A stretch of DNA of 64,000 bases, taken from Neocallimastix lanati (nom. inval.). Lineage: Eukaryota; Neocallimastigomycota; Neocallimastigomycetes; Neocallimastigales; Neocallimastigaceae. How positions within the stretch are numbered: the stretch's first letter is position 1; every line of letters starts with the position of its first letter. Where the stretch lies: positions 218,501 through 282,500 of the forward strand of contig JACVTC010000037.1 of the NCBI GenBank assembly GCA_016946835.1, given 5' to 3'. Positions 1 through 64,000 of the stretch are shown in pieces. Both the position numbers and the translations under genes were made by a program. Under the pieces are notes generated by a model that saw nothing but the letters and a program-made list of their open reading frames with translations, was not told where the DNA came from and ran no database searches.

Positions 1-590
1 CATTTACTGGTAAGTTTTAACAATTTCTTAAGGTGAGAACTTGTTAGAGCACATAACACAATGTCATCTATAAAGAGACCTCCACAACAAACGTCTATCA
101 CCAATAGAGATTTCATATTTATCACATTTATTATAAATGTCATTAATGAACAAGTTAAATAAAATGGGTGAGAGGAGATAGCCTTGACGAACTCCCTTCT
201 TAATACTAAATGATTCTGGTAATTGTTCGTCCACCCTTACACAAGCCTTAGAAGATAAGTATAAGTTTTCAATAAATTTATAGCACATACCTCTAATACC
301 TAAGTGATGAATTTTCATTAATACATTATATATGGGAACTGAGTCATATGCTTTTTTAAAGTCCAAAAAAAAAGCAAGATTAAGTATCTTTATTTTCAAA
401 TTTTTGTCTCTGACATATATAATTCTTAATGAGGTGTAAAAACTGATACATTCTTCTCGGTTACGAAATCCATCTCAAAACATAGGAATAATGATTTAAA
501 AATCATATTGAAGTACTCAATACTGTCACTTTTCACAAAATTTCATCTATTGGTATTCCAACAAAGACAAAAAGAAAACTTTCCTGTGTT
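1..590 (-). pseudogene. Decayed non-LTR (LINE) retrotransposon, reverse transcriptase domain, cut by window edge
   Basis: Minus-strand translation of about 64-450 gives the RT palm of an L1-like element: GFRNREECISFYTSL, then motif A FLDFKKAYDSVP, then motif B GVRQGYLLSPILFNLFINDI (about 64-399 is open). Motif C follows as GGLFIDDIVLCA in a different frame just left of position 100, so a frameshift separates motifs B and C, and the catalytic box is F-I-D-D. Further 5' an in-frame stop precedes DGFRN. A weak SIEYFNMIF stretch around 490-530 fits the fingers region in another frame. The element runs off the left edge, so its 3' end is unseen. It may belong to the same family as the three LINE tails further right, but no overlapping sequence is available to prove it. 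Not functional as it stands. Confidence 0.9.
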
Positions 591-1189
591 AAAATGTGAA
601 ATAGGATTTTGAGAATTATGATTAAGGTATATTAGGAGCATTGAGTTCATGATTGCCATTTATAACATTTACTTAAATTACTTGAACTGAGATTTACTGA
701 ATTTGTATTATTGGATGTATTAGATGTGTTATTAGATATTAAATTATGTTTCAAATTCTGAAAAGAAAAATTCCATTTGGAACATCTACTATATGAAATT
801 TTAACTCCTGATATTGATTTTTCAAATACTTTTTCAAATGTTTTGGTGGTTAAAATTTGGAGTGTATACTTTTATCCTGAAGAAATTATCATTGAATTTA
901 AGTAATTCTTTTCACTGACAGGATATTATCCTTGAATTTTTTTTTTACATCGTGAATGAATAAATTCCCTCATTTTAGCATTGGTTCATGAGTGTATACC
1001 ACGGATAAAAATCAACCTTGTGTTATCAATAGATGTTCCATAGCAGCAAGAAACTCGGTGAATTATCTTTTCCATAATGAACTATTAATTACAAATCGAT
1101 AAATATAAAACTAATAAAAACTAAAATAATAAAAACTATGAAATATTAATATAAATAAAAAAGCAATAGAGAAAAAAATTAATATAGAA

Positions 1190-1194
<5 letters not shown>

Positions 1195-1266
<72 letters not shown>
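1195..1266. repeat. Poly(A) run followed by (AT)n
   Basis: About 39 A residues run directly into about 17 AT dinucleotides. This is a simple-sequence tract with no sign of a retroelement tail beside it. Confidence 0.95.
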
Positions 1267-1273
<7 letters not shown>

Positions 1274-3308
1274 ATAATATAAAGTTTTTTCTTTGTTCTT
1301 TGTGTAGTAACTAATAAATATTAAAGTAAAATAAACCACTTGTATATTTTGTTATAATTAATAATCTTTTCTTTTTATTTTTTAAATTATTGTTTTTTTG
1401 TTTTTGTTTTTGTTTTTTAATTAATAAAGCTCTGTATAACGTAAAAATTTTCTGTTGAATAATCATATATTACCCAAAATGAAGATGTAAATAAAATATT
1501 AGTAGTGAAAGACTATAAAAAGATTCCCATCCGTTAAATAAAGTCTTAAACACAAGCTTTGGAGTGAATCAATCTCCTACATTTTCATTTTACAATAGCT
1601 ACATGAAAGTTTAAATAATATTATAGAAAAAAATACATATATAAAATAATGCTAAAGTAAAAAATACATCACAATGATAATATGTAGAAAAACTACATGA
1701 TATTATTAATTTTACAACTTCAATGTTACTACATATCCAGTTTAAAAACAATATAAAGCCTCAGGTTCAATTTCTACAGTCTTCCTTCCAGTATTCTAAT
1801 TTTCTCTCTTCGTACTAGAAGCCACTTTAAGGATAACCATCGATGATCACCAGAATTACAGAAAACAGTAATTAGTACAACTGATATAGACTATTTCTTT
1901 TTCATCAACCCTCCATGGACCTAGAAAAACAGTCCATATCATTGGGAATTTTAATACTAAAAGATATAAAATATTATTGAATTAATTCAATTCAATCTGA
2001 TCACAACGAAGAACAACTGCAAAACTTTTTGGATATTAATTATTTCAATAGGACATAATTAAATAATAATAATTTTTGATATTATAAAAATCTTCTCAAG
2101 ATAATAAAAATAACATATCACCTTTAATGATAGACATTGTTAAAAGAAATTTTGATTCAAATAAAAATAGAATCATAAATTGAATTAAAAATAATGATAT
2201 AATTAATTTAAAAGAATATATTAATAAAAAAAAATTATAATAATAATAATAATAATAAAATATATTAAATTAGAAAAATTAAACAATAATAATTTATTAT
2301 TAAATTTGTCATTTCATTAAATTTAATATAAATAATATTTCTTAAAAAAAAACAAAAAGACTTCTCTATTAATCACTTTAATATAAAAAGATTCAATATT
2401 ATCAAATTAATTGAGGATAATGGTATAAAATGTCTAGAAAATTTTATTTAAAATAAAATAAATAAAAAATAAATAAATAAATAAATAAACTTTATATTAA
2501 ATGATATTAATGATGATAATCTCAATCTTGAAGAATATTACTAAAAGTAAATTATTCATTATTAATAGAATTCATAATTTTTTTTTTATTTAAGATATAT
2601 AGTAATAAGGAAAAGAATATTCTAACATATTAAAAATAAAAATATAAATATTATATATAAACAAAAAAAATAATTAATGAACTTATGAACTAAAAGAATA
2701 CATTGTCACATTTGAATATGCTTTTTGGAATTAAAGAATTAAATACATATATTATTTCTTAATAAAAAAAAATAAAAAATAAAATATTAAATGATATTTT
2801 AAAAAATTTTTCAAACTTCTTATTTTCCTTCAAACAAAACTCTGGTAGATATATCTAACCTATATATCTATATTGAAAAAAAGGACAAAGAAATAATATT
2901 TAAATGATTTTAAATGAAAATTATTTCTTTTTTTTTTTTTTTTTTTTTTTTTTGAAAATAAACTTAATATATAGATATTATGATTATTAAATTTATGACC
3001 ATTTTAATAATTAATTAAAAAAAATGAAATTAAAAAATAAAAAAAATAAAAAAATAAAAAAAAAAAAATAAAAAACTATCAAAGAACATAACATAATATA
3101 ATTTATTTATTTATTTTTTAATTATTACGAAATAATTATATATATATTTTAATTTTTTTATCCTAATAATGTTGTTTAAAATATACATAATATAATAGTG
3201 AAGCAAATATATTATTAAAATATAAAAATTATAAAAGTGTAAATATATATATTTAATAAATAATATAAGCATATAATAAACAAAATTAATATTATAAATA
3301 TAAAATGA

Positions 3309-3354
<46 letters not shown>

Positions 3355-4111
3355 TCAAGACATTTATCTTCATTTTCCATAAATAATTTTTGAATATAAT
3401 AAACTTCATAAAGAATAAACATATATTTATATATGTATATTCCTTAATCTTTTAATGATTAAAAATAATAATACAGAAAAAAAAAAAAAAAAGAATTTGA
3501 AGGATAAAATATACAAAAAAAAATATCAATAATGATAGTAAATAAATAAAAGAATATTATATATAATATAAATATAAACTTTTTGTCGTAATAATAATAC
3601 AAGTAATAATTTTCTAAGGTTTACATTAATCAATACCAACTGAAAACTAATTTTATTATATTAATACTAAATAAAACATAAAAAATTCTTGAATATGAAA
3701 AAAAAAAAATTAAAATACCAACAAAAACCAAATATAGTAAAAAAAAAATAAAAATAAATTGAATTTCTTAAATTTTGAAATGGGGTTCAAAAATAAACAA
3801 AGGAATAGCAAAATATATTGAATAAAATATTTTAAAAAAATTATAAAATATAAAAAAAAAAAAATAAAAATAAAAATATAATTAAATATATTTTAATATG
3901 AAACAAGAGAATATATAGAATATAAAATAAAATAATATTATTAAATATTAAATTCATAAGAATTGAATTTTTTTTTTTATAAATATATAAATTAATATTT
4001 ATTAAACTATTATATAATGGAACTATTATTATTTCAAAAAGTTTTAATACAATAATACTAAATTTTTTTTCAAATAATTTGTAATTATTTAAAAGAAAAA
4101 CAAAAAAAAAT

Positions 4112-4149
<38 letters not shown>

Positions 4150-4236
4150 TTGTCAAATTTTCAATAAATTATCTTCTATTTTTTTGAATACTTCCAATAT
4201 TGCTATAATTTCTATATATATTTATATTAATTCCTG

Positions 4237-4260
4237 ATCATTATTTATTTATTTATTTGT

Positions 4261-4315
<55 letters not shown>

Positions 4316-4317
4316 TT
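4237..4317. repeat. (TTTA)n tetranucleotide array
   Basis: Roughly 20 head-to-tail TTTA units with one TTTG variant near the left end. It is followed by long T and A runs at 4346-4365 and 4386-4410. Confidence 0.95.
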
Positions 4318-4378
4318 ATTGAATATTTTTTTTATTAAGGGTATTTTTTTTTTTTTTTTTTTTTTATTAGTTTATTTA

Positions 4379-4412
<34 letters not shown>

Positions 4413-4655
4413 TTCCAAATATAAAATAGGGGTTCTTTTTTTTTTTTTTTTTTACAGCCGCAATATTTGCAATATTTACGAACTTTTAACTTCTTTATTT
4501 ATCCTATTCATTTATATTTAAAAAAAAAAAATAGATATTATTTCGTCTATTTTAAACATAATAATAATAATATATTTTTATGTATTACATTTTTAAAGAT
4601 AAAAATAATAATATATTTTTCTGTATTACATTTTTTAAAGATAATTAAAGATAAA

Positions 4656-4695
<40 letters not shown>

Positions 4696-6698
4696 TTTAA
4701 GTTTCAATTTTTATTAATAATTATTTCTTATTAATTTAAAACACAACAATTTTTTTTACACTTTTTTTCCTTTATATTTTCAATTTTTTAAATTATAAAA
4801 ATACGAATTATTTATTTATTTTTTTTTTAAAAAAGAATATTAATATTATTTTATAAAAAAATGTTTTGCTAAATTTTTTTTTTTTTTTTTTTTTTTTTTT
4901 GTTTGTTTGTTTGTTTGTTTTCTAATTCTTTTGTTTAAACTAACTCTACATGAAATTAATATATTTTATCTATTTTACTTTCAAAGTTATAATAGATAAA
5001 ATATATTTTATATCAATATAAAAAAAAAAAGTCTTATTAAAAACTTTTTTTTTTTTTTTAATCTTTTTTTAATCATTTTTATTTTTCAATGGATAATATT
5101 AAGTATTTTAATATCCATTAGAAAAAGAAAAATTGATAATATTACAATTAAAAGGTTTTTATATAAAAAAAAAAAATTCTTTTGAATTTTTTTTTTATTC
5201 TATAATACTTTGATTAGATATCTTATGTTATAATTGTCTATAATATATGTTGATAATTATCCTATGAATTATATATTGATTCACAAAATAATTTATATAA
5301 AATTAAATTAAATATTATTGATAAAAAGTCTAATATATACAAAAGAACAATTATTTATGAATATTATATATGTTATAGGATGTTGTTTTGTTTTGTTTTT
5401 TATGATTGCATATACTATTGACATCATTAGATATCTATTTCTTGATTAATTTTTAATTAAAATTATTGTTATTATTATTCTATAAAATTTGTTTGATTAA
5501 TAAACCAAATAAATTATATATCTTTATTATCATATTATATAGATATATATTATTTAAAGTAATTTATAGCGTAGAGTACAGTTTATATTTTTTTTTATTA
5601 TTATTTACTATTTTTTCTTATTTTGAACTTGATTTATACAGAAAGATTAAAGAGTAAAAAAAAAAGTTAACTTTACAGATAGCTATTCTTTTTTTTTTTT
5701 TAAACATCTTTCTTTTATTTTATTTTTGTTTTGTTTCTTATTTTGTTTAATTTTATTATTCTTCATGGCTATTTTTATTGTTATTGTTGTTCATTTTTTA
5801 TGTTTCTTTATTTGTTTACTTTTTTTTCCATTTGGATTTTGTTGATTCTGAACTTCTTTGAATATTATTTCTTTGAATGTTATTTTTTTTTAATGTTCAG
5901 AGATTTTAATAGCAAAATATTTTCCTTTATTATCCATAAAATTGGTTAATATCTCATAAATTAATATTCTTCCTTTTTTTTAAAAAAATTTGAGCTTAGA
6001 AAAATTCAATAAATAATTCTTGTAAATGTAGAATAAAAAAAATAATTTCCAAATTACAAACAAATTAAATTAAGAGTGCTTTTTAAAAACTGAAAATAAT
6101 AAATAAAATAAATAAGGTTGTGTATATAAAAAAAAAGTATATATATAAACTATATATATATATATTGAATAAAAAAATTAAGTTAATAACCTTATAATAA
6201 AATCTTTTAATTTTTTATTTTTATAACATAATTTATAAATTTAAAATTTAAAAAATAAATATATATATATATATATATTTACATTAACTATTGAATAATA
6301 ACAGTTCAAAACCAAAACCTTTCATCTTTCACCCAATTTCATAACTTAAACCCTCATCTATTTTATCATTTTTATAAAATAAAATAATTATAATTATAAT
6401 AAATATTATATATAATTTAAAAAACATATAAAAATATAATAAAAATAAATATTATTAATAATTATTTCAATTTTTATATATTTTTTAATATTATTTTTAT
6501 TAGTTTTTTTTGGTATTCTTAAATTATGATAATAAATTAAATATATATATAATTAAAGTAATTAAATTAATAAGATCATTACATTTTGTTTTCTTTTGTA
6601 AACAAAAAGCGTTGGTATTTGGTTCATCCCTGTTATTCAAACTCAATAAGTCTTTATGTCTATAGATTCAAAAAATATATATTTATGTTTTTTAAAGA

Positions 6699-7664
6699 TT
6701 AGCGAGTAAGAAAGGATGATTCAGTAGAGGTTACAGATAATGGTGATAAAGAATAATCCAAACTATCTTCATCAAGATCAATTATGCTGTCTTCATATTC
6801 AGATGCAACAAGAGTACTATTACTGCTAGTACTGTTAGTTCTATAACAGTTCATTGGTTTTGATGTAGATGGTTTAACAAATTCTACATTGGTATCTTGG
6901 TAATCATAGCAGGCTATTGATTCATCATTCATTATAACATCGCCAGTTTCCCTAACGACAGTAGATAATATTGGTTTAATTTCTTGATTGTACCACATAA
7001 CAGTATCTGGATTATTACTGAAAATGAAATCGATTTCTTGAATCCATTCAATAAATTCTTCACTAGTAATATTAATATTGAAAGAAATACCATAGAGCAT
7101 TTCAATTTCCATAATATTAATTTGAGAAACATCCATTCCACAAATTGGTTCCCAAGCCTTGTTATTTATAGAGCGTTCAGTAAAGAATTTATAAGCAATG
7201 ATATAGGCAGCAATAAAAATTCTATATTCAAAACCATCTGAACCAGAAGCATTACAATTTCTGGCACGAAGACGATCAATAAGCTTTAAGGCGCAAAGGC
7301 ATAAACTGAAAGAAGTTTCAGTAGCACCTAATATTTTTTCACAAAATTCTTGGAAGTATTCAAAGTTTGGATTGACTTCACTGATTGGTTGTTGTTTGAT
7401 ATATGAAATTAAGTCATTGTTATCACATTCACAATAAATATCTTGATTATTGGTATTATCCCAAATACTGTAGAATGAATAAGTCATAAACTTTGATAAG
7501 GTTGAGAGGGTATAAGAATCAAGTTTTTCAGTTCTGACAGCACCAACATTTGGGTTGATAGTCATCTTTTTCATACAGTTAAATTTTGGTTTGTTGTCAT
7601 CATATTTAGTTGGTTCTAAAACAGTTTGACTGTAAGTAAGAGTTGAAGTGGCTGGCATTTTCAT
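6699..7664 (-). CDS. Pcl/Pho80-family cyclin
   Basis: A single-exon 321-aa protein. The cyclin box lies at about residues 85-210, with helix-1 sequence ALKLIDRLRARN, then YRIFIAAYIIAYKFFTERS and the WEPICGMDVSQINIMEIEML segment typical of the Pho80/Pcl group (Pfam Cyclin), ending YGISFNINITSEEF. The N-terminus (1-80) and an acidic Ser/Thr-rich tail (about 250-321) are outside the fold. Family members bind a Pho85-type kinase and steer it in phosphate response, cell cycle or glycogen control; which role applies here cannot be told. The ATG used is the first of two close Mets (MKM) and has an A-rich leader. Codon use is visibly less A+T-biased than its flanks. Alternatives are a Clg1-like or Pcl7-like subtype; the family is more secure than the subtype. 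Confidence 0.85.
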   Translation of the reverse strand: MKMPATSTLTYSQTVLEPTKYDDNKPKFNCMKKMTINPNVGAVRTEKLDSYTLSTLSKFMTYSFYSIWDNTNNQDIYCECDNNDLISYIKQQPISEVNPNFEYFQEFCEKILGATETSFSLCLCALKLIDRLRARNCNASGSDGFEYRIFIAAYIIAYKFFTERSINNKAWEPICGMDVSQINIMEIEMLYGISFNINITSEEFIEWIQEIDFIFSNNPDTVMWYNQEIKPILSTVVRETGDVIMNDESIACYDYQDTNVEFVKPSTSKPMNCYRTNSTSSNSTLVASEYEDSIIDLDEDSLDYSLSPLSVTSTESSFLTR

Positions 7665-9600
7665 AAATATTTTTATATTAAAAAAAATAATTTATATAAT
7701 TGTTTGTAAATTTAGTTTTGATAAATAAGATTATTATTATTTTCTTTCTAGTTTTGTTTAAGAAAAATTGATTTAATAAATAGTTCTTTTAATTTATATA
7801 TATTTAAATTAAATATTGTTTTGATAAATAATAAATATTAAGTTTTTTATTTTTAATTTAAACTAAAAATTGTTTTTTTTTTTTTTTTTTAAAATAATAA
7901 CGATAGATAGTTTTTGTTTTTTAATAAATAAATAATTTTTTTTAACTTAAATATTATTATTCTTCTGCAACTAGAATTTAAATAAAAAAATAATAATGAA
8001 TAAATAAAAAATTTTAAAAATTTAAAGAATTTCAAATTCTTTTTATATGAAAAAAAAAATTAATAATAAATAAATAATAATTAATTAATTATAATTTATT
8101 TAATAATTAATATTATTATTTACTATTTAATTATCAAATATCGAATATTCATTTTTTATTTTTTATTATTAATTATCATGTAGTAGTAATAAAAAAAAAT
8201 ATATATATATAATTAAAAAAAAAAAGAATATACTATAAATAAGAATTCTTTACTAATATATTACATTACACTATATTGATATAATATAATACTTTATTAT
8301 TAAAAAAAAAAAAAAATTTAAATTTTGTTATGTATGCTATTTTTGCTAATCAAATAAATAAAATAAAGAAAAATATAAAAGTTATTATAATATATTAAAT
8401 TGTAATGATAATAAATAATATTGAATATATTGCAATATATTTATTATATCTAGTAAAAAAAAAAATAAACTTTTTAATAAATAATACTCAATTTTAAAAT
8501 GAAAAGTTTTTAATAAAAAATATTACTATTTATAATAATAATAATTAAATGTTAAAAAATGAAAGAACCATCTATTTATTAGAATATACTTAATATATAT
8601 TATTTACAATATTTGATATAGAACTTTATGTATATTCCAATCTATTGTACATATATTGTATTTACATATTTATATTTTAAGGACTAATCTATAAGAAATG
8701 AAAATTCTAAATTCAATTATATATTCAAATAATATAAATTGCATGGACACTATTATAAAATGATTATATATTTGAATATTATTCATGCATATATTAATTT
8801 ATATAGTATGAATTATAGACCAATCAAATAAAAAAAATTCTATCTAAAACCTGTTATTAAACTTATATTTACAAGAAAATATATTTTTTTTTAAAATTTT
8901 TCATTTTATATTAAATATAACAATTATAAATAAAGATTGTATTTATATATTATTTATATATTAATATAGTTATTATATTGTAAATTTATATTCATATTTA
9001 TAAAATGTAATAATTAAAAATATATTGACTTTATTTTGAATAATAAGAAATGGATTAAATACCTATTTTTTACCTTAACATATATTTTCACTATATATTA
9101 CAATACATTGTAAACTATTCAATTCACTTATGATAAACTTCACTAATACTAAAATTAATATCAAATATTAAAATATATAACAAATAAAAACTTTATTTAA
9201 TAATAAATAATGATATAATAATAATAAATAATTATATTATAATAAAAAATAATTTAATAATTATATAATTAATGATTATTTAAATTTTAAATACTAATAG
9301 CTCTTAAATAATCTAATATAATGTTACAGTTTCGTGGTTAAGGTTAAGGTTTTAATCTTGGTTTATTTTTTTTCTAGTATTTAATTTAATTTGAATTTGA
9401 ATCATTCCTAGCCAAACACTTAGAAAAATAGAACAAAAGCTATTTCTTATCTTATATCTTTTAATTTTTTTGTTTTTTTTTTTTTTTGATATTAACTACC
9501 ACAACTAACAATCATTTATTTATTATAACTCTTAATTCTTTTTTTTCTTTTCATATCTATTTTTTATTTCAAATTCAATATATTTTACTTTCCACAATAC

Positions 9601-9633
<33 letters not shown>

Positions 9634-12600
9634 ATTATGTCTTTAATATTATAGTAATTATTATTATTATTATAGTTTATTATTATAATTATGTTTTTTT
9701 ATTATTTATTATTTATTATTTATTTTTATTATTTATTATTTATTATTATTTATCATTTTTTATCATTATTTATTATTTTTATTTAACTATTATTTTTATT
9801 TAATTATTATTATTTATTATTATAATTATTTATTTATTATTTATTATTATTCATTATTATTATTTATTACTTATTATAGTTTCAAATATTATTTACTATT
9901 ATTTTTATTATTTAGTTTATTTTTTTTATATTTATATTTTTTAAAATAAGTAAATTTAATAATTTAAATTAAATTAAAAATTAATTGATAGTATACATTT
10001 TCAATTGACTATTAATATATATTTTAAAGTTTTAAAATATTATATAAAATAAGAATAAACTGTCTTAAAAATACAATAATTTTAAATAGGTATTTTATCC
10101 GTAAAAATAAGTTATTAAATATATAATTTACAATAAGCTAATCTGAACTTTTCAAATTTAGTAAAATTTTAATTGAATTAAAAAAAAATAGTAATAATAA
10201 AATCTAAAATAAAGAAAAAAGTCTGTATTTTTTAGAAAATAAAAAAAATACAAAAAAAAAAATAATATTTTATTAATTTAGAAAAATAAGTGAAATAAAA
10301 AGTTATGCGTAATAAAAACTTCCTATAAAAAAATTTTTTTTTTAATTTTCTTTCCAATAAATTTTTCTTATTATTAACCATTTTTAGAAATAAAAGGTTA
10401 GGTATCAACCAGACCAATAATTTTAAAAATGACCCAACTCATGATACATATTTATGGTAAAGTAAACAACTATAATAAAAATAAGTTTCACCACATGTTT
10501 ATAATTTATAATTAAACAGTAGTAATATTAATATTAATTTTTTATTTTTTCATAGAATTTCCAAAAAAAAATAATTATTTTATTATTTAATACTAAAAAA
10601 GTTTACCACTAAAATTTCTACTGTCCAGTGAAGGCTGGTCATATTATAAATTTAATTTACACTTTTTAAATAAAAAAAAACTTCTTTTTTTACAAGATTT
10701 TTTTTAATATCAAGATATATGAATTTTTTTTTTTTTACTAGAAAAAAAGAAATATTCCAACCTAAGAATAATTTTTAGTTAAAATTCTCTCTCTTAATTT
10801 ATTATACATAAATAAAAATTTTATTGGTTATTGATTTTTTTTTACTTCCTTTTTTACTTCCTGTTATTACTTTTTAGTAATATATAATTTTTTTTTAACT
10901 ATAGCAATTATAAATATACAAAATTGGAGAAATAAATTTGAGGAGTTAATATTAATATTTAAATATTTTTTAACTTTTGAGAAAGGAAAATTAAAATAAT
11001 AAAATAAAGAATTTTGTTTTTATTTTCCAATTATTTTCTATTTTATTACAATTTTCTATCATTCTTTCTAGTTTAACTTTATAATAAAATCAATAATAAA
11101 ATAATGAGAGTTATATTTAAAAATATAGGCAGTTTAATTAATTCGTTATGATAAAAAAAAATCATCACCTATATACACTATAAAATAATAATGTTAAATG
11201 CTAAATATTTATTATTTTTATTTTAAGTTTTTATTAAATTTTATTTTTCTTTATTTATTTTTTTTTTATAACACTTTTTTTTTTTTTAATATTTATTTTA
11301 TTTTTACAGAAACGCTTTGCAGAAATTGTAATAACCGAATATAAATATATTATACTTTTCTTTTTATTTTTTTTATTTTTTTTTATTTTTTAAAATTTAA
11401 ACATACTTTATATACTTTTTATTATTATTATTTTAAATTATAAACATACTTTATATACTTTTTTTGATTTTTACAATGAAATTTAAAGATAATAAAAAAA
11501 AAAAAAAACTTTTAATATATCAAGCCTTTCGATATTATTAAAGGGCTGTAGAGGTTGAGTATCTCAAAAATTAAAAATTAAAAAAAAAAAAAGAAGGTAA
11601 AATAAAAAAAAAAAAAAACAGAAAAAACGTTATAATTAATTTTTAAACTATATATATTATATGGTATTATTTAATAGCATTTCAAATTATATTTAAATTT
11701 AAAAAAGATTAAAGGTTATTTCCTTTGATAATAATAATAATAATTAATTAAAGGAAAATAATCTTTTCTATTAATAATTTTTACCAGTAAAAAAAAAAAA
11801 TTTTTTTCTATTGATTCTGATCAATTAAATTAAAATAAAAATAAAAATAAAAAAAATAAAATAAAAAAAAAAACAGAAATAATTATTATATATAATTATT
11901 AATTTATTTTTATAATTAATCAAATATCTATTATCTTTTAATTAATACGATTTAAAATTTGATATTATTTTTTATTTAAAATTTAATTAAATATATTTAA
12001 ATTAAAGAAATGGCAATGATACATTATTATTATTACAACCTAAACTATTATTTGAAATTATAATTATAATAATAAATAGTAAATAGTAAATATAATAATA
12101 AATAATAGAAAAAAAAAGAGTAAATAGGAAAAAAAAAAAAAAAACATATTTAAAAAATTTAAAATTTATTAAAAATTATTATTAAATAATCAGATAATGT
12201 ATTGTAAATGTATTTTTTGATTTTTTAATTAAAAATTATAAAATCTTAATTAATACAAAATTAATACGTAAATAATGCTACATTAATACGTTACTGTACA
12301 AAAATTTTAAATCAAAATTTAAAAAAAAAAAAAGGATTTCCAAAATTTCTAAATCTCCTTATTTTATTTGCTTTTTTTAAGTATGACCTGCCTTCTGGTA
12401 GAAATAGAAAATAACAAGATATTTTCTTAAAAATTTCTATTTTTCTAAATTATTATATTTTATTTATTTATTTATTATTATTTATTTATTTATTATTTAT
12501 AATTTATTTATTTATTATTTATTATTTATTATTTATTTATTATTATTTATTATTTATTATTTATTATTTATTTATTTATTATTTATTATTTATTATTTAT

Positions 12601-13870
12601 TATTTATTATTTATTATTTATTATTTATTATTTATTATTTATTATTTATTATTTATTATTTATTATTTATTATTTATTATTTATTCTTTATTCTTTATTT
12701 AATTATTTATATACTTATTTATTATTTATTTATTATTTATTTATTATTTATTCTTTATTCTTTATTTAATTCTTTATTTACTTATTTATTATTTATTATT
12801 ATTTATTTATTATTTATTATTTATTATTTATTATTTATTATTTATTATTTATTATTTATTATTTATTATTTATTATTTATTATTTATTATTTATTATTTA
12901 TTATTTATTATTTATTTATTTATTATTTATTTATTCTTTATTCTTTATTTAATTATTTATTTACTTATTTATTATTTATTTATTATTTATTATTTATTAT
13001 TTATTTATTTTTATTTATTAATTATTTATTATTTATTATTTATTTATTATTTTTTAGTTATTTATTTATTTACTTATTTATGTATTATTATTCATTATTT
13101 GATTTATTATAAAATATATATTAATTTATTGATAATATACATTCTTATTTTAATAACAATAGAAAATAAAGAATATGAATATTTTCAATATTAATATAAT
13201 ATGATATAGTGTATTAAATTTATTAGAATACAATACTATATGATTCTTATTAAGATATAGATAATAAAAAAAAATTTTTTTTTTATAAAAATGTAAAAAA
13301 TACTCAAAACTTTATATAAATTAAAAAAATATTTGTATATTATTCTATTTTAAATAAATATTTTATAATAATTTTTATTATATTTTTTTTTTGTTTTACT
13401 TTACTATATATTTTTATAATAGATAATAGTAGTTTATTTATTTAATATTTCAGAGGATAAAAGAAAGAATTGTCAAACATTTTTAATAATAAATATTTTT
13501 CTTTTCAACAAATAAAGGTATAGCAATATTTCTTTTAAATAAATATTTTATTTTACTTATTACTCAATATTGTTATAATATTTTTTAATGAACGGTTTAG
13601 TCAATACAATTTAATTAAACTTTTTAGGGTAAAAAGGAAAATTTGAAGCTGTGTAACTTTTGAAGATGAAATTTTTTAATATAATTATTATTATTATTAT
13701 TTTATTTAATTTTATGATTCATTAATTATTTAAATATAAATAATATAATTATTTTATTGAAAAAAATGAATCATTTTATATGATTAAAAGATAAAATATA
13801 AACAAATTATAATATGTTTAGAATAAAAAATTAAATTTATGTAACAATTAGAATATAGTATTTCTTTTCA

Positions 13871-13914
<44 letters not shown>

Positions 13915-14680
13915 GAAAATAGAAAGAAAGAATTGTTTATAAATATGATATATAATAATAAATTATTGTTTTAATACAGCAATATAGAGTTAAAGAAAAA
14001 AAAAAAATAGAAAAAAAGAATTGTTTCAATTTATTATAAATATGATATAGTAATAAATTATTATTTATATTTAATATACTAAATAAATATAAATTAATGA
14101 CATATATAATTAATTTTCTTGTTTTAATTTTTTTAATATACATATATATTTTTTTATTATTATTATTATTTTTTTTTTTGAATTTGACAAAAAAAAGTTT
14201 CATTAAAATATCTATATAATAATAAATATTTATTTAATTATTATTATTATTATTATTACTATTACTATTTGAAATGAAATAAATAAAACCTTTTAAAGAA
14301 TTTTTTTTTATCTCTAAATAAATTTTAATATAACAATAAAATAAAAAAAAAAAAAAAAAAAAAAAAGTAATAATTTATTATTATCTTATAATAATTGAAA
14401 GTATATAAGTATATATATATTCTTTTTTTTATTGTTATTTAAATAATAGAGATATTGTTTCTTGTAAATCGTTTTAATATTTTAAACAATAATATATGTT
14501 CAATAATATTAATTTTTTTTTATATAATTTATATTATACTTAACTTTTTTTTTTCTATGCTTATTACAAGAAATCTTTTTTTTTTTTTTTTATTTTATTT
14601 TATTTTATTTTATTTTATTTTATTTTATTTATTCATAACTGATAATCACAAAAAATAAAAATTCATTATATGTCCTTTAT
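7665..14680. other. Gene-poor desert with simple repeats
   Basis: No gene could be supported. Contents are ATT/TTA-rich tracts at about 9600-9865, a long heptamer array at 12455-13085, and A/T runs including 40 A at 13873-13912. Slightly mixed patches at 10380-10660, 11300-11340 and 13590-13680 carry no open frame with family character. The longer open frames are translations of repeats. Confidence 0.7.
12455..13085. repeat. (TTATTTA)n heptanucleotide array, ~630 bp
   Basis: Long array of TTATTTA-type units (ATTATTTATTATT...) with interspersed TTTATTC variants that recur as a block near 12684-12715, 12745-12775 and 12930-12960. This suggests higher-order duplication inside the array. The same unit occurs as its reverse complement at 47275-47645. 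Confidence 0.9.
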
Positions 14681-14732
14681 TTATATAAAACTAAACTTTT
14701 TAATATATATATATATATATTTTAATTTCTTT

Positions 14733-15164
14733 TCATAGTTTTTTTCGGTTCCATTTATCAGTTTGATAATAATTTTTCCAATTCCATGCATCTGTAAAAT
14801 TTTGATCAATTTGATTCCATGTTTCTGTAAGATTATAATTTTTGGTATTCCATGCATCAGTTTGGTCATAATTTTTTTGGTTCCATTCTTTAGTTAGGTC
14901 ATAATTTTTTTTGTTCCATAACTTCATCTTCTACCAACTGCGCTCTTGATATTGCAGTTTGACCGGCTTGAGATGCTGTATCAATTTTTTTTTAGATTTA
15001 CTTCTTTTACTTTTCTTTCCTGTTTCTTTAGCTACATCTTTTGCGGCTGATTCAATGGATTTTTTAGCTAGTTTTTTAGTAGCTTGTTTACAGACATATT
15101 TTCCTATTTGCTTAATTCCTTGTTTTATAAGAAACCTAGCACCTTGTTGAACCGCAAAATTCAA
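14733..15164 (-). pseudogene. Frameshifted hypothetical gene: basic amphipathic N-terminus plus 11-aa WNxKNYxxTxx repeats
   Basis: Reading leftward from the ATG at 15164, the first part is basic and Lys/Ala-rich (MNFAVQQGARFLIKQGIKQI, then KKLAKKSIESAAKDVAKE and KSKRSKSKKK). A nine-A run at about 14983-14991 shifts the frame. The next frame reads IDTASQAGQTAISRAQLVED, and a third continues with five and a half copies of an 11-residue repeat: WNKKNYDLTKE, WNQKNYDQTDA, WNTKNYNLTET, WNQIDQNFTDA, WNWKNYYQTDK. The repeats match a 33-bp minisatellite in the DNA. Shifts in A-runs could be decay or assembly error, so this may still be one live gene. I recognise no family. Its G+C is above that of its surroundings. 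Confidence 0.55.
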
Positions 15165-15302
15165 GTAAAATAGGAGTAAGGAGCAAGGAAAAATATTCTT
15201 TTTTCTAAATGAGTTTGATTATTATATAAATTAATATTTTCATCTTCACTATTAACTAATACAAATAGTAACAACTCTAAAGATTTATACATAAATACGT
15301 TA

Positions 15303-15536
15303 ATGTTTACTGTTGGTAATGATATTTATGAACATATATTTGCAGTAAATGTTCCAGGTACAATAAATGGTATTGGAATTAACGCAGCCCATTTATATCA
15401 ATTAGATAATGAATTTGTATTACTTAATAAGGTAGTTTCAAAAACTAATGATTATAAAATGTGCCAAAAGTCAGGAATTGTGCAAAAAAATAAAAAAGAG
15501 AAAATAGCTCTAGTGGTTCGTGTGTTAGCATCGTGA
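15303..15536 (+). CDS. Hypothetical 77-aa open frame, possibly the start of a decayed gene
   Basis: Begins MFTVGNDIYEHIFAVNVPG and continues with INGIGINAAHLYQLDNEF and a Lys-rich tail. Composition is protein-like rather than repeat-like, unlike most small open frames here. No family recognised, no signal peptide or membrane segment. It lies directly upstream of further broken coding sequence on the same strand, so it may be the N-terminal fragment of one disrupted gene rather than a separate small protein. Confidence 0.35.
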   Translation: MFTVGNDIYEHIFAVNVPGTINGIGINAAHLYQLDNEFVLLNKVVSKTNDYKMCQKSGIVQKNKKEKIALVVRVLAS

Positions 15537-15544
15537 GTATATCA

Positions 15545-16255
15545 TCGGATAAAAAAATATCGAGAGTAACTTAATTAATTCATTGAAATTATTTAAAGAA
15601 AAAAATATCGATAAAAAATAAAATATTTTTACCATACTATGATAATTATAATGATATTTCTAATCTGAAATATTTACACAATAATACTGAAAAAATCACC
15701 GATGTTTGGAAAATATTATCTCAACTTTTTTGAAGAAATACAATAATAAATTTAGTGAAGAAGAAAGCGCTTCCTTTTATCATGAATTTCAATGGATCTA
15801 TTAAATGATATTAAAGCAATGTTATCAAAGTCGGAATATTCAAACAGTGTATATTTTTTGATTAATTTCGATGAAAATGACATTAAAAGTATGGAACTAA
15901 ACTTTAATAAAAATTATGAGAGACTCATTTAAAAAACTTTTGATATAATTACTACTGATGATGATGATGGTAATAAATTTGATTGCTAATTATGATATGT
16001 ATGATGATGAATCTGAATCTAGGAACAGTAGGTATATAAACTGATACACAATCTTAAATAAGTTGGTTAGCATAGTAAATCAAAATAATAATAATTTTAA
16101 TATATGGAAAATATATTCAGAATTTAAGGAGAATTAATAAATAGGAATTTATCCATGGGATAATTTATTTGGAAGATTATCGCTTGAGGATACAAAATAT
16201 TTTATGAGGATCAACTGTTATTTTATTTTTATATATAAATATATAGAATTTTTTA

Positions 16256-16305
<50 letters not shown>
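15545..16305 (+). pseudogene. Decayed protein-coding region ending in 49-nt poly(A)
   Basis: Several short frames on the plus strand read like one protein broken by indels and stops: DISNLKYLHNNTEKITDVWK near 15650, NNKFSEEESASFYHEFQW near 15745, LLNDIKAMLSKSEYSNSVYF and LINFDENDIKSMELNFNK near 15800-15920, and YPWDNLFGRLSLEDTKYFM near 16150-16210. No family recognised. The region ends in an uninterrupted A run at 16257-16305, which would fit a retro-copied transcript, but long A runs are common in this genome. Could continue from the open frame at 15303. Confidence 0.45.
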
Positions 16306-16307
<2 letters not shown>

Positions 16308-16377
16308 GTAATAATAATAATTATAAAAATAGTAGGCTACCTGATTATAATTATGAAACATGATATTAGATTTAGAT

Positions 16378-16382
<5 letters not shown>

Positions 16383-16425
<43 letters not shown>

Positions 16426-17105
16426 CTAGGAATAAACTTTATTTAATAATATTATTTTAAAAAATACATGAAGTTTAAATACATGAAATTTTTTTTTTTT
16501 TATATTAATATTAAAAAACTACGTTATGAGATTCGAGGACGAAATGGCCTCTAACTCTTCCCATTCATCGAAGATAACTTCATGTGGATGAAAATTATCA
16601 TTCGAATCTGTATCAGAATTTCTTCTTTGCCTTATCGTTACGACGTCGACGCTCTTGACAACGGTAGGTCTAACACTATACAAATCGATCATGGTGTAAA
16701 AATCACCAATCACAATAGGCATAACGTTAGTAAGGAATTCCGCAAGCCCCACAAAATATTAAATCGGGAAAGAAGACTCGTTCGAAGGTGATTGAAAAAT
16801 ATTATTAATAAATCGCCTTCTTTCCCCCGAGCCGATCTTTAAGATTTCAAATACTGCATTTCCGCCAAGAAGGAGACACAGCACGTAAAAATTGATATTA
16901 TCATCAAAATCTTCCTCTTTATCATCAGGAATGTTCAATGATTTCTCATGAACAATTAGAGAAAAATTAATAAAAATTTCATCAACAAAGGGAATGAAAT
17001 GTTGCCTCAATTCTTCAAATTTAGGACATAAAAGTATCCAGTGTGTAAAACTAGGTATGCTGTTACTCTCACCACAACAAGGGCAGTATGTTGGGCAATC
17101 TTTTT
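16383..17105 (-). mobile_element. LINE copy 1: 5'-truncated 3' end with CCHC knuckle and poly(A) tail
   Basis: The truncated ORF2 end starts with a zinc-knuckle-like motif, CPTYCPCCGESNS...HWILLCPKF (C-C-H-C spacing typical of the C-terminus of LINE ORF2). A family-specific tail follows (VFEILKIGSGERRRFINNIF ... FDEWEELEAISS). One in-frame TAA interrupts it near 16759. The 3' UTR contains AATAAAG and ends AGTCTAAAA before a 40-nt tail, seen as T16383-16422 on the plus strand. Two further copies, at 39907-40602 and 44823-45415, share the tail peptide and UTR end. Frame breaks off at about 17105, taken as the 5' truncation point. No target duplication could be recognised for this copy. Confidence 0.85.
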
Positions 17106-17842
17106 GTATTTTTTATTTAATAAAATAAATATGTAAATGTATCATTAAAATTTATCTATTTTATTTTATTTTATTTTTTTTAAAAAAAAAAAATCTATAT
17201 ATTACGATAAAAATTATTTAAAATAATGCTAAAAAAAAAAAAAAATTAATTCCTTTTAGAAATTAAACCACTTAAAAATAAAGAAACACTTTAATCATTT
17301 AATTATTAAATCTCTTTCGTTTTTTTTTTTTTTTATATATATAATTTTATTATTTATATAATTTATATATTTTAAAAAAAATTTTTTTTTTTTTCTAAAT
17401 ATTTTTTATTCTAAATTTTTTTTTTTTTTTTTTTTTTTTTATGTAAATAATAAAAAAATTTAGTATATATAATTTAAAATTAAATTGTATAGATTTTTTT
17501 TTTTCTTAAAAAACTGATTTATATAATAATTTTTTTTTTTTAAAAAAGTATATTGACTGTATGTATATATTTATTATTATTATTTAAAATTTTACGTTTA
17601 TTCGCTATAATACATTCTAATTTTTTGTTTTTCCTGTTATCATTTTTGATACTATACTTCACTTCTTTTTTTTTTTTTTTTTTTTTAATACTTTTTTTTT
17701 TTTCTTCTATTATATATGTATGTCCTTTTATTTTTATTTTTTTTTTTTAACAATATTTATTCTTTTATTTTATTTTATTCTTTTATTTATTTACTTATTT
17801 TATTTTCTATGTATTCATTTAATTTATCTAAAAGAGTTCCAC
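17106..17842. other. Spacer between LINE copy 1 and the LYS2 stop
   Basis: A/T runs and short repeats only, including T runs at 17419-17440 and 17666-17686. It should contain the LYS2 3' UTR and polyadenylation region, but no single signal stands out against the A+T background. Confidence 0.6.
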
Positions 17843-20800
17843 TTATAATTGACGGTGACGACCAACAGTTTCGGTAACAGTAATTTCACCAATATCTGGA
17901 ATTTGTTTTGGAGCATCCTTCTTAGTTGGTGGTTCTAATAATCCGACCTTAATTAAGTAAGCAAGATACTTACCAACTAAACTCTTAACATTAACAACTG
18001 GAACATCAGTGTTGGCAATAGCAGCACGAGTGTTATCATCATTTAAGGATGGTGACTTTGAAGAGTTTGGTAAATCGTCTAAGACAAAGTGTAATAATGG
18101 GAAGAGAGCATTGTCACCGGAGGATAAGGTCATGTTCATTAAGGCGTTACTCCATTCAACGTAACCAACAGTCTTAATATCATAACCGTGTAATTGCATT
18201 TCTTCAAAGATATCGTTGAAGCAAATTCTTGGAGTGTTCCACATATGGTAGACACGGTTTTGAAGCCACTTTTCTTGACTAGAAATTTGAACAATAGCGC
18301 CAGCAACATAATCGACTGGACAAGTGTTAAGAGTGTTTTGAATATTTGGAGCTAACTTTAATTGGACACAACCAGTCATCATTCTAATAATGTAATCATC
18401 AGTGTTTAACATACCATTCTTGGTGTGACCAACAATATAACCTGGACGAATAACACAAGCTGGAACACCTCTTTCCTTAGCCTTGAAAATTAACTTTTCA
18501 GAGACCCACTTGGATTGACCGTAACCATTACCTAAACCAGTACGAGAACCTTCTAAATCATCACTTTCCATGACAGCTCCCTTTTCAAAGGCAGCCATTT
18601 GAACGTAGTAATCGGTATCTAAGACACTAGTAGAGGAAACAAAGTAGAATGGCTTTAAGTGATCAGTGGTAGACATCTTTAAGCATTGAACAGTACTTAA
18701 AACATTGATAGCTCTTAATTTGTTGTATGGGTAGACCCAGTGGACCATAGCACCATTGTGAATGATGAGATCAACTTCCTTACAGAGTTGAGCCCATTTA
18801 TCAGCAGCAATACCAAGGTTTTCTTGAGATAAATCACCACAGACAGCAACAACATTGTTATTCTTTTCCCAGTCTTCATTCCAAGTCATGTAAGCAAGAC
18901 CACTCTTCTTAACTCTTTCTAAGGCAAGTTCATCACTCTTAGCACGAACTAAACAGTAAACCTTAGCAGATGGGTTCTTTCTAAGGTAAGTAGCAAGAAT
19001 GTTAGCACCTAAGAAACCAGTAGCACCAGTAAGGAATAAAGTAGCATTTTGTCCTGGGAACTTTAAGGCTGGAAGACCTTCAGCAGAAATCTTTGGATCA
19101 TCAAGAACTTCAACATCAGCAGCATAATCAACAGTTTCTTCAGCAACTTCTTCAGTAGCCTTACCTTCAACATGTTGTTCTTCATTGTTTGGACCGAAGG
19201 TAGTGGATGAGACATTAATACCACGAAGGTGATCAATTTCATTGGCCATACCTCTAATGGTTGGAACCTTGAAGACAAAACCGAGTGGAATATCAACAGA
19301 GAAGGTGTTACGAAGTTGGAAGACTAAACGAGTAGCTAAGATAGAGTGACCACCAATATCGAAGAAGTTATCATCGATAGATAATTCACCTTGAACATTA
19401 ATTAATTCAATCCAGATATCGTAAATGGTCTTTTCAGTATCAGTCATATCCTTGGTAACATTTTCCTTCTTAGTAGCTGGTTGAGTTAATAAAGTATCTG
19501 GGAATGGTAAAGAGTTCTTATCAATCTTACCATTTGGAGTTAATGGCATCTTGTTAAGACGGGCAAAGACACTTGGAATAGCATAGGAAGGTAACTTCTT
19601 CTTTAAGTAGTCACGAATATTTCTAATTAAAACATTATCGTTTTCGTATTCACCCATAGCAACAAAGTAGGTAACAAGAGTCTTTTCTTCATTCTTATCT
19701 CTTCTAACTAAGGTAACATTTTCACGAACATTTGGATGTTGAGAAAGGTGGGTATCAATTTCACCAAGTTCAATTCTGAAACCACGAATCTTAACTTGAT
19801 CATCAGCACGACCAGTACATTCAACATTACCATCGGCACGGTAACGACCTAAATCACCAGACTTGTACATACGATCACGTGGACCCTTGAAGAATGGTAA
19901 GTCCTTAGTAGCTGGAATTGGGTTTGGATTGAATTTATTTTGAAGGAATTTAGCTTTAGTAACTTCTGGTAACATTAAGTAACCTTCAGAAAGACCACTA
20001 CTACGAACATAAATTTCACCAACTTCACCAACACCACAAAGAAGACCAGCCTTGTTAACAACTAATAATTGGACATCCTTCATACCACGACCAGCTGGCA
20101 TAATGTTCTTTTGTTGAGCGATGAAAGATGGGTTTTCAGTAACGGATGGAATCTTTAAGTAAGAGACAGCACGTTGAGTTTCAGTAGTACCATACATATT
20201 AATGATGGTAGTGTTCTTAGCTAAGTTTTGAAGACGCTTAATATCACGCTTAGTAAGGACATCACCGACGAAGAAAGCATTTCTTAAGGTTGGAATTGGA
20301 GCAACGGCATTAGCAGAAAGTAATTGACCCATAGCTGGGGTAAGGTGAGTAACAGTAATTTCATTTCTGCTCATCCATTCAGCAAGACGACCTGGAGTAC
20401 CAATATCTTCGGCAGTTGGAACTAAAAGTTGAGCACCTAAGAAGATTGGAGTGAAAATATCACGTTGAATTGGATCGTGAGCAATACCACTTAAAAGAGT
20501 GAACTTATCCTTTTCACTAAGACCAAATTCTTCAGCCATCCATGGGTAGAAGTGAGTTAAAGAGAAATGTCTACCACGGACACCCTTTGGAATACCAGTA
20601 CTACCACTAGTGAAAGATAAAGTACCAACACTATCTGGACCAATAATAACTCCTGGTTCCTTGGCTTCGTATTCATCACGAACACTATCGAAAATATCTT
20701 GACCATTTTCAATACCACCCTTTAAAACACCATTTTGGTCAAATTCTAAAGCTGGAATTCTAACAGTAATTTGAAGACCTTCCTTAATGTAATTTTCAAC

Positions 20801-22484
20801 AATATCATTAAGAATACCAGCCTTCTTTAAAACAATAAGACCCTTTGGTTGGGCAACTTCTAAATAAATGTTTTGACGAGTTGGTGGGTAAGCTGGGTCT
20901 ATTTATCATATATATATTTATGGGAAAAAAAATTTTTTAATATAATAATAAATAAATAAAAATTAATTCCAATAATTTTTTAATTAATATAAATTATTTT
21001 TAATCTTTTATTTATAGTTCTACTATTTTTTTTTAATATTTTAAAATAAGCAATTCATATTTAAAAAAAATAAAATAAAATAAAATAAAATTAAAGTTTG
21101 GTATATATATTTTATTTATTAGAAAAAATTTTATTTACCAATAACACTGAAAGTGGCACCGGCCTTTAAGACACCCATAATAGCAACAATAAGATCAACA
21201 TCTCTGAAAGCGTAGATCATAACAACATCTTCTCTTTGAATACCCTTAGCAAGTAAGTAGTTAGCAACAACATTAGCAGCAGCATTCATCTTTTTGTAGT
21301 TGTATTGCTTGATGCTACCATCTTCGTAGGTTTGAGTAACGAAAACTCTGTCTCCAAATTCCTTTGCATTTCTAGCGAAGATATCAGTAATAGCACCTTC
21401 GAATTTTTCCCAGTGTAAATCAGCAGTTGGATCTGGTAAAATTGGCTTAATTTCTTTAGTAACTAAAGAGTATTTGCTAATTGGAAGAGTTCTGTCTTCA
21501 GAAGCAGTAATAAGAACTTGTTGTAATTGATTAAGCATTTCAACAATTCTAGCTTCTTCGAATAAAGTAGAGTTGTAAGTAGCCTTAATATTAATTGGTA
21601 ATATACGTCTTAAAGTTTGAGTTTGGGATATAGAGACGGTAAGATCACATGGGTTAGTAGAAGATTGTAAAGTTTCATCATTAATATCTGTAGCATTAAA
21701 GAATCTAACCTTGAAAAGAGATGGTTGAATAGTTTCATTTGGAACAGTAAAAGCTTCAACAATTTCACTGAATTTAATTTCATTTTCTTCGGCTTCTTGT
21801 TCAACCTAATTATATTTAAATCACGTAATATTAATTTAATAATAAATACATTTTTTTTTAATATAATTTTCTATACTTTTTAAAAAATTTTATATAATTT
21901 TTAAAACTCTTCAATTTAAATTTTTAAATTTCAATAAAAATATATAAAAGAATATTCTAAAATTATAGATAAAACAATAGGTATCTCAAAAAAAAAAAAA
22001 CAATAATAATAATAATCCCCTTTTGAATATTTAATATCTTTTGATACATCAATTATCAATTTTCTATAAAGCAATAACTAAAAAATAATATTATTTAAGA
22101 AATAAAAAAAATATTTACTTTTTCCATTTTTTCAATAATAGAATCTAAAGTATCTTCATCAGTAATTTGGAAACGTAAGACTAATGGATTACAAGAGTGA
22201 GAACTTGAACCAATAGTGATATCTTCTTCATTAACATACTTGTGAATTAAAACTGAAAAAGCAGCTAATAAGATAGTGAATGGACTACCTTGGAATTTAT
22301 TGGTTGTTGGGTTGGTTGCAAGTTTGTAAATAGCATAGGAAACATTTTCTGGAAGTGAAATAGATTTAGTACTTTCGACAATCTTTAAAGGTAAAGATCT
22401 TGCATAATCAGTTGGAAGTTGAATATCAGTTAAATTGGATAAAGTTTTTTTCCAGTAATTTAATCTAGTATCGTGGTCAGCCAT
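17843..22484 (-). CDS. LYS2: Alpha-aminoadipate reductase (LYS2), three exons
   Basis: Reduces L-2-aminoadipate to the semialdehyde in the fungal lysine pathway, using ATP, NADPH and a phosphopantetheine arm. Exons are 22119-22484, 21139-21805 and 17843-20898. Introns of 313 and 240 bp start GTAAAT and end TAG; phases 0 and 1 join in frame to give 1,362 aa, close to the roughly 1,390 of yeast Lys2. Order: condensation-like N-terminus (1-250); adenylation domain with SFTSGSTGIPKG at about 439-450, YGTTETQR, and YKSGDLGR; carrier site DNFFDIGGHSIL with Ser about 861; Thioester-reductase/NAD-binding domain with FLTGATGFLG at about 966-976 and catalytic YGQSK at about 1136-1140. All core motifs look intact. 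The Met at 20539 is internal. Activation would need a separate phosphopantetheinyl transferase (Lys5), not present here. Confidence 0.97.
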
Positions 22485-25400
22485 TTTATATATATTAACT
22501 ATTATATTATTATTTTAAATTTAGTTATAAATATTTTAAATATAATATATATTTAAAATTATTATTATGTTTTATTGAAGATTTTGATTTATATAATTTC
22601 AAATGAATTAAAATTAAATAAGTGAATATGAATTTAGTTTTCCAAAAATATATACATATATTTATTTTGAATAAATAATAAATCATAATTAATTAATAAT
22701 AATTAAAAATATATATATAATATTAGTTAAATTAGTTATATTAAATTTAATATCTTTTATTAAATTATTTATTAATATTTCTAATGTATAAAAATATTTT
22801 ATTTTTTATGGTGAAAAATGTATTTTTATTTCTCTTATTATTAATATTAATTCGTTTTTTAAATATATATTAAATAAATGTTAATAAAAAGTTAATAAAA
22901 TAATATTTACGTTTATATTATTGTAATTAAAAAAATCTATACATAAAAATTTGGTTTTATTAATTTAAATATATTTTATAAATAATATTTTTATTATACA
23001 AAGATAAAAAAAAATATTTATTTATTTATATATTTATAAATATGTTTAATAGTTTATAACACTTTTCTTTTTATGTGCAGAGCAAAAAAAAAAAAAAAAA
23101 AAGTTAAGAAAATTTTTCACTTCTATAATAGTTTTAATGTAAATAAATTTCAAAACAATACACCAATCACATAAATAATAGATCATCTGTTTTAATACAA
23201 AAAAAATCTTTTATAGTTGGTATTGGTATTAGAGATAATCTATTATTTAATTTTATATATATATTTTTTTTTACTGTATTATAAATATTATAAAATAAAT
23301 ATTATAAATACTAATTAATATTAAAATAAAATAAAAAAAAAAATTATTAAATATTAAATTAACTAATTAGTATATTAGATATTATACATATATAAATATA
23401 ATATATTAAACATATATATGTTAAATAGTTTTTTATATAATTTTTATGATAATTAAATTATAATAAATATTTATTATTAAAAATAATATATTTATTTATT
23501 ATTTCTAATTTATTTTATAATATATTAAAAACAATTTATTATTATCATATTCAATAGATTTATATATTATTTTTTTAATATAAAAAATCGATGGTAAAAA
23601 AAAAATATATCATTTATAATAATCTATTTTTTAATTACAATTAATACTTAATTTTTAATTCTTTTTTATTATCTTTTAATAATAAAGTAGAAGTTTGACA
23701 CATCATTTTAACTAAATTATGAATAATTTATTTATTATATATTTATATAATACATCATTTATTCATTAAAATAAAATAATATAAATTACTCTGTATATAG
23801 TATATGAAAAAAATACAGAATAGAAAAAGAAATTTATATTAATCTAAAAATCTTTCTAAAATTACTTTTTAATTTTTATGTAACAAAATGTAATTTTTAA
23901 ATAATTAAGTTAAACTAAACGTCATTTACAGGTGCTTTTAATAAAAGTAATTTATTAATGGTGTAAAAATTGACGAATAATAAAAAGAATATTTAATATG
24001 CTCAATTTTTTATAAAAAAGAATGATAAATTAAAAAAATTGAGTTTCCGGTAAATTCTGCATTTCCTTTTTTTTATTTAATAATTAAAAGGTCAGTTGCA
24101 TTTGCAGAATATATTCAACATTTGTTTATTAAAATTTATTAAAATTTAATTCTTAAATTTTTAATTAAATTGTTTTATTATAATAATAGTAATAATTTTA
24201 TTTATTGATTATTTATTTATTTATTTTTTTTTTTTTTTTGATTTTTTTTTTTTTTTTTTTGATTATATATTAGATTTTATCTACTTTAAAAAAATAAAAT
24301 TAAATAAAATAAAATAAAATAAGAATTTTTAGCAATAATTGAAAATTAAGTATTAAAATGAATTATTAGTTAAATATTTGGTTGAACTTAAAGTTTATAT
24401 AAATGAGAAATTTAAGTTTAGTGAAACTTTATTATTTTTAGTTTATAAAAGTGGAAATAAAGCGTAAAATACAATAGTAAAATATTTAGTTGAACTTGTA
24501 AGTTGATATAAATAAAGAAAAGAAAAATGATGACATATTATTCTCTATTTATATATTTATAAAATTTAAATAATGTACAAATTAAAATATTTTATTTGAT
24601 ACAAAAAATAATAATAATAGTTATATAAATTATTTTACTATAAAAAAAAGGAAGAAAGAAAGAAAGAATTTATAATTATAAAAATAAATTAATCAAAATG
24701 CCTATAGTAATTGAAATATCTAAAATTTAAAATTTTATTATTAAAAGAATTTTTAATACTAATAGCTATTAATACAGAATGACCTCATTTTAAATTATTT
24801 TTCTAACATGACAAGGAATTATTAAAAGTAGAGTCTTTCTTCTAAACCAATTCTATTTTATAAATTGGAAAAATCATTTTATTTGTATTAATTATGTGCA
24901 TAAAGATGTACTATTCGTAAATGTAATAAAAAAAGTTTTATTTTATCTTTATTATTATATATATATATATATATTAATACTTTTAAATGGAATAATATTA
25001 TATTTTTTAGTATTTTTATTCAATTATAATATCTTTAATTATATATATAATTATTTAATTTTAAAATATGTAATTAAAAAACTTTTTATCTTTTAAAATT
25101 TTATAATAATTTATTTATATAAAAGTATCAAACAAAAGGTTTTATTGACTTTGAATAAAAAAATAGAAAAAAAAAATGCATTTTATTATTAATATGAATT
25201 TCCTTCTAAAATATTATTAATTATTATTACATAAAGTAATAAACCAAAAATAAAATAAAAAAATTTAAATTTTAATGTAATACTTTTCAAATTTAATTAT
25301 GATAATTATTTTTTTCTTTTATAAATTAGAAATAAATTTGGAATCATTATTTAAAAATATTCCAAATTTTTAACATTTATTTACACCTAGTTTACCTATA

Positions 25401-25880
25401 CAAATATTAAATTTAAAAAGTCCTTTTTTTTATATTCTTTTTAAAAGAATATAAAAACAAAAATGTTTTATATAAAATTTTTTTTTTTCTTTTAAAATAA
25501 ATTAAAAAAAAAATCATATATAAAATATTATATATTTTTTAATTTATATATATATATATATATTATATGATATTTATTTATTATTATAATTATTATTTTT
25601 ATTTTTAATTGATATATAAAATAGATTGGTATATTTTAGTTCATTATTATACTATGTTATCATATATTTTATTATTTTAAAAAGTAAATATATGCATAGA
25701 AAAACTCGAATAATATTGGATATTAAATTTTGTAATAGTTTATATGAAAAATTGAATTATATAAAAAAATAATATTTTATAATTTCTCAAAATAATTTTA
25801 TTTTATAATATATTGAAAATTTTGAAATTTCATATATACTTTAAAAAGAATATAAATATAATATTTTAATATTTATATTA
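22485..25880. other. Intergenic spacer upstream of LYS2
   Basis: About 3.4 kb of A+T-rich sequence. No gene seen. The 66-codon frame at 24896 is Tyr/Ile/Leu-rich repeat translation. The LYS2 promoter must lie just right of 22484, but TATA-like strings are everywhere and no motif can be singled out. Confidence 0.65.
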
Positions 25881-26277
25881 TCATTTAGCAATTGTTGAAG
25901 CACGATTTCTTCCGTAACTATGTGTTGTACTATTATTAATAATATATTATATATATTTAAATATTTATAATCCATAGGAATATGAATAATATATATTAAT
26001 CCACATAGAAAAAAATTATTTTATATACAATATATAAATTAATTAAAATAAATAAGATATATCATAATATAATTAATATAATTTAAATATAAAATATAAA
26101 AATAATAATAATGATATTTAAAGAATAATATTCTTTATTACTGTATATTCCAGTTAATTTTTAATAATCATTCTTTTTTTTTCTTTATTAGTATTATTAT
26201 TTATTATTTATATACATATTTTTTATTTAACCTTTATATTTTTTCTTATTTTTAATTTATTTATCAATTAAATGTAT

Positions 26278-26329
<52 letters not shown>

Positions 26330-27575
26330 ATTTTTATTAATAAATTTAATATATTTAATCTATTTTATTAATTTCAATCAACATTTTTTAATAAAAATTA
26401 TATTCAATTAACTCTATTTATTATAAAATACTATTATAGGCATCAAAAAAAATATAAATAAAAAAAAAATTATGTTTTTTATAACATACCCGACTTTTCT
26501 TTTTCCAGCACTAGATGGAGCTTTTTGTTTACTACTATCGTTATCATTTCCTAGAAAATCATAAATTATTAATATTTAAAATTTTCAAAGCTCTAAATTT
26601 TTATAAATATTATTTTAAATATATATATACCTGATCTTTTTTGCCTTGATTTACCAGATGATATGACAGTAAATTTCATCTTCTCTGGAATTTGGTTTAA
26701 TAATGGAGAATAAGTAGTAGGAGTATCTTCTTCTCCTGTTGTTTATAGTTTATATTATTATTTTTTTTTTATTTATTTTAATGTATTTATTTATTGATAT
26801 ATTTTTGATTTTTGTTTAGTTTTAACAATATATAAATACATTTAACATATATATATGTGGACAATTAGAAATTTTCAATTTTTTTTAATCATTTTATTTA
26901 TTAACATAAAAAATAACAATTACCTTCTATTATCTTAACTAATATATATGAACGACGTTCTATAATATGATAATCGATAATTTTTTTTTTATTTATATAT
27001 CCATAATAATTTTTATTCATATTGAAATTGGAATATATAAATAATTTGTTATAAAATTATCATCCATTCGTGTATAATATATATTAAACATGTGATAATA
27101 AATTTTGTCAATAATATTATAATTCTTTTATTAATAAGACAAAAAAAAAAAAAAAAAAAAAAGAATAGAATAAAATATACCATCCAAATATTTTTTTGCA
27201 TATTCTTTTCCATGATTTGCTAAATCTACCACTTCCCCTGATTCTGTTGCTAAATCAACTTGATATGCCTCTTCATCAAACCCACAACTTATTTTTATAA
27301 AAGATAAAAGTACTGATGAAATACAATTTGGATTAAATATTTTTTCACTGTTATCACCATACTTTACTATTATTTAATAAAATTATTAATTCAAAATTGA
27401 TTATAATATATAAATATTATATATATATAGTTTATATATTAATTATTTTTTATTCATTAATATAATGGTCTTAATAATATTGGATCATTGTTAAAATTAT
27501 TCATTAATATTTATTAGAAATATATCAAAATATTATTCTTATTTTTTTTTTATCATTACCCGTTATATATGACAT
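25881..27575 (-). CDS. Six-exon gene for a CXorf65-like small protein
   Basis: Reconstructed by me from splice sites; each exon is too short to stand out. Exons: 27560-27575 (ATG), 27181-27366, 26924-26959, 26631-26735, 26490-26550, and 25881-25929 (or 25881-25917 if the second AG is used). Introns begin GTAATG, GTATAT, GTAATT, GTATAT and GTATGT and end AG. Phases are 1,1,1,1,2 and the frame stays open to TGA, giving about 150 (or 146) aa. The product starts MSYITVKYGDNSEKIFNPNC and continues SSVLLSFIKISCGFDEEAY, ERRSYILVKIIEG and TYSPLLNQIP, with a basic Ser/Lys-rich tail (SRQKRSG, AGKRKVG). The KYGDN...NPNC start and the VPLLN-like segment recall the uncharacterised CXorf65 family known from animals and protists. 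Function unknown. A nuclear signal is possible in the tail. Exon structure is firmer than the family name. Confidence 0.8.
26275..26330. repeat. (TTTA)n array inside the last intron of the CXorf65-like gene
   Basis: About 14 TTTA units within the intron between 26490 and 25929. Expansion here would lengthen the intron without touching coding sequence. Confidence 0.9.
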
Positions 27576-27772
27576 TTTTCAATATTCATATATTATAGCA
27601 AAAAATTTTTTAGTTTCTAAATTGTATTTAAAAAAAATATTGTACTAAACTTATAATAAGATAAAAAAAAAATAAAATAAAAATAAAATAAAATGAAATA
27701 GTTTGAAATTACTATTAAGATTTATTAGTAATAAGATACAAATTACTGTACAAAGTTAAATAATAGTTGTTA

Positions 27773-27833
<61 letters not shown>

Positions 27834-28830
27834 ATTATTAACTGTATATTTAATATACAATTGTAATAATTTTAATTATTTTAATGTAATTTATTGATTA
27901 TTAAAATACATTTATACATAAAAGTTAAAATAAAAAAAGGAGATATTTATTTAAAATTATTATATTAATATTATTAATCAAAATTTTATTTATAATTATA
28001 TACGAAATTAATCTTTTAAAGATTTTTAATTCTAAATAATAATGTATATATAATATTATAATATATGTTTTTATTAAATATAATTCTTTGTAGAAATAAT
28101 AAAAAAATTTTAATTAAATATAAAGATAATTAAATTTAATAAAACAATAAAAAAAAAAAAAAAAAAAAATCATTAATTATATGATTATTATTACCTTCCT
28201 AAATATTATTATTTTATATAATTCAAATATTGATTGCTTTAATAAAATGAATTGAGACATAAAAAAAAAATTATATTATCTTAATAAATTTTACATATTT
28301 ATGTTAATTATGAATAATGAAAAAATTGTCTCACAAGTACTAAAATTATAAATAAAGTTTTTAGACTCTTCAGCAACATAATTTAATATTTCTATTCATT
28401 ATAATTTTAAAGACAATCTATTAATTTATTTGACTTGAATCTATATATAATATTTTCATTATGATCAGAATACCAATATGCTTTATAATAATTAATATAT
28501 TTACTAGTTTTTATTTTAGTACAATTTTTTATAGTTAATTTATATTAAATATTACTAAAATATTTATTATTATTTATTACTATTATTATTTATTTATTAT
28601 TTATTAACATTAATATTTATTTATTATTTATTATTTATTAATTATTATTATATATTATTATTAATTTTGTTAATTTGGAATAGAAACAAAAAAATATTGT
28701 ATAGATTAAAGTTATTTATAAAATTTAATTGTTTCTAAAACAGTAACCAATATTATCTATATATAAAATAAATATATATTAACTCCAGATATTACCTTCG
28801 ATTATTTATCTATTTATCTATAAAAATATT
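27576..28830. other. Spacer upstream of the CXorf65-like gene
   Basis: No gene seen. Contains 53 A at 27780-27832 and 20-odd A at about 28149-28169, plus TTA-type repeats at 28560-28650. Confidence 0.65.
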
Positions 28831-28834
28831 GATA

Positions 28835-29145
28835 TAATAAAAAATGATGGTGAATCAATTTCAGTTCAAACCTTTGGTTGTTCATATTATACTGTATCCA
28901 GTAAAATTCATACTAATACAAAGTATTATTACACCGTTCATAAATTATTATATAGAATTCCACAATTGTTGACAATAAAAAATTTCATAGATTTTCCAGT
29001 GGTTCAAAAATCAATATAAACAATGTTGAATGGACTAAGGTCTAATAATCTATGTTCAAATAAAAAGTATTAATCATGAAATTCTTCGCAAAATCATAAC
29101 TAAAAATAATAAACAAAGTTCAAATAGTCCATAAATTATTGACAC

Positions 29146-29182
<37 letters not shown>

Positions 29183-29760
29183 CATTTTTATAAACGGAAA
29201 AAGAAGAATAAAAAAAATACTATTTATTTTACAGGTTTTATGACATATATGTTCAAAACTATGTGTTGATAATTCAATATTTTCTGAAGCCTATATCAAT
29301 AAGTGTCAAAATGGTATGGTTTTTATACAAAATCTATGCAAAAACTATATGCAAATAAACTTCAAAAACCCATTTATTTTTAATTATTTTTTTATAGTAA
29401 AAGAATTTTAAAATACAGAAATTATTAACATAATTTTGATATAAAATATTATGCAATAGAATAATTAACTAGCATTAACATCATTGATAATGAAACTAAA
29501 GGTATTGTATTATTGGAGCATCCCAAAATATCGAAATAAAAGAAAAACGAATAACTAATAATGCTATTCTAAATAATAAATTAGAAGAAGAAATTAAAAC
29601 GATTAATATTGAATTAGAAACTGAGAATAAAAATAATTAAACTATTATTATTTCTGATAATTCTAACGTAAATAGTAAAATATGATGACAATAATAATAG
29701 AATAATAGAAGTAATAGTAACTGTTCTACAGAAAATTAAGAAAAAGCATTCAATAAATAA
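28835..29760 (+). pseudogene. Decayed unknown coding region
   Basis: Two plus-strand stretches look protein-like rather than repeat-like: about 28840-29020, reading DGESISVQTFGCSYYTVSSK and on to IKNFIDFPVVQKSI before a stop, and about 29513-29640, reading GASQNIEIKEKRITNNAILN then LEEEIKTINIELETENKNN. Between them is a poly(A) run at 29148-29180 and a possible small exon near 29236-29311 (FSEAYINKCQNG). Stops and shifts break any continuous frame. No family recognised. It could be one old multi-exon gene or two unrelated scraps. Confidence 0.35.
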
Positions 29761-29769
29761 TAATTTCAA

Positions 29770-30574
29770 ATATAAAAATTGAAATATACAATACATTATT
29801 TATAATATAATTTGTAAAAGTAAAATATCTTATAGTTTATTGATGATTGAAACTATAAAATTAATTAAATCAAATTAAAAGAAATTAAAATAATTTCAAA
29901 ATAAATTTATTTAAATGTAGTATTAAAAAATTATTACTAATTATTTAAATCTTCTTATATTAATATTATTTTATATATTTATTATGCAATATATATATAT
30001 TAAAACAATTTTTCTTATTAATATACTTTTTTATGTTTATTTATATTAATAAAGATGAATAAAATTATTTAATTATTTATTTAATAAAAATTTATTTTAA
30101 TGTATTATGTTAATTATATTAAAAACTCATACACATAACGTTTTATTTTTTTAAAAAATTATGTTTAATTTTTAATAATATTATATGATTATTATTTATT
30201 AATTATAGAAAACTTATTAATTTATCAAAGAATACTTCACTAAACAAGGTACTATATGATACCCAATATATATTGTATTAATTAATAGAACTTTTTCCTT
30301 TAGTTTCCTGTTTTCATATAAAAGATAATACAATACAATTAGGTAATAAATAAATATATTTTCTTCTAAAATGTTTTCTGTTTAAGATTTAAAAATATTC
30401 CTAGGAACTTAAAAATTTGGTTTCTGTTCTCTTTTGAAAATATTCAAAGTTATTAGAGTTATAGTAATAAATATAATATAAATATTGGACCTCATTGTGG
30501 CTAAAGTTGAATTAAAATAGTAAAAATAACTTGTTTTGGATTATCAATACAATAAGGAAAATTCTCTTTATTTC

Positions 30575-30610
<36 letters not shown>

Positions 30611-33600
30611 TGTCAACATTATTTTATTTAAATAGATAAGATAAAAATGGAAAAAAAAAAAACATATTAAAATTATTAATCTAATCCAAATTTAATTTTA
30701 AAATTAATAAACCTAACCTTTAATATATTAATACTAATATATTTTTTCTTATCTAATAAAATTTACAATTATTAAATAAAATTAAAAATTATTTAAAACA
30801 AATATGGTAATACATCATTAATTTAATTTAAATATTTAATTAAATATAATTTTTATAGTGGAAAAATTAAAAAAAAAAAAAAAAAAGATGCAAATTAATT
30901 AATATATAATTTTTTATCAAAAAGGTCATTTATTAATCGTAACTACTGTTAATAATTGCTAATAAATATAAAAATAGCATATTTTTTTATAAATGCTGCT
31001 ATAATAATATATTAATATACCAATATAGTAGAATTTTATATTACTATATATAATAATATAAAATAAATGACTTTTATTCAATTTCAAAAATACTTAAAAT
31101 GTAATTCTTAAATTATATTATATATTATATTTATTATAAAATATATTATTTTAAAATATTATTAATTTTGAAATAATTTAATATAATATTATTTACATTA
31201 TTTATATATATATATATATATATTTTTTTTTTTTTAAAAAAAAAGGATAATTTAATTTTTTTATTTGTAATATTTATTATTACATATTCATATATATTAT
31301 ATGGAATTTGTATCTTTAATTTTAAAATTATTTTATTCAATTGATATATTTATATGGATAGAAATATATACGGTTATATTTATAAAATTAGAAATGTATT
31401 ATTATTCTAATATTAAATAATTTATAGTTAATTTTTTTAAATATTTCAAATAATTTAATAAAATATTTATATATAAATGTTAATAGGTTTTCTTATCTGT
31501 AATAATATAAAATTATTTTCGTGGATTATTTATTTGTGATTAACGTTAATTTCAAATATAGTATTATAATTAAATCAATAGAAAATGTAACAAAATATAC
31601 TTGTAATACATTATCTTTACATATTAATAAATATATAATAGTTTTTATATTAATTTTAAGAGTCATTATTATGTCTTATTTAGAAATTGAACTATGAAGT
31701 TTGAAGATAACTTATTATTATCAGTTTTTAATATTTTATTAGTTATATTTAATATATATTAAAATATATAATAATGATAATGATAATAATAAAAGAATAT
31801 GTATACTTCACAACATATGAAATAATTATTCAAATATAAATTGAACTATGGAGCTTAAAGATAACTTATTATTATCAATTTTTAATATTTTATTATTAAC
31901 ATATAATACGTATTAAAATAATAAATAAATAAAAAGATATGTATACATTAAAATATATAAAATAATAGTTTAAATAAGTAAATATAATATCTTTATATTT
32001 AATACATTTTAACACTATGAACTAATAGATTGTTATATTTAAACGTTTTTTTAAAATAATGTAATAATATTATCAATAAGTTTTTTATCATATATATAGA
32101 ATAGATAGATATTTTCATTATATATAATTTTAACTATTTTGGATTTTTACGTAAATGATTATAAATAACATTATCTGCTAATCATACATATGAATATTAA
32201 ATATATATATTGTATTAATTTGTATTTATTGATATTGATATTAATTAATAATTAGTATCATAATAATTTAGTCATTTATTTTTATTTATCTATTTAATTT
32301 TATATTAGAATGACTATAATACATTGCTATAAGAATAAATAAATAGATAAAGAGAAAAATAAATATAAAAAGGTGAAAAATACACTTTTTATTTATTGCT
32401 TTCAAAAATATTTTATAAATAAAAATTATATTAATAAAAAATTTTTAAAAATAGAGAGAGAATAATATTTTATTTTTCGTTTTTTATTCTGTTTAAATTT
32501 AAAGATATTTATATATAAAAAACTACAATAAAATAGTATTACTTTAATGTGAAAATTGGTATTAATTATTATTATAATAAATATATAATTAGTTTAGGGT
32601 TTATTGCTTAAAAGAAGATTTAAATAAAAATATAGAAAGTCATTTATATATCTAATGAATTAGTAAAGGTAAATAATAGATTTTTTTATTAATTAAAATA
32701 AAAATAAAGATAAAAATTAATAATCGACCTACAATGAAAAAAAAAAAATAGTTAAAAAGTTAAATAGAAAAAATAAAAAATAAAATATAAAATTTAAACA
32801 ATGTCATAATTTTAGTTAACATATATACATATATTATATATATATATATAAATTGACAAAAAAAATATTAAAATATTTAATAAATAATAAAAAAATGAAT
32901 AACAACAGTAGTAAAATAATAATTGTATTATTTGAATGTATAAAGTAGTTTAATAAGAAGTTTAATAATGTAAATATTAAATAAAAAAATATTAATTATA
33001 TATAATACTTTTGTAATATTAAAGTAATATTAAATATATATTTTATTTAAAAAGAATATGAAATTAATAGAGATATCATAATAATATTAATAATAATAAT
33101 AAAATAATAATGATAATTATTACATATTGTTAAATGAAGGAAAATAATAAATAATACTTATTAGAATTTATATAGTCTATTTCTGAAAGTTTATATATTA
33201 ATTTTATACATTTTCATGTAAAAATAAAGTATCTTTTATTAAAAATTATATTAACAATAGATAATAAAACAAATGTTGATTAATTATAAAATAATTTAAT
33301 TAATTTTATATGTAATATACAAAAATTGATAGTAAAAAAAATTGATAATTAAAAATATTATATTAATTATAAAATCCAGAAAAATTAAAAAGTTTTCATT
33401 ATCAATAAATAAGCTGAAAATATAAAAAATATAAATTAATCAAATTAATCCGCATTTTCCTTAAAAGGAAAATTACTTTAATTATTTTACTATAATTAAT
33501 TAATATAAATTATTATATTACAATAGATTTTAAAATTTCAACTTTAAAAATTTTAAAAAGTTTAAAATTACATGAATATATATGTAAGTTTAAACAATAA

Positions 33601-34645
33601 ATTTTTGATAATATTTAAAAGGATTAGGTTTAATTAAGTATAGTTGATATTTTTGGATTTTTGATAAGAGATAAGTGTATAATCGTAAAATTTTATTGGA
33701 TAAAATTTTGATAAGAATATTTTTAATGTTAAACTTTTGTTATTTCATTATTAAATAGCTATAAATAATTTGATAACTATTTTTTTCTGCATATCAAAAA
33801 ATTAAAAAAAATTATTTATTTATCAATAATACTTTTTAATAAATAAAATTTTCTGGATTAAATAATAAAAATAATAAAATAATTTAAAAGTGAAATAATA
33901 ATTAATATAATTTTTTTTAAATAACAAAATTAATATATTTATTTATCAAAAAAACAAAAAAAAAATTTTTTTTTATCTTATCATTATTAATATATATTAT
34001 ATTTTAGGGAGTTTTAGTCATTGGAACAAGGCTATGATCATAGATTTGTTATTGATACGATAAATCGTAGAATAATTAAAAAACTATGAATAAGACAATT
34101 AGGTAATGAGACTATTTAATAATAAAATAAGAAAAATATTATTTAATAAGTCAGATTAAACATTATAATAAAGATAATAAATAATTAATAATAACGTTAA
34201 ATATAAGAAATTATTTTTAATAAAATATATAAGAATAATTATATAGTAATTTTTAATATATAAAAATTATAAAAAGTATATAGAAATATTTAATATATAA
34301 TAATTATAATATAATTAGGATTAATAAATAAGTATTATAAATATTATTATTACAAGTAATTAATGTATAGATAAAAATTTAAAATTATTATTTTATTGTA
34401 ATAAAGAATTATCATGTTTTAGATAGTCACAAAAGTATCTAATTTTATAAAGTTAAATCATTAAAATAAATTTAGTAATAGTCAACATTTTTTAATTAAA
34501 AAAAAAAAAAAAAAGTAAAATGATTTTATTATATTAATTAAATATACAAAATGTTTATAAGTTAATTTTTTTATGAAATGTAGAAAATGATTTTATTATT
34601 CTGTAAATAATTAAAATTATATTTAATACTCTATAGTTTATAGTG

Positions 34646-34676
<31 letters not shown>

Positions 34677-35004
34677 AAAGTTATAATAAATATTTAATTA
34701 TAATTGTTCATTAATAATGACTAAATAAATAATTTATTAAAAATATTTTTTTTTTATTTTATTATTTACTTAATAATTTTCATGAAAATGTTACACCTAA
34801 AAAATTTTAATATCGATTTAATAGTTAAAATTTTTAATATTTATTTATAATCAAAAAAATTATTGTTATCAAAATTATCTTTTTTAAAAAGACATATATT
34901 GCAATATATATTTATCAATATGAATTTTATATTAAAAAAGGTTTGACAAAATTAATTTTTTTACTATTTTATTTTTAATAAATAAATAAATAAATAATAA
35001 ATAA

Positions 35005-35035
<31 letters not shown>

Positions 35036-37400
35036 AAAAAGGAGATAAATTTATCATTAAAAAAAAAAAGATAACAATAAATAATTAAATCAAAAAACTT
35101 ATTTTAATATATTAATTAAAATTTTTAAACTAATTAAAATTATCAAATATAATTATTATTTTATTATTTTTATAATTAATTAAGCTGAAAACACTCAACC
35201 ACCCTTAATTTAATTACTTCACCTTTTATAATAAGTAATAAATACAAAAAAAAAAAAAAAAAAAAAAAAGAATGAAACAATAACAGAAAAAATGTCAATA
35301 TATTAAATAATACTGAATATTGTACTTCATATTAATATGTAAATACTACGTATAAAAATATATTATAATATTGAAAATTTTAAAATGTTACAAATGTTAT
35401 AAAAATTTTATATATTTATATATGTTATAATAAATATATATAATTTAATATCAATATTATTTTCCCAATTAATAGAATTATTCATTCCATGGATTATATT
35501 GAGATAATTTTACAATTGTATTTTCACTTTTATTTTCAAATTGAATATTGATTATATATTAAATTCATTTTCATTGTTTTTATTTATCTGGACAAGGTAT
35601 CTTTTTTTTTTTTTTTTTTTTATATCATTAGTTTTCAAATATTCTTTCGTGTAATCCAAAGTTTAATTGATAGAATCCTGTTAATTTTGATCTAATATTT
35701 CTAACTTTTTAATAAGGAATTTCTATTTGTTTAATTAAAGTATAACTCTATTATTGATATTTATTCATTTTATACTATATACATATATATATTAATTTTA
35801 AAATTTATAATTATATATAACATTATTTATGATATTTTATTTATTTTTACTCTCTCAATTGTCAATATATAATTAATAATTAATGAATATAATATATTTA
35901 TAATTAATAATATTTGTAAATATATATATAAAAAGTATATTTAAATGAATAAATAAAAATATCCAATTAAATATTAATAAATTAACATAAGGAAATGAAT
36001 AAAGAAAGACTGTTGATTTTACTTTAATCTCTATAAATTGATTATAATATTCTATTAATTAATTAAACTATTATTTTAAACTAATTATATTTATAAAACT
36101 GCAAATAATCATATATTCTATAAATATATAATTTTTTATTTATAAAATAAAAGTATATAAAATAATTTAATATATAATATATTTTTAATAATATATCTTT
36201 TTTATTAATTAAACCTTTGTATTTTCAAATATATGGATCTTTATTATTTTATTTCATAATAATTATTATTTTTATAATTATAAAAAAAAAAAGAAGAATT
36301 ATTAAAAAAGTAATTAATTAAAATTTTTTTTAATTATATATTATTAAATATAATCCAATAATTGAAATATTAATGATAAAAAAAAAAAGAATCATATCAA
36401 AAAAAAAAAAGATAATGATATGATAAAAATTTATATTTATAATTTGTTAAAAATTATAAATAATAATAATTATAATTATATTTTATTATATTTATATTAT
36501 ATAATATTTTTATTCCTATTTTATTTTGATAAAAAAATATGGAATAATTATATATAAAAACAATATAAATATTTAAATAGATAATATACATTAGAATCAA
36601 TAAATTTATATTGATTTAATATATACCAAGCTACCCAATTTATTTATATAAACTTGTTAAATCTATATATTATAATCAATTGTGTATATATTATTTTTAA
36701 ATAAGAATCAATTATAATGGGAATTGATAAACAACAATTAAAATTTAATATATATTAATGTATATTATAATATATATGATAATATATTTAATAAATAATA
36801 TATAATATATAATATAATATATTATTTATTATTATTAAGTAAATTATTAAGAAAATATACTTTTTAAACTATAATAATTATAAATATAATATATATATTT
36901 TTTTGAAATATAAAAATAACTGAATTTACCTTCAAAAAATAAATATCATCATAAGTTTGTTTTTCAAATACAAAGTAGAATAAAGAAAATTAAAATTTAA
37001 TTGATTTATTATTATTTTTTTAAATTAATATTTTTTTCTATTTCTCTTTTTGGTAACTGTACTAAAAAAAGAGAGAAAAAAAGAAAAAAAGAATTTTATT
37101 TAATTATTATCTTTTTTAGAAATCGAATACAAAATTGAAAGAATTATATATTTAACATTTTTTTTATCAATATTATTTAAACTTATTTTTATAGTATAAA
37201 ATTCTATTTTTTATCTTTTAAAAGGAATATTTTTTTAATATAAAACATCTTCTAAAAGCCGAAATAATAAACTCTTAAAATATATCATTAAATAAAAGAA
37301 AATTTAACGTATTATAAATACTTCATTAAGTTTATTTATCTTTAAGTAAGGAAAAGTAAAGAAAAAAAAATTAATTTAATACTATCAATAATAAATTTTT
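29770..37400. other. 7.6-kb gene desert
   Basis: Among the most A+T-rich parts of the window. I see no gene. It contains a ~154-bp tandem duplication at 31686-31993, an AAAT array at 34982-35036, and T or A runs at 30580-30608, 34647-34673 and 35246-35268. A short mixed patch at 34010-34110 has no open frame worth naming. Confidence 0.7.
31686..31993. repeat. ~154-bp tandem duplication
   Basis: ATTGAACTATGAAGTTTGAA at 31686 recurs as ATTGAACTATGGAGCTTAAA at 31840. Both continue with AGATAACTTATTATTATCA and then diverge gradually. Two diverged head-to-tail copies of otherwise unique sequence; no coding content. Confidence 0.75.
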
Positions 37401-37407
37401 TCTCAGC

Positions 37408-37453
37408 ATAAATACATATATAAAAAGAAAAAAGAAAAAAGAAAAAGAAAAAA
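37408..37453 (+). promoter_or_regulatory. TATA-like string and purine-rich leader of the ammonium transporter gene
   Basis: A TACATATATAAAAAG string is followed by an almost pure A/G leader of about 30 nt that ends AAAAAAATGG at the start codon. A purine-only 5' leader is a good context for this ATG. TATA assignment is weak because such strings are common here. Confidence 0.4.
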
Positions 37454-39013
37454 ATGGAAGCTTTATTAGAAAAAATTAATAAATTAGCCGTAATGACTAA
37501 TCAAACTCTTGCTGCTGTTAATTCAACGGAACAAACTCTTGCTCAACAAGCTGCATTACTTCAAAATAGTACTGATGCTATTTCTCAGGACCTTGAAAAG
37601 GTTTCAGCTATTAGTGGTCTTAGTGGTGGTGATATTGCCTGGGTTTTAATTGCCACTTGTTTAGTTTTTATTATGACACCAGGTTTAGGTCTTTTCTACG
37701 CTGGTTTAGCTCGTACTAAGAATGCCCTTTCATTAATGTTTGTCTGTATGGTTTCTATTGCTGTTGTTTCATTCCAATGGTTCTTCTGGGGTTATTCCCT
37801 TGCCTTTTCTAATACAGCCAACAATGGTTTCATTGGTAACTTAGATAACATTGTCTTACGTAATGTAGGTCTTGAACCAGGAGCTAACTCTGATACCATT
37901 CCAGAAAGTTTATTTATGATTTTCCAATGTATGTTTGCTGTTATTACTCCAGCTTTAGCTTTTGGTGCCACTGCTGAAAGAATGCGTATTTTACCTGCTA
38001 TTGTCTTCTTATTCTTTTGGTCTACCTTAGTTTACAGTATTATTTGCTATTGGACTTGGGGTTCTCATGGTTGGTTAGCTGAATGGGGTGTTATGGATTA
38101 CGCTGGTGGTTTACCAGTTCACTGTGGTAGTGGTGCTGCTGCTATTGCTTATTGTTACATTATTGGTAAGAGAAAGGATTACAAGAAACACTTTGACCCA
38201 CACAATGTTACCTTTGTCTTCATTGGTACTTTCCTCTTATGGTTCGGATGGTTAGGTTTTAACGGTGGTTCTTCTCTTGGAGCCAATGCTCGTGGTGCTA
38301 ATGCTATGGTTTGTAGTCATGTTGCTGCTTCTATTGCTGGTTGTATTTGGGTAGCTCTTGATTACTGGCGTACTGGTAAGCTTTCTATGATTGGTTTCTG
38401 TACTGGTGCTGTTGCTGGTTTAGCTACAGTAACTCCAGGATGTGGTTTCGTTACTCCATGTGCCGCTGCTCTTTACGGTTTATTAGGTGCACTTTGTTGT
38501 AACACTGCTGTCACCTACAAACGTAAACTTAAGTTTGATGATGCTCTTGATGTTTTCGCAGTTCACTACGTTGGTGGTGCTATTGGTTTAATTCTTACAG
38601 GTTTCTTTGCTACTGAAAAGATTACCAGTTTAGATGGTGGTAGTGGTAAGGGAGCTATTGATGGTAACTGGAAGCAAGTTTACATTCAACTTGTTGGTAC
38701 TATTACTGTTACCTTATGGAGTTTAATCATGACTTTTGTTTTATTAAAGATTCTTAACTTCATTCCAGGTTTAAAACTTCGTATTTCAGAGGAAGAAGAA
38801 TTAAATGGTGTTGATACTTCTGAAATGGGTGAAGTTGCCTACGGTTTCATGTACGGTACCGATGGTAACTCTATGACACTTAACCAAGATGCAAAGTCAC
38901 TTGTTATCAGTGAAATGTTACAAAGTGTATCATTTGCAGGTCAATCCTTATCACTAGCTAACGATGCTATCGAATTACCAAAAACTACAAGTGAAGAAAC
39001 AATAAAAGCTTAA
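37454..39013 (+). CDS. Ammonium transporter, Mep/Amt family
   Basis: A 519-aa membrane protein with no intron and length normal for fungal Mep proteins. It brings ammonium into the cell across the plasma membrane. After a roughly 58-residue N-terminus, the first core helix reads GDIAWVLIATCLVF then GLGLFYAGLARTKNALSL, followed by VVSFQWFFWGYSLAFS, all Mep-like. The paired pore histidines are present: PVHCGSG (H about 223) and AVHYVGGAIG (H about 371). The GFNGGSSLGAN segment and about 11 membrane spans are recognisable. The cytosolic C-terminal tail (about 440-519) is acidic then Ser/Thr-rich and has no obvious kinase insert. Codon use is clearly biased to GGT, GCT and ATT with TTA/CTT Leu, suggesting good expression. 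Transport versus sensor (Mep2-like) function cannot be decided from sequence. Confidence 0.96.
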   Translation: MEALLEKINKLAVMTNQTLAAVNSTEQTLAQQAALLQNSTDAISQDLEKVSAISGLSGGDIAWVLIATCLVFIMTPGLGLFYAGLARTKNALSLMFVCMVSIAVVSFQWFFWGYSLAFSNTANNGFIGNLDNIVLRNVGLEPGANSDTIPESLFMIFQCMFAVITPALAFGATAERMRILPAIVFLFFWSTLVYSIICYWTWGSHGWLAEWGVMDYAGGLPVHCGSGAAAIAYCYIIGKRKDYKKHFDPHNVTFVFIGTFLLWFGWLGFNGGSSLGANARGANAMVCSHVAASIAGCIWVALDYWRTGKLSMIGFCTGAVAGLATVTPGCGFVTPCAAALYGLLGALCCNTAVTYKRKLKFDDALDVFAVHYVGGAIGLILTGFFATEKITSLDGGSGKGAIDGNWKQVYIQLVGTITVTLWSLIMTFVLLKILNFIPGLKLRISEEEELNGVDTSEMGEVAYGFMYGTDGNSMTLNQDAKSLVISEMLQSVSFAGQSLSLANDAIELPKTTSEETIKA

Positions 39014-39387
39014 TTAATATGAAATTAATAATAGAAAATTTTGTTAGGAAGTTCAAATATAAATTAATTTTACCATGATACCATATTTAAATAATCAGCG
39101 TATATATATATAAAATATAATTAAAAAATTGGAAAGTAATATTTAAATAGAATTTAATTATAGATAATATATATTAAAAAAACTTATCGAATATAATATA
39201 TATTTATATAATTTTCTAATTTTAAATTAAAAACCAGAACTTGAAATAATTAGTCAATATTTTTATAATATATAAATAATACTTTTTTTTTTTTTATTTT
39301 ATTTTATTATTTTATATAAATCAAATACAATAATTTGAATAATTTTATGAATATATATTATTTTTATTTCGTTTTATTTTTTTTTAT

Positions 39388-39427
<40 letters not shown>

Positions 39428-39873
39428 ATTTTTGTTAACCATTTTTAGTTTTTAAATACCATTTAGTAAAATAAGAAATATCCTAATATAATTTAAAATA
39501 AATTAGGATGAACAATTTTTTTTAAACAATTTAATATTTAAGTAAATAATTTTTTTTTATTAAGAATAGATATTTTTTCTTTTTGTATAAAAAAAGAAGA
39601 AAACCATATTTTTATTTATATACCATTTTTTCATTTTTTTTTAATAAAGAATATATATTTTTCAAAAAAAAAAAAAACAAAAAAAAGACAAAAAAAAAAA
39701 AAACAAATTATAAAACAAGTCTTTATTTTTTTTTTTTTTTTAATTATGTGTTTATAATATTATTAATTGTGAACTTTTAACAATAATTAAAAAATAATAT
39801 TAAAATAAATTCATATTTTCATATATATAGACATTTTTTGTTTATATTCAATTTTTTTTCTTTTCTTTGTATT
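39014..39873. other. Spacer between the ammonium transporter and LINE copy 2
   Basis: A+T-rich, with a (CA)/(TA) run at about 39389-39422. The 65-codon open frame at 39583 is Lys/Phe/Tyr-rich and reads through homopolymers. No gene seen. Confidence 0.65.
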
Positions 39874-39906
39874 GGACTATATGTAAATATTAATATATAT
39901 ATATAT
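39874..39906. repeat. Left target-site duplication of LINE copy 2
   Basis: GGACTATATGTAAATATTAA followed by an AT run. It recurs at 40603-40635 as GGAATATACGTAAATATTAA plus AT run, differing at two positions, immediately after the element's A tail. Confidence 0.8.
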
Positions 39907-40602
39907 ATATTTAAATTTTCAAAAGCTAAAAAGGCAATTATTTACAAGGAGAATGATTTTGGATTTATTTCAGAAATCAAAAACTTGCAATGATAATTGA
40001 ACAAAAATTCTTGGATGTTTCTTTAGATTCAGAAAAGGATTATGATAATAATATTTATTACTTTATATTGAGTGCTCTTCTTGGCTGGCGTTCAATATAT
40101 TCAAAAATTAAAGTTAATGATGGGGAACAAAGACAATTAGTTGACAATATTTATAAACAAAGTTCAACTTCGTCGACTGTTCCGTATTTTGTGGAGGTTG
40201 CATAGTTTCTAACAAACGTAATACCATTAATTTGTTGATCTTTTAGATTGATAATGAAATGGTATTCCATTGAATCTATTGAATCTACCGTTGCCGAGAG
40301 CGTCGACGTCGAAATGATAAGGCATGGATTTTCACCTCCCGGTGAAAGAACTGATACAGATTTATTAAATAACACTAATACTGAAATTATTACTTGCAAT
40401 AATGGATGTGGTGTTATCATCGATGAATGGGAAAAGTTAGAGGTTATTATTTCTAACGCACTTTTATAATTTTATAATGTATAATATTTTATTTCATATA
40501 TTTTATTTTATTTTATTTTTTTATTTTCATTAAAATCATGTAATTTTATTATTATTATAAAATTAAATAAAGTTTTCTCAAAGTCTAAAATTAAAAAAAA
40601 AA
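39907..40602 (+). mobile_element. LINE copy 2: 5'-truncated 3' end with 33-bp target duplications
   Basis: The coding remnant reads DVSLDSEKDYDNNIYYFILS, then SIYSKIKVNDGEQRQLVDNI and, after in-frame stops near 40203 and 40239, FRLIMKWYSIES ... GVIIDEWEKLEVI. The peptide closely matches LINE copy 3 and is diverged from copy 1. The 3' UTR holds AATAAAG and ends AGTCTAAAATTAAAA. The flanking 33-bp duplications (39874-39906 and 40603-40635) mark a target-primed insertion. Only about 0.7 kb was copied, so the CCHC knuckle and RT are missing. A frameshift also separates the 5'-most codons (about 39910-39990). Dead on arrival. Confidence 0.87.
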
Positions 40603-40787
40603 GGAATATACGTAAATATTAATATATATATATATTTTATTTTTTATAGATATAAATGGATATTGTAATTACATAAAAATTTTTATATATATATATTTAA
40701 TATAATATTAGTATTTTTAATGTAAACATCATTTTTGTTAAATCTAATAATTATATAAATTATATTATTAATAATAATAATAATAAT

Positions 40788-41446
40788 TGTTAGAATATGT
40801 GAAATGTATTTATACTTGTATTGACACATATTGTATTAAAATATATATATAAGTCACATTTATTCATATAAATATATGTTAATTGTATATAGAATTATAT
40901 ATTAGTAATTCTTGAGTTATTCTATCATAAAAAAAAAAAAAAAATAATTTAGACACATATAATGAGTACGCATTTCCCGATATGACCATAACAGATATAA
41001 CTGTTGTTAAGTGTGATATACTAGCATACTAGTACAGCATCGCTCCTCCACCTCCACACGTCGTTACACATTTCTTCTTGGAGCTGAATTCCCTAACATT
41101 TCTATTTATTATCTCCATTAACCACGAGCATTGAAATTGGGAACCAATCATCCCTCCTGTGGGTGTAATCATTAGAGTGTGGACATATTGTCATCAGCGT
41201 CTATGATTAAATTGTAACGTAGTATCATAGGGGCTGGGATCCTATAGGCTGCCAAGGGAAAGCTTTTTGGATACCACCGTAGTTTTATGATACCCCAGGA
41301 TAGAAACCTTGAAGCATATTATATGACCATGTCAGGAATCGAATCAAGGATTCTACAGAACCGATTGAGTCAACACAGCGGCTCCTTTCTTTATCATAAA
41401 ATATATTAGTAAAATTGACATAATTATAAACCATAAATTTCTAACT
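40788..41446 (+). repeat. 5' LTR, interrupted by a 459-bp insertion
   Basis: Starts TGTTAGAATATG. Blocks at 40788-40932 and 41392-41446 together match the right LTR in the same order. The break coincides with a 10-bp duplication of TATCATAAAA, so the LTR was split after it formed. A 7-bp stem, GAATCTC/GAGATTC, lies just downstream at about 41460-41486. Confidence 0.8.
40933..41391 (-). mobile_element. 459-bp SINE-like insertion in the 5' LTR
   Basis: Flanked by TATCATAAAA at 40923-40932 and 41392-41401, a 10-bp target duplication. G+C is visibly higher than anywhere nearby. Read on the minus strand it begins AAGAAAGGAGCCGCTG, then a tRNA-A-box-like TTGACTCAATCGGTT and a B-box-like GATTCGATTCC. 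The two boxes are only about 14 nt apart, so an anticodon arm would be missing. The far end is a T run (A run on plus, about 40933-40944). It also holds an 8-bp inverted pair GTATCATA/TATGATAC. No open frame. The tRNA-headed SINE reading is inference; the discrete insertion with duplications is seen directly. Confidence 0.65.
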
Positions 41447-41990
41447 CGTAATAGATTAAGAATCTCAGTGACTCTCAAGAGATTCTCTGTAAAGATGAGT
41501 TCTTATCCAGACAAAAATTATGTCAAGGGGAAAAAATATTAGGTATAATTAAAAAATCCATATAAAAAGGTAAACATTTTAAAATTTGAAATATTAAATC
41601 TTAATGTTAAATTTAAGAATAAAATTTGTATTTTGAAAGTCAGCAAATTAACAAAATTTATAATAAGAATTTCATAGTTAATAAAAAATATTCAAAATAA
41701 ACAAACCTTTAAAATTTTAAAATAATTCATTAAATTCAAAAATAAACAAGGATTCTAAATTTAAAATAATTTAATTAATTTGGATTTGCTTAGAATATAA
41801 AGGTTGATTTTAAAATAGAAATTAAACAATTCAAGTAAATAAATTGAACTTAAATTATTAAATAATATTTTAAAGTTCATAGTTTAAATCATACAATTAA
41901 TATAAAATTCCTGTTCATTTCCAATATTTAAAAAGCAATATTATCAAATTAAAATTTATCAATAAACTATACAAGATAGTTATAACAAAT

Positions 41991-42371
41991 ATGTCAAAGG
42001 CTACTATAAAGTTAAATAAAGAAACTGGTCTCGGAACTTTAGAATATAATGGAGAAACTTATCAATGCGGTGGAATGCCAGGATTCAATTACCCCAAAGA
42101 TACTACGATAGATACTACTCAAGATGAAGGCAAACCTGATCATGCTAAAGTCAAACAAGAAATGCATTTAAGTGGAGAATTCGTTGACCAAAATGGTAAT
42201 CCTTTTCCAATGCCCTATTCTGTGTCGTGGATAGGTTATAAAGGAGTTTTTATCCATGAAATGGCGCAATTGGAAGGTTCTCATGGATGTATCCACTTAC
42301 TTCCTGGTGATGCTAAAAAGTTTTATGACTCTTTCAATGGAAAAGTAAGAGTTATTTTCAGTTGGATTTAA
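41991..42371 (+). CDS. L,D-transpeptidase (YkuD domain), 126 aa, cargo of the LTR element
   Basis: One intronless 126-aa YkuD catalytic domain and little else. The active-site block is FIHE...EGSHGCIHL, with H89 and the S97-H98-G99-C100 motif; family consensus is SHGC[IV]R, so only the Arg is replaced, by His. A beta-rich N-terminal half (TIKLNKETGLGTLEYNG) fits the fold. No signal peptide, membrane span or LysM/peptidoglycan-binding module. In bacteria this enzyme cross-links or edits peptidoglycan through a Cys thioester. Fungi make no peptidoglycan, so a bacterial origin by transfer is the simplest explanation. It lies in the interior of the LTR-like element on its sense strand. The reading frame is intact despite the clearly diverged LTRs, which hints at retained function. 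Substrate and location unknown. Confidence 0.85.
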   Translation: MSKATIKLNKETGLGTLEYNGETYQCGGMPGFNYPKDTTIDTTQDEGKPDHAKVKQEMHLSGEFVDQNGNPFPMPYSVSWIGYKGVFIHEMAQLEGSHGCIHLLPGDAKKFYDSFNGKVRVIFSWI

Positions 42372-43868
42372 AACAATTCTTGATTCTTAATAATATTGAA
42401 TTACTCATTATGTTAACTAACTACTATTCTATACACACCATTACATTTTTTTTATACATTCAAATAAATTAAGCAAAATTTGAAATATTTTAAAATATGT
42501 TAAATACCATACATTGTAAATATAATGTTACTTATCCTAATAGAATAGTCATATATATAAAATATTAAATTAAAATTCCAATCATATATTTGACCAATAA
42601 AATTGTAAAGTTGAAGTGATAAGTAAATTGAAAAGGACATAATATATGAAATGAACAAATAATTTCAATCATACCAAAATATTCATTTAAATTATCATAC
42701 ATTTAATTCCATATATTCAAAAATTACTATAATAGTTATTAATATAAGAGAAACATAGAATAAGTAAATATCAGTATTAATATATACAATAAAATATATT
42801 CTACTTTAAAAGAGGTTAAACAAAACACATTCATTATATCTACTAGTATTCCAAATAGTAGTAGAATAAACAACATTAATTTACAATTAACTTAGAATTA
42901 ATGTATAATAAATTACTTAATAAATGGAAAAAATTATAATTAACTAGAAGTTAATTAATCTCACAAAATATTGCACAAATTTATAATATATTATTAAACA
43001 GTGAAGCATATATACTTAATTTTATCAGAATATACTTAATAGCTACTTCTTCTCTATAAAAAAGGATATTCGAATGAGGTTGTCACTAAGTACCAACAAA
43101 TATAAGAATAGGTATATTATTATTCATAGATAAAATAGAAATGCATAGCGTGAAATGAGCATATTCTACAACAATTATATTAATTGATTATCTAGCGTGA
43201 AATGAGTATTTTCAATTATATTTAATATAATATCATGATTTAACTTAGCGTGAAATGAGTGTAATCATAGATAATAATAGTAGATGGTGTAAGGCCTTCG
43301 TTAGAAAGGGTTCCATCAATAATGGTATAACATCTTCATAGAAAATATTATATTTAACTCCTCATATTGTCACTTAAGATAATGCGCGCTATAGCTATTG
43401 GTTTTCATTCCAATTAAACGAGCGGGTAGTTCAATATAAAACTGAACTGATAATATTACATAAATACACTTCAGAATACTTTCATGAAAAGTATGGTGCA
43501 ATTATTCATAAATAATATCAAACCCAATTTAAAATTTTCATTTACAAATCAATATATTTTGATTCAAGGAGGAATAATGGTTGTTGAAAATTTATATATA
43601 ACTGACCAAAAAAAAACGCATATCAAAGTTTTTTTATCCATAATAAAATATATAGGTTTTTAAGATGTTTAACCGCAAACATGTCAAATTATAATAGGGT
43701 AATAATATAATTGTTAAAATGAATTAACTAATATATACATTAGAATATAAACTTTAAAATTAATGAAAGTTAAATTATAGCATTTAAAATTAATTAATAG
43801 TTAGAAAAATAGTTCAAGTATACATATTCGTCAGCAAACCAAATTATTCTTTCGGAATAACTAGGTTT
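42372..43868. other. Non-coding interior of the LTR-like element
   Basis: About 1.5 kb without a convincing ORF. It contains three copies of TAGCGTGAAATGAG, and mixed-composition patches at 43270-43450 including GATGG...CCATC and AGTTCA...TGAACT inverted pairs. It may serve packaging or priming of the element; that is inference. Confidence 0.6.
43146..43259 (+). repeat. Three spaced copies of TAGCGTGAAATGAG
   Basis: Perfect 14-mers at 43146-43159, 43193-43206 and 43246-43259, spaced 47 and 53 bp, with unrelated A+T-rich spacers. They lie inside the LTR-like element between the transpeptidase gene and the right LTR. Confidence 0.95.
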
Positions 43869-43877
43869 GAAGGGGAA
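43869..43877 (+). promoter_or_regulatory. Polypurine tract of the LTR-like element
   Basis: GAAGGGGAA directly abuts the TGCTAG start of the right LTR, the place where plus-strand DNA synthesis is primed in LTR retrotransposons. G runs of four are rare in this window. Confidence 0.7.
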
Positions 43878-44088
43878 TGCTAGAATATGTGAAACATATG
43901 AAAATAGTGTTAAATGTATTTATAATGTATTGACACATATTGTATTAAATTGAATGTATAAGCCCGATTTATATATAAAAATACATGTAAATTGTATATA
44001 GAATTATACATTGGTAATTCTTGAGTAACTCTTTTTCATAAAATATATTAATAAAATTGAAATAAATATAAACTATAAATTCCTAACT
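43878..44088 (+). repeat. 3' LTR of the LTR-like element
   Basis: About 211 bp, TGCTAGAATATG...CTAACT, intact relative to the split left copy. It contains a short insertion or duplication (GAAACATATGAAAATAGTG) not in the left LTR. Followed at once by an AAT microsatellite. Confidence 0.8.
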
Positions 44089-44089
44089 C

Positions 44090-44127
<38 letters not shown>

Positions 44128-44225
44128 TAATAATAATAATAATTAATAATAATAATTAATAATAATAATAATAATAATTAATAATAATAATAATTAATAA
44201 TAATAATAATTAATAATAATAAAAT

Positions 44226-44275
<50 letters not shown>

Positions 44276-44285
44276 ATTTTGAGAA
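44089..44285. repeat. AAT/AATT microsatellite at the right border of the LTR element
   Basis: About 190 bp of AAT units broken by AATT. A shorter AAT run borders the left LTR at about 40767-40787, so the element seems to have landed inside one array. Confidence 0.9.
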
Positions 44286-44595
44286 GTTAAATAAATAAAT
44301 AAAATAATTATAATAATTTTTAATTAATATATATATATATAAAAGTATTAAATAGGATCAATTAAATATGATAAATATCAATATTACGTACTATTCACTA
44401 AAATATAAAAAATGTTTTAATATTAATCATTGAATTTATATTTCTTATTCAAATCTTATTCATGCTTTTTTTTTTTTTTTTTTCTAATATACTTTTTAAA
44501 TAAATAAATTTGTATATTAATAAATTAATTTCAAAATTTGTATTTGTAAATATATTATATATTATTTTTTTAAATATAAATTTAATGTATATATG

Positions 44596-44659
44596 TTTAA
44601 AGTTTGCAATAATTTTGGTTATATGTATATATATAACCAAAATTATTGAAAACTTTAAA
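44596..44659. repeat. 28-bp inverted repeat (hairpin)
   Basis: Arms 44596-44623 and 44632-44659 pair at 27 of 28 positions around an 8-nt loop. The left arm starts TTTAAAGTTTGCAATAATTT and the right arm starts TATAACCAAAATTATTGAAA. Sequence is not a simple repeat, so it is unlikely to arise from composition alone. It could be the end structure of a small DNA element or a hairpin RNA. Confidence 0.85.
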
Positions 44660-44720
44660 CTTTATTTATTTATTTATTTATTAAAATTACATGAACATTT
44701 TATGATATAAATAACACTCA

Positions 44721-44777
<57 letters not shown>

Positions 44778-44820
44778 GTATTATATGTCCAATTAGAACA
44801 TAATAATATTTAAAATAGTA

Positions 44821-44822
<2 letters not shown>

Positions 44823-44861
<39 letters not shown>

Positions 44862-45415
44862 CTAAGAGAATAACTTTATTTAATTTATAATAATAATAAT
44901 AAAATTACATGAATTAAATGAAAAAATAACAAATAAAACACATGAAATAAAATATTATATATTATAAAATTATAAAAGTGCGTTAGAAGCAATAGCCTCT
45001 AACTTTTCCCATTCCTCGATGATAACACCACGTCCATTATTGCGAGTAATAATTTCAGTATTAGTGTTATCAAACGAATCTGTATCTGGAGGTAAAAATC
45101 CATGCCTTATCATTTCGACGTTGACGCTCTTAGCAACGGTAGATTCAATGGAATACAATTTCATCATCAATCTAAAAGATCGACAAATTAATGGTATTAC
45201 ATTTATTAGAAACTTCGCAATCCCCACAAAATATGGAACAGTTGACGAAGTTGAACTTTGTTTAAAAATATTGTCAACTAATTGTCTTTGTTCCCCATCA
45301 TTAACTTTAATTTTTGAATATATTGAACGCCCGCCAAGAAGAGCACTCAATATATAATAATAAAAATTATTATCATAATCCTTCTCTGAATCTAAAGAAA
45401 CATCCAAGGATTAGC
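44823..45415 (-). mobile_element. LINE copy 3: best-preserved 3' end, with 12-bp target duplications
   Basis: Perfect duplications of TAAAATAGTAAT lie at 44811-44822 and 45416-45427. The ORF2 tail (145 codons, 44970-45407) is open throughout: DVSLDSEKDYDNNFYYYILS, SIYSKIKVNDGEQRQLVDNI, FLINVIPLICRSFRLMMKLY, GVIIEEWEKLEAIASNALL. The UTR ends AATAAAG ... AGTCTAAAA and the A tail appears as T at about 44825-44858. It is oriented opposite to LINE copy 2 and very similar to it. 5' truncated, so it carries no RT or endonuclease. The open frame is a fragment of ORF2, not a gene of its own. Confidence 0.9.
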
Positions 45416-45427
45416 TAAAATAGTAAT

Positions 45428-45967
45428 GTGAAATAAAAATATAGTTACTAATAATGTAATAATAGGTCAATTGGATTAATAATATTGTTCCAAATAATGC
45501 AATAAGTCTATTGGAATAATAATATTATTAAATATTTAAAAAATAAAGATAATATATTATGTTTCCTTTTTTGTTTACTCTTTTTTATTTATTTTTCCTA
45601 TAAAAAAATTTAATTTTAAACAACCTTTTTATTATAATAGAAAATAACACTTAATTATCATAATATTTATAATTATAAATAACTTCTTTTTGTATTTATG
45701 AATATGATTTTATTTTAAAATGAATTTTTTTTTTTTTTGTTTTTTTACATGAATTCATTTTATTTAAAAAATATATATATACAATATATACTTCTCTAAA
45801 TAAAATTTATATAAAATAAATATAATAAAATTTTTGATATTACTTTCGCTTAATAATTATGTATTTGTTTAAAAGATAATGAAAACCGATTTTTTTTTTA
45901 TTTATTAAATAAAAAGTTCAAAAAATTGTTGTAATAGAAAAGGAATATGAAATTCAATAATTTAAAT
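45428..45967. other. Spacer left of the cofilin stop
   Basis: A+T-rich with T runs near 45727-45747. It presumably carries the cofilin 3' UTR. No gene seen. Confidence 0.6.
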
Positions 45968-46702
45968 TTACTTTCTGTTAACCTTTTCTAAAACAGTTTC
46001 GTAGGAGGCTTCAGCTAAGTCAGTGCATTGGACTTCGATGTAAATACCATCGAGCTTCTTCTTGATAGCTTCCTTGGTGGCAGCGTAAACCATCTTCATC
46101 TTAATTCTAGCAACGTCTGGAGACCAAGTATAGAAGACAATTTTAGATCTTTTACCACCTTCTTCGTTAGTGTATTCGAAATCGTATACAGCATAACGAC
46201 AGTTATCACTTGGAAGTTCTTCTAAGAAGGCATCGTAATCAGCTTTTTCTCCGGTCTTTTCGACTTCGACTTCCTTAAGGTTGTCAGAAATCTTGTAAAT
46301 AATGTACTTTAATTTACGACCGAGCTTTAAATCTTGGTAAACTGAGTAACATTCATCCTTAACACCAACTCCTGAAGCAGCCTGTTTATTAAATGATTAT
46401 TTATTTATAAATAATAGAAAATTATATTATTTTTTATTAATAATTTCATAAAAATAAATTAATTAGTTTTAACTATTTAACTTTTTAATTTATATTTATA
46501 AATAATTATATCTATATTTATAATTTTATATCCTTTAATTAATATGGATAATAATTTTCATTTATTAAATATTTTATCAACTAAAATTTATTTTTATGCA
46601 TGTTTATATATTTTATGTTTTTTTTGCGTATATTATTTTTTTTTTTAATTTTTAAATATAAAACTAATATATAATTTTTTATATATATTTTTTATTTACC
46701 AT
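45968..46702 (-). CDS. COF1: Cofilin / actin-depolymerising factor, ATG-only first exon
   Basis: Severs and recycles actin filaments in the cytoplasm. The main exon (45968-46381) encodes AASGVGVKDECYSVYQDLKL, then KLKYIIYKISDN, CRYAVYDFEYTNEEGGKRSK, IVFYTWSPDVARIKMKMVYA and ends SYETVLEKVNRK, a close match over the full ADF-homology domain. KRSKIVFYTWSPD and the MKMVYAATKEAIKKKL actin-binding helix are intact. No Met opens this exon. The ATG at 46700-46702 is followed directly by GTAAAT, and the 316-bp intron ends CAG before GCT at 46381, giving MAASGVGV and 138 aa. Fungal cofilin genes commonly have an intron in the first few codons, which supports this model. The ATG-only exon is inferred from position and splice signals. 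Confidence 0.95.
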
Positions 46703-47274
46703 TTTATTATTTGATTTTTATTAGTTTTTTAAAAATTATAAATAGATAGTTTAATATAAAATTTTTATGATAATAGAAAAAAAAAAAAAAAAGAAAAAAT
46801 TTTGTCCTTTTATATGATTTTAGAATTTCTGAAAATAATTAATTAATTAAAAGACTTATTATTGGATAGTTTAAAACCTTTTAACCTAAAATAGGAGCAT
46901 TAATATAGAAAATATTTATATATGGAATTATGAATATTTCTATTTTACATTATACATATTTTAATATTATATAATTAATTATAATTTATTATTTTAATAG
47001 TTATTTTTTTTTTTAAAAAAAAAAAAAATCAATAGGATAGGATTCATTATAAATTCTCTTAATTACATTTAATTTAATTAATATTTATTAATATTTATTA
47101 AAAGAAGAATAAAAATGTTGTTATTTTTAACATTATTTTATTATTATATATATAATTGTAATTCTTATTGATTATTATATATTTACTATTACTACTATTA
47201 TAATAATATAATTTATAAATATAATGTTAAAAATAGCAATAATAGTAATTATAAATAATAAATAAATAATGAAT

Positions 47275-47645
47275 AATGAATAAAAAATAATAAATAATAA
47301 ATAATAAATAAATAATAAATAATAAATAATAAATAATAAATAATAAATAATAAATAATAAGTAATAAATAATAAATAATAAATAATAAATAATGAATACT
47401 GAATAATGAATAATAAATAATAAATAATAAATAATGAATAATGAATAATGAATAATAAATAATAAATAATAAATAATAAATAATAAATAATAAATAATAA
47501 ATAATAAATAATAAATAATAAATAATAAATAATAAATAATAAATAATAAATAATAAATAATAAATAATAAATAATAAATAATAAATAATAAATAATAAAT
47601 AATAAATAATAAATAATAAATAATAAATAATAAATAATAAATAAT
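47275..47645. repeat. (AAATAAT)n heptanucleotide array, ~370 bp
   Basis: Almost perfect AAATAAT units, with AATGAAT variants clustered at about 47390-47455. Same unit as the array at 12455-13085 but in the opposite orientation. Confidence 0.93.
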
Positions 47646-49164
47646 TAAATAAATAATAATTAATTAATAATTTAAAAAAAAATAAAAATAAAACGAGATT
47701 TGACTATAAGATAATATAAATAAAATTAACAATTTAATACATTTAATAAATTACAAAATACAATGAAATAAATTAATTTTTATTAAATTTATAAAATTTA
47801 ATAAAAAACAGATATAGTCTAATATATAGAATTCTTTTTTTTTTATCCTTTTTTTATTTGTTTTTTATATTTTATGTTTATTTAACATATTTATTAATAT
47901 CAAATCAAAATATTATTTATATTTCTATTTCTATTTATTTTATTTATTACTAAATTTGTACTACAATTATATTACTGTTATATAATAATATATATTATCA
48001 ACATATAAGCAAAATAAAGGGATATATGTAACATTGATATATTTTTTTACAAAATTATTGAATAAACATAAATTAAATTTAATATATTAATATCAAATCA
48101 GTAACTATAATATATTGTAATTAAATATGTTATGTTATACCCCATATATCTATTAGTTAAAACTATATATTAATAGAGTATTACATAATATATTAAATAT
48201 TTATTGATTAAAAATTAAAATGTAATTAGAGTAAATAAAAAGGTGATATACAACTCAAAAGTTCGATGTACTTTTGTTGGGATTTATTTATTAAATTTAT
48301 TAATTTATTATTTATTTATTTATTTAATTTTATATAAAAACTACATATAATTAAAAAGACTATTTATCAACTTTCTTATTCTTTTAATTACAAACTAACT
48401 TAACATAATATAACTTTTACACAACAACGACTACTATTGCTATTCTCTTAATTCAGAGAAATGCTTTATTTTTATGTTATTTAGTTATAATTAACTATTT
48501 AATTAATTGTTCTTGTGATTAGAATAGACTATTAATAATTATTATTTAAGGAAATATTTAAAAACTATATAAATATAAATATAAAATAATAAGAATAATT
48601 AAAACATTGATTTATGCTATAAAATTTATTATTAATTAAATATATAATTAATATATAGTAATCAAGCCACATATTGAAATTGTTGTGAAATCATTAGATT
48701 TAAATTTGATTTATGACATTAATTTATGTTTGAATAATAAAAACTAATTTTATATTAATTAAGGTTTGAATATTTCATTTTATATCAAAGGGAATAATTA
48801 AAATATGTAGTAAATTGATTAATAGAACTTTAATATATAATCATTGAGTAGCAAAACAATTGAAATATATGGAATTGAAATGAATATATGAATATAAATG
48901 ATTAATTTAAATAAATTAAATACATCATAAATATATTAATTTATATCTAGGTTTAAACTTTATTTGATAATTAAAAAAATATAATAAATATCAAATCATT
49001 ATTATTATTACTTATTTATTTATATTTATTTTATTTATTTATTATATGAAATATATTCTACTTTTAAATTTACCATATTCGAAAATAAAAATACCATATT
49101 TACGAAAATAAAAATGTTTAAATATGGAAATTATTTTGGAATGCTAGTTATCAATATTTCATTA

Positions 49165-49311
<147 letters not shown>

Positions 49312-51233
49312 AAAAAAGAATCCAGAATACTAATATTTAATTTATTTCTAATTAAAGTACCTTTTTTTTTATTTGTTAATTAATTGAAAATATAAATATA
49401 AAGTTGAGATTTTCGATTATTTATAAATAAAATTTTTTATATTTTTTAGGAATTTTTTTTACTGAGAATTAATGAAATATTACTGAAAGCTTTTTTTTTT
49501 TTTTTTGGAAAAAAGAGTAAACAATAATATTTATTATTTATCATTTTGCATTTATAATTATTGCTCTTAAACACGTTATTAAATAAAGTAATAAATAATG
49601 AAAATAAAGAATAAAAATAATTGCCTGTAAAAGAACACTAGATAATAATTTTAATTTTATTTTCTAAATTATTTATAATTATATATAAATTTATTTATAG
49701 AAAATAGAAATATATATTATTATTTTAATTATAATTTTTTATTTTTATTTTATTATTATTTTAATTATATTATTATTTTTCATTTTTATTTTAATTATAT
49801 TATTATTTTTCATTTTTATTTTAATTATATTATTATTTTTCATTTTTATTAATTCTGTATTTATTAATTATTGATCTATTCTACTCTTTCTTAAAAAGGC
49901 AATATTATATAAAAAGGATAAAAATAGAAATAAATATTCAATTTAATTATAATAAAAATAATAATAATAAATATAAAATTTTTAAATAATAATAATAAAA
50001 ATAATAATAATAAATATAAAATTTTTAAATAATAATAATAATTATAATTAATATAATAAAAAAAAAGGTAAAATATAAATGATTAATTAAATTATGATAT
50101 ATTTAATTATATATAATAATATAATGAAGACTATAATAAAATATAATAAATGTATATATTTAATGTTGATTTAAATTTAAACAATTCAAAAAAAATTTAT
50201 ATATAATATATAATATATTTAATAGATATAATAAATAATATTTAAGATAATAATTCTATATAAAATCTGTAATAAATGTCATTAATAGTTTAATCAATTG
50301 CTTAATTATATTCCATCAATAGTAATTATGCTTTTAAATATACGCTAATATAAATAAGATAGTTACAAAAAAGGAAATAAAATTGATAAAATTTAAAATT
50401 TTGAATGTTTAATTTAATATTCAAAATTAAATTAAATTAAAATTAAAAAAAAAAAAAATAATCAAAAAAAATCTAAAATAAAATAAAATTTTTTATTCTA
50501 TATAAGAATTTTTTTTTTTTTAAAATTAAATTTCTGTATAAACTTTCGAGGATGATGATGGTTGCTTATTTCTCATAAGTAATATTAATAAATGAAAAAA
50601 AGGATAAAAAAAAGAGAAAAACCTTTCTAAATAATAGAAATGAATAAAAAAAAAAGGAAAGATAAATAGTTAAAGGAAAAAAAATTGTTGATTGTATAAA
50701 AATTTATTTTTTATTCAAGCAACAAATATATATATATATATATATATATTCTTTTTCTTCTAATAAATTATTAGATTTTCTATTTGTTCCATGTTTAAGA
50801 ATATAACCCTTCCAAGAAAATAATAAGGGAGAGTATTCAATCAATTTAAGAAGAAAAATTAAATGGACTGGTTCATTACAAAAGCATTTACCAATGATAA
50901 AAATCCTATTAAATAAAAATATTTTATTTTTATTTTTTTATTTTTATTTTTTGATATTATCATTTCATTCCTATGTATAATTTGGTTTATATTTATAATA
51001 ATGCTAATTAATTTGTCAATCCCTTTTTATATTAAAATATAGTTATAACTGAATGAAACAACTACTTATATATTACCTCTAACATTCAGAGTAGTTGGTA
51101 TATATAAATTCTTGTACCGTTGTGAGACTAAATATCCAAATGAATCTATTCAAGATACAATATGTTAAGCAGTTATATCTTTATTAATTATTGTTAAAGA
51201 ATCAGTAGAATACTTAAATTCAGTTATACCTAA

Positions 51234-51654
51234 TAATAGATTATAGATTTTTATTTTATTTTATTTTATTTTATTTTATTTTATTTTTTTTTTTTTTTTT
51301 ATATATTAAAATAAATAAGGATTAAAGCAATTTATTTTTTTACTTATTTTTTGTTTTTTTTATTAATACAGTCAAAATTAAATATATATATACAGTTAAA
51401 CCTAAATAATATAAATAAGCGAAGTAATAGATTATAGATTTTTATTTTATTTTAATTTACTTTTATTTTTATTTTTTCATATTAAAATAAATAAGGATTA
51501 AAGCAATTTATCATTTCTTTTTTTTTTTTTTTTTTTTTATTATTACAGTCAAAATTAAATATATATAAACAATTTATATATATATATATGCAGTAAAACC
51601 TAAATAATATAAATAAACGAAATAATAGATTATAGATTTTTATTTTATTTTGTC

Positions 51655-51725
<71 letters not shown>

Positions 51726-51890
51726 TATTATCATTTATTATTATTACAATTAATATTTAATATAAATAAGCGAAATAATAGATTGTAGATTTTTATTTTA
51801 TTTTATTTTCATATTAAAAAAAAAATAAATTGTTTTAATCCTTATTTATTTTTATTATTACAGTCAAGATTAAATATATATATATTGAAG
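51234..51890. repeat. Tandem array of a ~150-200-bp unit, four copies
   Basis: Units start at about 51234, 51425, 51623 and 51776 with TAATAGATTATAGATTTTTA (GATTGTAG in the last). Shared internal blocks are ATAAGGATTAAAGCAATTTA, ATTACAGTCAAAATTAAATA and CCTAAATAATATAAATAA(G/A)CGAA. Length varies through embedded T, TTTA and ATT runs. Non-coding minisatellite/satellite. Confidence 0.85.
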
Positions 51891-52006
51891 TATTTAAATA
51901 TCTAATTAAAAAATACTTTTATATTATAAAATTTTATAACAACATTTAAATATATATAGTAAGGCTTATTATCTTTTCATTTATATACAACTCTTTAAAA
52001 AATATT

Positions 52007-52056
<50 letters not shown>

Positions 52057-52169
52057 TCAATTTGAAATTAATATAATAGAGTTAATTATACAAGATGATT
52101 CTAATAAAATATAATCAAATAATAATTGAAAATTTTTAGGTGGAATACTTTTTAAATAGTTGGCATTCC

Positions 52170-52281
<112 letters not shown>

Positions 52282-52875
52282 TTATAATAAAAAAGCAAAC
52301 ATAAATTAATTTATCAATATCAATAATAAGAACATTAAAAGATAAATTTTTTTTAAAAGAGATAAGAAAAAAAAAATTATTTAAAGGAAATTAATTGTAA
52401 AGAAAGGATTCAAGGCAATTAATATTTATATAATATTTATATAATAAAATGTTTTTTTTATTAGTAATATATATTAACAAAATATAATATTTTTAAATAA
52501 ATATATATGTCGAATAAGGACAAAATATATGATATATGATATTCATAAAAAATATATATATATATAATATATTTTCTTAAATAATATGTCGAATATTGAT
52601 AAAATGAATAAGTTTTAATAAATTCTGATATATAAAATAATTATAAAACTGATTATAAATATTTTTCTTTTATATTAATTATTTTATCATCATTAAAAAC
52701 AAAATATTTTTTTTTTTACAATGAATAAAAAATAGAATGATAATAGGTAAATAGGAAGAGAGTAAAAATAATATATATATATATTATAAACTGATAAATC
52801 TATTTTATGCGTTATTCACTTTTATTGAATTAATTGAATTGCTTAATCATTTACTTATTTTCTCCTTTGAATGGA

Positions 52876-53545
52876 TTAATTACATTTACCATAGAGAGTT
52901 TGGCATCCATTATCACAGTAATCAGAAGTGGTACCGCAATAACCATATTTACTACAACATTGACATTACAATTTCCATAGTTCTTACCACATTTACCTTT
53001 TGAAGAAGTAGGAGAAGAGTTCTTACTGGTAGTACTCTTTTTAGTAGTAGTAGTAATCTTTTTAATAGTGGTAGCCTTTTTTGTAGTAGTAGTTTTTTCA
53101 TTAGTGGTAGTCTTTTTTGTAGTAATCTTTTTTATTGTAGTATTCTTTTTTTGAAGTAGTAACCTTTTTTGTAGTAGAATTCTTTTTTGTAGTCATTTTT
53201 GTAGTAATATTCTCTTTTGAAGTCGTATTCTTTATTGTAGTTGTAGTCTTTTTTGTAGTAGTAGTTTTTTTTAGTTGTGGCAATTTTTTTAGTAGTGGTT
53301 TTGTTATTGTTATAAAGTTTTACTTCTTTATCATTTATTAACCTATTTATTATAATAAATTAATAGAATTATTAAAAATTTCATAAATTCTTCTTTTAAT
53401 AAATAATATTAAGGTAATTTACAATTTTCCAATATTACTATTACTTTGGAACCATTCCACTTCTTTATTATTTTTGTAACAAAATTTAATATTTCTATTC
53501 ATTTATATATTTTACTATAGTTAAAAAGTATATCTATTTATTTAT

Positions 53546-53597
<52 letters not shown>

Positions 53598-54045
53598 ATA
53601 TATATATATATTACATTTCACTTACAGAGTACCAATTTTTAAATTTGAAAGATCTTCAAAACAACTTTTAAATCAAATCTATAGAAGGTTCCTTATGATT
53701 TATATTTAAAAACAAATTTGTATATATATTAAGATAAAAATAAAAATAAAAATAAATAATAATAAATAAATAAATGAATATTGTTAATTTTTATTATATA
53801 TATTAATATTAATTATTTATGGAAATTTGCTGTATATTTACAATTTCCTCAAATTTATCAATTTAATTCATTAAAAAATTTATAAATATAATCATTTATC
53901 ATTTATCATTTATATATTTTTTATAAAACTTACAATTTTTCAAGATTAGTAAGACTAGAAATTATATCATCAAATTTGGATGAAAATCCAGTTAATCCCA
54001 AAGTACTTTATAATACCAATAAATTCATAATATTAATAATATTTG

Positions 54046-54084
<39 letters not shown>

Positions 54085-54454
54085 TTTTTTTTTTGTAAAA
54101 TGAAGAAAAAATACTATTTACTTATGCTTTATATATAGTTTGTTAACAATATCTATCACTTAATATATTTATTTTTATAATTATTAATCCATTTACTTAG
54201 AGATTCTTTACACTTTCAAAGTACTTTATGTTTTCAACATCAAATCCGTTAAAAAGACGTTCTCCCTAGGAACAACCTATTTGAGTTGATTCAACTTGGC
54301 TATAAAGACAATATTTTAAAAGATTAATATGAAAAAAAAAAAAAAAGATATTCAATTTAAAAATTAAATTAAATTTACTCACAGTTCTTGAAGTTTTTTA
54401 AGATTTCCTAATGACTTGAAAGTTAAGCCTTTAGTTTCGCAATCATAAATTTTT
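52876..54454 (-). pseudogene. Broken LRR - Thr/Lys linker - CBM18 protein gene
   Basis: Exons with LRRs, read leftward: 54383-54454 (DCETKGLTFKSLGNLKKLQEL), 54299 to about 54201 (with an in-frame TAG; NIKYFESVKNL), 53934-54005 (LGLTGFSSKFDDII then SLTNLEKL), and remnants ending at 53842 and about 53428 (NNKEVEWFQSNSNIGKL). Two of these exons are exactly 72 nt (24 aa), with introns cut after the second base of the final Leu codon. A Thr/Lys-rich linker (about 53020-53320, TTTTKKTTTTIKN) holds frameshifts. A hevein-like chitin-binding domain follows: GKCGKNYGNCN, one-base loss, QCCSKYGYCGTTSDYCDNGC, ending LYGKCN and TAA at 52876. Chitin binding at the cell surface is likely for the intact family. 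The domain order is seen; the single-gene assignment is inferred. Confidence 0.72.
53549..53610. repeat. (CTAT)n then (AT)n inside an LRR-gene intron
   Basis: About 12 CTAT units followed by AT dinucleotides, between two LRR exon remnants of the broken LRR-CBM18 gene. Confidence 0.95.
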
Positions 54455-54489
54455 CTGTATAAGAATGGAGGTTGTGTTTTCCTTCAATG

Positions 54490-54805
54490 TCTATCATTCT
54501 TTTCTTCTTGTCATCAAAGTTCATCCTAATGAATTATTTTGCTTTGTTGTCACCTTTTAATCATTTCTTTGATTACTACATTTTATGTGTAATATATATC
54601 AGTGGTTTCTTTCATCTTAATGCATTTTTCGACTTGGAAGTCAGGTGATTTACTGTTTATAATTTTTATGAATGTATGCATCCAAGTTTTCGATAGATAA
54701 TAATAGGTCCATATCTGAGGACTATAATATTCTACTATAAGCTTACTTTTTTTCGGTGGCAAGTGTTAATTATTATAAAATCATTGTTCTTATTTTCCAT
54801 TTTTG
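54490..54805 (-). pseudogene. Possible N-terminal copia Gag remnant
   Basis: Minus-strand pieces in shifting frames: MENKNNDFIIIN near 54800, SSDMDLLLSIENLDAYIHKN near 54720-54660, then SPDFQVEKCIKMKETTDIYY and NVVIKEMIK. These resemble the start and WxxxMxxLL-like region of Ty1/copia Gag, and would precede the part preserved at 56745-57225 on the other strand. Stops and shifts are many. It sits just upstream of the broken LRR-CBM18 gene, whose first exon is missing. Weak call. Confidence 0.35.
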
Positions 54806-54809
54806 AAAT

Positions 54810-55729
54810 TTTTTTGAAATTTCAAGTTTAATGATCACGATCTTATATTTCAATTGAGAATAAATTTTAATAAAACGATTTCAATTATGTTATTTTACCA
54901 TTCTTTATTTATGATAAATATTAATATAATGATATAATAACTCAGGAAATCCTTGAGTCAATGAGACTTTTAATCTGATTAAAATATTAGTTGTTATGTT
55001 TATTTATTTATTATATTATTATCCTTAGAAAGTATAATTAATGCATATAATTATACTTTCTAAGATTATAAAAAACATTATTATGCATAATTATTTATAT
55101 TTTATATGATTTATCGTAATAATTATATGTATTAAACTTACGTAGTATGACGTGCATTATATTACACTTACATATGCTTTATATGGTAATATTAATTATT
55201 CACTATAAAAAATTAATAAAATAATAAAATATATATATATCCTAAACTTTATTTTCTAATATGATTTATTCAAGATTGTTATTGATTTTTTTTTTTTTTT
55301 TTTTTTTTTTTTGAACATTAATTTTCATTTTCAGGGTTAAGGAAGAATTTCTTTAATTTTTTAATTTAAAATTTATTTAATTTAAAGCAATATATTTATT
55401 TATTATTAAATTGAGTCTAAAAATATTACCAATTCATGTATTATGGTAAGAATTCTGTGCTAACATATGATTGGTTAATACTGTAATAATTAAATTAATT
55501 CTTGATTTACCAAAAGTTTCTTTATATAAATATAATAATCAGTACAGTACTTTATAATATAAAATTTATTAAGTATTAAATATATCAAAAATATGCTAAT
55601 AAGTTTAATTATTAATAATATAAAATGTGAAAGATAAAGAAATAATTTTTTTTTTTTATTCTTCTTTATTTATTTTATACTTCAGTTTAGGTATAGAAAG
55701 TTTAAAGTACAAAAATAAAATAAAAAAAA
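54810..55729. other. Spacer between the two divergent broken LRR genes
   Basis: A+T-rich with a perfect 17-bp hairpin at 55024-55064 and a T run at 55287-55311. No gene recognised; would include promoters for both LRR genes if they were once active. Confidence 0.6.
55024..55064. repeat. Perfect 17-bp inverted repeat with 7-nt loop
   Basis: CTTAGAAAGTATAATTA at 55024-55040 and its exact reverse complement at 55048-55064, separated by ATGCATA. Not simple-sequence. Confidence 0.95.
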
Positions 55730-56609
55730 ATGAACATTAATTGGATATATTATTTGGTAACTTATGCCCTTTTAGTGGCAGTAACAACAGCAAGTGATTG
55801 TACCGAAATTAAAAATAAGTTGAAAAAAGCATTAGGTGATTGACGGTGAAGATGAATTTATAAATGAGCAAATTCGTACTTGTAAGGAAAACATTGAAGG
55901 AAAAGTTATATCTTTGTAAGTCAGTCATTTTAATAAAATAAAAATTGTTTATTGAATGGTAAAGTAAGAATTAATATATATATTGACAAATATATTTTAC
56001 ATTCCTTCTTATAGAGATTTATCTTCCTTTATAAATGTAAATGAATTGAAAAAATTTGTTGTTTATGATACACTTACTAACCTGTATATAGATTTATATT
56101 TAAACATTTACATGTTTATTGTAAAAAAAAAATTAAAAAGATTAATTGTTCATTTCGTATTTTATAACAGTCTTTTGGAATATAGAAGTGATACATCAGA
56201 TTTAAAAGATAATGAAAATTGGGCTTCATTATTTGATGAAATAACATAATTAACCAACTTGGAAAAATTGTAATAGTTTATTACATATAATACCCTATTA
56301 AAATAATATCGTTATGTAGAATATAATGTAATCACATATTAATTGTTTAAATTTTTATTATATATAGATATTTTATATTAAATAATAAAGATGTTAGTCA
56401 AACCAAGTATAAACGAGAAGATGGTTTTATTCACAAAGGTGTAATAAAGAAATTACAAAAATTAAAAAAAAAATTGTAAATTTATGTTAATAATTGATAT
56501 AGATATTAATATTTTTAATTATTCATGTATAATATAGGGAATTAGCATATCTTGAATTAATACAAGAAAACATTGAAGATATCTCTACTTTGTCCAACCT
56601 TGAATATTT
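55730..56609 (+). pseudogene. Broken secreted LRR protein gene, five exons preserved
   Basis: Exon 1 (55730-55915) begins with a signal peptide, MNINWIYYLVTYALLVAVTT, followed by ASDCTEIKNKLKKALGD. A one-base shift and TGA occur at about 55841, after which IDGEDEFINEQIRTCKENIE continues. Exon 2 (56015-56093) reads LDLSSFINVNELKKF. Exon 3 (56171-56269) reads LKDNENWASLFDEIT, has a TAA, then LTNLEKL. Exon 4 is 56368-56475 (GVIKKLQKLKK). Exon 5 is 56538-56609, exactly 72 nt, LELIQENIEDISTLSNLEYL. Introns are GT..AG (GTAAGT, GTATAT, GTAATA, GTAAAT, GTATGT) and all phase 2. No further exon follows; copia Gag sequence starts about 135 bp on. Divergently placed relative to the LRR-CBM18 remnant. Probably a surface or secreted LRR protein before decay. 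Confidence 0.75.
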
Positions 56610-56744
56610 GTATGTTGATTTTTAAATAATAATTTATTTTATCTTTATTTAAAAATAAATAATATAAAATTATATAAACATGTATATTATTCAATCATCA
56701 TAATAATTATTCAACTTTTTTTAATAATGAATATTATATTATTA

Positions 56745-57225
56745 TATTTTCATTTAATAATCTTTCCTTCAAAGTGTGGAAACTATTAAAAGAGACATTC
56801 GAAAAAGGAGAAGAAGAAAAGAAAACTGAAATTAAGAAGACTGTAAGAAGAAAATGAAATACGACACAAACGAAGATATAGAAATATTCTTGTCGAATAT
56901 GAATAACATCTTCAGCAAACATAAGAACTTGGGTGAAAACGTTAGCGAAGAAAGGAAATTCAATTATCTATATAATTCTTTCCCAGATGACTTATTTCAA
57001 ATCACGAATATCATTATAATCATGATAATTGGGAAGAATGCATCGAACAATTAAAAAGAGCAATTCTAAGAATTAAATTCCTCAAAAAAAAAAAAAAAAA
57101 AAATTCTAATAACTCTATTTAAAATTACCATTTAACACCAAATAATATCACCCCAACTAATTAAAAGACGATATCCAACAAGAATCCCAAGAGAAAGAGT
57201 AATAACTATTTCAGGACAAGAGAAT
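56745..57225 (+). pseudogene. Ty1/copia-type Gag fragment
   Basis: Reads FNNLSFKVWKLLKETFEKGE, shift at about 56852, then MKYDTNEDIEIFLSNMNNIF, NLGENVSEERKFNYLYNSFP, a second shift near 57015, then NWEECIEQLKRAILRIKFL. This is the UBN2-like Gag core of copia elements (the WxLLKxxYEK ... LxxLP pattern). The following 57110-57225 has Asn/Lys/Arg-rich scraps. No protease, integrase, RT or LTR seen nearby, so it is an isolated fragment. It ends in A and T runs. Confidence 0.72.
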
Positions 57226-57573
57226 ACTATTAAAAAAAAAAAAAATTAAAAATTTAGCTTTTTTTTTTTTTTAATAACAAAAGTTAATAATTAATTTATA
57301 AAGTATTAATATATGGATCAGTTATTTCTATTTTTAAAAAATGGATAGATTAATATTATTTCTACTTTTAATATATTCTTATAATGAAGATATCATCTAA
57401 ATGTTAATATTTTCATATATAAAAAATGGAGGATGATCTTTGATAATCCTTTCGAGTTTTATTGTCTGTAATGACTCTTTTATTAGTATTATTAGTATTT
57501 TTCGAATATGCTGGTAATTCTTGAATTTAAATTTTTGAAAATAAGGGTTAACAGATACATTTTCTTGAATAAA

Positions 57574-57850
57574 ATAAATTGAAATATAAATATAAAGTAC
57601 AGATTGAATAAAATAAAATAAAATAAATAGTTGAAATATAAATATAAAGTACAGATTGAATAAAATAAAATAAAATAAAATAAATAGTTGAAATATAAAT
57701 ATAAAGTACAGATTGAATAAAATAAAATAAAATAAAATAAAATAAAATAAAATAAAATAAAATAAAATAAAATAAAATAAAATAAATAGTTGAAATATAA
57801 ATATAAAGTACAGATTGAATAAAATAAAATAAATAAATAAATAAATAAAC
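57574..57850. repeat. Four-copy minisatellite with variable AAATA blocks
   Basis: The core TGAAATATAAATATAAAGTA followed by CAGATTG recurs at about 57580, 57633, 57688 and 57791. Copies are separated by runs of AAATA that vary from about 3 to 15 units. A compound minisatellite/microsatellite. Confidence 0.9.
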
Positions 57851-57857
57851 GAACAAA

Positions 57858-57889
<32 letters not shown>

Positions 57890-57970
57890 AAATAATTATT
57901 AATGATTAAATTATGAATAATAAATTATTGAATGGTAAGAATTAATAAATGGTAAGAATTAAGTAATTAG

Positions 57971-58001
<31 letters not shown>

Positions 58002-59159
58002 AAATAATAAATAATAAATAATAAATAATAAATAATAAATAATTAATAATTAAATAATAAATAATAAATAATAATAAATAATAAATAATAATAAATAATA
58101 ATAAATAATAAATAATAAATAATAAATAATAAATAAATAAATTATAAAATGTTTTTAAATATTTTCTTAATTACTTCATAACAAAAAAAGACTGAATAAT
58201 AAATATTAATGCATTTAAATTTAAACAATAAAATAAATAATAATTAAATATATATAAAAAAAAATAATAATAATTAAATATAAATAATAAAATAGTTAAA
58301 TATAATAATTAAATATAAATAATAAATAATTAGATATAAATATTTTATTTTAAAGTAAAAATTTTTTAATAAATAATAAAATAATTTCTTAAAAACACTT
58401 CATAATTAAAAAAGAAAAAAAGAATAATTGATACTAATTTTCTTAGAATGATTATTAAATAAATAATTAAATATTAATAGTAAATAATTAAATAAATATC
58501 TTAGTTTTTAAATATTAAAAAATCAAATATATTTTTAATTAAATACATTGATTAAATATGATTAAATATGTTTTTTTTTTTTTTTAACATAAAATATGTT
58601 CTTATTCAATACTTTATTAACAACTTATATATTATAAAACAAAAAATTCTTTTTAAAATGTATAAAAAATAATATTAAATATATTCATAACTTTTATATC
58701 TATATTATTAATTTTATGAATACTATAAAATTAGTAAACATGAAGGTTATAAAAAAAAATTTTTTTTTTTTCTAAAACTTTTATTTAAATTATTTATTTT
58801 ATATTGTTTGAAAATTTGTATTTTTAGTTTAAATTAATTAACTCTTTATTCAATACTTATTCAATACTTTCATTTTTATTATAATTTTTAAATATTAAAT
58901 AGTATATTACAAAATAAATAGGATACATTATAATAATATATAATTTTTAAATTTTTTTTTTTTTTGAATCTTTTTTATAGATTTAAAGAATATTTTATTT
59001 TGTTAGATATATATAATGAAAATTTCAAGAATATTTTATTTTGTTAGATATATATAATGAAAATAGATTTAAAGAAATATTTTATTTCAATTTTTTTTTA
59101 AAATAAATATAAAAAAGATAATATAAAAAAACTTTAATAAATAAATTACGAATAAAAAG

Positions 59160-59501
59160 ATAAATAAATAAAGAATAAATAAATAAATATTAAATAAATA
59201 ATAAATAAGTAAATAGATAAATAATAAATAAATAGATAAATAATAAATAAATAGATAAATAGATAAATAATAAATAATAAATAAATATTCTAATAATATT
59301 ATATATCACCATTAAAAAGATTAATAATATAATAATAATAATAAATACATAATACATAATTAATAATAAATAATTAATAATAAATAATAAATAAATAATA
59401 AATAAATAATGAAAAATTAGATAAATATATAAATAATAAATAAATAATGAAAAATTAGATAAATAGATAAATAATAAATAAATAATAAATAGATAAATAG
59501 A

Positions 59502-59536
<35 letters not shown>

Positions 59537-59550
59537 AAAGTAGAAAATAA
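59160..59550. repeat. AAAT / AAATAGAT mixed array
   Basis: AAAT tetramers with recurring GATAAATAGATAAATAATA variants and a duplicated AATAATGAAAAATTAGATAA block at about 59405 and 59445. Confidence 0.85.
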
Positions 59551-60084
59551 ATATAATAATAAATATAATAATAGTTCAAAATTTATCCTTTTCATCATAT
59601 TTTAATAAATATTATTTGAAAAAAAATTTAATTATTATTATTTTTTTTTATTATTTTTTTTTATTATTTTTTTTTATTATTTTTTTTTTTATTTTTATTT
59701 TTATTTTTATTTTTTTTTTTTAATCTTTTAATTTTTCTAATATTTCTTAGTTTTATTTTTATTAATGTGAATTTTATAAACTTAGAATTAAAACTTATTA
59801 TTATTATTACTACTACTATTATTATTATCTTTATATTATATATATAGGTATTGTTACTAAATATTTATTTATGATGCAAAGTAATTATTTATTTTATTAT
59901 TATTATAATCATAATTATTTTTATCCTATTACTTTAATGTTATTGCATCTAAATTTAAAAAAAAAAAAAAAGATAAAGAATTAATTTATTTATATATATA
60001 AATATATATATATATATTATATATAAATATTTTATTTTTATTTTTATTTTTATTTTTTTTTTATTTTAATTCTTCTCTTTTCTT

Positions 60085-61935
60085 CTAAAATTCTATGATT
60101 TTACCGGACATTTTTTCTTCCATTTTTTCTAAGGGTATACCTTTACTTTCTGTACAGGCAATAATAGAAAATAAAGCTCCAATAATACAATTTAATGTAA
60201 AGAAAATACAAAATTTTGATCCCAATAAATCGTAAAAAATGGGACAAAGTATCATAAATATTAAAAGATTTATACGGCTGGTGAGCGTTCCAATGGCGGA
60301 ACCTTTCGTTCTTATTCGAATTGGGAAAATTTCTGCTTTATAAATAAATGGTACAGGTAACCAGGTAGAAATATAGATAGATATGAATAAGACGATACTG
60401 ACATCGGATAATCTTGAACTAATTGAGAATGACTTAGAATCCATGGCTTCCATACAAATGTCATTAAATTTTGAGTAAAGATAATCGTTACCTTTGGTCT
60501 TCGTAATTTCGGTAATATCTTTATCCCATGAAATTTTATTTGAATTTTCTCTGCAATAGTAAACATATTTATGACATGAATCACTGTATAGATCTATACC
60601 AAGTTCATTATCATGAATGAAAGGCGAAGAATTCTTTTCGGTTTTACAATTATCAAAATTGGTAAATAGGGGGGTTGAGGAATAAAGGGGTGTAGCTGAT
60701 AAGTTTCTGTTCTCAGAGGAGGAAGATGAGGGGGTGTGAGGGAAAGCAAAAATGTTAAAGATGTTGATGATTAGCATTATCAACATACCGATGAGCAATA
60801 ACGATTTTCGTCCATATCGATCAATCAAAGAAAAGCATACAAATATTATAAAAAAAGATAAAATAGATATTAAAATGATGGGTATAACTATTAAACTTTC
60901 AAATTCTGTACTTCCAATCCCTGAAAAAATTTGAGAATGAAAACATAAGAAAAAGGTAATGCCTGACCATTGCTGAATACTATTCATAAAAATAATATTG
61001 AAGGTACGACGACGAATGGAGGGAATGAAAAGTTCTGAATAATTTGAATGTCCTATTGCTCGATTAATAATGGCATCATTTTTAATATTGTCAAATTTTT
61101 CCTGTAATTTGGTATCGCTTAAGGAGGTTGTATTATAAATTTTAGCCATGGTTTGAAGTGCTTCAACGTTACATTCATCAAAACATAGCCATCTTGGTGA
61201 TTTTGGTATTATGAAAAGCAATCCAGAATAGAGAATACTAATAAATGTTTGTATTAAAAAAGCAAGTCGCCATGCCATATTATTAATGGGTTCAGAAGGA
61301 TCTTTTCTTGATATGCTTGATAATTCTATAAAATCAAAATCAGATTTATAAAATATGTAACCATTTATAATACCAGAAAAGATTATACCAACTATCATTA
61401 ACATATAATACAGATATGAAATTTCACCTCTTGATTTTGCCGGAATAAGTTCTGAAATATATACAGGACAAATAACATTAAAACTGCCAAAAGATAAACC
61501 TAAAATAAACCGACAAATGGCTATCCAAAAATAAGAACGTGATGAACAGACTTGTAGGAATGCTCCGACTGCAAAAACCAAAGAAGTAACAATCATTGTT
61601 TTTCTACGACCTAATCTATCTCCAAGATAAGATATTATTAATGCTCCACAAATGGAACCAAAAACATGACCTGCTGTTATAACTCCTTCAATAAAATTAT
61701 TATCATCTGTATCTACTAAATTACGAGATTCACGGAAGTTATCAAATATGTTCTCTGTATTACCATTCGTGTCACGATAGAAACCATTCCATGTTGCTAA
61801 TCCATAATATATTCTAAAGGAATCCATTATAAATACTAGCTTCATTAAAATTATATCATAACCATAAAGGAAACCTGCTCCTGCTGCTATAATAGCAGAA
61901 ACATAATTAAAATTTTTAAATACTTTATTTAACAT
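60085..61935 (-). CDS. MFS sugar-porter family transporter
   Basis: A 616-aa, single-exon, 12-helix sugar transporter of the plasma membrane. Signatures in order: GAGFLYGYDIILMKL in helix 1; GDRLGRRKTMI in loop 2-3; FGSFNVICPVYISELIPAKS with RGE; IPKSPRWLCF closing the first half; QQWSGITFFLCFHSQIF in helix 7; LIDRYGRKSLLLIG in loop 8-9; EIFPIRIRTKGSA near helix 10; and TESKGIPLEKMEE at the C-terminus. Residues about 400-510 form a hydrophilic, Ser/Asn/Cys-containing loop between helices 9 and 10. Such a loop is absent from standard hexose porters but known in animal HMIT-type inositol carriers. Substrate (hexose, pentose or polyol) is unresolved. Start chosen at MLNKVFKN, after a T/A-rich leader, with helix 1 following at once. 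Confidence 0.93.
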   Translation of the reverse strand: MLNKVFKNFNYVSAIIAAGAGFLYGYDIILMKLVFIMDSFRIYYGLATWNGFYRDTNGNTENIFDNFRESRNLVDTDDNNFIEGVITAGHVFGSICGALIISYLGDRLGRRKTMIVTSLVFAVGAFLQVCSSRSYFWIAICRFILGLSFGSFNVICPVYISELIPAKSRGEISYLYYMLMIVGIIFSGIINGYIFYKSDFDFIELSSISRKDPSEPINNMAWRLAFLIQTFISILYSGLLFIIPKSPRWLCFDECNVEALQTMAKIYNTTSLSDTKLQEKFDNIKNDAIINRAIGHSNYSELFIPSIRRRTFNIIFMNSIQQWSGITFFLCFHSQIFSGIGSTEFESLIVIPIILISILSFFIIFVCFSLIDRYGRKSLLLIGMLIMLIINIFNIFAFPHTPSSSSSENRNLSATPLYSSTPLFTNFDNCKTEKNSSPFIHDNELGIDLYSDSCHKYVYYCRENSNKISWDKDITEITKTKGNDYLYSKFNDICMEAMDSKSFSISSRLSDVSIVLFISIYISTWLPVPFIYKAEIFPIRIRTKGSAIGTLTSRINLLIFMILCPIFYDLLGSKFCIFFTLNCIIGALFSIIACTESKGIPLEKMEEKMSGKIIEF

Positions 61936-61967
61936 TTTTTTTTTTTTTTTTAATATTGATATATATA

Positions 61968-61998
<31 letters not shown>

Positions 61999-62242
61999 GT
62001 ATTTTTATTTTATTTTATTATTGCTTTGGTATATTACAATTAATGTATATTTTATTTATTTATTTATTATTATTATTATTTCATTTATTGTTTTTTTTTT
62101 TAAATATTTAAATATTTAAGATTGAATAAGAAATACTGAAAAATTTGAATTATTTATTTTATTATTGATTTGGTATATTACAATTATTGTATATTTCTTT
62201 ATTTATATTATTTATTTATTTATTTATTATTTATTATTATTA

Positions 62243-62273
<31 letters not shown>

Positions 62274-63017
62274 AATTAAATATTCAAGATTGAATAAGAA
62301 ATACTGAAAAATTTGAATTGTTTGTTTTAATAAATAATTATTAAAAATTGTTTATTTTTTTTTCTTAATATTTATTTATTAGTTTGGTTATTTTTGGTAT
62401 ATGGATAATAATATATATGTTATGGAAAATTATATTAAAATATTTAATATTGTTGGATTCGTTTTTTTTTTATGTTTGGTGAAATTTATTTTTAATTATT
62501 TTTTTTTTTATTTCATTTGTTCTATTTTAATTATTAATTTCATTTAATTAATTATAAAATAAAATAAAATAAAATAAAATTAAATAATAATAACAGTTAA
62601 CAGTTATTATTATTTTTTTGTTTAATATTTTGAAATTTTATTATATGTTATTTATTGAGAATTATATTTATCTCTATGTATACCCTATTTATCTGTCTTA
62701 CTATTTATTATTATTAATATTATTTTCAATAAAAAAAAAAATTTTTTTTATAAAAATAAAACTGTAGTAGTATGTTTTAAATTATCTTAAAATTTAAAAT
62801 TATTTACTTTTTAAATGTAAACATAGAAATACATGTTCTTATTATTAATATCCTGTTTCGTTTATCAAAGTTAGGAAAATAATAAAAATAATAATAGAAG
62901 AAAAGAAAAAAAAAAAAAAAATTTGATTTAAATTTTAAGATGAATATATATTTAAATATTATATATATAATAAAATATGTCAAAAGAATTTAAACTTTTT
63001 TTTTTCTTTTCCTTTTT

Positions 63018-63048
<31 letters not shown>

Positions 63049-64000
63049 GTGTAACAATTTATTTATATAAAATATTCTAACTATGACCGAATTATTATAT
63101 TATTATTAAATTATAAAGCAATTTAGAAAAAGAAAAAAAAGATTTTCTAAAATAATTTTGTTTCAAATGAAATATATATAAATTAATAATTTTATGTACT
63201 TTTTATTTTTACTTCATAAATAAATAATATATATAAACATATATATTAATAATAATAATAATAATAAATATAATAAATCCTATAAAAATCTATTTTGAGG
63301 CTAATAATATACTTCATAAACTAAATCAAATTAATGTAGAAAATATTCATTTTTTACTTTACATTTTTTAAATATTAAATATTTAAATAATTATGTTAAT
63401 TTTTTTTTTTTTTTTTTTTTTCATAAAGTTTAATAAGAAATATAATAAATATATAATATATAATTTGTCAATAATTATATTAGAAAAAATAATTAAACAA
63501 CTTTACATATTTTTTTAAATTTATAATTATTTCAATATTATAAAATATTCTTATTATAATTCTATTTAAATTAAATATAATAAAATAAAAAAAAATATTT
63601 AAATATAAAATATTAGAATATTATTAATGAAATAATGTCAATTTGCATTAATGATGATAAAAAAAAAATAGTAAAACGTAAATTAAAATTTTAATTTTTA
63701 TATTTATTTAAAATACAATTAAGACAAAAAGGATTTTATGTTGAGAAATCTTTTTTTGCCTTATTTCTTCAATTATTAAATAATTTTACGGAGATTAAAT
63801 AATGTAAAATAATCTATTTTAATATATTCCTTTATATTTATGTATATATATATATATTTTTTTTAATATGCCATGTATGTTACACAAATAAAAATCGTTT
63901 ATATTAATCATTAAATATTAATATTCATATTCATATTAATTATATATAATACATATTTATATATATAATACATATATATAATAAATATTTATATATATAT
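61936..64000. other. Upstream region of the transporter and right-edge spacer
   Basis: No gene seen. Immediately upstream is a ~140-bp tandem duplication (62011-62330). Further right are poly(T) runs (62997-63048, 63399-63420), AAT at 63248-63270 and AT-rich dinucleotide tracts to the edge. Confidence 0.65.
62011..62330. repeat. ~140-bp tandem duplication upstream of the sugar-porter gene
   Basis: TTGGTATATTACAATTAATG near 62025 recurs as TTGGTATATTACAATTATTG near 62170. AAGATTGAATAAGAAATACT and GAAAAATTTGAATT recur at about 62118 and 62287. The spacing differs because of T, TTTA and ATT runs inside the unit. It lies about 75-400 bp upstream of the start codon, so it is in the likely promoter. 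Confidence 0.85.

Follow-up and report, generated by a model that had tools for sequence, protein, structure and literature searches.

The DNA analysed here, the window, is a stretch of 64,000 nucleotides from the gut fungus Neocallimastix lanati (C301:218501-282500 of a 199-Mb assembly in 762 contigs, which was the genome searched), and it is very AT-rich, with a GC content of 7.5-38% in 2-kb windows. Positions 40788-44095 are one LTR-element insertion, non-autonomous and gene-carrying (Table 1). As an earlier note on this DNA had described, the gene is an intact sense-strand ORF with the YkuD (L,D-transpeptidase) fold; it is the sole frame of at least 70 aa in the element (in a stop-to-stop list of frames of at least 40 aa over C301:257500-264500), and the ORF list holds no gag-, RT- or integrase-sized ORF inside the element. 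An ammonium-transporter gene lies upstream of the element in the window. Inverted copies of one gene's end, with segments that are 85-93% complementary, stand on either side (40006-40558 and 44887-45412), and it looks as if the element landed between two paralogues arranged tail to tail; the right-hand 146-aa frame has no Pfam match at E 0.1.

Table 1. Features of the YkuD-carrying LTR element (window positions)
Feature	Position	Strand	Basis or remark
Target-site duplication ATAAT, left copy	40783..40787	+	inside (AAT)n tract
5′ LTR, ends TG..TA, interrupted by 459-bp insertion	40788..41453	+	LTR comparison
Dispersed repeat within 5′ LTR	40933..41391	.	TATCATAAAA flanks at 40923-40932 and 41392-41401
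Leader	41454..41990	+	comparison with C135 copy and genome matches
YkuD (L,D-transpeptidase-fold) ORF, 126 codons, intact	41991..42371	+	Pfam and fold
Family 3′ non-coding block	42676..43627	+	47 match rows in genome (40 of 87 candidates scored)
TAGCGTGAAATGAG, three copies	43146..43259	+	copies at 43146, 43193 and 43246
Polypurine tract GAAGGGGAA	43869..43877	+	abuts right LTR
3′ LTR, 218 bp, ends TG..TA	43878..44095	+	LTR comparison
Target-site duplication ATAAT, right copy	44096..44100	+	matches left flank

The two related direct repeats that had been recognized from the sequence are a real LTR pair, but the left one is not the plain 211-bp repeat that had been proposed, being split by a 459-bp repeat, and the ends are TG..TA, of the TG..CA type. 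The inserted piece bears its own TATCATAAAA duplication on both sides, has copies dispersed genome-wide at 76-86% identity (best 40 of 588 candidates), and gave no match in a tRNA search or, at E 0.1, in Rfam. With this repeat left out, the comparison of the LTRs covers 198 aligned sites, of which 30 differ (15%, K2P 0.17), and has 3 gaps. The polypurine tract abutting the right repeat is present as first described. No tRNA primer site starting TGG lies directly 3′ of the 5′ LTR, and a conserved GATTAAGAGTCTC stands where such a site is expected. The first 87 bp of the leader share 79% identity with the leader of the copy on contig C135, beyond which there are short patches only; positions 41567-41906 have scattered matches elsewhere in the genome. 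The element is flanked at both ends by the same 5 bp, but as these lie in (AAT)n on either side they are weak evidence when taken by themselves, and the case rests on the family to which the element belongs.

The right LTR finds at least 40 places in the genome (the best 40 of 684 candidates were scored), the best other copy among them being 86% identical. The junction of polypurine tract and LTR, allowing up to 3 mismatches, occurs at 268 genome places and that of LTR and leader at 680, against 0 for the reversed pattern in each case. Besides the window, paired LTRs were found at loci L032, L033, L034 and L064 and at C135, where a nested element splits the pair. Readable target duplications had been named as support in the earlier note, and matching 5-bp flanks are indeed seen in 6 of 6 LTR pairs examined, the window copy included. 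Four of these pairs stand in tracts of (AAT)n or (ATT)n, where a match comes easily; L034 (ACTAT on both sides, less repetitive than the ATAAT of the window copy) and L064 (ATTTT) do not. The LTRs of L032, L033 and C135 end in TG..CA. Many of the LTRs among loci L001-L041 are likewise surrounded by (AAT)n or (ATT)n, and such microsatellites may be a preferred target. LTR divergence (K2P) is 0.005 for L032, 0.019 for L033, 0.014 for both L034 and C135, and 0.178 for L064, so that some family copies are recent and the window copy is old.

The copies also share a 3′ non-coding block. Matches of more than 850 bp to the window's block are 69-77% identical (40 of 87 candidates scored), whereas with the L032 block as query the long matches are 86-97% identical except for the window copy, at 76%, which sets the latter apart as a lone, divergent member. 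Of the 40 loci L032-L071, 36 contain the 14-bp motif TAGCGTGAAATGAG with up to 2 mismatches; three of the other four have no block by BLAST and one has just its first ~350 bp. No gag-pol frame lies between the LTRs of the window copy, L032, L033 or L034, and no self-priming match longer than 7 nt was found between LTR and leader of L032.

These family features bear on the alternative, raised in the earlier note for solo or decayed LTRs, that an ordinary gene merely happens to lie between two LTRs, solo or unrelated ones. In its favour, the LTR is very common in the genome (684 candidates), and a 5-bp match is easily had in (AAT)n flanks. The right LTR nevertheless carries its tract, block and leader are family-internal sequences in the correct order and on the correct strand, and LTR pairs of the same layout recur at L032, L033, L034, C135 and L064. 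Chance flanking is thus very unlikely, and it was rejected on order, strand and common internal sequence.

What the relatives have in common is the LTR, the first part of the leader and a 3′ non-coding block of ~950 bp; the ORFs between these differ, which bears out the suggestion that a non-autonomous LTR element here carries captured sequence. L032 and L033 hold a 227-aa secreted-type ORF with a signal-like N-terminal stretch (the two copies are 97% identical), L034 a 352-aa ORF, and L040, the C135 copy, a broken ADP-ribosyltransferase-like gene with one or more in-frame stops, the second piece of which is PF01129 (33.7 bits, cut-off 22.3). Decayed ORFs occupy the slot in several other copies. 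The earlier note had asked for several copies with the order LTR, YkuD, polypurine tract, LTR; there is one, and the same order recurs with different cargo. The comparison of L032 with L034 is the most direct. The first ~600 bp of the leader are 93% identical, the block 95%, the tail 91% and the LTRs 95-96%, the cargo ORFs are unrelated, and identity returns ~55 bp before the block, so that an exchange of cargo is shown directly. Among 30 loci fetched by the block, its 5′ edge is visible in 26, and the slots of these form 12 DNA groups (E 1e-10, at least 100 bp), some of which are joined internally by nothing more than a 110-165-bp 3′ segment and several of which are decayed. Immediately ahead of the block, L032 has a segment in common with the ADP-ribosyltransferase-like copy (78% over 197 bp, and 86% over 111 bp in a second comparison), and in L032 this segment encodes a hydrophobic tail; recombination has thus seemingly joined different domains to one tail. 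The best reading of these copies is a family of non-autonomous, gene-capturing LTR elements with one cargo slot.

For the 352-aa cargo a source can be suggested. Relatives of this ORF lie 523 bp (C115) and 468 bp (C490) past an LTR-leader junction, two longer protein relatives (P0105 and P0106) are 37-38% identical, with SH3_3 above the cut-off in P0106 and a chitin-recognition match below the cut-off in both, and a 38% relative lies within a 644-aa frame at C752:72373. From these similarities we read the cargo as probably captured from a host gene family, with the 644-aa frame as candidate parent. A further cargo group of 8 loci, including L054, L055, L058 and L065, has a common ORF of ~107-168 aa that ends in a hydrophobic stretch adjoining the block; the ORF of the L065 member has no Pfam match. 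At C135:902606-917133 (L040/L041) a nested element of ~10 kb, which ends in TGTAAC..GTTACA and has an ATAAT flank, interrupts the element with ADP-ribosyltransferase-like cargo; the nested DNA matches a chromodomain-integrase pol end at C96.

The cargo of the window copy scores 24.9 bits against PF03734 (curated cut-off 23.4) and has the L,D-transpeptidase catalytic fold. The catalytic (S/T)HGC motif is present (H89, S97-H98-G99-C100), with H89 and C100 invariant in 44 alignment rows. NCBIfam gave sub-cut-off matches only, and the PHROGs and PADLOC searches gave none. By eye, no signal peptide is evident in the 126-aa ORF. The protein is predicted, and likely, to cleave or exchange stem peptides of bacterial peptidoglycan. 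YkuD-family L,D-transpeptidases, among them the type VI secretion effector Tlde1a, share the fold, the SHGC motif and the active-site His and Cys (PMC9638812); the present protein differs in being a single 126-aa domain, in its setting in a mobile element of a eukaryote, in the lack of an evident signal peptide, and in a gap of 7 residues between His89 and Ser97 where the motif printed in that article has 14-17. Tlde1a was absent among the 50 structural-aligner entries listed, a list that does not exclude it. The same article reports that in Tlde1a this fold serves as an antibacterial effector, and a transfer to fungi is reported for at least 13 toxin domains from polymorphic toxin systems (PMC3482391), YkuD not being mentioned in the portion of that text available. 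The Tlde1a precedent and the toxin-domain transfers make an antibacterial role of the cargo possible by analogy, and since no signal peptide is evident this role stays conjecture.

With regard to origin, the YkuD ORF is single copy in the genome and no parental gene was found there outside elements. Searching the genome with the PF03734 profile returned nothing at E 0.001, so that even the window copy was missed, and this search is therefore insufficiently sensitive. Of 103 relatives most come from unnamed contigs. Among those for which an origin is given, the nearest are eukaryotic (P0006 in EukProt and P0025 of Streblomastix strix), and two bacterially named ones (P0100 and P0102) stand at the weak end (E ~9e-4). 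P0001-P0065 form a subfamily of short, signal-less YkuD proteins from eukaryotic and unnamed metagenomic data. The earlier note had the element pick up a horizontally acquired peptidoglycan enzyme; that the gene is cargo in the element stands, and its direct acquisition from a bacterium is weakened. Such a step, straight from a bacterium into the element, would suit a bacterial fold (the family was detected in 6 of 14 control genomes, all six bacterial) and gut fungi, which are known for acquiring bacterial genes (PMC6712302), and a plasmid search returned a Bradyrhizobium L,D-transpeptidase 33.6% identical over 88%. It is made unlikely by the eukaryotic origin of the closest placed relatives and by two pattern-based scans, which covered 84,980 genomes of prokaryote species, and four scans of viral contigs, in which no subfamily member and no close member, respectively, was confirmed. 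On these similarities a direct bacterial donor is not supported. A phage or viral source was rejected, the phage search having given no match and the viral-contig scans no confirmed member.

The gene might also have entered after the element had inserted, never having been retrotransposed cargo. Positions 41907-42397 have no other match in the genome, and the boundaries of leader and block are not sharp in the window copy, both of which would fit such an entry. The ORF is however sense-oriented and lies 537 bp after the LTR and 305 bp before the block, distances like those of other cargo (666-820 and 239-314 bp), and the repeat list has no duplication around it, all of which leaves a later entry decidedly improbable.

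Whether the cargo is maintained or merely preserved can be approached through the age of the insertion. Half the LTR distance, 0.085 substitutions per site, was taken as the divergence since insertion in a simulation of frame survival for this one gene, in which 20-24% of frames survived when stops alone were counted and ~3% with indels, the indel rate being calibrated on 3 LTR gaps. The frame could thus be a neutral passenger in a dead element, intact by luck, a reading that has a substantial but less than even chance: the LTRs have diverged by 15% and one has received a repeat, the gene is single copy, many other cargo ORFs have decayed, and survival is not rare when stops alone are considered. 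The indel figure speaks against luck, and so do three further observations: of 23 columns that are conserved across 42 relatives the protein retains 22, the GC content by codon position is still 46/36/24% in surroundings of 17-22%, and a 99%-identical protein, P0001, occurs in another data set. That the frame and its catalytic residues were kept while the LTRs diverged makes it more probable than not that the gene is under selection. The copy is perhaps an old one kept by selection, with these findings modestly favouring constraint, and perhaps a host gene expressed from the LTR. A spread of the gene, of which the earlier note had thought the element capable, was rejected, there being one genome copy between LTRs 15% diverged.

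The reading preferred here, at a probability of about 0.8, is that a non-autonomous LTR retroelement, belonging to a family with a single cargo slot, inserted at this locus long ago, and that YkuD is the cargo of this copy. The slot lies between a leader of ~0.5-0.8 kb and a non-coding 3′ block reaching the polypurine tract. RNA would start in the 5′ LTR and be copied and integrated in trans by the enzymes of another element; occasionally the reverse transcriptase would switch template, so that a segment of a foreign mRNA or of another copy replaces the cargo and both ends stay. The YkuD copy itself has not multiplied. What was observed is the anatomy (LTRs, tract, 5-bp duplications, leader start and block), a large number of copies, relatives that inserted recently, and cargo exchange. 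Counting against the preferred reading, the window copy is an outlier, at 69-77% over long matches and with a leader that matches in short patches, and several other cargo ORFs have decayed, which fits neutral passengers. No autonomous helper element was identified in the genome. On C96 (L045) a chromodomain-integrase frame and its downstream DNA run straight into the block, and the same DNA, 99.1% identical, is also nested in the C135 copy with a different continuation; the C96 arrangement may therefore be a chimaeric junction and not a helper. A template switch from one element to another would produce such a junction, and a deletion would look the same. A wider and more tentative reading, doubtful at present, is an exchangeable-cassette system with fixed ends (LTR, leader, block and, in some copies, the membrane-tail segment), in which enzyme domains that serve in microbial conflict elsewhere (YkuD, ADP-ribosyltransferase-like and cysteine-protease-like) would be captured, swapped and sometimes fixed as host genes, the YkuD subfamily being mainly eukaryotic.

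Among known non-autonomous LTR elements, LARDs and TRIMs have LTRs, a polypurine tract, a non-coding internal block and no gag or pol, and fall into two size classes. The present family resembles them in these features; its copies (3.3 kb in the window, ~4.1-4.5 kb for L032 and L034) fall between the two classes, and LARDs and TRIMs are not defined by an exchangeable ORF. Maize Bs1 and other plant gene-transducing LTR retroelements likewise carry transduced host gene segments, and template switching has been proposed as their route of capture (PMC13317346); compared with what is described there, a single slot here is occupied by unrelated single ORFs in different members of one family, and one of the cargo ORFs has a bacterial fold. 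In pepper, retroduplicated NLR genes lie inside non-autonomous LTR retrotransposons (PMC5664825), again intact genes without gag or pol, for which the machinery is necessarily in trans. The pepper cargo comes for the most part from a single host gene family that has parental genes, whereas here no YkuD parent was found in the genome and the cargo types are mutually unrelated. The literature searched, with subscription papers and preprints mostly outside its reach, showed no LTR element with YkuD cargo and no described gut-fungal family of this kind.

The YkuD subfamily is present in eukaryotes and was unconfirmed in two prokaryote scans, which raises the question of what role an L,D-transpeptidase fold has where there is no peptidoglycan. 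More generally, the movement and diversification of foreign and duplicated genes in fungal genomes are mostly reconstructed afterwards. Constant ends with changing cargo provide comparable before-and-after copies within one genome, which opens three processes to test: gene capture through template switching, the repeated use of one leader and tail, and the passage from mobile cargo to a fixed gene.
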